64,000 nt of DNA, from the NCBI RefSeq assembly GCF_001676875.1, contig NZ_JYKA01000003.1, positions 1 through 64,000 on the forward strand, written 5' to 3'. Below, in pieces: positions 1 through 64,000 of the stretch. Origin of the DNA: Chromobacterium subtsugae (GTDB lineage Bacteria; Pseudomonadota; Gammaproteobacteria; Burkholderiales; Chromobacteriaceae). Position numbers and translations under genes: made by a program. Under the pieces are notes generated by a model. The model worked only from the letters and a program-made list of their open reading frames with translations, was not told the DNA's origin and did not search any database. Each line of letters starts with the position of its first letter. The stretch's first letter is position 1.

Positions 1-1
1 C

Positions 2-26
2 AACGCCAAGTCGATGACTTGGCGTT
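2..26 (+). other. Hairpin in the 23S-5S rRNA spacer
   Basis: A perfect 11-bp inverted repeat (AACGCCAAGTC / GACTTGGCGTT) with a 3-base loop lies about 45 bases before the 5S rRNA. Its place suggests the spacer between 23S and 5S rRNA, where such stems often serve in precursor processing. The 23S gene itself would lie left of the window, so the role is inferred. Confidence 0.5.
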
Positions 27-71
27 ACGCCTGAAAAAGGCAATAGAATTACGCAGCAGCGTTACCGTTTT

Positions 72-187
72 ATCTGGTGACAATAGCGAGGTGGTCCCAC
101 GCCTTCCCATACCGAACAGGACCGTGAAACGCCTTAGCGCCGATGATAGTGTGGCATTCGCCATGTGAAAGTAGGACATCGCCAGAT
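72..187 (+). rRNA. rrf: 5S ribosomal RNA
   Basis: The sequence contains the conserved bacterial 5S core: GGTCCCAC, CCCAT, CCGAAC, GTGAAA, GCCGATGATAGTGTGG and GTGAAAGTAGG. The two ends pair (TCTGG with CCAGA) to form the terminal helix. The length of about 115 bases is normal. It is followed at once by a strong intrinsic terminator, so this is the last gene of an rrn operon whose 16S and 23S genes lie outside the window. The exact ends may be off by one or two bases. Confidence 0.96.
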
Positions 188-200
188 TCCCCCATAAAAA

Positions 201-228
201 GCCCCAGGCATCAGCCTGGGGCTTTTTT
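201..228 (+). terminator. Intrinsic terminator of the rrn operon
   Basis: A perfect 9-bp GC-rich stem (GCCCCAGGC / GCCTGGGGC) with a 4-base loop is followed by TTTTTT. It lies 13 bases after the 5S rRNA. Confidence 0.95.
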
Positions 229-597
229 GCTTATCTCTCTCCCAAGCATGTCCCGCTGTTGTGTCATTTTCCAGTCAGCTTCATGACAGTTATTTGCGAT
301 TAAAATTAAATGTACTAGGCTGACTTGTCATTTTCAGACAGCGCTTGTTCGCTATCCGACTACGTTTGCGCGTGACAGACAACGCAATGTTGCCAAGCTG
401 CAAAGCCTTATCTATGCGATTGGGGTGATTTTCGTCCGGATGGAATGCGAACTCATGGCCTGGCCTGCTATCGTTTTGGTAGTGTTTGGGCGCTAAAGAA
501 TATTTTATATTGTCGAACAAAACGGGATGTCCTTGTATACAATAGACGGCTTACCCGGACGCGAGGCCGGGGCTGCAAACAATATTCGGAGAAACCC
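229..597. other. Non-coding stretch between rrn and putA
   Basis: This 369-base stretch is clearly more AT-rich than its surroundings and holds no convincing gene. It must contain the putA promoter. An AT-rich block at 500-512 and the palindrome at 533-542 lie just upstream of putA. A good Shine-Dalgarno (GGAG) precedes the putA ATG at 598. No clear -35/-10 pair with standard spacing could be assigned. Confidence 0.6.
533..542. promoter_or_regulatory. Candidate operator palindrome upstream of putA
   Basis: TTGTATACAA is a perfect 10-base palindrome, 55 bases before the putA start. This form resembles the operators of GntR-type regulators of the FCD subfamily (TTGTATACAA-like sites). PutA in this genome lacks its own DNA-binding domain, so an outside regulator is expected. 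Assignment to a regulator is inference. Confidence 0.4.
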
Positions 598-3500
598 ATG
601 CAATTTGAAGCTTTTGCTCATCATCAAACCGCTTTGCGCGATGCGATCACCGCCGCCTACCGGCGCGACGAACGCGAATGCGTGCAGGCCTTGCTGGCGC
701 AGGCGGCGATGAGTCCGGAACAGGTGAAGTCGGTGCAGCAGCTAGCCAGCCGCTTGGTGACCGAGGTGCGCCGCGAGCGCACCCGCTCCAGCGGCGTCGA
801 TGCGCTGATGCATGAGTTCTCTCTGGACAGCAGCGAAGGCATCGCCCTGATGTGTCTGGCGGAGGCGCTGCTGCGCATCCCCGACCGCGTAACCGCGGAC
901 AAGCTGATTCGCGACAAGATTTCCCGCGGCGACTGGAAGGCCCACCTGGGTAACAGCTCGTCGCTGTTCGTCAACGCCGCCGCCTGGGGCCTGCTGGTGA
1001 CCGGCAAGCTGGTTTCCTCGCACAGCGCCTCCGGCCTGTCGGCCGCGATGACCCGGCTGATCGCCAAGGGCGGCGAGCCGCTGATCCGCAAGGGCGTCGA
1101 CATGGCGATGCGGATGCTGGGCAAGCAGTTCGTCACCGGTGAAACCATTGAGGAGGCGCTGGCCAACGGCCGCGAGCGCGAGGCGCGCGGCTATCGTTTC
1201 AGCTACGACATGCTGGGCGAAGCGGCGATGACCGAAGCCGACGCGCAGCGCTATCTGAAAGACTACGTCACCGCCATCCACGCGATCGGCAAGGAGTCGA
1301 ACGGCCGCGGCATCTATGAGGGCCCGGGCATTTCGGTGAAGCTGTCTGCCATCCACCCGCGCTACGCCCGTCTGAAGCATGAGCGGATGATGAGCGAACT
1401 GCTGCCGCGCCTGAAGGATTTGTTCCTGCTGGCCAAGCAGTACAATATCGGCCTGAATATCGACGCCGAAGAAGCCGATCGCCTGGAAATTTCGATGGAC
1501 CTGGTGGAGGCGCTGGCCAACGATCCGGATCTGAACGGCTTCGAAGGCATAGGCATCGTGGTGCAGGCCTATCAGAAGCGCTGTCCTTATGTCATCGACT
1601 TCCTGATCGACCTGGCGCGCCGCACCAGCCACCGCTTCATGGTGCGGCTGGTGAAAGGCGCCTATTGGGACGCCGAGATCAAGCGCGCCCAGGTGGATGG
1701 CCTGCCAGGCTACCCGGTGTATACCCGCAAGGTGTACACCGATGTGTCCTACCTCGCCTGCGCCAAAAAACTGCTGGCCGCGCAGGACGCCATCTACCCG
1801 CAATTCGCCACCCACAACGCCTACAGCCTGGCGGCGATCTATGACCTGGCCACCGGGCTGGATTATGAATTCCAGTGCCTGCACGGCATGGGGGAAACGC
1901 TGTATGACCAAGTGGTGGGCAAGGACAAGCTGGGCAAGGCCTGCCGCATCTACGCGCCGGTGGGTTCGCATGAAACCCTGCTGGCCTACCTGGTGCGCCG
2001 CCTGCTGGAAAACGGCGCCAACTCCTCCTTCGTCAACCGCATCGTCGACGAAGCGGTGTCCATCGCCGAACTGGTGACCGACCCGGTGGCCGAAGCGGCC
2101 CGCCATGCCGGCGCGCCGCACGGCAAGATCGCGCTGCCGGCCGAGCTGTACGGCAATGGCCGCCGCAACTCCAAGGGCCTGGACCTGTCCAGCGAGCACG
2201 TGCTGGCTACCCTGCAGCTGGGCCTGCAGGCGTCCGAGCAGCAACGCTGGGCGGCTTTCCCGATGCTGGGCGACGGCGATGTCAGCGACGGCCAGTTGCT
2301 GGAGGTGCGCAATCCGGCCAATCACGCCGACATCGTCGGCAAGGTGATAGAGGCCAGCCCCGCCGATGTGGAGCGCGCGCTGACGCAATCGGCCGGCTAC
2401 GCCGCCGCCTGGGCCGCCACGCCGGTGGCGGAGCGCGCCGCCTGCCTGAACCGCATGGCCGACCTGATGGAAGCCAATATGCCGGCGCTGATGGGCCTGG
2501 CGGTGCGCGAAGCCGGCAAGACGCTGAACAACGCCATCGCCGAAGTGCGCGAGGCGGTGGACTTCTGCCGCTACTACGCCGCGCAGATCGCCGCCGAATT
2601 CGACAACGCCAGCCATCAGCCGCTGGGCCCGGTGGTGTGCATCAGCCCGTGGAATTTCCCGCTGGCCATCTTCATCGGCGAAGTGGCCGCGTCGCTGGCC
2701 GCCGGCAACACCGTGCTGGCCAAACCGGCCGAGCAGACCAGCCTGATCGCTGCTTACGCCGTGCGCCTGCTGCACGAAGCCGGCGTGCCGCGCGCCGCGC
2801 TGCAGTTCCTGCCGGGCCGCGGCGAGGTGGTGGGCGCGGCGCTGACCGGCGACGCGCGCATCCAGGGCGTGATCTTCACCGGCTCCACCGAAGTGGCGCA
2901 GATCATCAACCGCACGCTTGCCAAGCGCAGCGACGACACCGTGCTGGTGGCGGAAACCGGCGGCATGAACGCGATGATAGTCGACAGCTCGGCGCTGCCG
3001 GAACAGGTGGTGACCGACGTGTTGAGCTCGGCCTTCGACTCCGCCGGCCAGCGTTGCTCGGCGCTGCGCGTGCTCTACCTGCAGCACGACATCGCCGACA
3101 AGGTGGTCAAGATGATCAAGGGCGCGATGGACGAGTTGACGGTGGGCAACCCGGCCAAGCTCACCACCGATGTCGGACCGGTGATCGACGCGGAGGCGCA
3201 GGCCGGCTTGCTGGCCCATATCGAAAAGATGAAGAAGTCCGCGAGGGCGGTGCATCAGACCAGGCTGTCCAGCGAGTGCGAGCAGGGCACTTATGTCGCG
3301 CCGACGCTGTTCGAGATCGACAATCTGTCCGAACTGAAGCGCGAGGTGTTCGGCCCGGTGCTGCACGTGCTGCGCTTCGCCGCCAGCGATCTGGACCAGG
3401 TGGTGGCCGAGATCAACGCCACCGGCTACGGCCTGACCCACGGCATTCATAGCCGCATCGACGAAACCATCGCCGACATCTGCGGCAAGATCAAGGCCGG

Positions 3501-4191
3501 CAACGTCTACGTCAACCGCAATATCGTCGGCGCGGTGGTCGGCGTGCAGCCGTTCGGTGGCGAGGGCAAGTCCGGCACCGGCCCCAAGGCGGGCGGTCCG
3601 TATTACTTGTATCGCTTGAGCCGCGCCGCCTGGCAGCCGAAGCTGGCCGCCGTTAACGCTGCCGTCGAGCTGCCGGCGCTGGAGGCGTTGGCCGCCGCCG
3701 CCAAGGCGCAGGGGCTGGCGTTGGATGGCGCTATCGCCGCGGCGCGCAAGGAAAGCCCATTGGCGCACAGCGTGGCGCTGCCGGGGCCGACCGGCGAGAA
3801 CAACACGCTGGGCTTCGCCGGCCGCGGCCGCATCGGCTGCGTGGCGGACGACGCGCAAGCACTGGCTGAACAGCTGGCCGCGGTGTTCGCCGCCGGCAAC
3901 CGCGCGGTATTGGCCAAGGACGGCGCCGGCGCCAAGCTGGCTGCGCAATTGGGTAGCCATGTCGAACTGGCGGCGGACGTGCTGGCCGCCGACGTGGACG
4001 CGGTGCTGTTCGCCGGCTCTGGCGCGGAGGAGGCGCGCCGCCGCCTAGCCGCCCGCGACGGCGCGCTGGCGCAACTGATCCTGCGCGACGCGCATGGCTA
4101 TAATATTCACCGGCTGGTGGTGGAGCGCGCGCTCAGCGTCAACACCACGGCGGCGGGCGGCAACGCCAGCCTGATGAGCATGAGCGAATAA
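598..4191 (+). CDS. putA: Bifunctional proline dehydrogenase / glutamate semialdehyde dehydrogenase PutA
   Basis: PutA oxidises proline to glutamate in two steps: FAD-dependent proline dehydrogenase passes electrons to the quinone pool, then the NAD-dependent aldehyde dehydrogenase module finishes. The 1197-residue protein shows the PRODH barrel in its first 500 residues (motif KGAYWD), then the aldehyde dehydrogenase half with Glu786 (VAETGG) and the catalytic Cys820 (GQRCSALR). A C-terminal extension beyond about residue 1010 matches the extra domain of long PutAs. The reading frame is open further upstream, but the ATG at 598 has a GGAG at ideal distance and begins the conserved part. The N-terminal ribbon-helix-helix DNA-binding domain of E. 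coli PutA (about 1320 residues) is absent, so this PutA should not be its own repressor. Confidence 0.95.
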   Translation: MQFEAFAHHQTALRDAITAAYRRDERECVQALLAQAAMSPEQVKSVQQLASRLVTEVRRERTRSSGVDALMHEFSLDSSEGIALMCLAEALLRIPDRVTADKLIRDKISRGDWKAHLGNSSSLFVNAAAWGLLVTGKLVSSHSASGLSAAMTRLIAKGGEPLIRKGVDMAMRMLGKQFVTGETIEEALANGREREARGYRFSYDMLGEAAMTEADAQRYLKDYVTAIHAIGKESNGRGIYEGPGISVKLSAIHPRYARLKHERMMSELLPRLKDLFLLAKQYNIGLNIDAEEADRLEISMDLVEALANDPDLNGFEGIGIVVQAYQKRCPYVIDFLIDLARRTSHRFMVRLVKGAYWDAEIKRAQVDGLPGYPVYTRKVYTDVSYLACAKKLLAAQDAIYPQFATHNAYSLAAIYDLATGLDYEFQCLHGMGETLYDQVVGKDKLGKACRIYAPVGSHETLLAYLVRRLLENGANSSFVNRIVDEAVSIAELVTDPVAEAARHAGAPHGKIALPAELYGNGRRNSKGLDLSSEHVLATLQLGLQASEQQRWAAFPMLGDGDVSDGQLLEVRNPANHADIVGKVIEASPADVERALTQSAGYAAAWAATPVAERAACLNRMADLMEANMPALMGLAVREAGKTLNNAIAEVREAVDFCRYYAAQIAAEFDNASHQPLGPVVCISPWNFPLAIFIGEVAASLAAGNTVLAKPAEQTSLIAAYAVRLLHEAGVPRAALQFLPGRGEVVGAALTGDARIQGVIFTGSTEVAQIINRTLAKRSDDTVLVAETGGMNAMIVDSSALPEQVVTDVLSSAFDSAGQRCSALRVLYLQHDIADKVVKMIKGAMDELTVGNPAKLTTDVGPVIDAEAQAGLLAHIEKMKKSARAVHQTRLSSECEQGTYVAPTLFEIDNLSELKREVFGPVLHVLRFAASDLDQVVAEINATGYGLTHGIHSRIDETIADICGKIKAGNVYVNRNIVGAVVGVQPFGGEGKSGTGPKAGGPYYLYRLSRAAWQPKLAAVNAAVELPALEALAAAAKAQGLALDGAIAAARKESPLAHSVALPGPTGENNTLGFAGRGRIGCVADDAQALAEQLAAVFAAGNRAVLAKDGAGAKLAAQLGSHVELAADVLAADVDAVLFAGSGAEEARRRLAARDGALAQLILRDAHGYNIHRLVVERALSVNTTAAGGNASLMSMSE

Positions 4192-4208
4192 TCAACTTGC
4201 CAGGCTCC

Positions 4209-4240
4209 GGCCGCGTTGAAATAATGCGGCCAGAGTTTTT
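4209..4240 (+). terminator. Probable intrinsic terminator after putA
   Basis: A short stem GGCCGC / GCGGCC with an 11-base AT-rich loop is followed by AGAG and TTTTT. The stem is only 6 bp, so strength is uncertain. Confidence 0.6.
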
Positions 4241-4307
4241 ACTTTAAGAGCAAGACTGGAGCCGGCCTGCTGGCTGGTTGTGTTGAAGCAAGAGAGGAAC
4301 TGAAGAG

Positions 4308-5531
4308 ATGCAAGTATCCAAGCTGTCTACCCTGACTCTGGCGGTTGCCGCCGCTGTCGCCCTGTCCGCCTGCGGCAAGAAGGAAGAAGCCGCTCCGGCA
4401 GGCGCCGCTTCGGCTCCGGCCCAGGCGAGCGCTGGCGGCGACGTGGTCAAGATCGGCTTCGCCGCCCCCTTGACCGGTCCGCAATCGCACTACGGCGAGG
4501 AATACAAGAACGGCGTGACCCTGGCGATCGAAGACGCCAACGCCGAGAAGCCGACCATCGCCGGCAAGCCGGTCACCTTCGAACTGGACGCCCAGGACGA
4601 TCAGGCCGATCCGAAAACCGCCACCCAGCTGGCGCAGAAGTTCGTCGACGAGAAAGTCGCCGGCATCGTCGGCCACTTCAACTCCGGCACTTCGATCCCG
4701 GCCTCCAAGATCTACTCCGACGCCGGCATCCCGATGATCGCGATGGCGACTTCGCCGGTATTCACCGCGCAAGGCTTCAAGAACACCTTCCGTTCGATGA
4801 CCTCCGACACCCAGCAGGGCGGCGTGATGGGCAAGTTCGTGGTGCAGAACCTGAAGGCGAAGAAGATCGTCATCGTCGACGACCGCACCGCCTACGGCCA
4901 GGGCCTGGCTGACGAATTCGAGAAGTCCGCCCGCGCGGCCGGCGGCGAAGTGGTGAAGCGCGAGTTCACCAATGACAAGGCCACCGACTTCACCGCCATC
5001 CTGACCAGCATCAAGGGCGCGAACCCGGATGCGGTGTTCTACGGCGGCGCCGACGCGCAGTCCGCCCCGATGACCAAGCAGATGAAGCGCCTGGGCATCA
5101 AGGCGCCGCTGATCTCCGGCGAAATGACCAAGACCCCGACTTTCCTGCAACTGGCAGGCAAGGAAGCCGACGGCACCATCGCCTCGCTGGCCGGCCTGCC
5201 GCTGGAGCAGATGCCGGGCGGCAAGGACTACGAATCGCGCTACAAGGCCCGTTTCAAGTCCGATGTGGCCACCTACTCGCCGTACGGCTACGACGCCGCG
5301 CGCACGCTGATCCAGGCGATGAAGGACGCCAATTCGGCCGATCCCAAGGTCTACATGCCGGTGCTGGCCAAGATCACCCACAAGGGCGTGACTTCCAGCA
5401 ACTGGACCTATGACGACAAGGGCGACCTGAAAGACGGCGGCATCACCGTTTACAAGGTGGAAAACGGCCAGTGGAAAGTGCTGGAAACCGTCGGCGGCGG
5501 CGTGGCCAAGGACGCATCCGCAGCCAAGTAA
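4308..5531 (+). CDS. Branched-chain amino acid ABC transporter substrate-binding lipoprotein (LivJ/LivK family)
   Basis: This is a periplasmic binding protein of the Leu/Ile/Val type (type I fold) that would deliver amino acids to a LivHMGF-like permease. The 407-residue protein starts with a lipoprotein signal ending in the lipobox LSAC, so it is probably tethered through its cysteine rather than free as in E. coli LivK. The mature part has the family opening VKIGFAAPLTGPQSHYG. A low-complexity Ala/Pro linker separates the lipid anchor from the domain. No permease or ATPase genes lie nearby, so it is an orphan binding protein. The ligand cannot be read from sequence. A strong terminator follows, so it is probably monocistronic. 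Confidence 0.88.
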   Translation: MQVSKLSTLTLAVAAAVALSACGKKEEAAPAGAASAPAQASAGGDVVKIGFAAPLTGPQSHYGEEYKNGVTLAIEDANAEKPTIAGKPVTFELDAQDDQADPKTATQLAQKFVDEKVAGIVGHFNSGTSIPASKIYSDAGIPMIAMATSPVFTAQGFKNTFRSMTSDTQQGGVMGKFVVQNLKAKKIVIVDDRTAYGQGLADEFEKSARAAGGEVVKREFTNDKATDFTAILTSIKGANPDAVFYGGADAQSAPMTKQMKRLGIKAPLISGEMTKTPTFLQLAGKEADGTIASLAGLPLEQMPGGKDYESRYKARFKSDVATYSPYGYDAARTLIQAMKDANSADPKVYMPVLAKITHKGVTSSNWTYDDKGDLKDGGITVYKVENGQWKVLETVGGGVAKDASAAK

Positions 5532-5550
5532 GCCAGCTTTCTCCATGACG

Positions 5551-5577
5551 AACGGCGCGGACTTCCGCGCCGTTTTT
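5551..5577 (+). terminator. Intrinsic terminator after the binding-protein gene
   Basis: A perfect 10-bp stem (AACGGCGCGG / CCGCGCCGTT) with the loop ACTT runs into TTTT. It lies 20 bases after the stop codon. Confidence 0.93.
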
Positions 5578-5643
5578 GTTTGCGCGCACAAACGGCCAGA
5601 CGCGCGCTAATATCGACTACGACAATTTCAATGGGAGAGGCGA

Positions 5644-5997
5644 ATGAAACGGACAAGCATGGAAACGCCGCCGCCATCGCCCTGTATCGGCATCTGCCGC
5701 CTGGACGAGAGCGGGCAGGTGTGCGTCGGCTGCCGCCGCACGCTGGACGAGATCGCCGGCTGGTCCAGCTATGGCAAGGAAGAGAAGGAGCGGGTCTGGC
5801 AGCGCCTGTTGGCCTTGCCTGTGCCGGTGCAGGCCAAGACCTGCGCCCGTTGCGGCGGTGGCTTCACCTGCGGGGCGGGCGGCGAGGCGGGCGGCTGCTG
5901 GTGCGCGGATCTGCCGCGGCGCTTGTCGCCAAGCGCGGCGGACAGCGACTGCCTGTGCCCGGCGTGTCTGCAGCGGCAACTGCGCGTCGAGAATTGA
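5644..5997 (+). CDS. DUF1289 / cysteine-rich CWC domain protein
   Basis: A 117-residue cysteine-rich protein of unknown function. Residues about 10-55 match the DUF1289 pattern (PCIGICRLDESGQVCVGCRR, then a W..Y...E motif). The C-terminal half has KTCARCGG, GCWC and CLCPAC, the pattern of the small CWC cysteine-rich family. Both halves look able to bind zinc or another metal through CxxC pairs. Joining the two small domains in one chain is notable. GGGAG lies before the ATG. The gene stands alone between a terminator and a weakly linked acetyltransferase gene. Confidence 0.75.
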   Translation: MKRTSMETPPPSPCIGICRLDESGQVCVGCRRTLDEIAGWSSYGKEEKERVWQRLLALPVPVQAKTCARCGGGFTCGAGGEAGGCWCADLPRRLSPSAADSDCLCPACLQRQLRVEN

Positions 5998-6179
5998 AGC
6001 CGCCGGGCGTCCGGCGGCGGGATGGCGCATGCTCGCCGGAGGGGGCCGCAGGTTTTGCCGCGTGGTCGTGACGCCGCTTTCTTCATCCGGACGATAAAGA
6101 TAGTCTGGCCTATCACGCCTATGCTCATGTGCTATTCTGGCGGTGGATCATATCGTCGGCCAACGCGCCGCTTCCCTTC

Positions 6180-6647
6180 ATGCCCGCCATCATCCGCCAA
6201 GCCCTTCCTTCCGATCTGGAAACCATAGTCCTGCTGCGCATGCGGCTGTTCGACGACGCGGCCGCGCTCAACGGCGTCGGCCCCGACGAAACCATCCGCG
6301 CCGCCACCATCGCGTATTTCCGCCAGGCGCTGCAAGGCGGCGATTGCGTCACCTGGGTGGCGGAGGAGGCCGGCCAGGTGGTCGCCATCGGTTCGCTGGC
6401 GGTGTTCGCTCGGCCGCCTTATCCGGGCAATGCCGCCGGGCGGGACGCGTATTTGCTGAATATGTACACGCTGCCGGATCATCGCGGCCAGGGCCATGCG
6501 CGGGCGATCGTGCGCAGCGCGCTGGCGCTGGCGCAGCGGCGGGGTTACGGCAAGGTCTGGCTGCATGCGACGGAGGCGGGGCGGCCGCTGTATCGGCAGG
6601 AAGGCTTTCTCGCGTCCGCCGATTACATGGAGTGGGCGGCGGGCTAA
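6180..6647 (+). CDS. GNAT family N-acetyltransferase
   Basis: A 155-residue acetyltransferase of the Gcn5 fold. The acetyl-CoA-binding motif A is visible as LPDHRGQGHARAIVRSAL, preceded by the beta-strand AYLLNMYT. The open frame reaches back to 6129, but the segment before the ATG at 6180 looks non-conserved. The family's typical opening (IIRQALPSDLETI) follows this ATG directly, although no strong ribosome site is seen. The substrate is unknown. It is followed by an enoyl-CoA hydratase gene after 59 bases. Confidence 0.82.
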   Translation: MPAIIRQALPSDLETIVLLRMRLFDDAAALNGVGPDETIRAATIAYFRQALQGGDCVTWVAEEAGQVVAIGSLAVFARPPYPGNAAGRDAYLLNMYTLPDHRGQGHARAIVRSALALAQRRGYGKVWLHATEAGRPLYRQEGFLASADYMEWAAG

Positions 6648-6706
6648 GCGCCGCTTCCGGTTTGACTGACGGCGGATTGGCCGCCGCTTTGCTGCGAGGA
6701 GGGCTT

Positions 6707-7489
6707 ATGTTCGAGCAGGATGTGGTGCGTTACCAGGTGGAAGATGGCATTGGCCGGATCACGCTGAACCGGCCCGACTGCCTGAACGCGATGAACCGCC
6801 CGCTGCTGCGCCAGCTGCTGGCGGCGCTGGAGCTGGCCGCGGTGGATGAATCGGCGCGGGCACTGATCCTTTGCGGCAGCGGCCGGGTGTTTTCCGCCGG
6901 CGCGGACATCCGCTTTCTCAGCCAGGCTTCGGCGGCCGAGGTGAGGGAGCTGGCGCGGCTGGCGGTGGCTGTGACAAGCAGGATAGAGGCGCTTGGCAAG
7001 CCGGTGCTGGCCGCGATCAACGGCGACGCGCTGGGCGGCGGCCTGGAAATCGCCGAAGCCTGCATGTTGCGTCTGGCCGCGCCGCATGCCCGTTTCGGCC
7101 ACCCGGAAGTGAGGATAGGCGCGGTGGCCGGTTTCGGCGGCACCACGCGGCTGCCCAGGCTGATAGGCAAGGGCAGAGCGGCGGAGCTGCTGCTGACCGG
7201 CAGGCTGATCGATGCCGAGGAGGCGTGCCGGCTGGGCCTGATCAATCGGGTGGTGGCCGCCGCAGATTTGCTGGCGGAATCGGAGGCTTTGCTGCGCGAG
7301 GTGATGGCGCAGTCACCGGTGGCGGTGCGGCTCACCTGGGAGGCGTTGCACCGCGGCCTTAGCCTGACGGAAGACGAGGCGGCGCGGCTGGGGGCCGATT
7401 ATTTCGGCCTGGCGGCGCAGAGCGAGGATTTCCGCATCGGCACCCGCGCTTTTCTCGACAAGCAGGCGCCGCATTTCAAAGGACGCTGA
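6707..7489 (+). CDS. Enoyl-CoA hydratase/isomerase family protein
   Basis: A crotonase-fold protein of 260 residues, the normal size. The oxyanion-hole segment (FSAGADIRFL) and both acidic residues expected of true hydratases are present: Glu in GGGLEIAEAC and Glu in HPEVRIG, followed by GFGGTTRLPRLIG. It should therefore add water to an enoyl-CoA, but the acyl chain cannot be inferred. A strong Shine-Dalgarno (AGGAGGG) sets the start at 6707, although the frame is open far upstream. Only 16 bases separate it from the VOC protein gene, so the two are probably co-transcribed. Confidence 0.87.
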   Translation: MFEQDVVRYQVEDGIGRITLNRPDCLNAMNRPLLRQLLAALELAAVDESARALILCGSGRVFSAGADIRFLSQASAAEVRELARLAVAVTSRIEALGKPVLAAINGDALGGGLEIAEACMLRLAAPHARFGHPEVRIGAVAGFGGTTRLPRLIGKGRAAELLLTGRLIDAEEACRLGLINRVVAAADLLAESEALLREVMAQSPVAVRLTWEALHRGLSLTEDEAARLGADYFGLAAQSEDFRIGTRAFLDKQAPHFKGR

Positions 7490-7505
7490 TCCGGAGGGTA
7501 GGCTT

Positions 7506-7928
7506 ATGAAGCCGCGCATCACTTTGCTGACGCTGGGGGTGGACGATCTGCAGCGCGCGCTGCGTTTTTACCGCGACGGTTTGGGGCTGGCAAGCGAGGG
7601 CATAGTCGGCGCCGAGTTCGAGCACGGCGCCGTCGCCTTTTTCGAACTGGAAGGCGGTTTGAAGCTGGCGTTGTACCCGCGCGCCAGCCTGGCGCATGAC
7701 GCGGGCCTGCCTGAGCCGCGGGCCGCCGCCGCCGGCGTGTCGATCGGCCACAATGTTTCCTCCCGGGGGCAGGTAGATGAAACGATGGCGCAGGCGGCGC
7801 GCGCCGGCGGCACCATCGTCAAGCCGGCCATGGACACGTTCTGGGGCGGCTATGCCGGCTATTTCCAGGATCCGGACGGCTATCTGTGGGAGGTGGCCTG
7901 GAATCCGCAGTGGGAGGTTCGGGATTGA
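7506..7928 (+). CDS. VOC (glyoxalase/bleomycin resistance) superfamily protein
   Basis: A 140-residue protein of the vicinal-oxygen-chelate fold with two beta-alpha-beta-beta-beta modules. It opens with ITLLTLGVDDLQRALRFYRD and ends with YFQDPDGYLWEVAWNP, both hallmarks of the family. The metal-ligand pattern is incomplete, so it may bind a small molecule rather than act as glyoxalase I. The start is supported by GGAGG seven bases upstream. It is probably co-transcribed with the upstream hydratase gene. Confidence 0.82.
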   Translation: MKPRITLLTLGVDDLQRALRFYRDGLGLASEGIVGAEFEHGAVAFFELEGGLKLALYPRASLAHDAGLPEPRAAAAGVSIGHNVSSRGQVDETMAQAARAGGTIVKPAMDTFWGGYAGYFQDPDGYLWEVAWNPQWEVRD

Positions 7929-7974
7929 CGACGCGCGGGGAGGGCGGGACTGGCCTGCGCTCCCGGGCAGCGGC

Positions 7975-9066
7975 TTACTTGTCCCAGATATTGCCCAGCG
8001 TGCGGATGGCGGCGTCCATCTGGTCGGCCATTTTGGCGTGGTCGGATAAGTTGGGGTGCCAGTTGCAGCCGGTCAGCTCTATGTTTTGCCAGTCCACGTA
8101 GGCCACCGTCGTCCCTTGCTGTCTTTCCTCGTCGGCGATGCGGCTGACCAGCGGCCGCATCCGGTCGGCTGGCCAGAGATAAGTGGCGGCCAGCAGGAAG
8201 GCGGGGTTGTCGTAGCGCTGCTTCAGGCGGGCGATCAGGCCGTGATAGGCCTGGACGTAGTCGTCGGCCAACTGCTGCTGGCTGCGCTTTTCTCCAGGGC
8301 CGACATCGGTGCCGAAATCATTGACGCCGAGCGCGATCACCACCAGCTGCGGCCGCCAGTTGTCGCGATGCTCGGCGTTGTTGCCTGGCGCGCTGGCCGG
8401 CAGGTTCTGCAACAGCCGCGGATGATAGCTGCGGTAGTCGACTTCCGGCATATTGCCGCCCCAGTTGCGCACCATGCCCATGCCGGACATGCCGTCGTTC
8501 TGAATTTGCGCGCCGTGGCGTTTGCCGAGATAAGCGGCGAAGCTCTGGCTGGCGTCGCTGCGCTCGACGATTTGCTGATCGGTGCAGTCGCGGGTGGTGG
8601 ACAGGTTGCCGTAGGCCACGGTCCAGGAATCGCCGATGAATTCAATCTGGCGGCGCGGCTTGGGCGGCTGCTCCAGCACTTGGCCCTGGCGCAGCGAAAA
8701 TCCTTTGAACCAGCCGGGATTGTCCGGAGACTGGGTCAGCTTGAACAGGCGCACGATGTGCGGGCGGCGGTCCGGCAGGTCTTGCCAGAGCGTGCGCTCG
8801 CCGGCGGCCGGGCCGATTTTTTGCACCGCCTTGCCATCCACTTCCAGCGCATAGTAGTTGACCGCGTCGTCCAGCGTGACGCCCACCGCCTGGGCGGCGA
8901 CGCGGACCTGCCAGTTGACGCCGGGCCAGGTGGCCTGCCAGCCGTCGGCGTGGCGGACTTGCCGCCCTTCGGCTTGCACCGCCCAGCGCGGCACCGTCGC
9001 ATCGGCATGCGCCAGATGGCCGATGGCCAGCAGCCATAGCGCCGCCATTGTTTTTGCAGTTTTCAT
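7975..9066 (-). CDS. Secreted SGNH/GDSL esterase, carbohydrate esterase family 2-like
   Basis: A 363-residue exported protein: signal peptide at residues 1-22 (cleavage near AHA), a beta-rich N-terminal domain of about 110 residues, then an SGNH hydrolase domain. Block I reads FIGDSWTVAYGN (catalytic Ser in GDSW), block III is GVNDFG, and the block V His lies in NWHPNLSDHAKM. This two-domain order matches CE2 acetyl esterases, which remove acetyl groups from polysaccharides. The start at 9066 is preferred over 9078 because GGAG lies at the right distance and the signal peptide then begins correctly. An AT-rich promoter region lies upstream. Substrate unknown. Confidence 0.82.
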   Translation of the reverse strand: MKTAKTMAALWLLAIGHLAHADATVPRWAVQAEGRQVRHADGWQATWPGVNWQVRVAAQAVGVTLDDAVNYYALEVDGKAVQKIGPAAGERTLWQDLPDRRPHIVRLFKLTQSPDNPGWFKGFSLRQGQVLEQPPKPRRQIEFIGDSWTVAYGNLSTTRDCTDQQIVERSDASQSFAAYLGKRHGAQIQNDGMSGMGMVRNWGGNMPEVDYRSYHPRLLQNLPASAPGNNAEHRDNWRPQLVVIALGVNDFGTDVGPGEKRSQQQLADDYVQAYHGLIARLKQRYDNPAFLLAATYLWPADRMRPLVSRIADEERQQGTTVAYVDWQNIELTGCNWHPNLSDHAKMADQMDAAIRTLGNIWDK

Positions 9067-9162
9067 CGTCTTCTCCATTTAAATGCCATTTGAATTATTG
9101 TGCGGTATTAAATAAATTCAATGGATATTTTCATGGGGCGATGGCTGCAATGGCGGGCGCGC

Positions 9163-9807
9163 TCAGGCCTGGCCGGGCCAGCGGTCGTCGTAGACCAGGT
9201 CGGCCAGGTTTTGCCGGCGGGCCCAGTTTTCCTGCTCCAGCATCGGCTTCTCGTAAAACGCCTCGACATGGCCGATGCACAGTATCGCCACCGGCCGCGC
9301 GCCGGCGGGTATGGCCAGCAGCGCGGCCAGCTTGGCCGGATCGAAGATGGATACCCAGCCCAGGCCCAGGCCTTCGGCGCGGGCGGCCAGCCACATGTTC
9401 TGGATCGCGCAGGCCACCGAGGCCAGGTCCATCTCAGGCAGCGTGCGGCGGCCGAACACGTGCCGCTCGCGGCCGTCCATCAGCGCCGCCACCAGCACTT
9501 CGCCGCAATCCAGCAGGCCTTCCACCTTCAGTTTCATGAACTCGTCTTCGCGCTCGCCCAGCGCGCGGGCGGTCTGGATGCGCTCTTGCTCCACCAGCGC
9601 GTGCAGCTGGCCGCGCAGTTCGGCGCTGCGGATGCGGATGAAGCGCCACGGCTGCATGAAGCCGACGCTGGGCGCGAAGTGGGCGGCGGCCAACAGCCGC
9701 CGCATGGTTTCGGAATCGATCGGGTCCGGCAGGAAGTGGCGCATGTCGCGGCGTTCGCGGATAGCGCGGTAGATGGCGTCGATGTCGGCTTGCGGATAAC
9801 GGTTCAT
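9163..9807 (-). CDS. bluB: 5,6-dimethylbenzimidazole synthase BluB
   Basis: BluB is a flavin-destroying nitroreductase-like enzyme that uses oxygen to turn reduced FMN into dimethylbenzimidazole, the lower ligand of B12. The 214-residue protein shows the family opening RRDMRHFLPDPI, the SVGFMQPWRFI segment and the end EKPMLEQENWA. The ATG overlaps the cobB stop by four bases (ATGA), which fixes the start although the frame is open upstream. It is the last gene of the cobJK-to-bluB block. Its presence means this bacterium can make its own aerobic lower ligand. Confidence 0.93.
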   Translation of the reverse strand: MNRYPQADIDAIYRAIRERRDMRHFLPDPIDSETMRRLLAAAHFAPSVGFMQPWRFIRIRSAELRGQLHALVEQERIQTARALGEREDEFMKLKVEGLLDCGEVLVAALMDGRERHVFGRRTLPEMDLASVACAIQNMWLAARAEGLGLGWVSIFDPAKLAALLAIPAGARPVAILCIGHVEAFYEKPMLEQENWARRQNLADLVYDDRWPGQA

Positions 9808-11096
9808 GACAGGAACAGGCTCGCGGTGGCAAGGGGATTGGACGGAAAGTAGGCGTGGAAATAGCTGGCCAGCAGGCTGCCGCGGCGATACAGCGCCTCG
9901 CCCTGGCCGGCGCCGCTGGCGCGCTCGGCGCGGGCGATTGGCTCCAGAGCCGTTTCCAGCCGGGTGTAGTGGAAGGTATGGCCGCGCAGCGCGCCGCCGG
10001 GGAAGTCCATTTGCTGCAGGCCCAACCCGCACAGCCGCGCTTGCAGCGTGGCGTGGCCGGGCAGCAGCCCCAGCATCGCCGCGTTGTCGTTATCGCGGTT
10101 GGTCAGCCTGTCCAGCAGGTAGAGCATGCCGCCGCACTCAGCGTACAGCGGCTTGCCGGCTTCGACGTGTCCATGCAGATCCGCTTTCAGCGCCGTGTTG
10201 GCGGACAGCGTTTCAAGATGCAGCTCCGGGTAGCCGCCGGGCAGGTAGACGGCGTCGCAGTCCGGCAGCGCGGCGTCGGCCAGCGGCGAGAAGAAGGCCA
10301 GTTCGGCGCCCAGCTGGCGCAGCGTTTCCAGATTGGCTGGATAGACGAAGGCGAAGGCGGCGTCGCGGGCGATGGCGATGCGCTTGCCCGCCAGCTGCCT
10401 GGGCACGGCAGGCTGCGCGATGGCGGGAAAGGCGGCTGGCGGCGGCAGCGCGGCCAAGGCGGTGCCCGCGATCTGCGCCGCCGAACGCTCCAGCCTGGCG
10501 TCCAGATCGGCGATCTCCTGCGCCTGCACCAGGCCCAGGTGGCGTTCCGGCAGCCGCGCCGCCTCGTCGCGGCGCAGCGCGGCCAGCAGCGGCAGATGGA
10601 CGGGCAACTGCTGGGCCAGCATTTCGGCATGGCGCTCGCTGGCGACGTGGTTGGCGACCAAACCGTGCAAGACCAGGCCGGGACGGAAGCTGGCCAAGCC
10701 GTGGGCGACGGCGGCGAAGGTCTGCGCCATGCCGGCGGCGTCTATCACCGCGACCAGCGGCACGCCCAGCAACTCGGCCAGGTCGGCGCTGCTGGGGGTG
10801 CCGTCGAACAGGCCCATGCTGCCCTCGATCAGGATCAGGTCCGCTTCCGCCGCGGCCTGATGCAGCCGGGCGCGGCAGTCGTCCTCGCCGTTCATCCACA
10901 GGTCCAGGCCGTAGACGGTGTGGCCGCTGGCCTGCTCCAGGATGTAGGGGTCGAGAAAGTCCGGGCCGGTCTTGAACACCCGCACCCGGCGGCCCTGCTT
11001 GCGGTGATGCCGCGCCAGCGCCGCCGTCAGCGTGGTCTTGCCCTGGTGCGAGGCGGGAGCGGTGAGAAACAGCGCCGGGCAGTGGCGGGTTTCCAT
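9804..11096 (-). CDS. cobB: Cobyrinate a,c-diamide synthase (CobB/CbiA)
   Basis: This enzyme amidates carboxyls a and c of the corrin ring with glutamine and ATP. The 430-residue protein has an N-terminal dethiobiotin-synthetase-like P-loop (SHQGKTTLTAA) and a C-terminal class I-like glutaminase domain with the nucleophile Cys in YAECGGMLYLL and a His in SYFHAYFPSN. The length is normal for the family. In the late-insertion (CobN) route the substrate would be hydrogenobyrinic acid; in the early-insertion route it is cobyrinic acid. Both chelatase types are present here, so the true substrate is not settled. One base separates it from cobO, and it overlaps bluB. Confidence 0.94.
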   Translation of the reverse strand: METRHCPALFLTAPASHQGKTTLTAALARHHRKQGRRVRVFKTGPDFLDPYILEQASGHTVYGLDLWMNGEDDCRARLHQAAAEADLILIEGSMGLFDGTPSSADLAELLGVPLVAVIDAAGMAQTFAAVAHGLASFRPGLVLHGLVANHVASERHAEMLAQQLPVHLPLLAALRRDEAARLPERHLGLVQAQEIADLDARLERSAAQIAGTALAALPPPAAFPAIAQPAVPRQLAGKRIAIARDAAFAFVYPANLETLRQLGAELAFFSPLADAALPDCDAVYLPGGYPELHLETLSANTALKADLHGHVEAGKPLYAECGGMLYLLDRLTNRDNDNAAMLGLLPGHATLQARLCGLGLQQMDFPGGALRGHTFHYTRLETALEPIARAERASGAGQGEALYRRGSLLASYFHAYFPSNPLATASLFLS

Positions 11097-11097
11097 C

Positions 11098-11700
11098 TCA
11101 GAATTCCACGCCCTGTTGCGCCTTGATGCCCTGTTCGCGGTAGGGGTGTTTGACCAGCCGCATTTCGGTCACCAGGTCCGCCGCTTCGATCAGCGCTTCC
11201 GGCGCGTGGCGGCCGGTGACCACCACGTGCAGGTCGGCCGGGCGGGCGGCGAAGGCGGCCAGCACTTCGTCCAGCGGCAGGTATTCGTATTTCAGCACCA
11301 CGTTCAGTTCGTCCAGGATCACCATATCGTATTCGCCGCTGGCCAGCATGCGGCAGGCTTCGTCCCAGCCCTTGCGTGCGGTGGCGATGTCGGCGTCGCG
11401 GTTCTGGGTGTTCCAGGTATAGCCTTCGCCCATGGTGTGGAAGTCGCAGTTGGGAAAGCCGCCCAGCAGGTCGCGCTCGGCGGTGTGCAGCGCGCCCTTG
11501 ATGAACTGCACCACGCCCAGCTGCATGCCGTGGCCGACGGTGCGCAGCCCCATGCCGAAGGCGGCGCTGCTTTTGCCCTTGCCGGTGCCGGTGTGGACGA
11601 TGAGCAGGCCTTTTTCCTTGGTGGCGGCGGCTTTTTTCTTTTCAAAGCCCGCCTTGCGCTTCTCGGCCATGCGTTGGTGGGATGCCGGATCGGTTTTCAT
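11098..11700 (-). CDS. cobO: Cob(I)yrinic acid a,c-diamide adenosyltransferase (CobO/BtuR/CobA type)
   Basis: Transfers the adenosyl group of ATP to the reduced cobalt of corrinoids. The 200-residue protein carries the inverted P-loop GTGKGKSSAAFG near residue 38 and the motifs VVQFIKGA and MVILDELNVVLKY. The lysine-rich N-terminus and C-terminal KHPYREQGIKAQQG..F are typical of this family. A GGAG lies before the ATG (rc of 11701-11712). It follows btuC after 34 bases and precedes cobB by one base, so it belongs to the same transcript. Confidence 0.95.
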   Translation of the reverse strand: MKTDPASHQRMAEKRKAGFEKKKAAATKEKGLLIVHTGTGKGKSSAAFGMGLRTVGHGMQLGVVQFIKGALHTAERDLLGGFPNCDFHTMGEGYTWNTQNRDADIATARKGWDEACRMLASGEYDMVILDELNVVLKYEYLPLDEVLAAFAARPADLHVVVTGRHAPEALIEAADLVTEMRLVKHPYREQGIKAQQGVEF

Positions 11701-11734
11701 GTTTGGCTCCTTGAGGGAATGGCGAAGCGGCGGC

Positions 11735-12766
11735 TCAGCGCGCGCGCATCAGCCAGATGAAGAAGGCGCCGCCTATCGCCGCGGTGCCGACGCCTACCGG
11801 GATGTCCTCCGGCGCGATCAGCGTGCGCGCGGCGGCGTCCACCCAGATCAGGAAAATGGCGCCGGACAGCGCGCACACCGGCAGCAGCCGGCGGTGGTCG
11901 GCGCCGACGAAGCGGCGGGCGATGTGCGGAATCATCAGGCCGACGAAGCCTATCGCGCCGCTGACCGCCACCATCACGCCGGTCATCAGCGAGGAGACGG
12001 CGAACACCGCCAGGCGCAGCCGCGACACCTGTATGCCCAGCGTGACGGCGGTCTGTTCGCCCGCCATCAGCGCATTGAGCGGGCGGCCCAGCGCGGCCAG
12101 CGCCAACAGGCCGGAACCCAGCGCCAGCGCCGGCACCGGCAGCAGTTCCCAGCGCGCCTGGCCCAGGCCGCCCAGCATCCAGAACAACACCGACGAGGTG
12201 GAGCGGTGGTCGCCCAGGTAGATCAGCAGATTGGCCAGCGCCATCATGAAGAAGGACACCGCCACGCCGGCCAGCAGCAGTCGTTCGGCCTGCAGCCGGC
12301 GCTGGCGCAGCGCGACCGCCATCACCAGCGCGGTGCTGAGCAGCGCGCCGGCGAAAGCCGCCAGCGGCAAGGTGAGGCTGCCGGCCAGGTTGCCGGTGAA
12401 CAGCAGCACCGACACCGCGCCCAGCGTGGCGCCGGAGCTGACGCCCAGCAGGTGCGGGTCGGCCAGCTTGTTGCGGGTGGCCGCCTGCAGCACCGCGCCC
12501 ACCAGCGCGAGGCCGGCGCCGACCAGGCCGCCCAGCAGCACCCGCGGCAGCCGCAGCTGCCAGACGATCAGGTCTTGGCCGGGCTGCCAGGCGGGGGCGA
12601 CCGGCGCGCCCAGCTGATGCAGCAGGATGGACCAGCTATCGGCCAGGCCGACCGGCGCGGGGCCCAGGCCCACGGTCAGCAGCACCGAGGCGGCCAGCGC
12701 CGCCAGCAGCGCCAGAAGAATGGGCGGCAGCGGCGCCGGGCCGCGCGCGAAGGCGGGCGCGCTCAC
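11735..12766 (-). CDS. btuC: FecCD-family ABC transporter permease, probably for corrinoids (BtuC-like)
   Basis: A 343-residue inner-membrane permease with about ten membrane spans. It shows the FecCD signatures GVSSGATLGA and the cytoplasmic-loop region GAIGFVGLMIPHIAR. It starts with GTG at 12766, overlapping the btuF stop by four bases. Together with btuF and btuD it forms a complete importer. Sequence alone does not separate B12 importers from haem or siderophore importers. Its place inside the cobalamin operon makes corrinoids, such as cobinamide salvage, the likely cargo. Confidence 0.85.
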   Translation of the reverse strand: MSAPAFARGPAPLPPILLALLAALAASVLLTVGLGPAPVGLADSWSILLHQLGAPVAPAWQPGQDLIVWQLRLPRVLLGGLVGAGLALVGAVLQAATRNKLADPHLLGVSSGATLGAVSVLLFTGNLAGSLTLPLAAFAGALLSTALVMAVALRQRRLQAERLLLAGVAVSFFMMALANLLIYLGDHRSTSSVLFWMLGGLGQARWELLPVPALALGSGLLALAALGRPLNALMAGEQTAVTLGIQVSRLRLAVFAVSSLMTGVMVAVSGAIGFVGLMIPHIARRFVGADHRRLLPVCALSGAIFLIWVDAAARTLIAPEDIPVGVGTAAIGGAFFIWLMRAR

Positions 12767-13731
12767 CGGGCGAAGGCCTGCGGATGCAGGCCGCGCGCCA
12801 GCGCCACCACCGCGTCGGCATTGGCGATGCCAGGCGTCGCGCTGTCATAGGGCAGCACGATGAAGCGCTGGTTCTTCACGCCGTCCAGCTTGCCCAGCGC
12901 CGGGTGGTTGCGCAGGAAGGCGATCTTCTGCTGCGCGGTCACCTTGCCGTAGTCGATGATGACGATGGCCTGCGGGTTGCGGGCGATCACCGTTTCCCAA
13001 TTCACCCGGGTCCAGCTGGCGTCGACGTCGTCCAGGATGTTGCGGCCGCCGGCGGCCTGGATCAGCGCGTTGGGCATCGCCAGACGGCCGGCGCTGAAGG
13101 GGCGGTCTTCGCCGCTGTCGTAGACGAAGACCGACGGCGTGGCCTGGCGCTTGGCGACGCGGGCGGACGCGCTGTCCACTTTGGCGCGCATCTCGGCGAT
13201 GACTTTTTGCGCGCGCGGCTCCACGTCGAAGATGCGGCCGAGGTTGCCGATGTCGCGGTAGACGTCGGCAAGGCTGGCCGCCGGGCGCTTCATCACGTGG
13301 GCGCAGGATTCGCTCAATTCATAGACATTGATGCCCAAGGGCGCCAGCGAAGCCGGCGTCACCGGGCCGCCGACACGCATGCCGTAATCCCAGCCGGCGA
13401 AGAAGAAGTCGGCGCGGCGCGCCAGCAAGGCCTCGGCCGACGGGTAGTCGCCGGCCAGCTCCGGCAACGCGCCCAGCGCCTGCTTCAATGGGGCATTCAA
13501 TTTGTTCCAGGCGCTGATGCCGCTATAGCCGGCCATGCGTTTTTGCAGGCCCAGCGCCACCATCATCTCGGTCATGTTGATGTCGTGGCTGACCGCGCGT
13601 TCGGGCGCGCGCTGGAAAGTCACCTGGCGGTTGCAGCTCTGGACGGTCAGCGGGTAATGGCCGGCGTGCGCCTGGACGGCGGACAGGGCGGCGAGGCCGG
13701 CGGCCAGCAGCAGGGGAAAGTCAAATCTCAT
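12763..13731 (-). CDS. btuF: Periplasmic substrate-binding protein of the corrinoid/iron-complex type (BtuF-like)
   Basis: A 322-residue type III periplasmic binding protein with a signal peptide (cleavage near AHA at about residue 23). The pattern HDINMTEMMVALGL is typical of the cobalamin/iron-chelate family. It would hand corrinoids to BtuC and BtuD. The start overlaps the end of btuD by 11 bases. No TonB-dependent outer-membrane receptor (btuB) is present in the window. Specificity is inferred from the operon. Confidence 0.83.
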   Translation of the reverse strand: MRFDFPLLLAAGLAALSAVQAHAGHYPLTVQSCNRQVTFQRAPERAVSHDINMTEMMVALGLQKRMAGYSGISAWNKLNAPLKQALGALPELAGDYPSAEALLARRADFFFAGWDYGMRVGGPVTPASLAPLGINVYELSESCAHVMKRPAASLADVYRDIGNLGRIFDVEPRAQKVIAEMRAKVDSASARVAKRQATPSVFVYDSGEDRPFSAGRLAMPNALIQAAGGRNILDDVDASWTRVNWETVIARNPQAIVIIDYGKVTAQQKIAFLRNHPALGKLDGVKNQRFIVLPYDSATPGIANADAVVALARGLHPQAFAR

Positions 13732-14521
13732 GGCTATGCTCTTCGGTGATCAGGGTGATGCGGGGGTGGCCGGCCAGCGGGTGCGCGTCTATCAGCGCCC
13801 GCACGCCGAATACCTCGCGCAGCAGGTCGGCAGTCAGGACTTCGGCCGGACTGCCGCTGGCGACGATGCGGCCCTCTTGCAGCGCGTACAGGCGGTCGCA
13901 GAAGGCGGCCGCCAGGTTGAGGTCGTGCAGGGTGGCGACGGCGGCGATGCCCAGCCGGCGCACCAGGCGCAGCAGCGACAGCTGGTGGCGCAGGTCGAGG
14001 TGATTGGTCGGCTCGTCCAGGATCAGCAGTTCCGGCTGTTGCGCCAGCGCCCGCGCCAGCAGCGCGCGCTGCTTCTCGCCGCCGGACAGCGTGGCGAAGG
14101 ACTGGTGTTGCCGCTCCAGCAGCCCCACCTGGCGCAAGGCGTCGTCGACGATGTCGGCATCGTCCGCTGGCGCGCCGCGCAGCAGCGACTGGTGCGGGAT
14201 GCGGCCCATCTCCGCGGCCTCGCGCACGGTCAGGCCGAAGTCCTCCGGGAACTCCTGCAGCACCACCGCCACGCGGCGGGCGAAGGCGGCGGCGGACTGG
14301 CGCCAGATGTCGGCGCCGTCCAGCCTGGCCTCGCCGGCCAGCGGCTGGTTGAAGCGGAAGGCGCAGCGCAGCGTGCTGGTCTTGCCGCTGCCGTTGGGGC
14401 CGATGACGCCGACGAACTCGCCGGGCCGGACGGTGAGCGCGATGCCGCGCAGCAGCCGCTCTTCCGGCGCGCAGCGCGGATCGGGCGACCAGTCCAGGCC
14501 GCATAGTTCCAATGCGCTCAC
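13721..14521 (-). CDS. btuD: ABC transporter ATP-binding protein (BtuD/FepC-like)
   Basis: A 266-residue ATPase with Walker A GPNGSGKTS, the signature LSGGEKQR, Walker B LLILDEPTNHLD and an H-loop (ATLHDL). It energises the BtuC permease. The start is a GTG at 14521, three bases after the cobW stop. The order ATPase, binding protein, permease, all overlapping, supports one importer. Confidence 0.88.
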   Translation of the reverse strand: MSALELCGLDWSPDPRCAPEERLLRGIALTVRPGEFVGVIGPNGSGKTSTLRCAFRFNQPLAGEARLDGADIWRQSAAAFARRVAVVLQEFPEDFGLTVREAAEMGRIPHQSLLRGAPADDADIVDDALRQVGLLERQHQSFATLSGGEKQRALLARALAQQPELLILDEPTNHLDLRHQLSLLRLVRRLGIAAVATLHDLNLAAAFCDRLYALQEGRIVASGSPAEVLTADLLREVFGVRALIDAHPLAGHPRITLITEEHSHEI

Positions 14522-14524
14522 CGC

Positions 14525-15631
14525 CTAGCTCCAGTGCGCGCCGGTGATGTCGCGCAGCAAGGCCACCACGCGCGGGCGGCTGGGGTGGTAGCCGATGAAC
14601 ACCAGCTGCGCCTGGCGTGGCGCGGCCAGCGCCTCGTCGCGGCTCAGTTCGATGCGCTTGCGCACGCCTTGGGCCAGCAGCCGGCCGGGGCCGTCGGCGC
14701 AGGCGGCGAAGCCCTTGATGCGCAGCAGCGGCTCCTCGCGGGCGATGGCCTCCAGCGCCGCGGCCAGCTTGTCGGCATGCTGCGGCTCCTTGCTGCGTAT
14801 CATGAACGATTGCCAGCCTGGGTCCTGCTCGTGGAAATGCTTGTGGGTGGACAGGCCGTGGCTGTGCGCGGCCTGGCCGCCGTGGCTGTGGCCATCGAGC
14901 AAAGTTTGGTTGGCCAGCGGCCGCATCGCCAGCCCCGGCATGCTGGCCACCGGGCCGTAATGGCGGTGCGCGGCCGGCGCGGCCTCGTGCAGATGCAGGC
15001 CCAGCGTCAGCCGGGTGTCCAGCCTGGCTTGATAGGCCAGTTCGATGAAGCGGATCGACGGCGCCTGCCGGCGCACGGTTTCCTCCGCCGCCAGCAGTTC
15101 ATCTGCGGACAGCGCGTCTATCTTGTTCAGCACCACGATGTCGGCGTGGCCCAGCTGCTGGTCGAACAGTTCCGCCACCGCGTCGGCCTCGCCGCCGTTG
15201 CCGGCCGGGGAGAAGTGGCCGGCCAGCAGCAGCGGGGTGTCGACCACCGCCAGCGTCGCGTCCAGCACGAAATAGGGCGCCAGCGCCTCGCTTTGCAGCT
15301 GCGCCATCACCGCGCTGGGCAGCGCGAGGCCGGAGGTTTCGATCAGCACGTGGTCGATCTGCTGGCGGCGCTGCCACAGCGCCAGCATGGTGGGCAGGAA
15401 GTCGGCGTCGTCGTCGTAGGCGACCAGGCCATTGGCGAGGTCGTGGATTTCCACGCCGCCGGCGTCGGCGTCGCGCAGCAGCCCGCCGTCTATCGACACC
15501 TCGCCGAACTCGTTGACGAGTATCGCCAGCCGGCGTTGCTTGTTGTTTTCCAGCAGCTTGGACAGCAGCGTGGTCTTGCCGGCGCCGAGGAAACCGGTCA
15601 GCACGGTGACGGGAAGGCGCGGCGCGCTCAT
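14525..15631 (-). CDS. cobW: CobW-type GTPase/metallochaperone
   Basis: A G3E-family P-loop GTPase thought to deliver cobalt during B12 synthesis. The 368-residue protein has Walker A TGFLGAGKTTLLSKLL, the switch region LVNEFGEVSIDG, and the base-recognition motif NKID. The usual CxCC metal site of COG0523 proteins is not obvious near residue 65; instead an Asp/Gly-containing stretch is present. A histidine-rich stretch (HSHGGQAAHSHG and HKHFH) around residue 250 could bind metal. The start at 15631 overlaps the cobJK stop by four bases, although the frame is open much further upstream. Confidence 0.92.
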   Translation of the reverse strand: MSAPRLPVTVLTGFLGAGKTTLLSKLLENNKQRRLAILVNEFGEVSIDGGLLRDADAGGVEIHDLANGLVAYDDDADFLPTMLALWQRRQQIDHVLIETSGLALPSAVMAQLQSEALAPYFVLDATLAVVDTPLLLAGHFSPAGNGGEADAVAELFDQQLGHADIVVLNKIDALSADELLAAEETVRRQAPSIRFIELAYQARLDTRLTLGLHLHEAAPAAHRHYGPVASMPGLAMRPLANQTLLDGHSHGGQAAHSHGLSTHKHFHEQDPGWQSFMIRSKEPQHADKLAAALEAIAREEPLLRIKGFAACADGPGRLLAQGVRKRIELSRDEALAAPRQAQLVFIGYHPSRPRVVALLRDITGAHWS

Positions 15632-17172
15632 GCCTGGCCTCCCTGCGGCAGGACCGCCAGCACGGACTCGAAATCGTCGAAAGATTGCGGGTAGTCCAGT
15701 TGCGGCCGGTCGATGACGATGAACGGGATGCCCAGCGCCGCCGCGGCCGCGGCCTTGGCGTCGAAACCGCCGGCCTCGCCGCCGTCCTTGCTGATCACGC
15801 AGTCGATTCCCCAGTCGCGCCACAGCGCCTCGTTGGCGGCCTGCGAGAACGGGCCTTGCATCGCGCAGATGCGCGAACGCGGGAGTCCTAAGTCCAGCGC
15901 CCGCTGCAGGTGCTGCGGGTCCGGCGCCAGCCGCACGAACCATTGATGTTTGTGCTCCGCGTCGGCGGAGAGGAAGCGGTGCAGCTCCTTGCTGCCGGTG
16001 GCGAGAAATATGCGGTGTCCTTTCGCCATCGCCATTCTGGCGGCTGCATCGCTGTCGGCGCAGCGGATCACCGGATGCGCGCTGCCGCTGGCCGGCCGTT
16101 CGTAGCGCAGATAGGGCAGGGCCAGTTCCTCGGCCAGCGCCATCAGCTGCTGCGACATCTCGCTGGCGTAGGGGTGGGTGGCGTCGACGATGGCCGAAGC
16201 CCTGCTGCCGGACAGCAGCTCGCGGCGGCGCTCCACGCCCAGCCGGCCGCTGACGGTGGCGACGCCGGGCACGGCCTGCTGCGCTTGCTCGTTGCCGTAA
16301 TCGCTGGCGCTGCTGACCACCACCGCGCGGCCGGTTTCGGCGATGGCGCGCGACAGCGCGTTGCCGTCGCTGGTGCCGGAAAACACCCAGGCGGCGCCGG
16401 CGGGCAGCGCGTCGGCCTTCACCGTGTCGCTGGTGTTGTCCCAGTTGAAGTAGCCGCGCGGGGTGAACATCCAGTTGCGCTTGCGGCGGGTGAAGCGGTT
16501 GCCGATGACGATGCTGGTCAGCATGTCGAAGCGGCGGGTGCGCAGCTCGGCCAGGGTGACGATTTCCACCGCCTGGTCTTCGCGGTAGGCGTTGCGGACG
16601 ATGCCGCACAATGTCTCAGGCTTTTTGTGCTCCAGCATGATGTCCAGGATGCGGTAGACGCCCTCCTGGCGCTGGCGGCTTTGCACGTTGTAGAACACCA
16701 CCGCCAGGTCTGCCTGGGCGATGTGGCGGGCGCGGGTTTCGATCCACTCCCACGGGCACAGCAGGTCGGACAGGCTCAGCGTGGCGAAGTCGTGCGACAG
16801 CGGCGCGCCGAGCAGCGACGCGCAGGAGTTGGCCGAGGTGATGCCGGGGATCAGCTGCACGTCGAAGCTATCGTCCTCGCGCATGTCTTCGTAGGCCAGC
16901 GTGGCCATCGCGTAGACGCCGATGTCGCCGCTGGACAGCAAGGCCACGGTCTTGCCGGCGCGGGCTTCGTCCAGGGCCAGCTGCGCGCGTTCGCGCTCCT
17001 GGGTCAGCGGCAGCGTGCGGATGTCCTTGCCGGCGATCCATGGTTGCACCCAGGTCAGGTAGAGGTCGTAGGAGACGATCACGTCGCTCGCGGCCAGCGC
17101 CTGGCGGGCAAGGTCGGGGATCAGTTCGGCGCGGCCGGGGCCGACCGAGACGAGGTAGAGTTTGCCGGTCAT
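15628..17172 (-). CDS. cobJK: Fused precorrin-3B C17-methyltransferase / precorrin-6A reductase (CobJ-CobK)
   Basis: A 514-residue fusion of two corrin-ring enzymes. Residues about 1-245 are CobJ/CbiH, the SAM-dependent methyltransferase that contracts the ring (opening VSVGPGRAELI, GDIGVYAMA, PGITSANSCASLLGAPLSHDF). Residues about 255-510 are CobK/CbiJ, the NADPH-dependent reductase (FSGTSDGNALS, VDATHPYASEMS, ISKDGGEAGGFDAK). The linker is the GYFNWD region. No extra iron-sulfur cysteine cluster like that of CbiH60 is seen. It is the first gene of the cobJK-to-bluB block. Its upstream region holds the paired repeats but no riboswitch. Confidence 0.93.
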   Translation of the reverse strand: MTGKLYLVSVGPGRAELIPDLARQALAASDVIVSYDLYLTWVQPWIAGKDIRTLPLTQERERAQLALDEARAGKTVALLSSGDIGVYAMATLAYEDMREDDSFDVQLIPGITSANSCASLLGAPLSHDFATLSLSDLLCPWEWIETRARHIAQADLAVVFYNVQSRQRQEGVYRILDIMLEHKKPETLCGIVRNAYREDQAVEIVTLAELRTRRFDMLTSIVIGNRFTRRKRNWMFTPRGYFNWDNTSDTVKADALPAGAAWVFSGTSDGNALSRAIAETGRAVVVSSASDYGNEQAQQAVPGVATVSGRLGVERRRELLSGSRASAIVDATHPYASEMSQQLMALAEELALPYLRYERPASGSAHPVIRCADSDAAARMAMAKGHRIFLATGSKELHRFLSADAEHKHQWFVRLAPDPQHLQRALDLGLPRSRICAMQGPFSQAANEALWRDWGIDCVISKDGGEAGGFDAKAAAAAALGIPFIVIDRPQLDYPQSFDDFESVLAVLPQGGQA

Positions 17173-17245
17173 GGATGTGTTCTCTTAATTTTGCATTCTG
17201 TAATTGTTTTGGCGCTGTTGATGTGTGGTTCCGCCCGGTGGGCGG

Positions 17246-17404
17246 GTAAGGGGGCTGCGCGGCCAGCGCCCTTACAACCCCAGGCCGCCCCTGCGTCGCG
17301 CGAATTTCCGGCAAACATCAGGCTGGCAAGGCGCTGCCGAACTCGCCGCGCGCTAGCGTCGCACGGCTCAAACAAGCGGCAGCTTAAAACCTTGCCAGCC
17401 TGAT
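17246..17404 (+). repeat. Structured intergenic repeat, copy A
   Basis: Copy A has two stem-loops. The first (17246-17275) pairs GTAAGGGGGCT with AGCGCCCTTAC around GCGCGGCC. The second (17317-17404) has a perfect 15-bp outer stem ATCAGGCTGGCAAGG / CCTTGCCAGCCTGAT, an inner CTGCC/GGCAG stem and an apical GCCGCGCG/CGCACGGC stem around CTAGCGT. Copy B has the same layout in the opposite orientation, with base changes that keep pairing. Confidence 0.85.
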
Positions 17405-17604
17405 TTTTACCGGCGCGCGCCAAAGGGGAGTGGGGGTGCGCCACCGACATTTCATCCTTTGCTAGGATTGCTACCGTTGCATTTATTTGTGACGCATGAA
17501 TAGATAAGCGCTGGGTTTGCCCATGTGGACTGCGCCATTGATAACCTTCTGGTTGCGCAAAACATTGACGATACGCCGAGTCGTCCCCTTCGGGACGCGC
17601 CGGG

Positions 17605-17771
17605 AAAAACGCGGTCGGCAAGGTTTTAAGCCGCCGTCTGTTTGAGCCGCGCGACGCTAGCGCGCGGCGACGTTCGGCGGTGCCTTGCCGACCGCGTTTT
17701 TCCTGGGGGTTCGCGGCACGTAGGGGCGGCCTGGGGGCTGCAAGGGGGGCTGGCCGCGCAGCCCCCCTTGC
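17605..17771 (-). repeat. Structured intergenic repeat, copy B (inverted relative to A)
   Basis: On the minus strand copy B reads like copy A. The first stem-loop is a perfect 12-bp GCAAGGGGGGCT / AGCCCCCCTTGC around GCGCGGCC. The second has a perfect 19-bp stem AAAAACGCGGTCGGCAAGG / CCTTGCCGACCGCGTTTTT, an inner CCGCC/GGCGG stem and the same apical GCCGCGCG CTAGCGT CGCGCGGC. The shared unpaired bases include GGCTCAAAC and TTAAAACC. Confidence 0.85.
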
Positions 17772-17799
17772 CCCTGGCGGTGGAACTGCCCCTAAATGA

Positions 17800-17816
17800 T
17801 GCCTGCAAAGCAGGCA
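17800..17816 (-). terminator. Small hairpin after cbiG, possible weak terminator
   Basis: TGCCTGC / GCAGGCA form a 7-bp stem with a 3-base AAA loop (TTT on the minus strand), 18 bases after the cbiG stop. There is no proper T-run after it, so read-through into the repeats and cobJK is possible. Confidence 0.3.
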
Positions 17817-17833
17817 CAGCTTGTTTTTTGAAC

Positions 17834-18580
17834 TCAAACAATTGGCCCATCCTCCACTACCGCCACCGTCACCCCATCCAATGCCATCTTGGGCACGATC
17901 AACCTCCCCCGCGGGCTGGCGATCAGCGCGCACGGCTCGCACACGCCGTCGACGCCGACGTTCCGCCGAACCCAGTCCGACGGCGCGCCGGTCCAGCCGC
18001 GGGCGGCGACGTCTTCGCGGGCGATGACGCGCAGCGGCAGCGCGTGGTGGGCGCAGAATGCCAACAAGCCGGCTTCGTCGGCCTTCAGGTCTATGGTCGC
18101 CACTTCGCGCACGTCGGACAGCGGCCGGCCGGCCAAGGCTTGCGATACCGCTTGTTCGATGGCTTCGGCGCTTTTGCCGCGGCGGCAGCCGATGCCCAGC
18201 GTCAGCGGCTTGATCGCTTCTGTCGCGGTGGTGACGGCCGGGATGGCGCCGGTCAGCCGCGCCGCTTCGTAGGCAAGGTCATTCGCTCCGCCTTCGTGGC
18301 CGGACAATAGCGGGATGGCGAAGCGGGCGGCTTCGTCCATCACCACCACTGCCGGGTCGCTGTATTTGCTTTGCGGCAGGCCATCCAGATAGCGGACGGC
18401 GATGCCGCTGGCCATCACCAGCACCCAGTGGCTGTGCAGGTGGAAGGCGGCGCGAAATTGCTCGCGGCCGCTGGCATCCGCATCCAGCCACGGCTGGTAT
18501 AGCTTGGCGTCTAGCGCCGATGCCAGCTTTTGGCCCAAGGGCAGCGCCTCGGCACGCACCAGCCACACGGCGCGGCTCAT
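17834..18580 (-). CDS. cbiG: Compact cobalt-precorrin-5A hydrolase (CbiG)
   Basis: CbiG opens the lactone ring and releases the two-carbon fragment during oxygen-independent ring contraction. The 248-residue protein has the N-terminal signature (MASGIAVRYL, KYSDPAVVVMDE, IPLLSGHEGGANDLA) and the C-terminal CobE-like domain (LTLGIGCRRGKSAEAIE, VPKMALDG). At 248 residues it is about 100 shorter than Salmonella CbiG (about 350), and the central domain seems missing. The ATG at 18580 overlaps the cobM stop by four bases. It is the last gene of the riboswitch-led operon. Confidence 0.9.
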   Translation of the reverse strand: MSRAVWLVRAEALPLGQKLASALDAKLYQPWLDADASGREQFRAAFHLHSHWVLVMASGIAVRYLDGLPQSKYSDPAVVVMDEAARFAIPLLSGHEGGANDLAYEAARLTGAIPAVTTATEAIKPLTLGIGCRRGKSAEAIEQAVSQALAGRPLSDVREVATIDLKADEAGLLAFCAHHALPLRVIAREDVAARGWTGAPSDWVRRNVGVDGVCEPCALIASPRGRLIVPKMALDGVTVAVVEDGPIV

Positions 18581-19380
18581 GCCTGGTTTTCTTTCCGCAG
18601 GCTGGCCCGCTTGGTCTTGCGTTCGTCGCCGTCGCGGAAGATGTGGGTGAAGCCGGCCGCGTACAGGCTGGATTCGACGCCGCCTTCGCGCGACAGCGCC
18701 TCGCCCACCAACAGCAGCGTGGTCAGCAGCCAGTCTTTCTGCTTCACCTCGGACAGCATCTTGCCCAGCGTGGAGCGGTGGACGGATTGGTCCGGCCAGC
18801 TGGCGCGGCGCACCAGCGCCACCGGGGTGCTGGGCGGGTAGTGCAGCGACAGGTCGGCGACGGTCTGTTTCAGCCGCTGGCCGGATAGGAAGATGCACAT
18901 CGTCGCGCGGTGGGCGGCGAAGCTGGCGATGGACTCGGTCTCCGGCACCGCGCTGGCGCGGCCGCTGGTGCGGGTGAGGATGATGGATTGCGACACCTCG
19001 GGCCGGGTCAATTCGCTGCCCAATGCGGCGGCGGCGGCGGTGAACGAGGACACGCCGGGGACGACCTCATATTTGATGCCCAGCGCTTCCAGCCGGCACA
19101 TCTGTTCGTTGGTGGCACCGTAGATGGCCGGGTCGCCGGAGTGCAGCCGCGCCACGTCTTTGTCCTCGGCTTGGGCGCGGCGGTACAGCGCTTCCTGCTG
19201 GTCCAGGTTCAGCTCGGCGGTGTCGTGGATTTCGGCGTCCGGGCGGCAGTGGCTCAGCATCTCGGCCGGCACCAGCGAGCCGGCGTACAGCACCATGGGC
19301 ACCGCGCCCAGCAGGCGGCTGCCGCGCAGCGTGATCAGGTCGGCGGCGCCGGGGCCGGCGCCGATGAAATACACTTTCAT
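18577..19380 (-). CDS. cobM: Precorrin-4 C11-methyltransferase (CobM/CbiF)
   Basis: SAM-dependent methyltransferase of the corrin pathway. The 267-residue protein has FIGAGPGAADLITLRG at the start, LYAGSLVPAEML, HSGDPAIYGATNEQM and VPGVSSFTAAAAALGSELT, all diagnostic of CobM/CbiF. The start at 19380 overlaps the cobI stop (ATGA). The frame remains open upstream only as a shadow of cobI. Confidence 0.95.
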   Translation of the reverse strand: MKVYFIGAGPGAADLITLRGSRLLGAVPMVLYAGSLVPAEMLSHCRPDAEIHDTAELNLDQQEALYRRAQAEDKDVARLHSGDPAIYGATNEQMCRLEALGIKYEVVPGVSSFTAAAAALGSELTRPEVSQSIILTRTSGRASAVPETESIASFAAHRATMCIFLSGQRLKQTVADLSLHYPPSTPVALVRRASWPDQSVHRSTLGKMLSEVKQKDWLLTTLLLVGEALSREGGVESSLYAAGFTHIFRDGDERKTKRASLRKENQA

Positions 19381-20105
19381 GAATGGCGTCTTTCTCTGGC
19401 TGTCTTGCGGATCAGCATGGTGGCGAGGTAGCCGCTGGCGTCGGCCGTCAATTGCGAGGCGTCGGCGCACAGCACTTCGCCGGGCAGGCCGATGCGGCGG
19501 GCGAAGGCGCACAGCTGGGCGATGCCCATATCGTTCAATAGCGCCAGCACGTCCGGCAGCCGTTTGCCTATCTTCATCAGCACCACGATGTCGTGGCTGT
19601 CGATATCGGCTTGCAGCTCGGCCATGTCGTCGGGGCAGGGCAGGATCAGGATGCGTTCCTTGCCTTCGCCCAGCGGCCAGGACAAGGCCGACGCGGTGGC
19701 GGCGAAGCTGGTGACACCGGGGAAGGTCTGCGTCTCCAGCTGCGGCAGCATTTCGCGCAGCGCCGCCAGCAGGTAGCCATAGGTGGAGTAAGTCATCGAG
19801 TCGCCTATGGTCAGGTAGGCGACGTTCCGGCCGGTTTTCAGTTCGGCGGCCAGTCGCTCGGCCAGCGCGCCGTAATGGCGCGACAGCGCGCCGCGGTCCG
19901 GATTCATTTCGAACTCGATTTCGCGGAAGCGGCTCTCGTCCAATTCCAGCCCGGCCAGGCATAGTCGGGCGACAGACGTGTCGCTGGACGTCGCGCGCGG
20001 CAGGTAGACGATGTCGGCCTCGCGCAGCGCGGCCAGCGCCGCCACCGGAATCAGCCCGGCCGGGCCGGGGCCCACGCCTATGCCTATGAGCGTGCCCAGC
20101 TTCAT
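19377..20105 (-). CDS. cobI: Precorrin-2 C20-methyltransferase (CobI/CbiL)
   Basis: Adds the C20 methyl group, the first committed B12 methylation after precorrin-2. The 242-residue protein opens with LIGIGVGPGPAGLIPVAAL, and carries AYLTIGDSMTYSTYGYL and PGVTSFAATASAL, typical of CobI/CbiL. Whether it prefers the metal-free or the cobalt form cannot be told from these motifs. It overlaps both neighbours by four bases. Confidence 0.94.
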   Translation of the reverse strand: MKLGTLIGIGVGPGPAGLIPVAALAALREADIVYLPRATSSDTSVARLCLAGLELDESRFREIEFEMNPDRGALSRHYGALAERLAAELKTGRNVAYLTIGDSMTYSTYGYLLAALREMLPQLETQTFPGVTSFAATASALSWPLGEGKERILILPCPDDMAELQADIDSHDIVVLMKIGKRLPDVLALLNDMGIAQLCAFARRIGLPGEVLCADASQLTADASGYLATMLIRKTARERRHS

Positions 20106-21235
20106 GCGGCTTCTCCCAGCGGGGTGCCGTCCATGCTAAAGAGGCGCACCGCCACTTGCCGCACGCTGGGCACCTTGGCCGCCATCCGCGCCGCGGTGCG
20201 GCGTTCTATTTCCATCCAGTAGCCGCGCGCGTCCGGCTGGCTGCTCATGATCTGCACTACGTTCTCCACGGTATTCGCTTGTTTGATTTGCGCCACCAGT
20301 TCGGGCGCATGGCCCAGGTCGGCTGCTACGTCGGCGACGGCGTCCATCGCCATGCCGCTCTTGCCGGAATGGGTGTCCCATACGCCGTCCAACAGCTTGG
20401 CGATCTTGCCCGGGTGGCCCAGCACCCACAGCGTGTCCAGGATGCGGCCCTGCTCGATCAGCACCGATTCGGCGAAGTCCAGCGAGTCGCCGACGAAGTT
20501 GGCGATCTGGACAACCTGTTTCTTGGCTAGCCCCAGCCTGTCGGCGGCGTAGCCGCGGCCTATCTTGCCGGGGGTGAAGGCGATGGCAGTCGGCAGCTCG
20601 CCCAGCGCCACCCGCACATAAACCTCGATCGACGCGATCCACGCCGCCTGCGACATCGGCTCGACGATGCCGCTGGTGCCCAGGATCGAGATGCCGCCGA
20701 CGATGCCCAGCATCGGGTTGAAGGTGCGCTTGGCGATCTTGTCGCCGTCGACGCAGCCTATCGCCAGGTCGATGCCGGGGTCGGGCCGGCCGGCCAGCGC
20801 TTCATCCACCGCCATCCGCATCATCTGCCGCGGCACCGGGTTGATCGCCGGCTCGCCGGGCGGGATGCGCAGGCCGGGCTGGGTGACCATGCCGACGCCG
20901 GGCGCGGCCAGGAAACGCAGCGCGCCGCTGCCGTTTATCCTTACCTCGGCGAAGATCGTCGCGCCGTCGGTGTTGTCGGGGTCGTCGCCGGCGTACTTCA
21001 GCACTTCGGCGCGCACGGTGTTTTCGTCCAGCCAGGCCACGTTCTCTACCGGCACCGCCAGGTAGAAGTCCGGGTCCGGCAGGCTGATGAAGACCTCGTC
21101 GGCGTCGATGCCGTCCAGCAGCAGCATCAGCGCCGCCTTGACGGCGGCGGTGGCGCAGCTGCCGGTGGTGCGGCCGCGGCGCATGCCGTTGGGCGCGGGG
21201 GCGGCGAGGTCGTAGGGCTGGCGCACCGGGCTCAT
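20102..21235 (-). CDS. cbiD: Cobalt-precorrin-5B C1-methyltransferase (CbiD)
   Basis: CbiD methylates C1 in the oxygen-independent route. The 377-residue protein has the family start [18 protein letters not shown], the segment [15 protein letters not shown], and the core [16 protein letters not shown]. The start at 21235 overlaps the cbiXC stop (ATGA). CbiD together with CbiG marks the oxygen-independent branch, in contrast with CobG and CobF, which are not in the window. Confidence 0.95.
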
Positions 21236-22797
21236 TCTTCCCGTTGCTGCTGCTGATGAACGTGTTCGATCGCGTCTATCATCAGCGCGTTGACCACGGT
21301 GGCCGCCCACGGCGAGCCGCCGCGGGTGCCGCGGTTGGTGATGCGCGGCACTTGCAGCAGCGCGCGCAGCTCTTCCTTGCATTCGCGGGTGCCGACGAAG
21401 CCCACCGGCAGGCCGACGACCAACTGCGGCCGCCAGCCGTGATCGCGCACCAGCCGCACTACCTCGCGGATGGCGGTCGGCGCGTCGCCTATCGCCACCA
21501 CGCAGTCGTTGCCGAATTTCTGCCACGCCCGGCGGATGCCGGCGGCGGAGCGGGTGAGGCCGCTGGCTTCGGCCAAGAGCCGGGTTTCCTCGTCGTGCAC
21601 GCCGCACCAGGTTTCCACTTCCAGCTGGCGCAGCACCTCGCGCTTGAGGCCGGTTTCCACCATGGTGACGTCGGTGACCACGCGGCGGCAGCGCAGCAGC
21701 GCGCGCATGCCGGTTTCGCAAGCGCCGGCCGAGAAGAACAGGTCGTCCACGCTGTTGAAGTCGCCGGTGGTGTGCACCAGCCGCATCAGCGCGGTGCGCT
21801 GTTCGGCCGGGAAGGCCGACCAGTCGCGGCCTTCGTCTATGATGCGCATGCTTTCGGCTTCGATCGGATGCGGGGTGTAGCGTTTCCAGGCCGGCGGCTG
21901 ATTGGCGGTTGGCTCGCGTTCCAGCAGGCCGCGCACCTTGCCGTGGTGGCCGCGCTGCGGCTCGCCCACCTGCTGCTCGAAGCCGACGATCTGCACCCGG
22001 TACTTGCACAGCGCGCAGTTCATCGCCGCGCGTCCTTCCACGCCTTCCTGCGCGCGCTCCAGGAATACCTCGGCCACTTGCGGGTCCGGGCCTAGGTAGC
22101 CGGCGCTCAGCACCTCGATTTCCGGGTGGCGCGCCGCCAGGTCCGCCGCCGCGCCGTAGATGCGCTTGACCAGCACGCCGTCGAACAGGAAGTAGGGCAG
22201 CACCACGATGCGGCGGTAGCCCAGCATGGCGGCGGCGCGCAGGCCGTCGGCCACCAGCGGCTTGGCGGTGCCGGAGTAGCAGACGAAAGACGCGGCGAAG
22301 CCCAGGCCTTCCTCCAGCATCCGCGCCAGCTTGGAGATTTCGGAGTTGGCGTCCGGGTCCGAGGTGCCGCGGCCGACCACGACCAGACAGGCGTCGTTGC
22401 GCGAGATGGTGTGCGGCGACGCGGCTTCGGCCTCGACGATGCGCTGGCGGCACAGCGCCAGCAGCCGCGGATGCAGGTCCAGCGCCGCGCCGAAGTGGAA
22501 ATCGACGCCCGGATGCGTCTGTTGCAGCGCCAATAGCTCGCTGGGCATGTCGTTCTTGGCGTGGGTGGCGGCCAAGAGCACGCCGGGCACCATCACCACG
22601 GTTTTGGCGCCGGCGGCGATTACCTGTTCCACCGCCTCGTCTATCGTCGGACGGGCGAACTCCAGAAAACCGTGGGCGACGGGGCGCACGCCGGCGCGCG
22701 CCTTCAGCGCGTCCACCAGCTGCATGAACTCGTTCACCCCGTCCGGGTCGCGGCTGCCGTGGCCGGCCAATACGATGGCGTAGTCTGATTGGCTCAT
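21232..22797 (-). CDS. cbiXC: Fused sirohydrochlorin cobaltochelatase / precorrin-8X methylmutase (CbiX-CbiC)
   Basis: A 521-residue fusion. Residues about 1-300 are long-type CbiX, which inserts cobalt into sirohydrochlorin: active-site His13 ([10 protein letters not shown]) and His79 (LAATHAKND) in the first half, a second homologous half ([11 protein letters not shown]), and the redox-cofactor motif MNCALCKYR. Residues about 315-521 are CbiC/CobH, the methylmutase that shifts the C11 methyl to C12, with [15 protein letters not shown] and [14 protein letters not shown]. An early and a late pathway enzyme are thus joined. It ends with a Gln-rich tail. Both junctions are ATGA overlaps. Confidence 0.92.
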
Positions 22798-23495
22798 TTG
22801 TGGGTCGGCTCGATCTGGCTGTCCATCGGCGCGAGCGTGCGGATCAGCATGATGCTCATGTCGGAGAAGCGCTGCTCGGCGCATTCGGCCAGCGTGCCGC
22901 GCCATGCCGCCTCGTTGCGGGTCAGGTTTTCCCACACTTCCACCGGCTGGCCGGCCGGGATGCCGTTTTCCAGCAGATAGGCGGCGATGTGCCAGGGCAT
23001 GAAGGAGCGCGCCTCATCCCACGGGCAGGGGATGACGATGGCGTTGCGGCCGTCCTGCAGCACGTGCACCAGGTGGCGCTTGAACGGCGTCAGGTCGCCG
23101 CGGCGGTGGAAGGTGATGAAGCTGGTTTCGTCGAAGCACACCTTGCCGCGCGAGGCCAGGATCTGCGCCGACGAGATGCCGGGTATCGTTTCCACCGGGT
23201 GGCCGCAGGCGCGCTCCACCCGCTCCAGGTACTGGAAGCCGCTGAAGTGGATGTCGCCCATGAACACCACCACGCACTTTTTGCCGGCATGGTGGCGCTC
23301 GGCGACGATGTCCAGCTGGGCCACCTGGTCGCGGTAGCCCATCTGGATCACTTCGGCGCTGTCGGGGATCAGCGGGCGGACCACGTCCACCACCGCGTTG
23401 AAGCCAGCCACCACGTCGGCCTCGCGTATCAGTTGGGCCGAGCGCTGCGGCAGGTAGCCGATGTCGCCGGGGCCGGCGCCTATGCAGATGATCAT
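22794..23495 (-). CDS. cbiE: Precorrin-6Y C5,15-methyltransferase, CbiE-type subunit
   Basis: A 233-residue SAM-dependent methyltransferase of the corrin fold ([51 protein letters not shown]). By elimination and by fold it fills the CbiE role (C5 methylation). In aerobic organisms CobL joins CbiE to the decarboxylating methyltransferase CbiT. Here the chain ends after the CbiE part and no CbiT is found in the window. The GDIHFSG motif departs somewhat from typical CbiE, so the exact position it methylates is less certain than for its neighbours. Confidence 0.78.
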
Positions 23496-24253
23496 GCGTA
23501 TTCCTTGGTTGTTTCATTGGCGGCGGACGGACTACAGGACGCCAGCGCCACCGTCGGTCCGATGACGATCAGCGCCGGGCTGTGGATGCCGGCCGCGCGC
23601 ATGTCTTGTTCCAGCGCGTCCAGCGTGCTCAGCACTTGGCGCTGCTGCGGCAGCGTGCCGTTTTCTATCGCCGCCGCCGGGGTGTCGGGTTTCAGGCCGT
23701 GGCGCAGCAGCTCCGCGCGGATCCAGGGCAGCCGCTTGACGCCCATATAGATCACCAGCGTCATGCCGCTTTGCGCCAGCGCCTGCCAGTTCGGCTCGTC
23801 GCCGTCCTGGTGCGGATGGCCGGAGACGAAGGTCACGCCGTGGACGAAATGGCGATGGGTCAACGGAATGCCCAGCGTGGCCGGCACCGCCAGGCCGGCG
23901 CTGAGGCCGTTGACGATCTCCACCTCGACGCCGGCCGCTTGCAGCGTCAGCATTTCCTCGCCGCCGCGGCCGAAGACGAAGGGGTCGCCGCCCTTGAGGC
24001 GCGCCACCGTCTTGCCGGCGCGGGCCTCGTCTATCATCCGCTGCTCGATGGCCGCCTGCGGTGTCGACGGGCAGCCGCCGCGCTTGCCTACCGGCACGAT
24101 TTCGGCGTCCGGCCGCAGCATGGAACGAATGTCCGGATGCACCAGATCGTCCACCAGCGCCACGTCGGCCAGTTTCAGGCAACGCGCGGCCTTCAGCGTC
24201 AGCATGTCCAGGTCGCCGGGGCCGGCGCCTATCAGGTAAACCTTGCCCGTCAT
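23492..24253 (-). CDS. cobA: Uroporphyrinogen-III C-methyltransferase (SUMT)
   Basis: Makes precorrin-2 by methylating C2 and C7 of uroporphyrinogen III. The 253-residue protein is the stand-alone form, without the CysG oxidase/ferrochelatase half. Signatures are [40 protein letters not shown] and MGVKRL. The start is the ATG at 24253, one base after the chlID stop, and the end overlaps cbiE. Confidence 0.95.
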
Positions 24254-24254
24254 C

Positions 24255-26171
24255 TCAGCGGCCCAGTCTTTGTTGAATCGTCAATGTCAGCTGCTCGCCG
24301 GTGAGGGCGTCGCAAGCCAGGTATTCCGCGCCCAGCGCCTCGGCCAGCTCGCGGGCGCGGCCCAGGCGGACGAAGTCCTGTTCGGTGTCCAGCACCAGCG
24401 CCGGCGCGCCGGCCAGCTGGCCGGCCAGGTCCAGCGCCTGCCGCCACGGGTCGCCGTCGCCATCCAGCGCCACATTGGCGCGGCCGTCGCTCAGGATCAC
24501 CAGCAGTGGGGCCGGGCCGCCCAGTTGGCGGGACAGCGTGTCGGCGGCCAGCGCCAGCGCGTGCGCCAGCGGCGTGCGGCCGCCGGTGGGCAGCTCGCGC
24601 AATGCCAGCTCGGCCTGTTCGACGCGGTTGCACGGCGGCAGCAGCAGTTCGGCCTGCTGGCCGCGGAAGGCGATCAGCGCCACTTGGTCGCGGCGGCGGT
24701 AGGCGTCTTCCAGCAGGCTTAGTACCGTGCCCTTGACCTGCTCCATCCGCTGGCGCGCGGCCATCGATCCCGAGGCGTCCACCACCAGCAGAATCAGATT
24801 GCCCTGCTTGGCGACGCGCACCTTGTCGTGCAGGTCGGCGCGGGTGACGGCGAAGTTGTCCGGATCGCGCAGCAGCGCGTGGCGCAGCGTGGCATCCAGC
24901 GCCAGCTGGGCCGGCTGTGGGTTGGCCTCTGCGCGCACGTAATGGCCGCGCTGGCGGCTGGCGCCGTCGCTGCGGCGGCCGGCCGCGTCGCCGGACGAGG
25001 GCGCCTGGACGCGGATGCGGGCGATGTCGCCGGCCGGCGCGGCGGCGAAGATTTGTTCCGAACCATGGCTGGCAGGATTCGGCTCCTGCTCGCCGTCTGC
25101 GTCCGGCGGCGGCTGGGTGTGATTCTGTTCCTGCGGAGAAGGAGGCGGCGGAGGGGGCGGGTTGGACGCCTGCCGCGTCATCTGCTCCAGCTTGTCCTGG
25201 TCCAGCCCGCTTTGCTCGAACGGTTTGCGGCGGCGGCGGTGCGGCAGCACCAGCCGGGCGGCGTCGCGGATGTCTTCGGCGCTGGCGTCGGCGCGGCCGT
25301 CCAGCGCGGCCAGCGCGCGGGCGGCCTTGTTCAGCACGATGTCGGCGCGCAGGCTGCTGACGTCGAATTCGCAGCACAGCTCGCTGACGAAGTGGAACAG
25401 GCTATCGCTGAGCCGGGTTTGCGGCAGCAGCGCGCGCGCGGCGGCGATGTTGGCGCGCAGCGCTTCGCTGTCGGTTTGCCATTGGGCGGCGAAGCCGGCT
25501 GGGTCGGCCTCGAAGGCCAGGCGGCGGCGCACCACCTCGGCGCGCAGGGCGGGCTCGCGCGGCGCGGCCACGTCCACCATCAGGCCGAAGCGGTCCAGCA
25601 ACTGCGGCCGCAAATCGCCTTCTTCCTGGTTCATGGTGCCAAGCAACGTCACCCGCGCCGGGTGGCTGACCGCCAGGCCCTCGCGCTCGACGGTGTTGAC
25701 GCCCATCGCGGCGGCGTCCAGCAGCACGTCGACCAGGTGGTCGGCCAGCAGGTTCACTTCGTCGATGTAGAGCATGCCGCGGTGGGCCGCCGCCAACAGG
25801 CCGGGCTTGAACGCCTGCTTGCCGCCCTGCAGCGCCTTTTCGAAGTCCAGGCTGCCCAGCACGCGGTCCTCGGTGGCGCCCAGCGGCAGGTTGATGAAGG
25901 GCACCGGGCCGTCATGCAGCGCGCGCGCGTCGCCGGAGCACACCGGGCACAGCGGCAGCGGATGGTCGGGCTCGCAGTTGTAGCCGCAGCCGGTCGCCCG
26001 GCGTATCGCCGGCAGCACGGCGGCCAGGCCGCGCGCGGCGGTGCTCTTGGCGCTGCCCTTGTCGCCGCGCACCAGCACGCCGCCGACCGTCGGGTCGACG
26101 GCGCAGATCAGCAGCGCCTGCTTCAGTTGTTCCTGGCCGACGATGGCGGCGAAGGGGTAAATCGGGCTCAT
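24255..26171 (-). CDS. Putative cobaltochelatase ATPase subunit, ChlI-ChlD type
   Basis: A 638-residue protein that joins the AAA+ motor and the VWA domain of magnesium/cobalt chelatases. Residues 1-300 are ChlI/BchI-like: Walker A GDKGSAKSTAARG, the Cys-containing insert (CGYNCEPDHPLPLCPVC), and LYIDEVNLL as Walker B. A Pro/Gln-rich linker follows. Residues about 430-638 are a VWA domain with an intact MIDAS (VDASGSMAARQ). It would drive ATP-dependent cobalt insertion by CobN, in place of the CobS and CobT subunits of Pseudomonas denitrificans. The ATGA overlap with cobN supports that partnership. Confidence 0.9.
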   Translation of the reverse strand: MSPIYPFAAIVGQEQLKQALLICAVDPTVGGVLVRGDKGSAKSTAARGLAAVLPAIRRATGCGYNCEPDHPLPLCPVCSGDARALHDGPVPFINLPLGATEDRVLGSLDFEKALQGGKQAFKPGLLAAAHRGMLYIDEVNLLADHLVDVLLDAAAMGVNTVEREGLAVSHPARVTLLGTMNQEEGDLRPQLLDRFGLMVDVAAPREPALRAEVVRRRLAFEADPAGFAAQWQTDSEALRANIAAARALLPQTRLSDSLFHFVSELCCEFDVSSLRADIVLNKAARALAALDGRADASAEDIRDAARLVLPHRRRRKPFEQSGLDQDKLEQMTRQASNPPPPPPPSPQEQNHTQPPPDADGEQEPNPASHGSEQIFAAAPAGDIARIRVQAPSSGDAAGRRSDGASRQRGHYVRAEANPQPAQLALDATLRHALLRDPDNFAVTRADLHDKVRVAKQGNLILLVVDASGSMAARQRMEQVKGTVLSLLEDAYRRRDQVALIAFRGQQAELLLPPCNRVEQAELALRELPTGGRTPLAHALALAADTLSRQLGGPAPLLVILSDGRANVALDGDGDPWRQALDLAGQLAGAPALVLDTEQDFVRLGRARELAEALGAEYLACDALTGEQLTLTIQQRLGR

Positions 26172-29100
26172 GCTTTGTTTTCTCCGCGCGCTTCCAGCAG
26201 CGCTTCGCTATCCAGGTGCAGCTGGCGCAGGGCGGCCAGCGTGTCCGGGTCCGGCTCCGCCCACAGTTGGCGCTGCGCGGCTTCCAGCAGGCGGTCGGTG
26301 ATGGCGTTCAGCGCCCACGGGTTGCTGTCGGCGAAGAACTGCTGCATCGCCGGGTCCAGCGCGTAGCTTTGCGCCAGTTGTTCATAGACCCAGTCGTCCA
26401 CCACCTGGGCGGTGGCGTCGTAGCCGAACAGGTAATCGACGGTGGCGGTCAGCTCCAGCGCGCCCTTGTAGCCGTGCTTCTGGATGCCGGCTATCCACTT
26501 CGGGTTGGCCACCCGCGAGCGGAACACCCGCAGCACTTCCTCTTTCAGACCGCGCACGGCTGGCGCTTCCGGATTGTGGCTGTCGCCGAAGAAGGCGCGC
26601 GGCTGGCGGCCGCTGAGGCTGCGTATCGTCGCGATCATCCCGCCGTGGTATTGCAGGTAGTCGTCGCTGTCGAAGATGTCGTGTTCGCGGTTGTCCTGGT
26701 TGTGCAGGGCGACTTCCACGCCCGCCAGCCGATGGCGCAGCGCGTCGCGGGCGTCGGCGCCGTTGGCCGCGCGGCCGTAGGCGTAGCCGCCCCAGTTGAC
26801 ATAGGCGGTGGCGAAATCGGCGTCGTTCTGCCAGTTCTGCTCGTTGATCAGCGGCAGGATGCCGGCGCCGTAGCTGCCCGGTTTGGCGCCGAACACGCGG
26901 TACAGCGACTGCGCGTCGGAGTCGGGCAGCTTGCCTAAGAGTTCGTTCTTCAGGTCGGCCAGGTAGTGCTTGCGCAGGAAGTTCTGCTCCGCCGGCTCGT
27001 CCAGCCGCGCCACGGTGTGCACCGCCTCGTCCACCAGCGCAATCAGGTGGGGGAAGGCGTCGCGGAAGAAGCCGCTGATGCGCACGGTGACGTCGATGCG
27101 CGGCCGGCCCAGCTCGGCCAAGGGGATCACTTCCAGCCCCTGCACGCGGCGGCTTTCCTGCTGCCAGCGCGGCTTGACGCCGAGCAGCGACAGGATTTCG
27201 GCGATGTCGTCGCCATGGGTGCGCATCGCGCTGGTGCCCCACACGCTGATGGCGACCGATTCCGGATACTGGCCGGTTTCCTTCAGATGGCGGGCCAGCA
27301 TCTCGCGCGCCAAGCCGTCGCCTATGCGCCAGGCGGCTTGCGAGGGCAGGCTGCGTGGGTCCACCGAATAGAAATTGCGGCCGGTGGGCAGAATGTGGGC
27401 CATGCCGCGCGTCGGCGCGCCGCTGGGGCCGGCCGGCACGTAGCCGCCTTCCAGGCCGCGCAAGAGATTGTCTATCTCCTCGGCGGTGCGGGCGAGCTTC
27501 AGGCACAGTTCGGCGCAGACGAAGTTCAGCACCCGCTCCAGATCGGCATGCGGCTCGATGCCGGGCAGGATGTTTTCGACGGCGGCCGGGATGGCGGCGG
27601 CGTGGTAGCCGCGCGCGGCCAAATCGGCGATCAGCGCGCGCGCCAGCTTCATCACCGCGTCATGGGCGTCGGCGCGGGTGACCAGCGCCTGGCCGGCCAA
27701 CGCTTGCAAGGACGCGGGGGCTTCGGCCAGCCGCTTGCCCTGGTCCTGCTGCCACAGCGGCCAGTCGCCGCCGCAGGCCGCCGCCACGCTGGCGGGCAGG
27801 CCGGGGATGCCCAGATTGGGCAGCCGGGTCAGCGCCAGCAGCATGTCGACCAGCGCCTCGCCCTGCGGCGCGTTGCCGAGCACGTGCAGGCCGTCGCGGA
27901 TCTGCGCCGCGCCCAGTTCGCACAGATAGCCGTCTATGTCCTCGATCAGGTGGGCGACGTCCACGCCATCCATCTTGGCCAGGCTCAAGGGCACGCCGTC
28001 CTCGTTCAGCGTGTCGTCCCAATCGTGGTCATGGTCGTGGTGGTCGTGGCTGTGATGATCATGATGATGGTGGTCATGGTGGCCGTGGTGATGGTCGTGG
28101 TCGCCATGATGGTGATGATGGTGTCCATGATCGTGGCTGTGCGCGGCCTTGGCTGGGCGGTATTTCGCCGCCGCGGCCGCCGCCGGCTTCATCGCGGCCG
28201 CCGGCTTGGCCGCCTGCGCCCGGTACTTGCCGTGGACGGCGGCGGGCGCGTGCTGGTGTCCGCCATGCGGGTGGTCGTGGCTATGGTCATGATCGTGGTG
28301 ATGCTCGTGATCGTGATCGTGATCATGGTCGTGCTTCAGCATCGCGGCCAGGTCGGTGTCGAGCTTGGCCTCCTTGATCAGGTCCCAGATCTGCTGCTGC
28401 AGCAGCGGCAGCTTGTTCGGGTCCAGCAGTTCCACCTGGTAGTACTCATCCACCAGCTGGGTCAGCTGCGCCAGCGGGCCGTAGCTGTCGGCGGTGGTCA
28501 TCGTCGGCGTCAGGTGGTCGATGATCACCGCGTGGCCGCGGCGCTTGGCCTGTGAGCCTTCGCCCGGATCGTTGACGATGAAGGGGTAGAACAGCGGCAT
28601 GTCGCCCAACAGCGCGTCCGGGAAGCAATTCTGCGACAGGCCCACGCCCTTGCCCGGCAGCCATTCCAGCGTGCCGTGCTTGCCGACGTGGACGATGGCG
28701 TCGGCCCGCCAGTCGTCGCGCAGCCAGCGGTACAGCGCGTAGTAGTGGTGAGTGGGCGGCAGGTCCGGCGTGTGGTAGATGGCGTCCGGGTCCATGCCGT
28801 AGCCGCGCGGCGGCTGCAGCGCGACGAAGACATTGCCGTAATCCAGGCCAGAGAATACCAGTTCGTCGCCGTCGACGTAGGCGCCGCCCGGCGGCTGGCC
28901 CCAGCGCTGCAGCATCTTGTCGCGCAGCGCCTCAGGCAGCTCGTCGAACCAGGCCTGGTAGCGCTGGGCCGGCACGCGGGCGGCGGCGTTTTTCATCTGC
29001 TCGGCGCTTAGATAGTCCTGGTCGTAAGCGCCGCGGTCTATCAGCTCGTGCATCAGCGCGTCGCTGTCCGGCGGCAGCGGATCCATCCGGTAGCCGCGGC

Positions 29101-30292
29101 CTTGCATGCCGCGCAGCATAGCGTATAGAGACGCGGGCGAATCCAGGCCCACTGCGTTGCCTATCTGCGAGGCCTTGCTGTTGGAGTTGGTGAAGATGAA
29201 GGCGATGCGCTTGCCGGCATTTTCCAGATGGCGCAGCCGCGCCAAGCGCGCGGCGATGCCGGCCAGGCGGCGGGCGCGGTCCGGCAGCGGCGCGTATTGC
29301 TCGGCCTGGCCGGCCTCGGCCGGCTGCTTGAAGCTCAGCGGCACGCCGATGATGCGGCCGTCGAATTCAGGCAGCGCGACGTTCATCGCTGTGTCCAGCG
29401 GGTTGAAGCCGCGGTCGGACGCTTCCCATTGCTCGCGGGTCATGCTGCTGGTGATGGCTTGCAGCACCGGCAGATCCAGTTGGTCCGAAGCCTCCACCGC
29501 CCAGCCGGGCTGGGTGGGGCCGTCGTTGTTGATGTCGCCCATCGCGAACGAGGTGGTGTTGATCAGCAGCGAAACATTCGCGCGCGGATCGGCTAGCAGC
29601 GTCAGCGCCGCCGGCAGGCCGCCCTGGTCTATGGTCCGCAAGGACGAGGTGAACACCGGCAGCGCGTTGACGCCGCGCTCGGCCAAGCAGTCCACCAGCA
29701 GATCGATGAAGCGGGTGTTGCCGGACAGCCAGTGGGCGCGGTAGAAGCACAGGCCGACGGTGGGCCAGTCCGGATGGCGGATTTCGAGCCAATCTTCCAG
29801 CGAGCAGGGCGCGGCCAGCTCCGGGTGGTAGACGCCGTGCTCGGGCAGCGGCTGCGGGCTCTGGTAGCCAAAGCCGGTCAGCAGCAGCCTGTCGGCCAGG
29901 CAGCGCATCATCTCGCCCAGGTTGACGCTGCCGCCGGCCTGCAGATAGGCGTGGACGTCCTGCTGCAGCGATACCGGCGCGCTGCACAGCGCCTGCAGCT
30001 CCGGGTCCGGCTCGCCGGTGCCGCTGACCACGATGACCGCGGCCTGCAGCCGGCGGGCGTGGGCCAGCAGCCGCTCCAGGCCGGGTATCGCGTCGGCGCG
30101 GCCCAGCACGCGCAGCACGATGGCGCGGGCGCTGGCAAGCTGGCCGTCCAGCAGCGCCCGCATCGCGGCCTCGTCGGTTATGCCTTGCAGCGCGATGCCG
30201 GTGACCGCGGGGAAATCCTCAGGCCAGCGCGCGCGCGACAGCGCGGCGAGGTCGGTGCCGGCGTGGCTCAATAGTGCGATTTCGGCGCTCAT
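26168..30292 (-). CDS. cobN: Cobaltochelatase large subunit CobN with His-rich insertion
   Basis: CobN is the catalytic subunit that inserts cobalt into hydrogenobyrinic acid a,c-diamide in the late-insertion pathway. The 1374-residue chain has the CobN/ChlH segments VHVGKHGTLEWLPGKG, YPFIVNDPGEG and GRNFYSVDPRSLPS, and ends with typical C-terminal blocks (FADSNPWALNAITDRLLEA). It is longer than usual (about 1250-1280) because of a 104-residue His/Asp-rich insertion at residues 654-757. The insertion lies between conserved blocks and keeps the frame. ATGA overlaps join it to the ferredoxin gene and to the ChlID-type gene. Confidence 0.95.
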   Translation of the reverse strand: MSAEIALLSHAGTDLAALSRARWPEDFPAVTGIALQGITDEAAMRALLDGQLASARAIVLRVLGRADAIPGLERLLAHARRLQAAVIVVSGTGEPDPELQALCSAPVSLQQDVHAYLQAGGSVNLGEMMRCLADRLLLTGFGYQSPQPLPEHGVYHPELAAPCSLEDWLEIRHPDWPTVGLCFYRAHWLSGNTRFIDLLVDCLAERGVNALPVFTSSLRTIDQGGLPAALTLLADPRANVSLLINTTSFAMGDINNDGPTQPGWAVEASDQLDLPVLQAITSSMTREQWEASDRGFNPLDTAMNVALPEFDGRIIGVPLSFKQPAEAGQAEQYAPLPDRARRLAGIAARLARLRHLENAGKRIAFIFTNSNSKASQIGNAVGLDSPASLYAMLRGMQGRGYRMDPLPPDSDALMHELIDRGAYDQDYLSAEQMKNAAARVPAQRYQAWFDELPEALRDKMLQRWGQPPGGAYVDGDELVFSGLDYGNVFVALQPPRGYGMDPDAIYHTPDLPPTHHYYALYRWLRDDWRADAIVHVGKHGTLEWLPGKGVGLSQNCFPDALLGDMPLFYPFIVNDPGEGSQAKRRGHAVIIDHLTPTMTTADSYGPLAQLTQLVDEYYQVELLDPNKLPLLQQQIWDLIKEAKLDTDLAAMLKHDHDHDHDHEHHHDHDHSHDHPHGGHQHAPAAVHGKYRAQAAKPAAAMKPAAAAAAKYRPAKAAHSHDHGHHHHHHGDHDHHHGHHDHHHHDHHSHDHHDHDHDWDDTLNEDGVPLSLAKMDGVDVAHLIEDIDGYLCELGAAQIRDGLHVLGNAPQGEALVDMLLALTRLPNLGIPGLPASVAAACGGDWPLWQQDQGKRLAEAPASLQALAGQALVTRADAHDAVMKLARALIADLAARGYHAAAIPAAVENILPGIEPHADLERVLNFVCAELCLKLARTAEEIDNLLRGLEGGYVPAGPSGAPTRGMAHILPTGRNFYSVDPRSLPSQAAWRIGDGLAREMLARHLKETGQYPESVAISVWGTSAMRTHGDDIAEILSLLGVKPRWQQESRRVQGLEVIPLAELGRPRIDVTVRISGFFRDAFPHLIALVDEAVHTVARLDEPAEQNFLRKHYLADLKNELLGKLPDSDAQSLYRVFGAKPGSYGAGILPLINEQNWQNDADFATAYVNWGGYAYGRAANGADARDALRHRLAGVEVALHNQDNREHDIFDSDDYLQYHGGMIATIRSLSGRQPRAFFGDSHNPEAPAVRGLKEEVLRVFRSRVANPKWIAGIQKHGYKGALELTATVDYLFGYDATAQVVDDWVYEQLAQSYALDPAMQQFFADSNPWALNAITDRLLEAAQRQLWAEPDPDTLAALRQLHLDSEALLEARGENKA
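28022..28333 (-). repeat. Coding low-complexity His/Asp tract inside cobN
   Basis: This stretch encodes residues 654-757 of CobN. About 42 of 104 residues are His, mostly as HD, HH and HHH runs. Two His-rich blocks flank an Ala/Lys/Pro linker with two KYR motifs. The DNA is an imperfect microsatellite of CAC/GAC/CAT codons on the minus strand. Mixed CAC and CAT codons show it is kept as protein sequence rather than recent slippage. Metal binding is likely but inferred. Confidence 0.9.
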
Positions 30293-30618
30293 GCCTGGGG
30301 TTCCGTTTCGATGTCGCCGCTGCCGGTTTTATGGAACACCAGCTCTTCAACCGGGACGCCGCCCTTCAGATGCTGGCAGACGATGCGCTCGACGTCGGCT
30401 TCGCTGACTTTGCGATACCAGACGCCGTCCGGGTACACCACCATCACCGGCCCCTCCTTGCACACGGCGAAGCAGTGGCTGCGGGTACGCTTGGCGCGCA
30501 GACCGTCGCAGGCGTCTATCGTGCGGCCCAGGTGCAGGAACATCGCCTCCGAGCCCTCGCCGTCAGGGGTGCAGCGCGGGCCGGTGCACATCAGCACGTG
30601 TTTGTCGTGCGTTCTCAT
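30289..30618 (-). CDS. Thioredoxin-like [2Fe-2S] ferredoxin of the B12 operon
   Basis: A 109-residue protein with the four cysteines of thioredoxin-fold [2Fe-2S] ferredoxins: Cys11 and Cys16 (CTGPRC) and Cys49 and Cys53 (CFAVC), followed by KEGPVMVVYPDGVWY. Proteins of this type occur in other cob operons and probably supply electrons to a redox step, such as cobalt reduction before adenosylation or the CbiX cofactor; the partner is unknown. The ATG at 30618 overlaps the nicT stop, and the stop overlaps cobN. The frame is open upstream only as a nicT shadow. Confidence 0.88.
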   Translation of the reverse strand: MRTHDKHVLMCTGPRCTPDGEGSEAMFLHLGRTIDACDGLRAKRTRSHCFAVCKEGPVMVVYPDGVWYRKVSEADVERIVCQHLKGGVPVEELVFHKTGSGDIETEPQA

Positions 30619-31661
30619 TGCGCCTCCGGGGCCATTTGGTCGAAGCGCTTCCATTTGTAGATGGCGGCGGAAGCGAGCCAGGTGAACAGGAACACGCCGA
30701 CCACGAAATAGCCGAAATGGGCCAGGTCGTCGTTGAGGGCGGCAATCACATCCCACAGGCCGCCGCTGAGCTGCAGCTTGTCCACCAGCAGGCCCAGGCC
30801 TTCCAGCCCGCCGATGCCGACTGCCACCACGACCGAGACGAAGGTGATGGTCAGGTTGTACCAGAGCTTGCGCACCGGGTTGATGAAGGCCCAGCCGTAC
30901 ACTTCCACCATCATCATGCTGTCCAGCGTGTCCACCAGCGCCATGCCGGCGGCGAACAGCACCGGGAACACCATGATGTGCCACAGTGCCACGCCGTTGG
31001 CGCTTTGCGAGGTGGCGATGGCGAACAGGCCGATCTCGGTGGCGGTGTCGAAGCCCAGGCCGAACAGGAAACCGATGGGCAACATATGCCAGCTTTTGGT
31101 CACCATCTTGAACAGCGGGCGCAGCATGCGCGCGATCAGGCCGCGGTTGTTCAGCAGCAGGTTCAGTTGCTCGTCGCAGATGGGCTCGCCGGCGCGGGCG
31201 CGGCGGAAAGCCGCCCAGACCGCGCGCAAGGACGACAGATTGATCAGCGCCAGCGCCAGCAGGAAGAAGGCCGACACGCTGGTGCCGATGACGCCGCCTA
31301 TCTCCTTGAAGCCGGTGACGCGGCTTTGCAAGGCGCTGGCGGCGAACACGATCAGCGCCACGGCGATGACCACCACCGCGGAGTGGCCGACAGAGAAGAA
31401 CAGGCCCACCGCCGACGGGTGGCGGCCTTCCTGCATCAACTTGCGCACGGTGTTGTCGATGGCGGCGATATGGTCGGCGTCCACCGCGTGGCGCAGGCCG
31501 AACAAATAGGCGAGCAGGGCGGTGGCGAGCTGGGCCGGGTGGTCGGCGAAAGCGGCGAAGGCCCAGGCCCAGGCCAACAGATTGGCCAGGATCAGCCCGG
31601 CGAGTATGGGAGCGTGGCGCGCCAGACGGCGGCCCGTGGACAGCGTGGTGGATGGATGCAT
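30615..31661 (-). CDS. nicT: HoxN/NicT-family nickel/cobalt transporter
   Basis: A 348-residue permease with about eight membrane spans. The NiCoT signatures are clear: RHAVDADHIAAIDN, FFSVGHSAVV and FLFGLGFDTATEIGL. As the first gene of the riboswitch-controlled B12 operon it almost certainly imports cobalt. An in-frame ATG at 31724 would add 21 residues, but only the ATG at 31661 has a Shine-Dalgarno (GAGGG) at the right distance, and that Shine-Dalgarno is trapped in a hairpin. I therefore use 31661. Confidence 0.93.
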   Translation of the reverse strand: MHPSTTLSTGRRLARHAPILAGLILANLLAWAWAFAAFADHPAQLATALLAYLFGLRHAVDADHIAAIDNTVRKLMQEGRHPSAVGLFFSVGHSAVVVIAVALIVFAASALQSRVTGFKEIGGVIGTSVSAFFLLALALINLSSLRAVWAAFRRARAGEPICDEQLNLLLNNRGLIARMLRPLFKMVTKSWHMLPIGFLFGLGFDTATEIGLFAIATSQSANGVALWHIMVFPVLFAAGMALVDTLDSMMMVEVYGWAFINPVRKLWYNLTITFVSVVVAVGIGGLEGLGLLVDKLQLSGGLWDVIAALNDDLAHFGYFVVGVFLFTWLASAAIYKWKRFDQMAPEAQ

Positions 31662-31662
31662 G

Positions 31663-31702
31663 GTGCCCTCGTAGACGATACTCGTCGCGCAAGCGAGGGC
31701 AC
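31663..31702 (-). promoter_or_regulatory. Hairpin hiding the nicT ribosome-binding site
   Basis: On the minus strand GTGCCCTCG (31702-31694) pairs perfectly with CGAGGGCAC (31671-31663), with a 22-base loop. The second arm contains the GAGGG Shine-Dalgarno of nicT, and the ATG follows directly. This is the expected expression platform of a riboswitch acting on translation: when B12 is bound, the hairpin would keep ribosomes off. The competing ON-state pairing was not worked out. Confidence 0.7.
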
Positions 31703-31785
31703 ATCCTTCCGTCTTCTTATCCATGAGCGGAGCTTGTGCGTATCCCCCGGTACACCCCGCCCGGTTTCTGCTTGCGTCGACACGT

Positions 31786-31945
31786 ATGACGGCCGGTCTC
31801 CTGGCTCGCGCGTCGCCGTCCGGGCGCCGCCTTCCCGACCTTGCTAAGGGCCAGTGGCGTCAGGCGTGGACTCTGCGCTTACAGTTGCGGGGGCAGCCGC
31901 GGTTTTTCACCGCGTTCCCGTTTCACCCTCTAGGGGCACCGTCAT
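31786..31945 (-). promoter_or_regulatory. Cobalamin (B12) riboswitch
   Basis: Read on the minus strand the element has all main cobalamin-riboswitch blocks in order: GGTGCC, GGGAAC..GGTGAAAAACC, GCTGCCCCCGCAACTGTAA, GCCACTG, GGGAAGGC and the B12 box AGCCAGGAGACCGGCC at 31806-31791. Its ends pair to form P1 (ATGACGG with CCGTCAT). It starts about five bases after the predicted transcription start and precedes nicT by 124 bases. It should shut down the 11-gene operon when adenosylcobalamin is plentiful. Confidence 0.95.
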
Positions 31946-31956
31946 GATGGAATCGG

Positions 31957-31985
31957 ATGATACGTGACAAAAACCGGGCTGTGAA
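31957..31985 (-). promoter_or_regulatory. Predicted sigma-70 promoter of the riboswitch-led B12 operon
   Basis: On the minus strand a -35 box TTCACA (31985-31980) and a -10 box TATCAT (31962-31957) are separated by exactly 17 bases. Each matches consensus at five of six positions. The predicted start point near 31950 lies at the 5' edge of the riboswitch. The promoter fits in the 55-base gap after the upstream cobC gene. Confidence 0.7.
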
Positions 31986-32000
31986 CATCAGTAGTTTTGA

Positions 32001-32987
32001 TTAAAACCGATTCCAGTCCGCTAGCGCCTGTTCCAGCCGCACCCAGTCCTGATCGGTTTTGGGCAGGCCGAAGCGCAGGCTGGGGATGGATTCGAAGTAG
32101 CGGGTCAGGATGCCGCGGCCGGCCAGGTAGCGGTGCGTCGCCAGGCTGTGCGCATCCGGCACCCATTGAAACAGCTCGGAGCCGCCGGCCGGCGGCAGGC
32201 CGTGCCGCTCCAGGCAGCGTTGCAGTCTTGAGCTGTCGCGCTGCAGCTTGCTGGCCATGTCCCGCTGCCATTCCACATCTCGCAGCGCCAGCTTCACCGC
32301 CTCGCGCGCTGGGCCGGCCACCGTCCATGGCCCCAGCTCCTCGGCCAGCGCCTGGAGCAGCTCCGGCCAGCCGAAGACGAATCCGGCGCGCGCGCCGGCC
32401 AGGCCGAAGAACTTGCCGATCGAGCGCAGCACGATCAGTCCCGGCTTGCCGATGTGCGGCAGCATGCTGTCCTCCGGGGCCGCGTCCAGAAACGCCTCGT
32501 CCACCACCAGCCAGCCGCCGCGCGCGGCCAGCCGCTGCCGCCAGCTTTCCAGCAGCGCCGCATCGAAGCGGTCGCCGGTGGGGTTGTTGGGATTGCACAG
32601 CAACACCACGTCCAGTTGGTCTATGCCGGCGGCCAGCTCATCCGGCGACAGGCGGAACAGCTGGTGCCCGCGCTTCTGCCAGTGGTGGGGGTGCTCGGCG
32701 TAGCACAGCGCCAGCATGCCGACGCGGCAGGGCGCGCGCAGCCTGGGCAATAACTGGATGGCCGGCTGGGAGCCGGCCACGGCCAGCAGCTTGTCGCTGC
32801 CGTAATAGTCGGCGGCCGCCGCTTCCAATCCGTCGCCGTTCTGCGGCAGCCGCAGCCAGCTGTCGGCCGACAGCGGCGGCACCGGCCAGCCGTTGGGATT
32901 GACGCCGGTGGACAGGTCCAGCCAGTCGCCGGCCGGAATGCCGTATTCGGCCGCGGCGCGCAGCAGGCCGCCTCCGTGTTCAAGCAT
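32001..32987 (-). CDS. cobC: L-threonine-O-3-phosphate decarboxylase / aminotransferase-like CobC (CobD of Salmonella)
   Basis: PLP enzyme that supplies (R)-1-amino-2-propanol phosphate for the nucleotide-loop arm. The 328-residue protein is a fold-type I aminotransferase relative: [14 protein letters not shown] at the start, [27 protein letters not shown], and the PLP lysine (about Lys192) in [15 protein letters not shown]. Its start overlaps the cbiB end by eight bases, so the two are co-transcribed. The gene lies upstream of the riboswitch and should escape its control. Symbols differ between organisms: cobC in Pseudomonas, cobD in Salmonella. Confidence 0.92.
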
Positions 32988-33918
32988 GGATCGCTCCGAT
33001 CAAGATGGCGGCCGCCAGCGACAGCCCGGCCCACAGCCACATGCCCCGGTTGACCAGCCGCACCGCGCGGCCGATGTCTTCATGCGTGGGGGTGGGACCG
33101 CAACCGAGCGGCGGACGTTCCTTCCATTGGCCGTGATAGCGCGCGCCGCCGCCCAGGCTGACGCCCAGCGCGCCGGCGCCGGCCGCCATCACCGGGCCGG
33201 CGTTGGGGCTGTACCAGGTAGGCGCCTGGGCGCGCCAGCAGCGCCAGCCGTCGGCGGCATGGCCCAGCAGCAGATAGGTTAGGGCGGCCAGCCGCGCCGG
33301 GAGATAGTTCAGCGCGTCGTCGAAGCGGGCGGCGGCCCAGCCGAAGTGCAGGTAGCGATCGTTCTTGTAGCCCCACATCGCGTCCAGCGTGTTGGACAGC
33401 CGATACAACACCGCGCCGGGCGCGCCCAGAACCAGAAACCAGAACAGCGCGGCGAAGACGGCGTCGCTGCCGTTCTCAAGCACCGATTCGATGGTTGCGC
33501 GCGCCACGCCGGCTTCATCCAGCTCGCTGGTGTCGCGGCTGACTATCCAGCCCACCCGTTCACGGGCCAGGGCCAAGTCGCCGTCGGCCAAGGCTTTTCG
33601 CACCACTTCGGCGTGCTGGGCCAGGCTCCGAGCGCCGACGGCCAGATACAGCAGGGCGATGGGAACGATGGCGCCCAGCCACGGCAGCCTCGCCAGCCCC
33701 CAGGCGATCAGCGTGGGCGGGGTCAGCAGCAGCGCGATGGCTGCAGCGCCGCGCAAGCGCATCCGCCAGACCGGCTCAGCCTGTGGCGCGGCCGGGTAGG
33801 CCAGCCGCTCCATGGCTTTGACCAGCCGGCCGAAGCCGACCAGCGGATGCCAGCGCGGCGGCTCGCCCAGCAGACGGTCCAGCAGCAGCGCGATCGGCAG
33901 AAACAGTGCGGAATTCAA
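32980..33918 (-). CDS. cbiB: Adenosylcobinamide-phosphate synthase CbiB (CobD)
   Basis: Membrane enzyme that joins the aminopropanol arm to adenosylcobyric acid. The 312-residue protein has several membrane spans and the family motifs [67 protein letters not shown] and [15 protein letters not shown]. The start used is a TTG at 33918 with AGGG seven bases upstream. This puts the conserved N-terminal block at the right place. It is transcribed divergently from cobQ. Confidence 0.93.
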
Positions 33919-34051
33919 CGAACAGCCCTATATAATGGCCGGCCGCCGCTCAGTATTATCCAATGCGCAATTCTGTCGCGCTTTGGGCGGCCGGAATGAA
34001 TCAAGCCGCCATTCTAAGCGTTGTCAGCCATCCATGCGCAGGGAGATCGCC

Positions 34052-35518
34052 ATGACCGCCAAAACCATCATGATCCAGGGCGCCACGTCCGATGCCGGCA
34101 AGAGCGCGCTGGCCACCGGCCTGTGCCGTTTGCTGGCCCGGCGCGGCGTGCGGGTGGCGCCGTTCAAGCCGCAGAACATGGCGCTGAACAGCGCGGTGAC
34201 GGCGGACGGCGGCGAGATCGGCCGCTCGCAGGCGGTGCAGGCGCTGGCCTGCCGCGTGGAGCCGCACACCGACATGAACCCGGTGCTGCTCAAGCCCAAC
34301 AGCCACACCGGCTCGCAGGTGATCATCCAGGGCCGCGCCATCGGCAATATGGAGGCGCGCGGCTATCACGGCTACAAGCCCATCGCGATGCAGGCGGTGC
34401 TGGAGTCGCACGCGCGGCTGGCCGAGCAGTATCAATGCATCGTCGCCGAAGGCGCCGGCAGCCCGGCCGAGATCAATCTGCGCGACGGCGACATCGCCAA
34501 TATGGGCTTCGCCGAGGCTGTGGACTGCCCGGTGATCCTGGTGGCCGACATCGAGCGCGGCGGCGTGTTCGCCCACCTGGCCGGCACGCTGGCGCTGCTG
34601 TCCGAATCGGAGCGCGCCCGGGTGGTCGGCCTGGTGATCAACCGTTTCCGCGGCGATCCGTCGTTGCTGAAGACCGGCGTCGACTGGCTGGAGCAGCACA
34701 CCGGCAAGCCGGTGCTGGGCGTGCTGCCCTATCTGTACGACCTGCACCTGGAGGCCGAGGACAGCATGGGTCTGGACAAGCTCGGCGGCGCATCGGGCGG
34801 CGGCGACAAGCTGCGCGTGGCCGCGCCCGCCGCGCCGCGCGTCAGCAATCACACCGATTTCGATCCGCTGCGCCTGCATCCGCAAGTGGAGTTCACCCTG
34901 GTGCGCGCAGGCGAAACCATTCCGCCGGCCGACCTGATCGTGCTGCCCGGCAGCAAGAGCGTGCTGGCGGACCTCGCCTGGCTGCGCGCCCAAGGCTGGG
35001 AGGAGGCGATACGCCGCCATCTGCGCTACGGCGGCAAGGTGCTGGGCATTTGCGGCGGCCTGCAGATGCTGGGCAAGAAGCTGCACGATCCGGATGGATT
35101 GGAAGGCGAGCCGGGCAGCGGCGACGGCCTGGGCTGGCTGGACATGGAAACCACGCTGGCGCCGGAGAAGCGGCTGACGCGGATGCGCGGCCGGCTGACA
35201 TTGGGCGACGCCGAGGCCGCCGGCTACGAAATCCACATGGGGGTGAGCCAGGGGCCGGCCCTGGCGCATCCCGCCGTTCGGTTTGACGATGGCTCGGTGG
35301 ATGGCGCGCGCTCGGAAGACGGCCAGATCTTCGCCACCTATCTGCACGGCGTGCTGGACGAACCGGCCGCCTGCCAGGCCATCCTGCGCTGGGCGGGGCT
35401 GAAAGAGCCGGAAGCGTTGGACTATCCGGCGCTGCGCGAGGCCAATATCGACAAGCTGGCCGACATGCTGGAGAAGCATCTGGATCTGGCGCTCATCCGC
35501 GACTGTCTGCCGCGCTGA
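34052..35518 (+). CDS. cobQ: Adenosylcobyric acid synthase (CobQ/CbiP)
   Basis: Amidates four further carboxyls of the corrin ring using glutamine. The 488-residue protein has an N-terminal P-loop domain ([28 protein letters not shown]) and a C-terminal glutaminase domain with the nucleophile in [11 protein letters not shown] and a His in YLHGVLDE. The start at 34052 has GGGAG eight bases upstream; a second in-frame ATG at 34034 is less well placed. It is the only plus-strand gene of the B12 region. Its stop meets the end of the convergent EAL gene with one base between them, so no terminator fits there. Confidence 0.95.
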
Positions 35519-35519
35519 G

Positions 35520-37664
35520 CTAGAAGTATTCGACGCCGGGCCGCGGCGACTGGTCCGGCCTTTGCAGGATGAAGGCTTCCACCTGCGCCGCCGGCAGCGG
35601 CTTGCACAGCAGATAGCCTTGCACCACGTCGACGTGGATGCTGGTGAGGAAGGTCAGCTGCTCATCGGTTTCCACGCCTTCGGCCACCACCTGCAGGCCC
35701 ATCCGGTGCGCCAGATAGGCGATGGTGTCGCACAGGGCGGTGTCGCGTTCGTCGCTGGAAATATTGCGGATGAACGATTGGTCTATTTTAAGCGTGTCCA
35801 GCGGGAAGCGGGTGAGGTAGGCCAGCGACGAATGGCCGGTGCCGAAATCGTCTATCGAACTGAGCACGCCCATCTGGTGGAATTGCCGCATCATGTCTAT
35901 CGACTGCTGCGGCGACAACATCGCGCAGGACTCGGTGATTTCCAGCTCCAGGCTGCTGGGCGGGATGCCGGTTTGCTTCAGGATGCCGGCGACGAATTCC
36001 GGCAGCTCGTGGTCGGTGAATTGCGCCACGCTCAGGTTCACCGCCATGCGGATGCGGGTTGGCTCCTTGGCCTGCCAGCGGCTGAGCTGCCGGCAGGCTT
36101 CCTGCAGAACCCAGCGTCCCAGCGGCAGGATCAGGCCGGACTGTTCGGCGATCGGGATGAACTGGGCCGGCGGGATCATACCCTTCCGCGGGTGTTGCCA
36201 GCGCACCAGCGCCTCCACGCCCACCACCCGGCCGCTGGCCAGCTCGATCTGCGGCTGGTAGTGCAGCACCAGCTGGTTTTCCTCGATGGCGTGGCGCAGC
36301 TCCTTTTCCAGCTCCACCCGTTCCCGCATCTGCTGGCTGAGGGCCGCCTCGAACACCTGGACGCGGCGCTTGCTTTGCTGCTTGGCCTTGTACAGCGCCA
36401 TGTCGGCGTTGCGCAGCAGTTCCTGGCCGCTGGCGCCGTGTTCCGGACCCAGGCTGACGCCTATGCTGACGGTGATGTTCAGCGTCATCTCGTCGATGAT
36501 GAACGGGCGGGACAGGGCCTCCAGCGCCTCGTCGGCCGCCTGTTCCGCTTTTTCGCGGCTGTGGATCCCGCTGAGCACCGCCACGAATTCGATGCCGGCC
36601 AGCCGCGAGATCAGATTGCCGGCGCCGGCCAGCCGGCGCAGCCGTTCCGCCACTTCGCACAGCAGCAGGTCGCCGACGCTGTTGCCGTAGACGTCGTTGA
36701 TGGACTTGAAGTCGCCCAGATCGATCAACAGCATGGCGAAACCCTGCAGATTGGCTTCCTGGCGGATGTTGAACAGATTGTCCAGCTTCTCCAGCAGGCC
36801 GCTCTGGCTCAGCAGGCCGGTCAGCGCGTCGAAATAGGCCAGGCGGTTGATCTTCTCCTGGGCGGCGACGCGGGGCGAGATGTCGATGTAGCTGACGCGC
36901 AGCAGGCGGCCGGTTTCGCTGGGCAGCTTGCTCAGCCGCACTTCGCAGGGCATGTTGCTGCCATCGGGCCGGGCGATGACGCGCTCGAAAACCTGCACCT
37001 CGCCTTTCATCGCCCTGGCGGCGTGCAGGCGCACGCTTTCGGCAGTAGGCAGTCCGTCCGGTTGTTCCGGCGAATACAGCTGCACCGGCGTCATGCCGAT
37101 CAAGTCCTTCTGCTGCCGGCCAGTCAGCGCCTCGGCCTGCTGGTTGGCGTCGACGTAGCGGCTGCTGTCCAGGTCGTACACCATGATGGCTTCCGGCGCT
37201 TGTTCGATCATCGCGCGAAAGCGCTGCTCGCTCAGCCGCAGCGACTCGGTTTTTTCGTCCACCAGCTTGCTCAGGCGCTTTTTCAGCCGGGCGAGGTCCA
37301 GGTGGGTGTTGACGCGCGCCAACAGCTCGCTGCGCTCGAACGGCTTGCCGATGAAGTCCACCGCGCCGGCGGCGAAGCCGTCCACCTTGGCCTGGGTGTC
37401 GGCGATGGAGCTGAGGAACAGGATGGGGATGTCGCGGGTGCGGGAGCTGGCCTTGAGCTGGCGGCATACCTGCAGCCCATCCATGTCCGGCATGCTGAAA
37501 TCCAGCAGGATCAAATCCGGAGGATGCTTGCGCACCAGTTCCAGCGCCTCGGCGCCGCTCTGCGCGGAGCTTGCCTGATAACCCTCGGTGGACAATAGCG
37601 CCAAGAGCATCATCAGGGTTGTCATGGTGTCGTCAACCACCAGAATGTCGCCTGGCGCCGGCAT
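35520..37664 (-). CDS. Response regulator with PAS, degenerate GGDEF and EAL domains (c-di-GMP phosphodiesterase)
   Basis: A 714-residue cytoplasmic protein. The receiver (residues 1-125) keeps the phosphate-accepting Asp55 (LLDFSMPDMDG) and the Lys in GKPFERS. A PAS domain lies at about 145-270. The GGDEF-like domain (about 275-430) has AGIEF in place of GGDEF, so cyclase activity is unlikely. The EAL domain (about 455-700) keeps GVEALVRW, LEITES, the IDDFGTGHSSLAYL block and VAEGVET, so it should break down c-di-GMP under control of phosphorylation. It is divergent from a hybrid-kinase operon, which probably supplies its phosphoryl group. Confidence 0.9.
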   Translation of the reverse strand: MPAPGDILVVDDTMTTLMMLLALLSTEGYQASSAQSGAEALELVRKHPPDLILLDFSMPDMDGLQVCRQLKASSRTRDIPILFLSSIADTQAKVDGFAAGAVDFIGKPFERSELLARVNTHLDLARLKKRLSKLVDEKTESLRLSEQRFRAMIEQAPEAIMVYDLDSSRYVDANQQAEALTGRQQKDLIGMTPVQLYSPEQPDGLPTAESVRLHAARAMKGEVQVFERVIARPDGSNMPCEVRLSKLPSETGRLLRVSYIDISPRVAAQEKINRLAYFDALTGLLSQSGLLEKLDNLFNIRQEANLQGFAMLLIDLGDFKSINDVYGNSVGDLLLCEVAERLRRLAGAGNLISRLAGIEFVAVLSGIHSREKAEQAADEALEALSRPFIIDEMTLNITVSIGVSLGPEHGASGQELLRNADMALYKAKQQSKRRVQVFEAALSQQMRERVELEKELRHAIEENQLVLHYQPQIELASGRVVGVEALVRWQHPRKGMIPPAQFIPIAEQSGLILPLGRWVLQEACRQLSRWQAKEPTRIRMAVNLSVAQFTDHELPEFVAGILKQTGIPPSSLELEITESCAMLSPQQSIDMMRQFHQMGVLSSIDDFGTGHSSLAYLTRFPLDTLKIDQSFIRNISSDERDTALCDTIAYLAHRMGLQVVAEGVETDEQLTFLTSIHVDVVQGYLLCKPLPAAQVEAFILQRPDQSPRPGVEYF

Positions 37665-37805
37665 CGGCTTCCTCCCTGTTCATGCTATTCCGCTTAACAG
37701 CCTGCCTCCAGTCTAGTTCCTTTTTAAAGCCTTAGTAGTTTCGCTGATTGTCTAAACTGCAAAATTGAATGCGGCGCCGCGCAGGCCTTATCCGGAGAGA
37801 CTCGC

Positions 37806-40800
37806 ATGAAACTCACTGTCGGCAAGAATATGGCCTTGCTGGTGGCCACCGCTTTGCTGGGATTGGCCATGCTCACCGCGCTGGAGCAGTATTTGCTGGA
37901 GAAAGTCTACGACGGCGCCAATTTCGGCAATATCAACGCGGTGCCCAGCTTGAAAGTATTGGGCGAGCTGCGGCGCGCTTTTCTGGAAGTCAATATCCAG
38001 GTCGGCCGCCTCGATTACGACGAGGACCGGGCTTTGCGGCTGAAGATAGAGCAGCGGCTGCAAACCGCCCGCGAACAAGTCAGCGACGCCATCCGCAGTT
38101 ATGAAACCAATGGCTGCGATGGGGGCAGCTGCTTTGCCGACGCGACCGACAAGGATTGGCTGGAGCGGGAAAAACCGGTGTGGCAGAAATTCCAGTCCGT
38201 TCTGGAGCCCATTCTCGCCATTCGCGGCAACGACGCGCAAAGCGTCGCCAACGTTCATCAGATGCTGCTGGCGCTGGACCCGCTGTCCATCCAGCTGCAA
38301 AAAATGATAGACGGCCATATCGACTACAACATGGTGATCGCCCGCAAGTTTTCCGATGAGGCGGCGCAGACCAAGCGCGGCGCCATTCAGCTGACGCTGG
38401 TCATCAGCGCGGCGATGTTGCTGGCGATTGGTTTGTTGGGCTGGCTGACCAGCCGTTCCATTCTCAGCCGGCTGGGCGGCGAGCCGACCGAAGCGGCCGA
38501 TATCGCCTCCCGCTTGGCTGAAGGCGACCTGAGCATGGACATCCGGCTGCGGGAGGGCGACGGCAACAGCCTGATGGCCAGATTGCAGGAACTGGTCGAC
38601 GCGCTGGACAGGCTGGCCAGCCGGGCTTACGCGATCGGCCAGGGCGACCTGAGCCAGGAGGTGCAGCTGGCGTCGAACCAGGACAAGCTCGGCATCGCCA
38701 TCAACGAGATGATACGGATGCTGCGCGGCGCCCGCAGCGAGGACGAGCGCCGCAACTGGCTGAAGGACGGCTATGGCCAGATATCCGCGGCGCTGACTGG
38801 GGACCTGACCACCGAGCAGCTAGCCGACTCGGCCATCGGCATGATAGGCCGCTACCTGGACGCCGGCCGCGGCGTGTTCTACCTGTACCAGGAGTCTGAA
38901 CAGGTGCTGCTGCTGATCGGCAGTTATATGTATACCGAACGCAACCACATCGGCGCCAGCTTCCAGCTGGGCGAGGGCGCGGTGGGGCAGGTGGCGCGCG
39001 AGAGAAAGCCCATCATCCTCGAGGTGTCGAATGAAGACGTGGCGCCCATCGTCACCGGCACCCTGCTGGAGACGCCGCGCTTTACCTACACCTACCCGCT
39101 GCTGCACGAAAAAGAGCTGGTCGGCGTGATAGAACTGTCCAGCTTCGAGCGTTTCGACGACAAAAAGCAGGAGTTCCTGGCCAATGTCGGCGGCATGCTG
39201 GCGTCTTTCCTGTTCGTCGCCGAGCAGCGCGCGCACATCCGCAAGCTGCTGGCGGCCAGCGAAGCGTCGGAAAAGGAAATGCGGCAGCAGAGCGAGCAGC
39301 TGCGCGAGAGCAACGCCAGGATGGAGGAGCAGCAGCAGTTGCTGCAGCAGCAGGCCGAGGAGATGCAGCAGACCAATGCTCAGATGGAAGAAGCGCAGCA
39401 GCTGCTGCGCCAGCAGACCGAGGAGCTGCAGCAGACCAACGCGCAGATGGAGGAGTCGCAGCAGCAGCTGGAGCAGCAAAACCTGGAGCTGGACGAGGCG
39501 CGGCGGCAGCAGGAGGCCAAGGCCAGGCAGCTGGACCAGGCCAGCCAGTACAAATCGGAATTCCTGGCCAATATGTCGCACGAGCTGCGCACGCCGCTCA
39601 ACTCCATCATCCTGCTGTCCAAGATGATGGTCAGCGACGAGGACGGCAAGGTGGAGGGCGAGGCGCTGAAGTGGGCGCAGGTGATCCACCGCTCCGGCGA
39701 AGACCTGCTGCGGCTGATCAACGACGTGCTGGACCTGTCCAAGGTGGAGGCCGGCCGCATGGACGTGCACCTGTCGCCGGTGAGCAGCCGCGATCTGTGC
39801 TCGGAATTGCAAGGCATGTTCGAACACGTGGCGCGGGACAAGGGCCTGAGCTTCACAGTGGAGGACGAGCTGCGGCGGCACTTCGTGTCCGACCCCGACA
39901 AGCTGTCGCAAATCCTGCGCAATCTGCTGACCAACGCCATCAAGTTCACCCGCCAGGGCGGCGTCACCTTCCGCCTCAGCCATCATCCCGACCAGCCGCT
40001 GCCGATCCGGCTGAGCGTCCGCGACACCGGCATCGGCATCCCCGAGGAAAAGCGCAATGTGATCTTCGAAGCCTTCCAGCAGGCCGACGGCTCCACCTCG
40101 CGCGAGTTCGGCGGCACCGGCCTCGGCCTGACCATCAGCCTGCGCTTCGCCCAGATGCTGGGCGGCACCATCGAGCTGCTGAGCGCGCCGGGCGAGGGCA
40201 GCGAGTTCATCGTGCTGTTGCCGGAGGCCGGCGCGGCGGCCGAGCCGCAGCCGGGCCACGCGGCCAGCCATCCGGCAGCCGCGCCGCGCCCGCGGCTGGA
40301 CGCGCCGGGCGACGACCGCGGCGCGGTGAGCCCCGGCGACCGCATCATCCTGCTGATAGACGACGACCCGGTGTTCGGCCAGATGCTGGTCGGCATGAAC
40401 CGCCGGCTGGGCTACAAGACGCTGCTGGCGCAGAACGGGGCCGATGGGCTGGCTCTGGCCGGACAGTACCGGCCGCACGGCATTCTGCTGGACCTCGGCC
40501 TGCCCGACATGGACGGCGCGCAGGTGCTGCATGAAATCAAGACCCGGCCGGCGCTGTCCAGCCTGCCGGTCTACATCGTTTCCGCGCGCGACCGCGACGA
40601 AGCCTTGCTGCAGCAGGGCGCCATCGGCTTCTTGAGCAAGCCCGCCGCCGACCACCTGCTGGCAGCCGCCGAGGCGACGCTGATCAGCGCGGTGGGCAGC
40701 AAGGGCGGCGAGCGCATCCTGGTGGTGGAAAACGGCGGCATCCGCGGCGACGAGGTGCAGTCGCTGCTGGGCCGCGACGGCGGCGCCATCGTGGCGGCCG

Positions 40801-41507
40801 CGCCGGACGCCGACTGGCCGGCGCTGTTGCGGCAAAAGCCCTGCCAGCTGGCCATCATCGACTTGGGCGCCGGGCCGGCGGCCGACGCGCTGGTGACGGC
40901 GGCGGCGCTGCGCGAAGCCGACGCCGCGATCTCGCTGGTGTTTTACGCCGACAGCCATCCCGGCGACGAGGAGGAGGCGGCGCTGCGCGCCTATTCCGAT
41001 TGCGTGATCGTCAAGGCGCCGCAGGCCGGCCAGCGGCTGATGGAAAACGTGGAGCGCTTTTTGCAGGACGTGCCCAGACAGCACGCGGCGCGCAAGACGC
41101 CGGCGGCGGGCGGCGACAGCAAGCTGCTGTCCGGCAGGCAGATCCTGGTGGTGGACGACGACCCGCGCAATCTGTTCGTGATCACCGCCGCGCTGGAGCG
41201 GCACGGCGCCAAGCTGTTTTCCGCGGTCAACGGCCGGCGCGCGCTGGAGTTTCTGCCGCAGCAGCCGGTGGACCTGGTGCTGATGGACATCATGATGCCG
41301 GAAATGGACGGCTACCAGGCGATCGCGGCCATCCGCGCCGACCCGGCCCTGGCCGCCATCCCGGTGGTGGCGATCACCGCCAAGGCGTTGCCGGCCGAGC
41401 GCGAGAAGATTCTGGCTACCGGCGCCGACGACTACCTGTCCAAGCCGGTGGATTACGACGTGCTGGTGGCCAAGGCGGCGCAGTGGTGCGCGGGGCGCAA
41501 GACGTGA
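37806..41507 (+). CDS. Membrane hybrid histidine kinase with HAMP, GAF, long coiled coil and three receiver modules
   Basis: A 1233-residue sensor. TM1 lies at residues 8-28, a periplasmic helical domain follows, and TM2 at about 193-213 leads to a HAMP region. Then come a GAF domain (about 335-475), a Gln/Glu-rich coiled coil of 21-residue repeats (about 480-570), HisKA with His592 (SHELRTPLNS) and an ATPase domain (DTGIGIPEE near 740). Receiver 1 keeps Asp896 and receiver 3 keeps Asp1161. The middle receiver-like module opens with VVENGG and lacks the acidic pair. GGAGAG precedes the ATG. The stop overlaps the GTG of the CheB-CheR gene. Confidence 0.92.
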   Translation: MKLTVGKNMALLVATALLGLAMLTALEQYLLEKVYDGANFGNINAVPSLKVLGELRRAFLEVNIQVGRLDYDEDRALRLKIEQRLQTAREQVSDAIRSYETNGCDGGSCFADATDKDWLEREKPVWQKFQSVLEPILAIRGNDAQSVANVHQMLLALDPLSIQLQKMIDGHIDYNMVIARKFSDEAAQTKRGAIQLTLVISAAMLLAIGLLGWLTSRSILSRLGGEPTEAADIASRLAEGDLSMDIRLREGDGNSLMARLQELVDALDRLASRAYAIGQGDLSQEVQLASNQDKLGIAINEMIRMLRGARSEDERRNWLKDGYGQISAALTGDLTTEQLADSAIGMIGRYLDAGRGVFYLYQESEQVLLLIGSYMYTERNHIGASFQLGEGAVGQVARERKPIILEVSNEDVAPIVTGTLLETPRFTYTYPLLHEKELVGVIELSSFERFDDKKQEFLANVGGMLASFLFVAEQRAHIRKLLAASEASEKEMRQQSEQLRESNARMEEQQQLLQQQAEEMQQTNAQMEEAQQLLRQQTEELQQTNAQMEESQQQLEQQNLELDEARRQQEAKARQLDQASQYKSEFLANMSHELRTPLNSIILLSKMMVSDEDGKVEGEALKWAQVIHRSGEDLLRLINDVLDLSKVEAGRMDVHLSPVSSRDLCSELQGMFEHVARDKGLSFTVEDELRRHFVSDPDKLSQILRNLLTNAIKFTRQGGVTFRLSHHPDQPLPIRLSVRDTGIGIPEEKRNVIFEAFQQADGSTSREFGGTGLGLTISLRFAQMLGGTIELLSAPGEGSEFIVLLPEAGAAAEPQPGHAASHPAAAPRPRLDAPGDDRGAVSPGDRIILLIDDDPVFGQMLVGMNRRLGYKTLLAQNGADGLALAGQYRPHGILLDLGLPDMDGAQVLHEIKTRPALSSLPVYIVSARDRDEALLQQGAIGFLSKPAADHLLAAAEATLISAVGSKGGERILVVENGGIRGDEVQSLLGRDGGAIVAAAPDADWPALLRQKPCQLAIIDLGAGPAADALVTAAALREADAAISLVFYADSHPGDEEEAALRAYSDCVIVKAPQAGQRLMENVERFLQDVPRQHAARKTPAAGGDSKLLSGRQILVVDDDPRNLFVITAALERHGAKLFSAVNGRRALEFLPQQPVDLVLMDIMMPEMDGYQAIAAIRADPALAAIPVVAITAKALPAEREKILATGADDYLSKPVDYDVLVAKAAQWCAGRKT
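39288..39500 (+). repeat. 63-bp tandem coding repeat (21-residue coiled-coil repeat)
   Basis: Near-identical units spaced exactly 63 bases encode the repeated pattern QQ..EE.QQTNAQMEE. The Met codons of successive units lie at 39321, 39384 and 39447. The period of three heptads points to a rigid signalling helix between the GAF and HisKA domains. Synonymous differences between units show it is not brand new. Confidence 0.85.
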
Positions 41508-43204
41508 GCGTCAATCTCCAGCATCAAGGCGAACTGTGCCGGGCGGCGATCCTGGGCCGGCTGGACGCCGCCGACGAGCGCGCGGCCTTGCAGGAGCTGC
41601 TGCGCGGCCCGGCCGACGACATGCTGGAGCTGTGCTTCTACGACGCCGACCTGCTGCCCGCGGAATTGATCGCGGCGTTGGCGGCCAGGCTGGACTCGGG
41701 CGGCAAGCTGAAGATCGTCGCCTACCACGCGCTGCTGGCGCACAGCCTGATGCGGCTGGGGCTGCCGGTGCGGCAGGTGTCCGCCCAGCCGCCCGCGGCC
41801 GGGGAGCGGCCGCCGCTGCGGGCGCTGGCGCTGGCGGGATCGGCGCTCAGCCTGGAGCGCATCCTGCACATCGTCGAACATCTGCCCTTGTCCGATATGG
41901 TGGTGTTCGTCGCCCAGCATGTGCAGGAAAACCAGATCAATCTGCTGGATCAGCTGCTGAAATCGCGCACCGAATACCGGGTGCTGATGCCGCAGCATCT
42001 GACGCCGGCGCAAGCCGGCACGCTGTATGTGGCGCCGCCCGGCCACCACATGCGGGTGGCGCACGGCCTGGTCTACCTCACCCGCGACCGGCAGATCCAG
42101 TTCGCTCGGCCGTCGATAGACGCGTTGTTCGAATCGCTGGCCGGCGAATACGGCGACGGCGTGCTGGCGGTGCTGCTGTGCGGCTACGGCAGCGACGGCG
42201 TGGACGGCTGCGCCGCCTTGCGCGCCGCCGGTTCCTGCGTCATCGTCGAGGACGGCGACGAATGCGCGCCGGCGCGAGTGATGCCGGACAACGCCCGCAA
42301 CGCCGGCCATTACGATTTCCTCATGAAGCTGCCGGCCATCGCCAGCGTGGCGGCCGCGGCGGCGATGGGCGACGCCGCCAGGCCCGACGGCGCGCTGCTG
42401 GAATTGTTCCTGCAGGCGCTGGTCAGCCATTACGGCTACGATTTCCGCCATTACCAGCGCGAAAGCCTGAAGCGGCGCATCGTCAATCTGATGGGGCAGT
42501 TCAATCTGCGCGGCTTCGCCGAATTCCAGCGCGCGGTCTTGTGCGACGCCGCCCTGTTCGAGCGGTTGTGCGCCGAGCTGCCGGTGGGCGTCACCAGTTT
42601 TTTCCGCCACCCGGCGCAGTTGAAGCAACTGCGCGAGGAGATCCTGCCCTATCTGGCCAGCTTTCCGATGATCAAGCTGTGGTCGGCCGGCTGCTCCACC
42701 GGCGAGGAGGCGTATTCGCTGGCCATCGTGCTGGACGAGCTGGGCCTGCTCGACCGCAGCCATCTGTTCGCCACCGACCTGAATCCCTATCTGCTGGAGC
42801 TGGGAGCGAGCGGGCTGTTTCCCAGCGCGCCGCTGGCGCTCAACCGCCAGCACTACCTCGCCAGCGGCGGGCCCAGGCTGTTCGACGCCTATCTGGCCGG
42901 CAACGGGCGCTACCTGGCCATGGACGACAGGCTGCGCCAGCGCATTCTGTTCCACCGCCATTCGCTGACCGACGAAGGCATCTTCAATGAATTCCAGCTG
43001 ATACTGTGCCGCAATGTGCTGATCTATTTCGACGCCGAACTGCAGCGCCAGGTGCTGCGCCGCTTCGCCCGCTCGCTGCACGCGGAGGGTTTTCTGGCGC
43101 TGGGGCCGCAGGACGGCTTGCACCGGCTGGCGCTGGAGGAGGGCTTCGAGCCCTGCCGCGGCGGCAGCCATATCTATCGCATCGGCAGGAGCGCGGAAGC
43201 ATGA
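41504..43204 (+). CDS. CheB-CheR fusion protein
   Basis: A 566-residue fusion starting at a GTG that overlaps the preceding stop (GTGA). The first 90 residues resemble a STAS-like domain. Residues about 105-290 are CheB methylesterase-like. The triad residues appear kept (Ser in LAGSALS, His in VAQHVQ, Asp in CGYGSDG), but the glycines after the serine are replaced by Leu-Ser. Residues about 305-560 are CheR methyltransferase: [36 protein letters not shown] and RNVLIYF. There are no chemoreceptor, CheA or CheW genes nearby, so the methylation target is unknown. It may act on the adjacent kinase. Confidence 0.88.
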
Positions 43205-45669
43205 GCAAGCGGTTTGCCATCCTGGTGGTGGACGACAACGAGAGCAACCGGGTGACGCTGCGGGCGCTGCTGTCCCGCCTGTCCGGCTGCGAGGTGCTGG
43301 AGGCGGGGTCGGGCGAGGACGCGCTGCTGCGCACGCTGGAGCGCGATGTCGACCTGATTTTGCTGGACGTTCAGATGCCCGGCATGGACGGCTTCGAGAC
43401 CGCCAGCCATCTGCAGATGACGGAACGCACGCGGGGCATTCCCATCGTCTTCGTCACCGCCATCTTCAAGGCCGAGGAGTTCATCGGCCGCGGCTATGGC
43501 CTGGGCGCGGTGGACTACCTGATGAAGCCGCTGGACGACAACCTGCTGCTGAACCGGGTGCGGATGTACCAAACCCTGCACGACCGCGAGGCGGCGCTGG
43601 AAAAACGCCGCCTGGCGCTGGAAGAGGCCAATGGCCAGCTGCAGCAGGCGCTGGGCGAACTGCAGCGCCAGTCGGTGGCGCTGTCCGAGGCGCGCGACGC
43701 CTCCGAGGCGGCCAATCGCGCCAAGAGCGAATTTCTGGCGGTGATGAGCCATGAGATCCGCACGCCGCTCAACGGCGTGATCGGCATGGCCGACCTGCTA
43801 TTGAAAACCCGGCTGGACGAGCGCCAGCGGCATTACGTCAACGTGGTCCACCGCTCCGGCGAAAACCTGCTCAGCATCATCAGCGACATCCTAGACTTTT
43901 CCAAGATCGAGGCCGGCAAGTTCGAACTGGACCGCCAGCCTTTCTGCCTGAGCCTGTTGGTGGAGGAGATCGTGGAGCGGCTGGCCCCGGTGGCTTACGG
44001 CAAGGGGCTGGAGCTTTTGTGCGCGCAGCCGGCGTCGGCGGTGGAGGTGATAGGCGACAGCAAGCGGCTGGGACAGGTGCTGACCAATCTGATCGGCAAC
44101 GCCATCAAGTTCACCCAGGCCGGCCAAGTGGTGGTGCGGGTGGCGCTGGAGGGGCGCGGCGAGCGGGAAACCAGCTGCCAGGTCAGCGTGGAGGATACCG
44201 GCATCGGCATCACGCCGGAGCAGCAGAGCCGGCTGTTCCAGCCCTTCGCTCAGGCCGACAGCTCCACTACGCGCCGCTTCGGCGGCACCGGCCTGGGGCT
44301 GGTGATCTCGCAGCGGCTGATGGCCATGATGGGCAGCCGCATCGAGCTGGCCAGCCAGCCGGGCGTGGGCACCCGCTTCCATTTCCGGCTGACCCTGCCC
44401 AATGGCCCGCAAACCCAGCCGCCGCCGCCGGTCGAGCGGCTGAGCCGGCTGCGGGTGCTGGTGGTCGACGACAACGCCACCAATCTGGAAATCCTGGAGC
44501 AGCAGCTGACGGCCTGGCATTGCCGGGTATGCGCGCTGCAAAGCCCGCTGGCGGCGCTGGACCGGCTGGCAGAAGCGAAGGGAGAGCAGCAGTTCGACCT
44601 GGTCTTGTCCGACATGATGATGCCGGAGCTGGACGGGTTGATGTTCCTGTCTCAGGCGCGGCAGCGGCTGGGCGAGGCGATGCCGCCCGCCATCATCCTC
44701 AGCTCGGCGGCCGATGACTTCCAGCAACTGAAGGACGCCGCCAGCCTGGCGCGCCAAGTACTGACCAAGCCGCTGCGGCGCTCGGAGCTGTACAACGCGC
44801 TGATCCAGGCGCGCGAGCCCGACGCCCAGCCGGCCGGCCGCGGGCCGGCGCGCCAGGAGCGCCAGGAGCGCGCGTTCGGCAAGCTGAGCGGCCATGTGCT
44901 GCTGGTGGAGGACAATCTGGTCAACCAGGAAATGGCGCAGGCGATGCTGCAGAACATGGGCTGCAGCGTCAGGGTGGCCAGCAACGGGCAGGAGGCGCTG
45001 GCTCTGCTGGGCGAGGAAAAGTTCGACCTGGCGCTGATGGACTGCGAGATGCCGGTGATGGACGGCTGGCAGACCACCCGGGCGATACGCGACAAGGAGC
45101 GGGGCGCCGACGCGCGCCTGGCCATCGTGGCGCTGACCGCCAACGCCGGCCTGGGCGACAAGGAGCGTTGCCTGCAGGCGGGCATGGACGATTACCTAGC
45201 CAAGCCGTTCACGCAGCGGGAATTGGCTGCCACGCTGGCGCGCTGGCTGCGCGCGGCGGGCAAAGAGGCCGCGCCGGAGAGCGAGGCGCCGGCCGAAGCC
45301 TCGGTGGCGGGCGGCGAGTGGATAGAGCCGCAGGTGTTGCAGGCGATACGCGACATCCGCGCCGGACTGCTGCCCAGGATGCTGGAGGCCTGGATGCAGG
45401 AGTGCCCGGGCATTCATATGGCGGTGCACGAGGCGGTGAAGAAAGCGGACGGCGGCGAGCTGTTCCGCACCGCCCATTCGCTGAAGAACAGCGCCAGCAG
45501 CGTCGGCGCGCTGCAGCTGGCGGCGCTGTGCGCGACGCTGGAGCAACTGGGCCGCGCAGGCGATCTGCCGGCGGCCGCCTGCCTGATCGACCAGCTCGAC
45601 CAGGCTTTCTATTACTCGATGGAGGCGTTGAAGAAGCTGCTGGCGGCTGATCCGCCGCCGCCCGCCTGA
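43201..45669 (+). CDS. Hybrid histidine kinase: REC-HisKA-HATPase-REC-REC-HPt
   Basis: An 822-residue soluble phosphorelay protein. The order is: receiver 1 (residues 5-120, [11 protein letters not shown]), coiled coil, HisKA with His184 ([10 protein letters not shown]), ATPase ([18 protein letters not shown]), receiver 2 (about 418-535, [18 protein letters not shown]), receiver 3 (about 563-685, [19 protein letters not shown]) and an HPt domain with His759 ([14 protein letters not shown]). The N-terminal receiver suggests it is itself controlled by the upstream membrane kinase. The HPt could pass phosphate on to the divergent EAL regulator. It overlaps the CheB-CheR stop by four bases. Confidence 0.92.
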
Positions 45670-45679
45670 GCGGCGGCGC

Positions 45680-46438
45680 TCAGGCGGATTCGGCCTGGGC
45701 GCGGGCGATGGCGTCCAGCAGCGCCGGCGCCAGCTCGCGCCGGCAGATCAGCAGGTCGGGCATGAAGGGATCGGGCTGGTTGTAGCGGCAGGGGCTGCCG
45801 TCCAGCCGCGACGCGTGCAGGCCGGCGGCCAGCGCCACGCCGACCGGCGCGCAGGAGTCCCACTCGTATTGCCCGCCGCTGTGCAGATAGGCGTGGGCTT
45901 CGCCGCGCAGCACCGCCATCGCCTTGGCGCCGGCCGAGCCCATCGGCGCCAGTTCGGCGCCCAGCATCCCGGCCACGCGCTCGGCGATGGCCGGCGGCCG
46001 GCTGCGGCTGACCAAGATCCGGATCGGACCCGGCGGCGCGCCGGCCAGCGCCGGCGCGGCGGTGGAGAACAGCTGGCCCAGCGCCGGCAGGGCCACCGCG
46101 CAGGCGGTGGGCAGGCCGTCTTCGGTCAGCGCCACATGCACCGCCCAGTCGGAGCGATCGCGCTCGCGCTCGCTGTATTCACGGGTGCCGTCCAGCGGGT
46201 CGATGACCCAGACCCGGCGCAAGCGCAGCCGGGCGTCGTCGGGCGCCGACTCTTCCGACAGCAGGCCGTCATCGGGCCTGGCCTGGCGCAGCAGATGCGC
46301 GATCAACGCGTCGGATTTGGCGTCGCCCAGCGCGCCCAGCGCCTTGTCGCCGGCGGTGTTGCCTTGCCGCAGCTGGTTCAGCAGCTCGGCAGCCTGGGCC
46401 GCGATATCGGCGGCCAGCTGATGGTCGTTGTCGGGCAT
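45680..46438 (-). CDS. cysQ: 3'(2'),5'-bisphosphate nucleotidase / inositol monophosphatase family (CysQ-like)
   Basis: A 252-residue magnesium-dependent phosphatase. The metal-site motifs are clear: SEES, then WVIDPLDGTREY, and the third Asp in EWDSCAPVGVA. CysQ recycles adenosine 3',5'-bisphosphate from sulfate assimilation; related enzymes act on inositol phosphates, so substrate is inferred. It is convergent with the kinase gene, with 10 bases between them. No strong ribosome site is seen before the ATG at 46438. Confidence 0.83.
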   Translation of the reverse strand: MPDNDHQLAADIAAQAAELLNQLRQGNTAGDKALGALGDAKSDALIAHLLRQARPDDGLLSEESAPDDARLRLRRVWVIDPLDGTREYSERERDRSDWAVHVALTEDGLPTACAVALPALGQLFSTAAPALAGAPPGPIRILVSRSRPPAIAERVAGMLGAELAPMGSAGAKAMAVLRGEAHAYLHSGGQYEWDSCAPVGVALAAGLHASRLDGSPCRYNQPDPFMPDLLICRRELAPALLDAIARAQAESA

Positions 46439-46547
46439 GTCGTCTGTCGGTGATCCATTCCAGGGTTGGCCGGCGGGAAAATCCGGCGCGCGGCGATGTA
46501 GTGATACACCGCTTCGCGCCGCCGGGCAATGCCAACGTGCTGGGTTG

Positions 46548-47561
46548 TCAGCGCAGGCGCATTTTCAACTCCTCGCTGGCCTGGTGCAGCGCCGCGCGGG
46601 TGGCCGGCAGGCCGGACAGCGCGTTGAGCAGGCCGAAGTCGTGGATCATGCCGTTGTAGCGGGTGGCGACCACGTCTACGCCGGCGGCGTCCAGTTGGCG
46701 GGCGTAGGCCTCGCCCTCATCGCGCAGCACGTCCTTTTCCGCGGTCTGGATCAGCGCCGGCGGCAATCCGCGCAGTTGCGCCGGCGCCGCCCGCAGCGGG
46801 GAGGCATAGATGTCGCTTCGCTGCCGCGGGTCGGGCGTGTAGGCGTCCCAGAACCATTTCATCATGTTCCGGGTCAGGAAGTGGCCATCGGCGAATTCGC
46901 GATACGAGGCGTCTTCGAAGTCGGCATCGGCCACCGGCCAGAACAGCACCTGGGCGCGCAATGCCGGGCCGCCGCCGGCTTTGGCCATCAGGGCGACCGC
47001 CGCCGCCATATTGCCGCCCACGCTGTTGCCGGCCAGCGCCAGCCGCTTGCCGTCCACCTGGATTGCCGCGCCGTGTTCCGCCACCCATCGGGTGGCGGCG
47101 TAGGCTTGGCGGATGGCCACCGGGTAGCGGGCCTCCGGCGACGGCGTGTAGTTGACGAAGACCGCGGCGGCGCCGGAGTCGGCCACCAGGTCGCGGACGA
47201 AGCGCTCGTGGGTGGGGTAGTCGCCCAGAATCCAGCCGCCGCCGTGGAAGAACATGAAGGCGGGCAGCGCGCCGCGGACGCCTGCCGGGCGCACCACGGT
47301 GAGCTTCAGCGGCTGGCCGTCGACGGAGATGATTTTCTCGCTGACGTCCGCCGGCGCCAGTTTGGCGCCTTTTTGCGCGCGGGCCAGCGCATCGCGCGCC
47401 TCGGCCGGCGACAAGGTTTCCAGCGGCTGGCCGCCGCCTTGGGCCAGGGTTTCGAGAAAAGCCTGGGTATGGCGTTCCACTCCGGGGCTGCCGGCGGCCA
47501 GCGCGGAGCCGGCGCAAAGCGCGGCGAGCGACGCCGCGACGATATGGAGCTTGGTTTTCAT
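46548..47561 (-). CDS. Secreted alpha/beta hydrolase, hormone-sensitive-lipase-like esterase
   Basis: A 337-residue protein with a signal peptide (residues 1-22, ending ALA) and an alpha/beta-hydrolase fold. The HGGG oxyanion motif is FFHGGGW, the nucleophile elbow is GNSVGGN (most family members have GDSAGG), and the acid and His lie in KDVLRDEG and GMIHDFG. It should hydrolyse short-chain esters in the periplasm or outside the cell. It lies 30 bases after ohr on the same strand, so the two are probably one transcript. Confidence 0.85.
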   Translation of the reverse strand: MKTKLHIVAASLAALCAGSALAAGSPGVERHTQAFLETLAQGGGQPLETLSPAEARDALARAQKGAKLAPADVSEKIISVDGQPLKLTVVRPAGVRGALPAFMFFHGGGWILGDYPTHERFVRDLVADSGAAAVFVNYTPSPEARYPVAIRQAYAATRWVAEHGAAIQVDGKRLALAGNSVGGNMAAAVALMAKAGGGPALRAQVLFWPVADADFEDASYREFADGHFLTRNMMKWFWDAYTPDPRQRSDIYASPLRAAPAQLRGLPPALIQTAEKDVLRDEGEAYARQLDAAGVDVVATRYNGMIHDFGLLNALSGLPATRAALHQASEELKMRLR

Positions 47562-47591
47562 GAGGGTTCTCCGCTTGGGGATGGGCGCGGC

Positions 47592-48017
47592 TCAGGCGAG
47601 GCGCAGGCGCACGTCGAGGTTGTTGCGGGTAGCGTGCGAATAGGGGCAGACCACATGGGCCTTTTCCACCAGCGCCTGCGCGGTTTCCGGCGGCAGGCCG
47701 GGCAGCGAGATCAGCAACTCCGCCTCGATGGCGAAGCCGGTGGGCACGGTGCCGATGCCGACAGAGGCGGCGATGCTGGCGGCGGCTGGCAGCGCGACTT
47801 TCTCCCTGGTGGCGACGAATTTCAGCGAGCCGAGGAAGCAGGCGGCGTAGCCGGCGGCGAACAGCTGTTCGGGATTGGTGCCGGGGCCGCCGGCGCCGCC
47901 CAGTTCGCGCGGCATGGACAGCTGGACGTCCAGGGCACCGTCGGAAGAGGCGGCATGGCCTTCGCGGCCGCCGGCGACGGTGGCGTGGGCGCGGTACAGG
48001 ATGGTGTCGATCGACAT
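47592..48017 (-). CDS. ohr: Organic hydroperoxide resistance protein Ohr (OsmC family)
   Basis: A 141-residue thiol peroxidase that reduces organic peroxides. Both redox cysteines are present: Cys60 ([10 protein letters not shown]) and Cys124 ([10 protein letters not shown]), and the C-terminal [10 protein letters not shown] is typical. Length is normal. A GGAG lies before the ATG. In many proteobacteria a MarR-type OhrR neighbours ohr. Here the divergent neighbour is an AraC-type regulator instead. Confidence 0.93.
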
Positions 48018-48068
48018 GGGGTGCTCCTTTGCATGTTGGCGAATGGCTGGTGCCGGTTGGCAGAACGA

Positions 48069-48107
48069 ACTTTACGCTTGGGTTGAGTACTAAAAGTCAC
48101 GTAAAGT
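48069..48107. promoter_or_regulatory. Inverted repeat between ohr and the AraC-type gene
   Basis: ACTTTACG (48069-48076) and CGTAAAGT (48100-48107) form a perfect 8-base inverted repeat 23 bases apart. The second arm is also part of a direct repeat AAAGT-N5-AAAGT. The position in the 111-base divergent region makes it a candidate operator for the AraC-type regulator. No canonical OhrR box was seen. Confidence 0.45.
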
Positions 48108-48128
48108 ATCGAAAACTTGATATGGAGT

Positions 48129-48977
48129 ATGAATGTGGCCGACGCATGCACCGATAGGCTGGAGGCTTTGTTGAATCACTTTCCGGTGCGCGCGCGGATG
48201 TTCCATTCCGGAGCCTTGTGCGGCGTCACCGATTTCGCCGCGCCGGGCGAGGGCGGCCAGTTGCACCTGATCCGCTCCGGCGCGCTGGAGATCATGCGCG
48301 CCGGCCAGCCTGCGCTGCGGGTGGACGTGCCCAGCCTGCTGCTCTACCCCCGGCCGGTGGCCAGGCGTTTCGTCGCGGACGCCGGGCGCGGCGCCGATCT
48401 GGCTTGCGCGGAGCTGAGTTTCGACGGCGGCGCTGACAACCCCATCCTCGGGGCGCTGCCGGAAATGGTGTGCCTGCCGCTGGCGGCCATCGCCGGCGCC
48501 GACAGCGTGCTGGCGCTGCTGTTCGAAGAGGCGTTCGGCGCCAACTGCGGCCGCCACGCGTTGGTGGACAGGCTGTTCGAGGCGGTGCTGATCCTGGTGC
48601 TGCGGCAGTTGATGGAAAGCCGGCAGGTACAGGGCGGCATGCTGGCCGGGCTATCCCATCCCCGGCTGCGCAAGGCGCTGGCGGCGATGCACGCGCAGCC
48701 GGGGCGGGCGTGGCCGTTGGAGGCGCTGGCGGAGCTTGCCGGAATGTCGCGCAGCGTTTTCGCCGGCGCGTTCCGCGACGTGGTGGGCAGCACGCCCGGC
48801 GCTTATCTGCAGGCCTGGCGCGTCCGGCTGGCGCAGCAGGCGCTGCTGCGGGGCCGGCAGTTGAAGATGATCGCGAGCGAGGTGGGGTATGGCAGCGAGG
48901 CCGCGCTGTCGCGGGCGTTCAAGGCGCAATGCGGTTTGACGCCGCGGGAGTGGCGGCAGGGGCGGCTGGCGGATTGA
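48129..48977 (+). CDS. AraC-family transcriptional regulator
   Basis: A 282-residue regulator with an N-terminal cupin-like sensor domain (HSGALCGVTDFAAP onward) and a C-terminal double helix-turn-helix (LEALAELAGMSRSVFAGAFR, then MIASEVGYGSEAALSRAFKA). The N-terminal type is common near genes for oxidoreductases and stress proteins. The ATG at 48129 has GGAG too close; a GTG at 48135 is better spaced, so the true start may be two codons later. It is divergent from ohr and the esterase gene, which are its likely targets. Confidence 0.87.
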   Translation: MNVADACTDRLEALLNHFPVRARMFHSGALCGVTDFAAPGEGGQLHLIRSGALEIMRAGQPALRVDVPSLLLYPRPVARRFVADAGRGADLACAELSFDGGADNPILGALPEMVCLPLAAIAGADSVLALLFEEAFGANCGRHALVDRLFEAVLILVLRQLMESRQVQGGMLAGLSHPRLRKALAAMHAQPGRAWPLEALAELAGMSRSVFAGAFRDVVGSTPGAYLQAWRVRLAQQALLRGRQLKMIASEVGYGSEAALSRAFKAQCGLTPREWRQGRLAD

Positions 48978-48993
48978 GCGGGAGCCGCGGGCA

Positions 48994-49039
48994 ATGCGAA
49001 GCGGGGCAAACCCTGATCCAGGATTGCCCCGCTTCGCAT
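48994..49039. terminator. Bidirectional hairpin between convergent araC-type gene and fabI
   Basis: A perfect 16-bp inverted repeat (ATGCGAAGCGGGGCAA / TTGCCCCGCTTCGCAT) with a 14-base loop sits between the two convergent genes. There is no T-run on either side, so it may work through its strong stem or with Rho. Confidence 0.7.
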
Positions 49040-49064
49040 CGCCATCCGCCGGTTGGCGGGAAGC

Positions 49065-49850
49065 TTATTCCGGCACGTTCAGTGCGTTGATGCTGTAGCC
49101 GGCGTCCACGTAGGTGATTTCGCCGGTGATGCCGGACGACAGGTCCGACAGCATGAAGGCGGCGGCGTTGCCGACTTCCTCAGTGGTCACGTTGCGGCGC
49201 AGACAGGCCTGACTGGAGGCCATGTTCAGCAGCTTGGAGAAGCCGGAGATGCCGGAAGCGGCCAGCGTTTTGATCGGGCCGGCGGAGATGCCGTTGACGC
49301 GGATGCCTTCCTTGCCCAGGCTGGCGGCCATGAAGCGCACCGACGCCTCCAGGCTGGCCTTGGCCAGGCCCATCACGTTGTAGTTCGGGATCGCGCGCAC
49401 CGCGCCCAGGTAGGACAGGGTCAGCAGCGAAGCCTTGCGGCCCTGCATCATCGGGCGCGCGGCCTTGGCCAGCGCCGGGAAGCTGTAGGACGATACGTCG
49501 TGGGCGATCTGGAACGCTTCGCGGCTGAGCGAATCCAGGAAATCGCCTTCCAGCGCCTCGCGCGGGGCGAAGCCGATCGAGTGCACCAGGCCGTCCAGGC
49601 CGTCCCACTCCTTGGCCAGCTCGACGAAGAGCTGGTTGATTTCGTCGTCATTCTGCACGTCGCAGCGGAACACCAGCTTGGAGCCGAAGTCGGCCGCCAT
49701 TTCGCGGACGCGGTCCTCCAGTTTGTCCACCACGTAGGTGAACGCCAGCTCGGCTCCTTGCCGGTGACAGGCTTGGGCAATGCCGTAGGCGATCGAGCGG
49801 TTGGAGATCATGCCGGTGATCAGGATTTTCTTGCCTTGCAGAAAGCCCAT
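49065..49850 (-). CDS. fabI: Enoyl-[acyl-carrier-protein] reductase FabI
   Basis: Last step of the fatty-acid elongation cycle, NADH-dependent. The 261-residue protein is a short-chain dehydrogenase relative with the FabI start [30 protein letters not shown], the YNVMGLAK catalytic Tyr/Lys pair (Y-x6-K, typical of FabI rather than Y-x3-K) and [15 protein letters not shown]. It stands alone, divergent from trxA. It is the target of triclosan-type inhibitors in other bacteria. Confidence 0.96.
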
Positions 49851-50067
49851 TTGGAGTCCTTCTCATATAAACAGTGGGGCATTATACCGAATGATGGCCG
49901 TTTTCAGCACTTGCCGAGTGGGAGGCGGCGCGGACCCGGAGGCCGCAGCGGCGCGCAAAGCCCCTTGGCGAGCGGGGATTTTCGCCGCGGTTTGACCGGT
50001 TGCCGCGGCCGCCGCCGCTTGTTACCATCGGGAATTAAGCAGGCTTGAATCCATTAGCGAGGAAATC

Positions 50068-50394
50068 ATGAGCGATCTCATCCACCATGTAAGCGATAAC
50101 TCTTTTGAACAGGAAGTGCTGCAGTCCGATCTGCCGGTGCTGGTTGACTACTGGGCGGAATGGTGCGGTCCGTGCAAGATGATCGCCCCGATCCTGGACG
50201 AAGTCTCCAAGGAGTACGAAGGCCGCCTGAAAGTCGCCAAGCTCGACATCGACCAAAACCAGGCCACGCCGCCGAAATTCGGCATCCGCGGCATCCCCAC
50301 CCTGATGATCTTCAAGGGCGGCCAAGTGGTGTCCACCAAGGTCGGCGCGCTCACCAAGAGCCAGCTGACGGCCTTCGTTGACAGCAACATCTAA
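50068..50394 (+). CDS. trxA: Thioredoxin 1
   Basis: A 108-residue thioredoxin with the active site WCGPCK near residue 32, cis-Pro in [10 protein letters not shown], and the usual C-terminal helix. GAGG precedes the ATG. It is followed by a hairpin and then rho, the same trxA-rho order seen in many beta- and gammaproteobacteria. Confidence 0.97.
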
Positions 50395-50424
50395 AGCGTC
50401 TATTCTCCACGCACAATCTTCAAG

Positions 50425-50455
50425 ACGGGTGGCATAAAATTCAGGCCGCCCGTTT
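50425..50455 (+). terminator. Probable terminator or attenuator between trxA and rho
   Basis: ACGGGTGGC and GCCGCCCGT pair over 9 bp (one G-T wobble) around an 11-base loop, followed by TTCGTTT. The T-run is imperfect. The rho leader starts around here, so it may also serve rho autoregulation. Confidence 0.55.
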
Positions 50456-50523
50456 CGTTTCCGCTTCCACACCCTCAAATTAGCGTTCCGCCTAATTGTT
50501 ACCGAGTCGACCTCACGACCGCT

Positions 50524-51780
<1,257 letters not shown>

Positions 51781-51798
51781 GCGCCGTAGTCGCAAAAC

Positions 51799-51830
51799 AT
51801 GCCAGACCATGCCGGTCTGGCATTTTTTTT
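51799..51830 (+). terminator. Intrinsic terminator after rho
   Basis: A perfect 10-bp stem ATGCCAGACC / GGTCTGGCAT with a 5-base loop runs into eight or more T. It lies 18 bases after the rho stop and only about 14 bases before the next gene. Confidence 0.94.
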
Positions 51831-51843
51831 GGTACATTGAGGC

Positions 51844-52482
51844 ATGGAATGGAGCGGCCGGTTTTTCCAGATGGAGTGGTTTTCGGCGATCGGCACCGCG
51901 GCTTTCGCCTTTTCCGGCTACCTGGTGGGGATACGCAAGCGGCTGGACCTGCTCGGCGTTTCCATCGTGGCGCTGGTGACGGCTATCGGCGGCGGCGTGA
52001 TCCGCGACCTGCTGGTCGGACGGGTGCCGCTGGTGTTCTACGATTACACCAACCTGTTCATCATCGCCGGCGCGGTATGGATCGCCTGGCTGGCCGGCCT
52101 GCACCGGCGCAAGAGCCGCACGCTGGAGCGGCTGTTCATCGTCGCCGATTCGCTGGGGCTGGTGGCCTTCAGCCTGGCCGGCGCCCAGGTGGGGCTGCTG
52201 TTCGGCCTGAACGCCTTCGGCGTGGTGTCGTTGGGTTTCGTCACCGCGGTGGGCGGCGGCGTGGTGCGGGACATGATGGTCAATGAAGTGCCCTTCATTC
52301 TGCATCGGGATTTCTATGGCACGGTGTCGATACTGGCGGCCGCCGGATTGTTTCTGGCCGACCGGCTGGGCTGGGTCAGCGTCGCGTCGTTGCAGGCGCT
52401 GTTCTGGTCCGGACTGGCGCTGCGCCTGTTGGCGCACCGAAATGAAATGACCTTGCCGACGCTGGGCGGGCGCGGGCGGTAA
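51844..52482 (+). CDS. UPF0126/TRIC-family membrane protein
   Basis: A 212-residue integral membrane protein made of two homologous three-helix halves. Each half carries the signature: AIGGGVIRDLL in the first and AVGGGVVRDMM in the second. Prokaryotic relatives form trimeric cation channels of the TRIC type, though cellular roles are unclear. The start at 51844 lies very close to the rho terminator; a later ATG at 51874 is possible. It is followed after 12 bases by the NUDIX gene. Confidence 0.85.
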   Translation: MEWSGRFFQMEWFSAIGTAAFAFSGYLVGIRKRLDLLGVSIVALVTAIGGGVIRDLLVGRVPLVFYDYTNLFIIAGAVWIAWLAGLHRRKSRTLERLFIVADSLGLVAFSLAGAQVGLLFGLNAFGVVSLGFVTAVGGGVVRDMMVNEVPFILHRDFYGTVSILAAAGLFLADRLGWVSVASLQALFWSGLALRLLAHRNEMTLPTLGGRGR

Positions 52483-52494
52483 AAGGATAACGAT

Positions 52495-53106
52495 ATGTGG
52501 TCGATGGAGGCAGACGCTGCCGCCGCGCTGATTGCCCGGCGGCTTGAGTCCTATGATTTCACCGGCAAGGTGGCGGATCTGCCTTGCCGGCCGGCGGGGC
52601 CGGAATTGCGGCCGGCGGCGGTGCTGCTGCCGCTGGTGTGGCACGACGATGGCGCGACGGTGCTGTTCACCCGCCGCACCGAACATCTGTCCAGCCATCC
52701 GGGCCAGGTGAGCTTTCCCGGCGGCAAGGTGGAGAGCGGCGACCGCTCGACGCTGGACGCCGCCTTGCGCGAGGCGAGCGAGGAAACCGGGCTGGACCCG
52801 GCCGGCGTGCGGGTGTTGGGGCGGCTGCCCGACTACGTCACCATCACCGGCTACGTGGTGACGCCGGTGGTGGGGATGCTGACGCCGCCGCTGGCATTGG
52901 CACCGGCGCCGGACGAGGTGGCCGAGGTGTTCGAGGTGCCGCTGCGCCTGTTGCTGGATCGCGCCGCTTACAGCCGGCACGACTATGTCCGCGACGGCAT
53001 CGCCGGGCGCTACCTGTCCTTCGAGTGGCAGCGCTACACCATTTGGGGCGCCACCGCGGCGATGATGTGGATGCTGGCCGACGCGCTGGCGGCCGGCGGC
53101 GCCTAG
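52495..53106 (+). CDS. NUDIX hydrolase, coenzyme A pyrophosphatase type (NudL-like)
   Basis: A 203-residue NUDIX protein. The sequence SFPGGKVESGDRSTLDAAL plus REASEETGL is the CoA-pyrophosphatase variant of the NUDIX box, in which an Asp (GD) stands where other families have Glu. The upstream block LLPLVWHDDGATVLFTRRT is typical of this subfamily. It would split CoA or oxidised CoA into 4'-phosphopantetheine and adenosine bisphosphate. It is probably co-transcribed with the TRIC-like gene. Confidence 0.85.
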   Translation: MWSMEADAAAALIARRLESYDFTGKVADLPCRPAGPELRPAAVLLPLVWHDDGATVLFTRRTEHLSSHPGQVSFPGGKVESGDRSTLDAALREASEETGLDPAGVRVLGRLPDYVTITGYVVTPVVGMLTPPLALAPAPDEVAEVFEVPLRLLLDRAAYSRHDYVRDGIAGRYLSFEWQRYTIWGATAAMMWMLADALAAGGA

Positions 53107-53116
53107 CGACGGCGTT

Positions 53117-54994
53117 TCAGGGCGTTTCCTGGTCGCACAGGATGATGTTGCGGCCCGCCAGCTTGGCCTCGTACAGCAGCTTGTCGGCGCGCGACGCCAT
53201 CTGCGACGGCGTGTCGCCGGGTCGCCAGTCGGTGATGCCGCCGCTGAAGGTGATCGGTTGCTCGACCACCGACACGGTGGAGCGGGTCAGCGCCATCTGC
53301 ATGCGGCTCATCACTTTCTGGGCGTCGCGCAGGCGGGTGTAGGGGAAGATCACCATGAATTCCTCTCCGCCGATGCGGGCGTTGATGTCGGTGTTGCGGG
53401 TGGTGTCGCGCAAGGCGTTGGCCACCGCCACCAACACGTTGTCGCCGGCCTGATGGCCATGCTGGTCGTTGAATTTCTTGAAGTGGTCGATATCGAACAC
53501 CGCTATCGCCATGGTCTGGCCATAGCGTTCGCAGCGGCTGATTTCGTCGCGCAGCACCGTGTCGGCGTGGCGGCGATTGTAGAGGCGGGTCAGCGGGTCG
53601 GTCACCGCCATCTCGGCCAGCTGCAGATTGCTCTCGTGCAGTTGCTGCTCCAGCAGCTTGCGGCCCGAGATGTCATACAGCGCGATCAGCGACGACGGGT
53701 GGTTGCCGCGGCCCAGTTTCTGCAGCGAGACGATTGCCCACAGCCGGCTTTGGTCTTCCAGCTCCAGCTCCACCTCGCGCTGCATCACGTCTTCGTTTTC
53801 CGCCAGCCATTGCTCGACCGGCTGCAGCTTCAGCGGCAGGTTCAGTTCGTGGCTGGCGCTTTCGTCCGGCGCGCGCGGCGGCAGCCGCAGCAGCTCGCGC
53901 GCCGGCGCGTTGGCGTGCTGGATGCGGCAGGTGCGCGGGTTGACCAGCAAGAGCGCCAGCGGCGCGGTGTCCAGCACCAGCCGGGCCTGCTCCTCGCTGT
54001 CGCGGATTCTCTCGCTGCCGCGCAGCAGCTGCTGGTGCTGGCGCAGATTGGACAGGTGCTTGCGCAGCGCCAGCAAGGTCAGCGCGGCGACGAACAGCCA
54101 GCCGGGCAGGGCCAGCCAGGCCTTGTCCCAGACGTAGCGGGTGAAGTCCTGCCGCGAGATGCCCACCGCCACCTGGAACGGATAATTGCCGGTCTGGCGC
54201 ATGCTGTACAGCCGCATCGAGCCATCGAAGCTGGACGGCGCGCTGAACAGGGTCTGGTTGGCGTCGTGCGACAGGATCATGTGCGCCTGCAGCGGGCGGT
54301 AGCTTTGCGGGTCGTGCCCGGCTACCTGCGGCCAGCGCGCCACGGTGAGCTGGCGCTGGTCCAGCACCAGGATTTCGCCATGCTCGCCCACCGTCAGCCG
54401 GCTGACCTCGTCCTGGAAGAAGTTGTGGTTGATCAGGCCGGTGGCCATGCCTATCAGGTTGCCGTCGCCGTCGTGCAGCTTGTTGGCCAGCACGATGCCG
54501 CCCTCGGTGGGGCTGTGCGTGACGGCGGTGTAATTGCTTTCCTGCGGGTCGATGCGGTGCAGCCAGCGGCAGAATTCGTTGTGGCGCGAGCGCGGCAGGC
54601 TGCTGCGGCTGCTGCTGAAGATGGTCTGGCAGGCGGTGTCGACGATCTCGATTTGGCTGAGGTAAGGCGCCAGCTGCAATTGCTGCTGCAGCTTCTGTTG
54701 CAGCTTCTGCTGCGCCTCGGGGCTTTGGCCGCCGCTGCGCAGCAGGTGTTGGACTTCCGGAATCTGGTTGCTGCTTTGCAGGATCAGCCCGGCTTCGTGG
54801 ATGCCGGAGCTGAGTCGTTCCGCCAGCAGCTGGCTCAGGCCGCTGGCCTGGTGCCCGGCCTCGTTTTCCACCTGGCGGTAGCTGACGGCGAGATCGAGCA
54901 GCACCAGCCCGAGGGTGACCAGCAGAAACAGCGCCGCCCCCCACTTGGCATGGCGGGCGGAGCGTGAGCCGTGTTTGCGCGGGGTCAGGTCCAT
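53117..54994 (-). CDS. Membrane diguanylate cyclase with periplasmic sensor and PAS domain
   Basis: A 625-residue inner-membrane protein. TM1 at about residues 18-40 and TM2 at about 290-312 bracket a periplasmic domain of the dCACHE type. A PAS domain (about 335-450) follows, then GGDEF. The active-site motif is RIGGEEFMVIFP (GGEEF near residue 540), and an RNTD inhibitory site lies five residues before it, so it should make c-di-GMP and be product-inhibited. It ends with a short tail. It is convergent with the NUDIX gene. Confidence 0.92.
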   Translation of the reverse strand: MDLTPRKHGSRSARHAKWGAALFLLVTLGLVLLDLAVSYRQVENEAGHQASGLSQLLAERLSSGIHEAGLILQSSNQIPEVQHLLRSGGQSPEAQQKLQQKLQQQLQLAPYLSQIEIVDTACQTIFSSSRSSLPRSRHNEFCRWLHRIDPQESNYTAVTHSPTEGGIVLANKLHDGDGNLIGMATGLINHNFFQDEVSRLTVGEHGEILVLDQRQLTVARWPQVAGHDPQSYRPLQAHMILSHDANQTLFSAPSSFDGSMRLYSMRQTGNYPFQVAVGISRQDFTRYVWDKAWLALPGWLFVAALTLLALRKHLSNLRQHQQLLRGSERIRDSEEQARLVLDTAPLALLLVNPRTCRIQHANAPARELLRLPPRAPDESASHELNLPLKLQPVEQWLAENEDVMQREVELELEDQSRLWAIVSLQKLGRGNHPSSLIALYDISGRKLLEQQLHESNLQLAEMAVTDPLTRLYNRRHADTVLRDEISRCERYGQTMAIAVFDIDHFKKFNDQHGHQAGDNVLVAVANALRDTTRNTDINARIGGEEFMVIFPYTRLRDAQKVMSRMQMALTRSTVSVVEQPITFSGGITDWRPGDTPSQMASRADKLLYEAKLAGRNIILCDQETP

Positions 54995-55072
54995 GGGCGG
55001 CGGCAGACGTATGCTTGGCTTGTGGAAGGCATCCCTTCAGTATGACAGCTAACGCCGCCGCTGCGTAGTCGC

Positions 55073-55915
55073 TTACAGGGTGAAGCGCATGGACAGGTCG
55101 ACGGCGCGGATGTCCTTGGTCAGCTTGCCGACCGAGATGCGGTCGACGCCGGTGGCCGCGATGGCGCGCACGCTGTCCAGGTCGATGCCGCCCGAGGCTT
55201 CCAGCTGGGCGCGGCCGGCGCTCAGGGCGACGGCGGCGCGCATCTGCTCCAGCGACATATTGTCCAGCAGCACCAGCTTGGCGCCGTTCTCCAACGCGTC
55301 CTCCAGTTGCGCCAGCGTCTCGACTTCGATTTGCAGCGTCACGCCGGGCGGCAGGTCTTGCAGCGCCTGCCGCATCGCTTCGGCCACGCCGCCGGCCGCC
55401 ATGATGTGGTTTTCCTTGATCAGGATGCCGTCGAACAGGCCGACGCGCTGATTGTGGCCGCCGCCGGCGGTCACCGCGTATTTCTGCGCCAGACGCAGGC
55501 CGGGAACGGTTTTGCGGGTGTCCAGGATGCGGGCGCGGTGGCCGGCCGCGGCCTCGACGTAGCGGCGGGTCTCGGTGGCGACGGCGGACAGCAGCTGCAG
55601 GAAGTTGAGCGCGCTGCGCTCGGCGGTGAGCAGCGCGCGCGCCGGGCCGGAGATACGGCACAGTTCGCTGCCGGCGGCGACCGACTCGCCTTCGGCCACC
55701 CGCCATTGCACAGCGCAGCGGCTGTCCACCTGGCGGAAGCATTCATCGAACCAGGCCTGGCCGCAGATCACCGCGTCCTCGCGCGCGATCACCCGCGCCG
55801 CGCCGGTCTTGTCCGCGTCTATCAGGCGGGCGGTCCAATCGCATTGGCCGATGTCTTCGGCCAGGGCTTGGCCAACTTGCTGGGCAATCAGGTGCTGAGC
55901 GGGTAGGGCGGGCAT
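55073..55915 (-). CDS. nadC: Nicotinate-nucleotide pyrophosphorylase (quinolinate phosphoribosyltransferase)
   Basis: Converts quinolinate to nicotinate mononucleotide in NAD synthesis. The 280-residue protein has ILDTRKTVPGLRLAQKYAV, GGGHNQRVGLFDGILIKENHI, LLDNMS, EASGGIDLD and GVDRISVGKLTK. GGAG lies six bases before the ATG at 55915, which is better than the ATG at 55927. nadA and nadB are not nearby. Confidence 0.96.
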   Translation of the reverse strand: MPALPAQHLIAQQVGQALAEDIGQCDWTARLIDADKTGAARVIAREDAVICGQAWFDECFRQVDSRCAVQWRVAEGESVAAGSELCRISGPARALLTAERSALNFLQLLSAVATETRRYVEAAAGHRARILDTRKTVPGLRLAQKYAVTAGGGHNQRVGLFDGILIKENHIMAAGGVAEAMRQALQDLPPGVTLQIEVETLAQLEDALENGAKLVLLDNMSLEQMRAAVALSAGRAQLEASGGIDLDSVRAIAATGVDRISVGKLTKDIRAVDLSMRFTL

Positions 55916-56045
55916 GCGGGTCTCCATCCAAAAGCGTATTGTACCGGCCCGCGCGGCAAAAGGGAGGGCTTTGCGGCGACGAAGCGCGCCAGTTTGTCCG
56001 GCGGCTCTGTTATGCTGAAGGCAGTCTGATCGCAAGTGTATCGTC

Positions 56046-56720
56046 ATGGATCTATCGGCTTTGCAGTTTGGCGCGTGGCCGCTCGGGCTGGCCAATGCGC
56101 TGGCGCTGGCGGCCCTGGCCTGGGCCGGCGCCGGGGTGCGCTGGCGCGAGCTGGAGCACGGCGCGCTCAACGCCTGGATGGGCGCCTGCGTGCTGGACCT
56201 GGCGCTGTGGCTGTTGCGCGCCGGCCTGCTGCCCGGCCTGTCCTTCCATCTGCTGGGCGGCGCCCTGTTCGCCTTGCTGATGGGGCCGCGGCTGGCGCTG
56301 CTGGCCCTGGCCGCGGTGCAGGCGGCGCTAGCGGCCGGCGGCCACGCCGACTGGCGGGCGCTGGGCTTGAACTGGCTGCTGACCGCGTTGCCGGCGGTGG
56401 GCGTGGCGGCGTCGGCTCTGGCCCTGGCGCGCCGTTTCCTGCCGCCGCATTTCTTTGTCTATGTGTTCGTCAACGGCTTCCTGGCCGCCGGCGCCAGCCT
56501 GTTCGCTGCCGCCCTGTGCGGCATGGCGGCCTTGGCGGCGGCGGGGGCGTATCCGTGGGAGACGCTGCTGGACGACGCCGTGCCTTACTATTTTCTGCTG
56601 TCGTGGTCGGAGGCCTTCACGACCGGGCTGCTGCTGGCGGTGCTGATTGTTTACAAACCGCAGTGGGTGGCGACGTTCGATGACGGCCGTTATCTCGGCG
56701 ACAAGCCGGGCAATCGTTGA
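56046..56720 (+). CDS. CbiM-like energy-coupling-factor permease family protein (COG3235 type)
   Basis: A 224-residue protein with about six membrane spans. The segment FHLLGGALFALLMGPRLALL resembles the CbiM/NikM substrate-binding permeases of nickel and cobalt importers, but the N-terminal metal-binding Met-His pattern of true CbiM is absent. No ATPase or CbiN/CbiQ genes adjoin it. Cargo is unknown; a link to the B12 genes 22 kb away is only a guess. It is divergent from nadC and 12 bases before the MAPEG gene. Confidence 0.68.
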   Translation: MDLSALQFGAWPLGLANALALAALAWAGAGVRWRELEHGALNAWMGACVLDLALWLLRAGLLPGLSFHLLGGALFALLMGPRLALLALAAVQAALAAGGHADWRALGLNWLLTALPAVGVAASALALARRFLPPHFFVYVFVNGFLAAGASLFAAALCGMAALAAAGAYPWETLLDDAVPYYFLLSWSEAFTTGLLLAVLIVYKPQWVATFDDGRYLGDKPGNR

Positions 56721-56732
56721 GGGAGGATCGCC

Positions 56733-57116
56733 ATGCCGTTCGTATTGTGGAGTCTGTTGTTGGCGGCGCTGCTGCCGCTGATCTGGGCCGGCGTCGCCAA
56801 GGCCGGGGTGAAGTACGACAATCACCGGCCGCGCGAGGAGGCGGCGCGGGCCAGCGGCTACCGGCAGCGCGCCGGCTGGGCGCAGCAAAATGCCTGGGAG
56901 GCGCTGCCGACCTGGACCGCCGCGGTGGTCGCGGCCTGGCTGATGAAGGTGCCGGAGGCGGCGATGAACGCCGCCGCCGCCGTGTTCATCCTGGCGCGGG
57001 CGACGCATGGCTTGCTGTATCTGGCGGACAAGGCCTCGCTGCGTTCGTTGTCCTGGCTGATAGGCTTGCTGGCGGCGCTGTACCTGTTCCTGCGCGCCAG
57101 CGGCGTGCTGGGCTGA
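56733..57116 (+). CDS. MAPEG family membrane protein
   Basis: A 127-residue four-helix membrane protein. The family pattern is seen in YDNHRPRE, RAGWAQQNAWEALP and LARATHGLLYLADK. Eukaryotic MAPEG members are glutathione S-transferases or leukotriene synthases; bacterial ones are poorly known. GGGAGG precedes the ATG. It is probably co-transcribed with the CbiM-like gene. Confidence 0.85.
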   Translation: MPFVLWSLLLAALLPLIWAGVAKAGVKYDNHRPREEAARASGYRQRAGWAQQNAWEALPTWTAAVVAAWLMKVPEAAMNAAAAVFILARATHGLLYLADKASLRSLSWLIGLLAALYLFLRASGVLG

Positions 57117-57153
57117 GGCCGGCGGCGGAGCGCGGGCCGCTCCGCCCGAAGCC

Positions 57154-57762
57154 TTACAGCCAGCCTTGCTCGCGCAGCGTGCGCTGCAGGCTGTCGAAGC
57201 CTATGGTGTGGAATGCCTGCCAGCCTTCGGCGCGGGCGGCCGCCACGCATTCGATGTTGTCGTCGAAGAAGGCGATGTCCGCCGGCGCCAGCCCCAGCGT
57301 CTGCTGCACGTGGCGGTAGATTTCCGGCTGCGGCTTGCGCAGGCGCAGCTGGAACGAGGCGAAGGTGTGGCCGAACAGGTCCAGCAGCTGGAATTCCTCG
57401 CTCACCTGCTGCCAGTGCAGGCTGTTGATATTGCTGAGCGCCGCCAGCTGCCAGTCGGCGGACAGCTTTTCCAGCAGCGCCCGCGCGCCGGGGAAGGCGC
57501 CGCGGTTCCAGCTGCGCAACTGGGCCTGCATCGCCTCGGCCGACAGGTCGAGCCGCAGCTCGTCCGCCATGGCGGCGCTGAATTCCAGCGGCGTGCATGC
57601 GCCCAGATCCAGCTTTTCCGTCCAGTGGAAATGCATCCAGAACAGCCTGGCCTCTTCGCGGCTGAGGCGGCCGCCGGACAGGCGGATCAGCGGATCGATG
57701 CCGTTCCAGTCGACCAGCACGCCGCCCAGATCGAACACCAGCACAGTCGGTTTCTTGCTCAT
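57154..57762 (-). CDS. HAD-superfamily hydrolase, subfamily IA
   Basis: A 202-residue protein with HAD motif I as FDLGGVLVDW (the second Asp replaced by Gly, as in YihX-like sugar phosphatases), motif II in ALSNINS, motif III Lys in LRKPQPEIY and motif IV FFDDNIEC. It likely removes phosphate from a small sugar phosphate, but the substrate is unknown. It is convergent with the MAPEG gene. Confidence 0.85.
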   Translation of the reverse strand: MSKKPTVLVFDLGGVLVDWNGIDPLIRLSGGRLSREEARLFWMHFHWTEKLDLGACTPLEFSAAMADELRLDLSAEAMQAQLRSWNRGAFPGARALLEKLSADWQLAALSNINSLHWQQVSEEFQLLDLFGHTFASFQLRLRKPQPEIYRHVQQTLGLAPADIAFFDDNIECVAAARAEGWQAFHTIGFDSLQRTLREQGWL

Positions 57763-57845
57763 TGCGTCCTGCTCTCCATTGCGTGGTTCACGGATACGTG
57801 TTGCTAGCTTGAGTGGCGCCGGCGCGGCATGGTTCCCGGCCGGCC

Positions 57846-58871
57846 TCAGAGTATCAAGGGCTCCGGCTCCAGCCTGACGCCGAAGCGCTGCGCCACGGTG
57901 TCCTGCACCTTGCGGGCCAAGGCCTCGATTTCGCTGCCTCGCGCCTGGCCGTAGTTGACCAGCACCAGCGCCTGTTTCTCATGCACGCCGGCGTCGCCAT
58001 CGCGATAGCCCTTCAGCCCGCATTGGTCTATCAGCCAGCCGGCGGCCAGCTTCACCTGGCCGTCCGGCGCGGGGTAGTGCGGCAGCTGCGGGTGTTCGGC
58101 CAACAACGCCTCGGCGCGGGTCAGCGATACCACCGGGTTCTTGAAGAAGCTGCCGGCGTTGCCCAGCGCCGCCGGGTCGGGCAGCTTGCTCTGGCGGATG
58201 GCGATGACGGCGCGGCTGACGTCCAGCGGCGTCGGCGCGCTGATGCCTTGCCGCTCCAGCTGCTGCAGGATGTCGCCGTAGCCGGTGCGCGGCCGCGCCG
58301 CGCGGGAGAGGCGGAAGCGCGCCGCGGTCACCAGCAGCTTGCCGGCGGCTTCATGCTTGAACACGCTGTCGCGGTAGCCGAAGCGGCAGTCGGCGTTGGA
58401 CAGCGTCAGCGCTTCGCCGCCGCGCTCCAGCTGCGCGCACGCCACTTCTTGCAGATGGTCCTTCACCTCGACGCCGTAGGCACCGATGTTCTGCACCGGA
58501 CAGGCGCCTACGGTGCCGGGAATCAGGCTGAGGTTTTCCAGGCCGTACCAGCCTTGCGCCAGCGTGTGCAGCACGAAGTCGTGCCAGTTTTCGCCGGCGG
58601 CGGCCTCGACCAGCACATCGTCGCCGTTCTGTTCCAGCAGGCGAATGCCGGTCAGCGCCACTTTCACCACCAGGCCGGGGTAGTCGCGGGTCAGCAGCAG
58701 GTTGCTGCCGCCGCCCAGCCACAGCACCGGGCCCTGGCGGTAAAGCGGATGCGCCAGCAGCGCGGACAGGTCGGCCAGGTCGTCCAGCCGGCAGAAGTGC
58801 GCGGCGCGGGCGGCCAGGCCGAAGGTGTTGTGCGGGCGCAGATCGTAGTCGGCGCTAAACTGCAGGCTCAT
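57846..58871 (-). CDS. murB: UDP-N-acetylenolpyruvoylglucosamine reductase MurB
   Basis: Flavin enzyme of peptidoglycan synthesis. The 341-residue protein is type I (E. coli-like): NTFGLAARA, WLGGGSNLLL, IPGTVGACPVQNIGAYG, FGYRDSVFK, catalytic Ser in NAGSFFKNP, and AGWLIDQCGLKG. The ATG at 58871 overlaps the stop of the MATE gene (ATGA), so the two are translationally coupled. Confidence 0.96.
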   Translation of the reverse strand: MSLQFSADYDLRPHNTFGLAARAAHFCRLDDLADLSALLAHPLYRQGPVLWLGGGSNLLLTRDYPGLVVKVALTGIRLLEQNGDDVLVEAAAGENWHDFVLHTLAQGWYGLENLSLIPGTVGACPVQNIGAYGVEVKDHLQEVACAQLERGGEALTLSNADCRFGYRDSVFKHEAAGKLLVTAARFRLSRAARPRTGYGDILQQLERQGISAPTPLDVSRAVIAIRQSKLPDPAALGNAGSFFKNPVVSLTRAEALLAEHPQLPHYPAPDGQVKLAAGWLIDQCGLKGYRDGDAGVHEKQALVLVNYGQARGSEIEALARKVQDTVAQRFGVRLEPEPLIL

Positions 58872-60265
58872 AGCAGGATTCCTTGGTCGCGGCGCAGCCG
58901 GCGGCGGCTGGCGCGGGCCAGATAATAGGTTAGCAGCAGGCCGGCCACGGTGAGGCTGATCACCAGCGCGGTCCAGAAGCCGTAAATGCCCATCCGCGGC
59001 ACGATATGGTCGGTCAATCCCAGCAGGATGCCCAGTCCCAGGCCCACCACCCAGAACGAGGTGATGTGGATCAGCATCGGCACGGCGGTCACTTTGTAGC
59101 CGCGCAGCGCGCCGGAGGCGATGGTCTGCGCGGCGTCGGTCAGCTGGTAGACGGCGGCGAACAAGAGCAGCGTGGTGCCCATCGATATCACGCGCGGGTC
59201 GGCGCTGTACATCCACATGATGGGCGCGCGCAGCAGCAGCACCAGCACCATGGCCATGCCCGCCATCGCCAGCCCCATCAGCAGGCCGACGCCGGAAATG
59301 AAGCGCGCGGCCTGGTAATCGCCGGCGCCGGCGTGGTGGCCGACCCGCACCGACAGCGCGGTGGCCACGCTCTGCGGCAGCATGTAGATCAGGCTGGAGA
59401 AATTCAGCACCGACTGGTGGGTGGCGACGACGACGGTGCCTAGCTCGGCGATCAGCAGCGCGATGAAGGAAAACAGGCTGACTTCGACGAAGAAGGACAG
59501 GCCGATGGGCAGGCCCAGTTTCAAAAAGGCGGCGAAGCGGCGCCAGTCGGGGCGGGCGATGCCGGCGAGGATGCGGTTGCCGGCGAATTTCTTATGCCAG
59601 CTCACGTAGCCTAGCAAGGCCAGGCAGTTGAACCAGAACACCGCGCCGGTGGCCCAGCCGCAGCCGGCGCCGCCCATGCGGGGGAAGCCGAACAAGCCGT
59701 GGATCAGGATGTAGTTGAGCGGAATGTTCAGGGCCAGCGCGATCAGGCTGACCACCATGATGGCCTTGGGGTGGCCCAGGCTGGACGCGTAGGCGTGCAG
59801 CGCGCGGTGGGCCATCGCCGCCGGCATGCCGACGGCGGCGCCGGTGATGAACAGCATCACCTTGGCTATCACTTCCTGCGGCAGGTGCAGCCACTGGCGC
59901 AGCGCGGGTTCCAGCGCGATCATCAGCGCGCCGCCCAGCGTGCCCAGCAGCAGGCCGAACCACAGGCCCTGGCCGGCGTCGCGGCCGAAGCCGCGCGCGT
60001 CGCCGGAACCCAGATGGTGCGACAGGATGGGATTGAGCGCGGCCACCACGCCCATCAGCGTCACGTAGACGGTGATGAACACGCTGGCGCCGAGCGAAAC
60101 CGCGGCCAGATCGTCGGTGCCGACGCGGCCGGCCATTACGGTGTCGACGAAGCCGGTGGCCACCTGGGCGATCTGGGCCACCATCATCGGCAGAGCCAGG
60201 CGGGCGATCTGGCGCCCTTCGCGCAGAATCTCCGAGCGCGAGGCGTGGTTGAGTTCAAACAGCAT
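58868..60265 (-). CDS. MATE-family multidrug/sodium antiporter (NorM-like)
   Basis: A 465-residue membrane protein with twelve predicted spans in two homologous halves. The N-terminal block (LALPMMVAQIAQVATGFVDTVMAGRVG) and the second half (LPQSVATALSVRVGHHAGAG) are typical of NorM exporters, which use Na+ or H+ to expel cationic drugs. The ATG at 60265 directly follows a TTG that also keeps the frame; I use the ATG, with AGGA upstream. murB follows with a 4-base overlap. Confidence 0.92.
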   Translation of the reverse strand: MLFELNHASRSEILREGRQIARLALPMMVAQIAQVATGFVDTVMAGRVGTDDLAAVSLGASVFITVYVTLMGVVAALNPILSHHLGSGDARGFGRDAGQGLWFGLLLGTLGGALMIALEPALRQWLHLPQEVIAKVMLFITGAAVGMPAAMAHRALHAYASSLGHPKAIMVVSLIALALNIPLNYILIHGLFGFPRMGGAGCGWATGAVFWFNCLALLGYVSWHKKFAGNRILAGIARPDWRRFAAFLKLGLPIGLSFFVEVSLFSFIALLIAELGTVVVATHQSVLNFSSLIYMLPQSVATALSVRVGHHAGAGDYQAARFISGVGLLMGLAMAGMAMVLVLLLRAPIMWMYSADPRVISMGTTLLLFAAVYQLTDAAQTIASGALRGYKVTAVPMLIHITSFWVVGLGLGILLGLTDHIVPRMGIYGFWTALVISLTVAGLLLTYYLARASRRRLRRDQGILL

Positions 60266-60339
60266 CAAATCCTGCCGGCATGGGTGCGAAACAGCACATT
60301 ATAGCCGGCGCGCCCGCTTACTGTCTGCGTGCGTACCGA

Positions 60340-60639
60340 CTAGAAGCGCACCGGCGGATCGCGGCGCAGATCGCAGCTGATGATCAGCGTTTCTCCGAAG
60401 CGGGTGTTGATCGCCAGCGCGTCGGCAAGGCTGATGTCGTGCACGGTGAGATGCTGTTCATGGTGATCGAGGCTGTAGCCCTGTTCGCGGGCGAAGGCGG
60501 CGAGATCGTAAAGGGCGCTGTCGTCGCTGGACGGCAGCGGTGTGGCGCTCAGGCTGCCACAGAGGGGGCGAGGTCTTCCCACGGCGTCGTAAATCGCAAA
60601 AGAAAAATCGGCATAGCTGTCTTGCTGGCAATCGTACAT
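60340..60639 (-). CDS. Hypothetical protein
   Basis: A 99-residue protein I do not recognise. It opens with MYDCQQDSYADFSFAIYDAV and contains an acidic middle and a C-terminal half with predicted alternation of strand and helix (YSLDHHEQHLTVHDISLADA). There is no signal peptide or membrane span. The codon third positions look like those of neighbouring genes, and GGGAG stands six bases before the ATG, which supports a real gene. Confidence 0.65.
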   Translation of the reverse strand: MYDCQQDSYADFSFAIYDAVGRPRPLCGSLSATPLPSSDDSALYDLAAFAREQGYSLDHHEQHLTVHDISLADALAINTRFGETLIISCDLRRDPPVRF

Positions 60640-60990
60640 ACGGCTCTCCCAAGGTCGGTCGCGCTGCGCGTGCCGGGCGGGTGGCCGTCGGCGACGCTTT
60701 AGCAGGATTTCTCGGCGCCCTGCAAGTTGTCATTAACTCGGCGCCTGGACGACCGCCGGATGGCGGCGCGTCCCGCGTCGATCAGACGGCTTGCGGGGGA
60801 GAGCGGTACGGCGCCAAGGCTGTGTCGCAGCCATGAAAAAACCCGCTGGCCACTTTACATCAGGAGCGCAAGCGGGTTCACCGTATACGCTTTAGCTGGC
60901 ATTTGTATCGCGCCCGCAAGCTGTGTCAAATCGGCGCATGAACATCAGAATATGCCGCTGGCAGGGGGCTGTCAACCCTGGCCGCCGCGC
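60640..60990. other. Non-coding gap between hypothetical gene and kdpE
   Basis: This 351-base gap holds the presumed promoter of the small hypothetical gene and, at 60835-60879, a terminator-like hairpin facing the kdp transcript. I see nothing else in it. Confidence 0.6.
60835..60879 (-). terminator. Terminator of the kdp transcript
   Basis: On the minus strand AACCCGCT pairs with AGCGGGTT around a 23-base loop and is followed by TTTT. It lies about 110 bases after the kdpE stop. The long loop lowers confidence. Confidence 0.6.
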
Positions 60991-61710
60991 TCAGGCGGTC
61001 TGGTTGCGGCTGGGGTCGCTTTCCACCAGCCGGTAGCCGACGCCGGTTTCGGTGACGATGTGGCGCGGCATCGCCGGGTTGTCTTCCAGCTTTTGCCGCA
61101 GGTGGCCCATGTAGACGCGCAGGTACTGGTTGTGCTCGGAGAACGACGGCCCCCATACCGCCAGCAGCAGCTCGCGGTGGGTGATGACTTTGCCGGCGTT
61201 GCGGATCAGCGTGGACAACAGCCGGTATTCGATCGGCGTCAGGTGCACCGGCGCATCGCCCTTGTGCACCAGGCGGTTGACCAGGTCGATCTTGATGTCG
61301 CCGAAGTGGAAGTTCTGCTGCGGCGCGGCGCTGCCCTGGATGCGGCGCCGCAGCAGCACGCGGATGCGCGCCAGGCATTCGGCCACGCCGAAGGGCTTGG
61401 TCAGGTAGTCGTCGGCGCCGGCGTCCAGCGCCGCCACCTTTTCCGTTTCCTGGGTGCGGGCCGACAGCACCAGGATGGGAATGTCGGTCCACTCGCGCAG
61501 GCTCTTGATCACGTCGATGCCGTTCATGTCCGGCAGGCCCAGGTCCAGTATCACCATGTCGGGTTTGCGGGTGGCCACTTCTATCTGGCCCTGCTTGCCG
61601 GTTTCGGCCTCGTAGACGGTGAGCCTTTCCTCATCCAGCGCCGACGACAGGAAGCGGCGGATCGGTTTTTCATCTTCGATGATCACTACGGAAATCGGTG
61701 CGTCGTTCAT
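60991..61710 (-). CDS. kdpE: KdpE response regulator
   Basis: A 239-residue OmpR-type regulator that turns on the potassium pump genes kdpFABC. The receiver has VVIIEDEKPIRRFL, the phosphorylated Asp in VILDLGLPDMNG and the Lys in LTKPFG. The C-terminal winged helix has LTPIEYRLLSTLIRNAGKVITHRE and VETGVGYRL. It lies 20 bases after kdpD on the same transcript. Confidence 0.95.
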   Translation of the reverse strand: MNDAPISVVIIEDEKPIRRFLSSALDEERLTVYEAETGKQGQIEVATRKPDMVILDLGLPDMNGIDVIKSLREWTDIPILVLSARTQETEKVAALDAGADDYLTKPFGVAECLARIRVLLRRRIQGSAAPQQNFHFGDIKIDLVNRLVHKGDAPVHLTPIEYRLLSTLIRNAGKVITHRELLLAVWGPSFSEHNQYLRVYMGHLRQKLEDNPAMPRHIVTETGVGYRLVESDPSRNQTA

Positions 61711-61730
61711 AGGGGTTCGCTCTTCTGGTT

Positions 61731-64000
61731 TCAGGCGTCTTCCGGCGGCAGCTCGGGCGGCGCGCCGGCGGGCAGGGTGAAGGAGAAGCGGGCGCCGTGC
61801 GGGCTGAGGTTGCCGGCTTCTATGCTGCCGCCGTGGTTTTCGATGATGGCGCGGCAGATGGCCAGCCCCAGCCCGACGCCGGGCGTGGTGGATTCCGGCG
61901 CGCCGCGCGAGAATTTCTCAAAGGCTTTCTGTTCCATATTGGCCGGCAGGCCGGGGCCGTCGTCGCTGACGCTGATGCGCACCCGGGCGCCGTCGTGCTG
62001 GGCCGCCAGCTCGATGCGCGAGCCGGCCGGCGTGTATTTGGCGGCGTTTTCCAGCAGGTTGACCAGCACCCGCTCGATCAGCACCGCGTCGTATTCCAGC
62101 ACCGGCAGGTCGCGGTTCAGTTTTAGCGCCAAATGATGGCGGCGCAGGCTGTGCTCGCAGGCGCGTACCGCGCTGCCCACCACCTCGTCCAGCAGTTGCC
62201 ATTCCTTGTTCAACTTGACGCCGGATTGCAGCCTGGCCATGTCCAGCAGATTGGTCACCAGCTTGTTCATCCGCATCGCCTCATCCTGGATCGACTGCGA
62301 GATGTCGGCCTGCTGCTCCGGCGGCAGGCTGGGCGAATTCAGCATATTGGCCAGGCCCAGCATGGTGGTCAGCGGCGTGCGCAGATCGTGCGACACCACC
62401 GACAGCACGCTGTTGCGCAGCCGTTCCGACTCCATCGCCACGATGGCGTCTTGCGCCACTTCCACATAATGCACCCGCTCCAGCGCCAGCGCGATCTGCG
62501 CGGCGCAGGTTTCCAAGAGCCGCTGCTGCTCCGGCAGGAAGGCCGGGATCGTTTCCTCCGGCAGCAGCGCGATCACGCCGCGGGTGCGCATCGGCGCCTT
62601 CAGCGGCACGTAGAGCGCGGCGTTGGACGGCAGCGTGTTGGTGCCCAGGCCGGCCGGCTGCAGGTTGTCGAACACCCATTGCGCGACGCCGGTGTCGGCG
62701 CCGTTGCCGGCCTCGGTGGCGGCGCGCAGCTGGTCTTCGCTATTGGGGATGAACAGCATCACCTTGGCGCGGAACAGCGGCTCCAGCCGGCCGACCGCGG
62801 TGTCGATGATCTGCGACGCGGTCAGCGCGCCGGCCAGCTCGCGGCCCAGGTCGTACAGCGCGCGGGTGCGGCGCTCGCGGTAGGTGGCGATGGTGGCCTC
62901 GAAGCGGAAGCGGGCGGTCAGCTGGCTGATCACCAGCGCCACCACCAGCATCACGATGAAGGTGAGCAGGTACTGGGTGTCGGACACCGCGAACGACAGC
63001 TGCGGCGGCACGAAGAAGAAATCGAAGGCCGCCACCGACAGGAAGGACGCCAGCACGCCGGGGCCGCGGCCGTAGCGGGTGGCGATCAGCACCACCGCCA
63101 GCAGGTGCACCATGATGACGTTGGACAGCGCGAAGTAGGGCACCAGCAAGTGGTTGAGCGCGGTGGTGGCGGCGCAGACCGCGGCGGCGGCCAGGTAGCC
63201 GCGCTGCGGCTTGCCGGATTCGCCGTCGCTGAACAGCAGGCTGGGCACGCGCTTGCCGCTCTTTTCGTCGGACGGGTCCAGGTCGTGGGCCACCACGTAG
63301 ACGTCGACGTCGCCGGACTGACGGGTAAGCTCCTCCACCAGCGAGCCGCGCCACAGCCGCGCCAGCGGGCTGCTGGCCGACTTGCCGACCACCAGCTTGG
63401 AGACGTTGCGGGTGCGGGCGTAGGCCAGCAGGGTGGCGGCCAGCGAGCTGCCGCCCAGCACCGTGGTTTCCGCGCCCAGCTCTTGCGCCAGCTTCAGGCC
63501 CTTGAGGATGCGCGCGCGCTTTTCCTCCGGCAGCCGCTGCAGGCTGGGGGTTTCGACATAGACAGCGATCCAGTCGGCGTCCAGATTGGCGGCCAGCCGC
63601 TTGGTGCTGCGGATCAGCTTGTCGGTGCCCGGGCCGGGGCCGACGCAGACCAGCAGCCGTTCGCGCGCGTGCCAGACTGGGTTGATCGACTGGTCGGCGC
63701 GGTAGGCGCGCATCTGCGCGTCGACGCGGTCGGCGGTGCGCCTGAGCGCCAGTTCGCGCAGCGCCAGCAGATTGCCCTTGCGGAAGAAATTCTTGACCGC
63801 GCGCTCGGCCTGGTGCGGCAGGTAGACCTTGCCGGCGGCGAGGCGGGACAGCAGCTCGTCCGGCGGCAGGTCCACCAGCGAGACTTCGTCGGCCCTGTCG
63901 AACACATGGTCGGGCAGCGTTTCCCTGACGATGATGCCGGTGATCTGGCCGACAACATCGTTAAGGCTCTCCAGATGCTGCACATTGAGAGTGGTGTAGA
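61731..64000 (-). CDS. kdpD: KdpD sensor kinase, 5' end outside the window
   Basis: The last 756 or so codons of the potassium/turgor sensor KdpD. The window begins inside the N-terminal KdpD domain (LNVQHLESLNDVVGQITG); the Walker-A part lies further right. Then come a universal-stress-like domain (RLLVCVGPGPGTDKLIRS), four membrane spans (about 63000-63230), a GAF domain, HisKA (VSHDLRTPLTTML) and an ATPase domain (VSDDGPGLP, GVGLGLAICRAI). The gene is intact as far as seen. kdpFABC would be expected upstream, outside the window. Confidence 0.95.
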   Translation of the reverse strand, partial: YTTLNVQHLESLNDVVGQITGIIVRETLPDHVFDRADEVSLVDLPPDELLSRLAAGKVYLPHQAERAVKNFFRKGNLLALRELALRRTADRVDAQMRAYRADQSINPVWHARERLLVCVGPGPGTDKLIRSTKRLAANLDADWIAVYVETPSLQRLPEEKRARILKGLKLAQELGAETTVLGGSSLAATLLAYARTRNVSKLVVGKSASSPLARLWRGSLVEELTRQSGDVDVYVVAHDLDPSDEKSGKRVPSLLFSDGESGKPQRGYLAAAAVCAATTALNHLLVPYFALSNVIMVHLLAVVLIATRYGRGPGVLASFLSVAAFDFFFVPPQLSFAVSDTQYLLTFIVMLVVALVISQLTARFRFEATIATYRERRTRALYDLGRELAGALTASQIIDTAVGRLEPLFRAKVMLFIPNSEDQLRAATEAGNGADTGVAQWVFDNLQPAGLGTNTLPSNAALYVPLKAPMRTRGVIALLPEETIPAFLPEQQRLLETCAAQIALALERVHYVEVAQDAIVAMESERLRNSVLSVVSHDLRTPLTTMLGLANMLNSPSLPPEQQADISQSIQDEAMRMNKLVTNLLDMARLQSGVKLNKEWQLLDEVVGSAVRACEHSLRRHHLALKLNRDLPVLEYDAVLIERVLVNLLENAAKYTPAGSRIELAAQHDGARVRISVSDDGPGLPANMEQKAFEKFSRGAPESTTPGVGLGLAICRAIIENHGGSIEAGNLSPHGARFSFTLPAGAPPELPPEDA

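Follow-up and report, generated by a model that had tools for sequence, protein, structure and literature searches.

Copies A and B at the locus

The window analysed here, a stretch of 64,000 nucleotides, is part of contig C23 of a genome of 4.8 Mb in 76 contigs. Two copies of a structured repeat, designated A and B, lie in it between two open reading frames (ORFs) that read in the same direction, at 17834-18898 (-) and 15628-17172 (-), for which an earlier note on this DNA had offered the putative names cbiG and cobJK. Copy A is on the forward strand and copy B on the reverse, so that they form an inverted, head-on pair (Table 1). The stem pairs and the conserved unpaired bases named in that note are all present in the sequence (inverted repeats I1, I2, I4, I5 and I7), and its coordinates fell somewhat short of the extent indicated by the modelled long hairpins. 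In the third stem of copy A, one pair is broken (GCCGCGCG against CGCACGGC). When compared with 200 dinucleotide shuffles each, the folds of A and B had z-scores of -4.7 and -6.8, respectively, and none of the 200 shuffles equalled the fold in either case. Elsewhere in the window, Rfam models matched a cobalamin riboswitch at 31774-31958 (-), with 129 bits, and a 5S rRNA at 73-187 (+).

Table 1. Positions of the two repeat copies and of their parts within the window
Feature	Positions	Strand	Basis
Copy A, whole: h2, h3, long hairpin, 3' tail; no h1 recognised	about 17216-17460	+	Model match 17287-17429, 144.1 bits; ends by comparison with other copies
Copy A, h2 (CCGCCC/GGGCGG)	17231-17245	+	Read from sequence
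Copy A, h3 (GTAAGGGGGCTGCGCGGCCAGCGCCCTTAC)	17246-17275	+	Sequence and fold
Copy A, long hairpin	17308-17413	+	Inverted repeat I4, fold, consensus structure
Copy A, long hairpin, outer arms	17308-17331/17390-17413	+	As long hairpin
Copy A, long hairpin, stem 2	17333-17339/17377-17383	+	As long hairpin
Copy A, long hairpin, stem 3	17345-17352/17360-17367	+	As long hairpin
Copy A, loop CTAGCGT	17353-17359	+	As long hairpin
Spacer, 154 nt, separating the modelled cores of the head-on pair	17430-17583		Model matches and pair-gap count
Copy B, whole: h1, h2, h3, long hairpin, 3' tail	about 17550-17818	-	Model match 17584-17727, 135.7 bits; ends by comparison
Copy B, long hairpin	17591-17715; outer arms about 17591-17623/17683-17715	-	Inverted repeat I3, fold
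Copy B, h3	17740-17771	-	Inverted repeat I7
Copy B, h2	17776-17792	-	Read from sequence
Copy B, h1 (TGCCTGC..GCAGGCA)	17800-17816	-	Read from sequence

A dispersed repeat family

With copy A as the BLAST query, 20 places were found in the genome. A covariance model was then built from 14 copies and used at a cut-off of E at or below 1e-5; this recovered 24 copies in the same genome, A and B among them; a further six of the 30 rows were discounted, four as reverse-strand shadows and two as weak partial matches. The earlier note had regarded a genome search returning these two copies alone, with stem changes no better than chance, as grounds for dropping its proposal, and the model returned 24. 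Among the relatives, 24 of 41 genomes were carriers by the same model, namely 18 of 19 in the genus (own genome included), 4 of 6 in the rest of the family and 2 of 16 in the rest of the order; the one genome of the genus in which the model search found no copy was G010. An exact 25-letter pattern retrieved 82 stretches from the species collection, the titles of which named Chromobacterium, Aquitalea, Pseudogulbenkiania, Craterilacuibacter, Crenobacter, Chitinibacter, Deefgea, a Neisseriaceae bacterium, one 'Xenophilus' and one Rheinheimera MAG. The title of the last is the only one clearly outside Neisseriales, and its copy (L145 7365-7508, 90 bits) represents either transfer or contamination. 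A plasmid or phage passenger was considered and rejected, as one copy, when queried, had no match in either collection; a single viral contig holds the pattern.

The earlier note knew of no named family for these sequences. In Rfam release 15, the repeat reached no family's gathering score, the best sub-threshold rows within it being microRNA models; no paper naming the family was found in open-licence full texts, and the word 'Chromobacterium' is absent from the main text of PMC3733652, PMC6006769 and PMC2267715. Overall, the repeat is real, widespread, and without a name in the libraries and papers searched.

Anatomy of the repeat

A full copy is about 265 bases long and consists of three hairpins on the 5' side (h1, h2 and h3), one long interrupted hairpin, and a short 3' tail. 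The h1 motif, found in 54 of 67 copies, comes in the variants GTCCGC..GCGGAC, ATCCGC..GCGGAT or CCTGC..GCAGG, while h3 is represented by several unrelated sequences, each of which forms a hairpin. One h3 type, the hairpin TTTCTTTTGCTTCGCCAAAAGAAA followed by AAAGAAAAGGCGACCC, occurs in many copies, other genera included (L075, L078, L079, L051); a literature search on its letters found no paper. In the long hairpin, variable outer arms, usually ending with CAAGG/CCTTG, are followed in turn by the kept TTAAAA bulge, stem 2, the kept GAACTC and CTCAAAC, stem 3, and a loop that reads CTAGCGT or CTAACGT. On its 3' side, kept CGGC and GGGG are followed by the weakly kept tail GCGTCGGTTCGG. The loops and bulges are kept across genera. 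In a loop of some copies there is, in addition, a nested mini-hairpin of about 30 bases (GTGCGAATC..GATTCGCTC), which was seen at two different positions of the repeat (L006, L013, L018, L020 and others); at the C23 280-kb site, described below, it is present in G000 and G014 and absent from G006. Of the marks of a MITE moved by a DDE transposase, no terminal inverted repeats were recognised by eye, and the site junctions are too diverged for target duplications, or exact ends, to be read.

Arrangement and orientation of the copies

The family is often found as a head-on (3'-to-3') pair of unlike copies. The own genome has four such pairs, their partners 117-213 nt apart, against an expectation of 0.06 close pairs of whatever kind. 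Among the loci examined, which comprise 146 copies and were partly picked for pairs, there are 37 cases of neighbours no more than 600 nt apart, of which 23 are head-on, 9 direct and 5 back-to-back; 20 of the 23 head-on pairs are spaced 71-213 nt. In seven genomes (101 of 102 rows, one shadow having been dropped), the pairs within 3 kb were 10 head-on, 10 direct and 1 back-to-back, and 8 pairs lay within 700 bp, against an expectation of 0.22. The median identity of pair partners is 0.64, that of all copies 0.62, and that of the own genome 0.69; a fresh inverted duplication was rejected as the source of the pairs, since the partners are no more alike than other copies.

No replication-strand bias was detected among the 101 rows of the seven genomes (56 versus 45, p = 0.32), with the replication strand set from dnaA. 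Lagging-strand insertion is unsupported because this bias is absent, and the idea was set aside. Similarly, the neighbouring ORFs, taken mechanically as the longest ones, showed no orientation bias (++42, +-30, --28, -+25). This result does not favour the transcription barrier that was among the options of the earlier note, and for the same reason a terminator or other 3' element was set aside.

Gain and loss at shared sites

The earlier note had proposed to look for empty sites in related genomes. The flank of the A/B site is kept in 11 genomes, which were read by eye and with the model, fragments being left uncounted. Two copies are found in G000 (head-on) and G017 (back-to-back), and one in G008, G015, G009, G006 and G014; in G012, the two ends of a pair are fused inside h3. 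No copy is seen in G004, G005 and G007, although an h1-like hairpin remains in G005. At C45, a short gap between two ORFs was aligned in 11 genomes; the surrounding genes (L246, G000) look like those of a type III export apparatus. This gap holds a copy in G000 and G016 and only h1 and the 3' tail in G015. Eight of the 11 genomes are without a copy, the ORFs there being directly adjacent or having other sequence between them. Nine genomes were aligned at the C23 280-kb site; six have a copy in one orientation, G012 has another on the opposite strand (by eye), and G008 and G017 have no copy. Presence and absence at shared sites thus bear out that the repeat is gained and lost between species, and the site differences could partly be losses.

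Covariation of the stems

The matched stem differences between A and B had been taken in the earlier note to mean that the folded form is selected. As regards a structured repeat with genuine covariation, the family alignment agrees: in 147 aligned copies (146 distinct rows), fitted to the model and related to one another, so that the counts are not independent, 35 of the 38 pairs are altered on both sides, pairing holds in 91.1% of the cells, versus 67.7% in shuffles, and 1186 cells are doubly changed, versus 352. None of 500 shuffles attained any of five covariation measures, and slid structures gave paired cells of 48.6% at most.

The kind of mismatch in the stems was examined in 60 copies that are less than 85% alike. 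Their 34 well-formed pairs contained 1811 Watson-Crick, 39 G-U, 75 A-C and 77 other cells. RNase P RNA from the relatives (30 sequences used of 41 found), counted alike in 19 non-redundant rows, served as the control and contained 1494 Watson-Crick, 74 G-U, 10 A-C and 28 other cells. With G-U to A-C counts of 39:75 in the repeat and 74:10 in RNase P RNA, G-U is not favoured over A-C in the repeat stems, unlike in RNase P RNA. The A-C excess has p = 0.001 if the cells are treated as independent; it could be a weak G-U preference on the opposite strand, which would leave room for an opposite-strand RNA. Overall, the changing stems stay complementary without a G-U excess.

Exchange of hairpins as blocks

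In G008, G017 and G015, a counterpart of copy A occupies the corresponding position, with 95-96% identity over the 523 flanking bases. The outer arms and tail of copy A nearly match those of the counterparts; its inner hairpin differs from theirs in several pairs, both arms having changed together, and, save for one base, is identical to the inner hairpin found at this position in G009 and G006. Because hairpin exchange or template switching gives such changes as a block, the complementary changes in copy A need no selection on each pair. At the C23 280-kb site, one outer stem is found in G000, G014 and G006 and a wholly different one in G015, G016 and G009, each of them complementary, for which separate insertion is an alternative to exchange. 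Finally, 154 copies were screened by motif for inverted interiors; of the 92 that could be classified, four were flagged, three of which proved on reading to be false alarms. The remaining, real case (L077 1501-1635, in G011) has its inner hairpin reversed relative to the flanking modules. These block changes and L077 point to exchange among copies, and to template switching or arm-to-arm recombination.

Both findings, i.e., that G-U is not favoured and that blocks are exchanged, a process that arises without selection on each pair, weaken the argument that leads from covariation to a selected RNA or fold; as worded, the claim that covariation means selection of the folded form is not supported. 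Nonetheless, the loops and bulges are kept, and selection on the fold may therefore still operate. Given their conservation across genera, it is likely that the fold is under some selection or is bound by a protein.

RAYT genes, REPs and other neighbours

A search of the genus for RAYT genes (E 1e-8) gave 29 rows in 14 of 19 genomes, which reduce to 27 loci once the halves of two broken genes are joined; two of the RAYTs were checked by profile (NF047646, PF01797). Within 1.5 kb of 13 of the 27 loci there is a repeat copy, one of the 13 being weak and degraded, where about 0.02 per locus would be expected from 24 copies in 4.8 Mb. At six loci of one RAYT clade, the copy is located 115-116 nt upstream and in the same orientation, although some of the six are perhaps one ancestral site, as G009 and G016 have a neighbouring ORF in common. 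These RAYT genes are flanked by GTAG REPs of their own. Such REPs, located roughly, by regular expression, also abut repeat copies, on the 5' side in 16 of 75 (15 of these in one orientation) and on the 3' side in 18 of 75, against 4.3% expected per side. In the repeat itself the GTAG tag is not general; the tail often reads GCGTCG, and some copies end in CTAC. A GTAG tag on the opposite strand at the 3' end was rejected, as it is present in some copies only. No RAYT was found at E 1e-8 in the carrier genomes G001, G002, G005 and G017, and the 82 stretches of the species collection contained only three, all in Chromobacterium and none in stretches from outside the genus.

Other genes also recur near the copies. 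An anti-phage dCTP deaminase gene was found at three loci (L106, L330, L066), profile-tested in G008 and G015, where it is beside or between copies, and assigned by BLAST cluster in G006. A DrmA-like ORF gave a partial profile match, and BRO-N-like genes occur at six loci, two of them profile-tested and one above the Pfam cut-off. In a direct array of G017, both intervals contain one small ORF each. A DUF1484 gene was seen near copies in several genomes (L064, L118, L238, L329, L331), mostly reading away from the 5' end of the copy, and the layout of the BRO-N-like genes mostly resembles that of the DUF1484 genes.

Interpretation

We consider it probable, at roughly 0.6, that A and B belong to a mobile, non-coding DNA repeat of Neisseriales that resides between genes, and that DNA folding, template switching and module exchange preserve the complementarity of its stems. 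The genomes display a dispersed family with presence and absence at shared sites, a modular anatomy, exchange of inner-hairpin blocks, clustering and head-on pairing; that the complementarity of the stems is upheld at the DNA level is what we infer. When made single-stranded during replication or repair, the strand would fold back on itself, and template switching between the arms, together with conversion between copies via short kept blocks (CAAGG, GAAC, TTAAAACC), would rewrite both arms together. More tentatively, the kept loops and bulges may be read by a single-strand-processing enzyme that moves the repeat in trans, the best candidate being one of the HUH/Y1 kind, such as RAYT. The repeats are also deleted across their hairpins, as was observed at two shared sites. 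In broad terms, the repeat is best read as one of the REP/MITE kind that is larger and more elaborate than REPs.

The RAYT loci near copies (13 of 27, six at a fixed 115-116 nt), the GTAG REPs that adjoin copies above 4.3% per side, and the head-on pairs, which recall REPINs, would all suit an outsized REP or REPIN, i.e., a RAYT substrate, of which the folded single strand is read, cut and moved by RAYT. This is unlikely in our judgment, as the RAYT genes have GTAG REPs of their own and the repeat is generally without the tag, four carrier genomes gave no RAYT at E 1e-8, the fetched stretches from outside the genus had none, the replication-strand bias is absent, and some of the fixed-spacing loci (G009, G016) may be one ancestral site. 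It is unlikely that the repeat represents a new class of folded-strand mobile element altogether, in which the kept loops would form a recognition code, the stems would drift while pairing, and a single-strand transposase would move the element in trans, with head-on pairs and direct arrays carrying or trading small accessory and anti-phage genes across a bacterial order.

A structured non-coding RNA or RNA regulatory element, spread by copying and selected for its RNA fold, would explain the strong covariation, the kept loops and the stable folds, and several copies, those of the A/B locus included, are inside apparent operons; on the opposite strand, moreover, the counts would become G-U 75 versus A-C 39. 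It is nevertheless quite improbable, given that the modelled strand has no G-U excess and that of the other strand is far below the one in RNase P RNA of the same relatives, that the neighbouring ORFs have no orientation bias and Rfam has no match, and that copies come and go at shared sites. Integron attC sites likewise have kept unpaired bases amid variable stems, and their R'/R'' boxes are GTTRRRY/RYYYAAC. A folded, attC-like recombination site that serves an as yet unrecognised system, its cassettes being small accessory genes, would fit the small or defence genes between or beside copies (dCTP deaminase, DrmA-like, BRO-N-like, DUF1484) and the direct array of G017 with its small ORF per interval. 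As read from the sequence, however, no R'/R'' boxes close the fold of the repeat, most copies lie outside direct arrays, many being solitary or head-on, and no identical gene was seen at two places with precise copy-to-copy junctions, all of which renders a cassette site highly improbable.

If the reading as a mobile DNA repeat is right, copying at the DNA level can produce, within a repeat family, the covariation that is frequently accepted as proving a functional RNA. The repeat would then serve as a natural test bed in which to study the way long DNA hairpins preserve their pairing as their sequence changes. A cheap discriminator of DNA copying versus RNA is the G-U:A-C cell ratio, controlled by a known RNA from the same genomes. 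In addition, the repeats flag sites at which genes, RAYTs and defence genes are gained and lost.

Comparison with known systems

By the features tested, namely length, anatomy, tag and boxes, the repeat is neither a classic REP nor an attC site, the two known families with which, in the earlier note, clear identity would have spoken against its proposal. ERIC, bcr1 and BOX are structured multi-copy bacterial repeats. The present family shares with them an intergenic location, foldability and multiple copies, when compared by description with the excerpted text of PMC2267715.

GTAG REPs, BIMEs and REPINs with RAYT, as portrayed in portions of PMC3733652 and PMC6006769, are likewise dispersed, intergenic and palindromic, often form opposed pairs of unlike copies, and occur near RAYT genes. 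They differ in that a GTAG/CGTC REP is a palindrome of 20-40 bp at the foot of which an unpaired GTAG or CGTC tag is located, whereas the repeat, at about 265 bp and with four hairpins, differs in length and anatomy and has no general foot tag of either kind; in addition, its stems differ wholesale between copies, and its copies are far fewer (24 here). TIRtrons are tyrosine transposases flanked by long inverted repeats, of which the TIR families are moderately abundant, according to part of PMC3733652. Compared by description with that part, both involve long, partly self-complementary repeats by RAYT-like genes that occur singly, in pairs or in groups, but the repeats described here are mostly on one side of the RAYT gene and in the same orientation, and it is GTAG REPs that frame those genes.

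Lastly, template-switch evolution of hairpins, in the passages of PMC8794818 that deal with it, predicts multi-base compensatory changes without a G-U step, and the compensatory block changes found here fit this; the process was described there for RNA genes, whereas here it would act on a dispersed DNA repeat.
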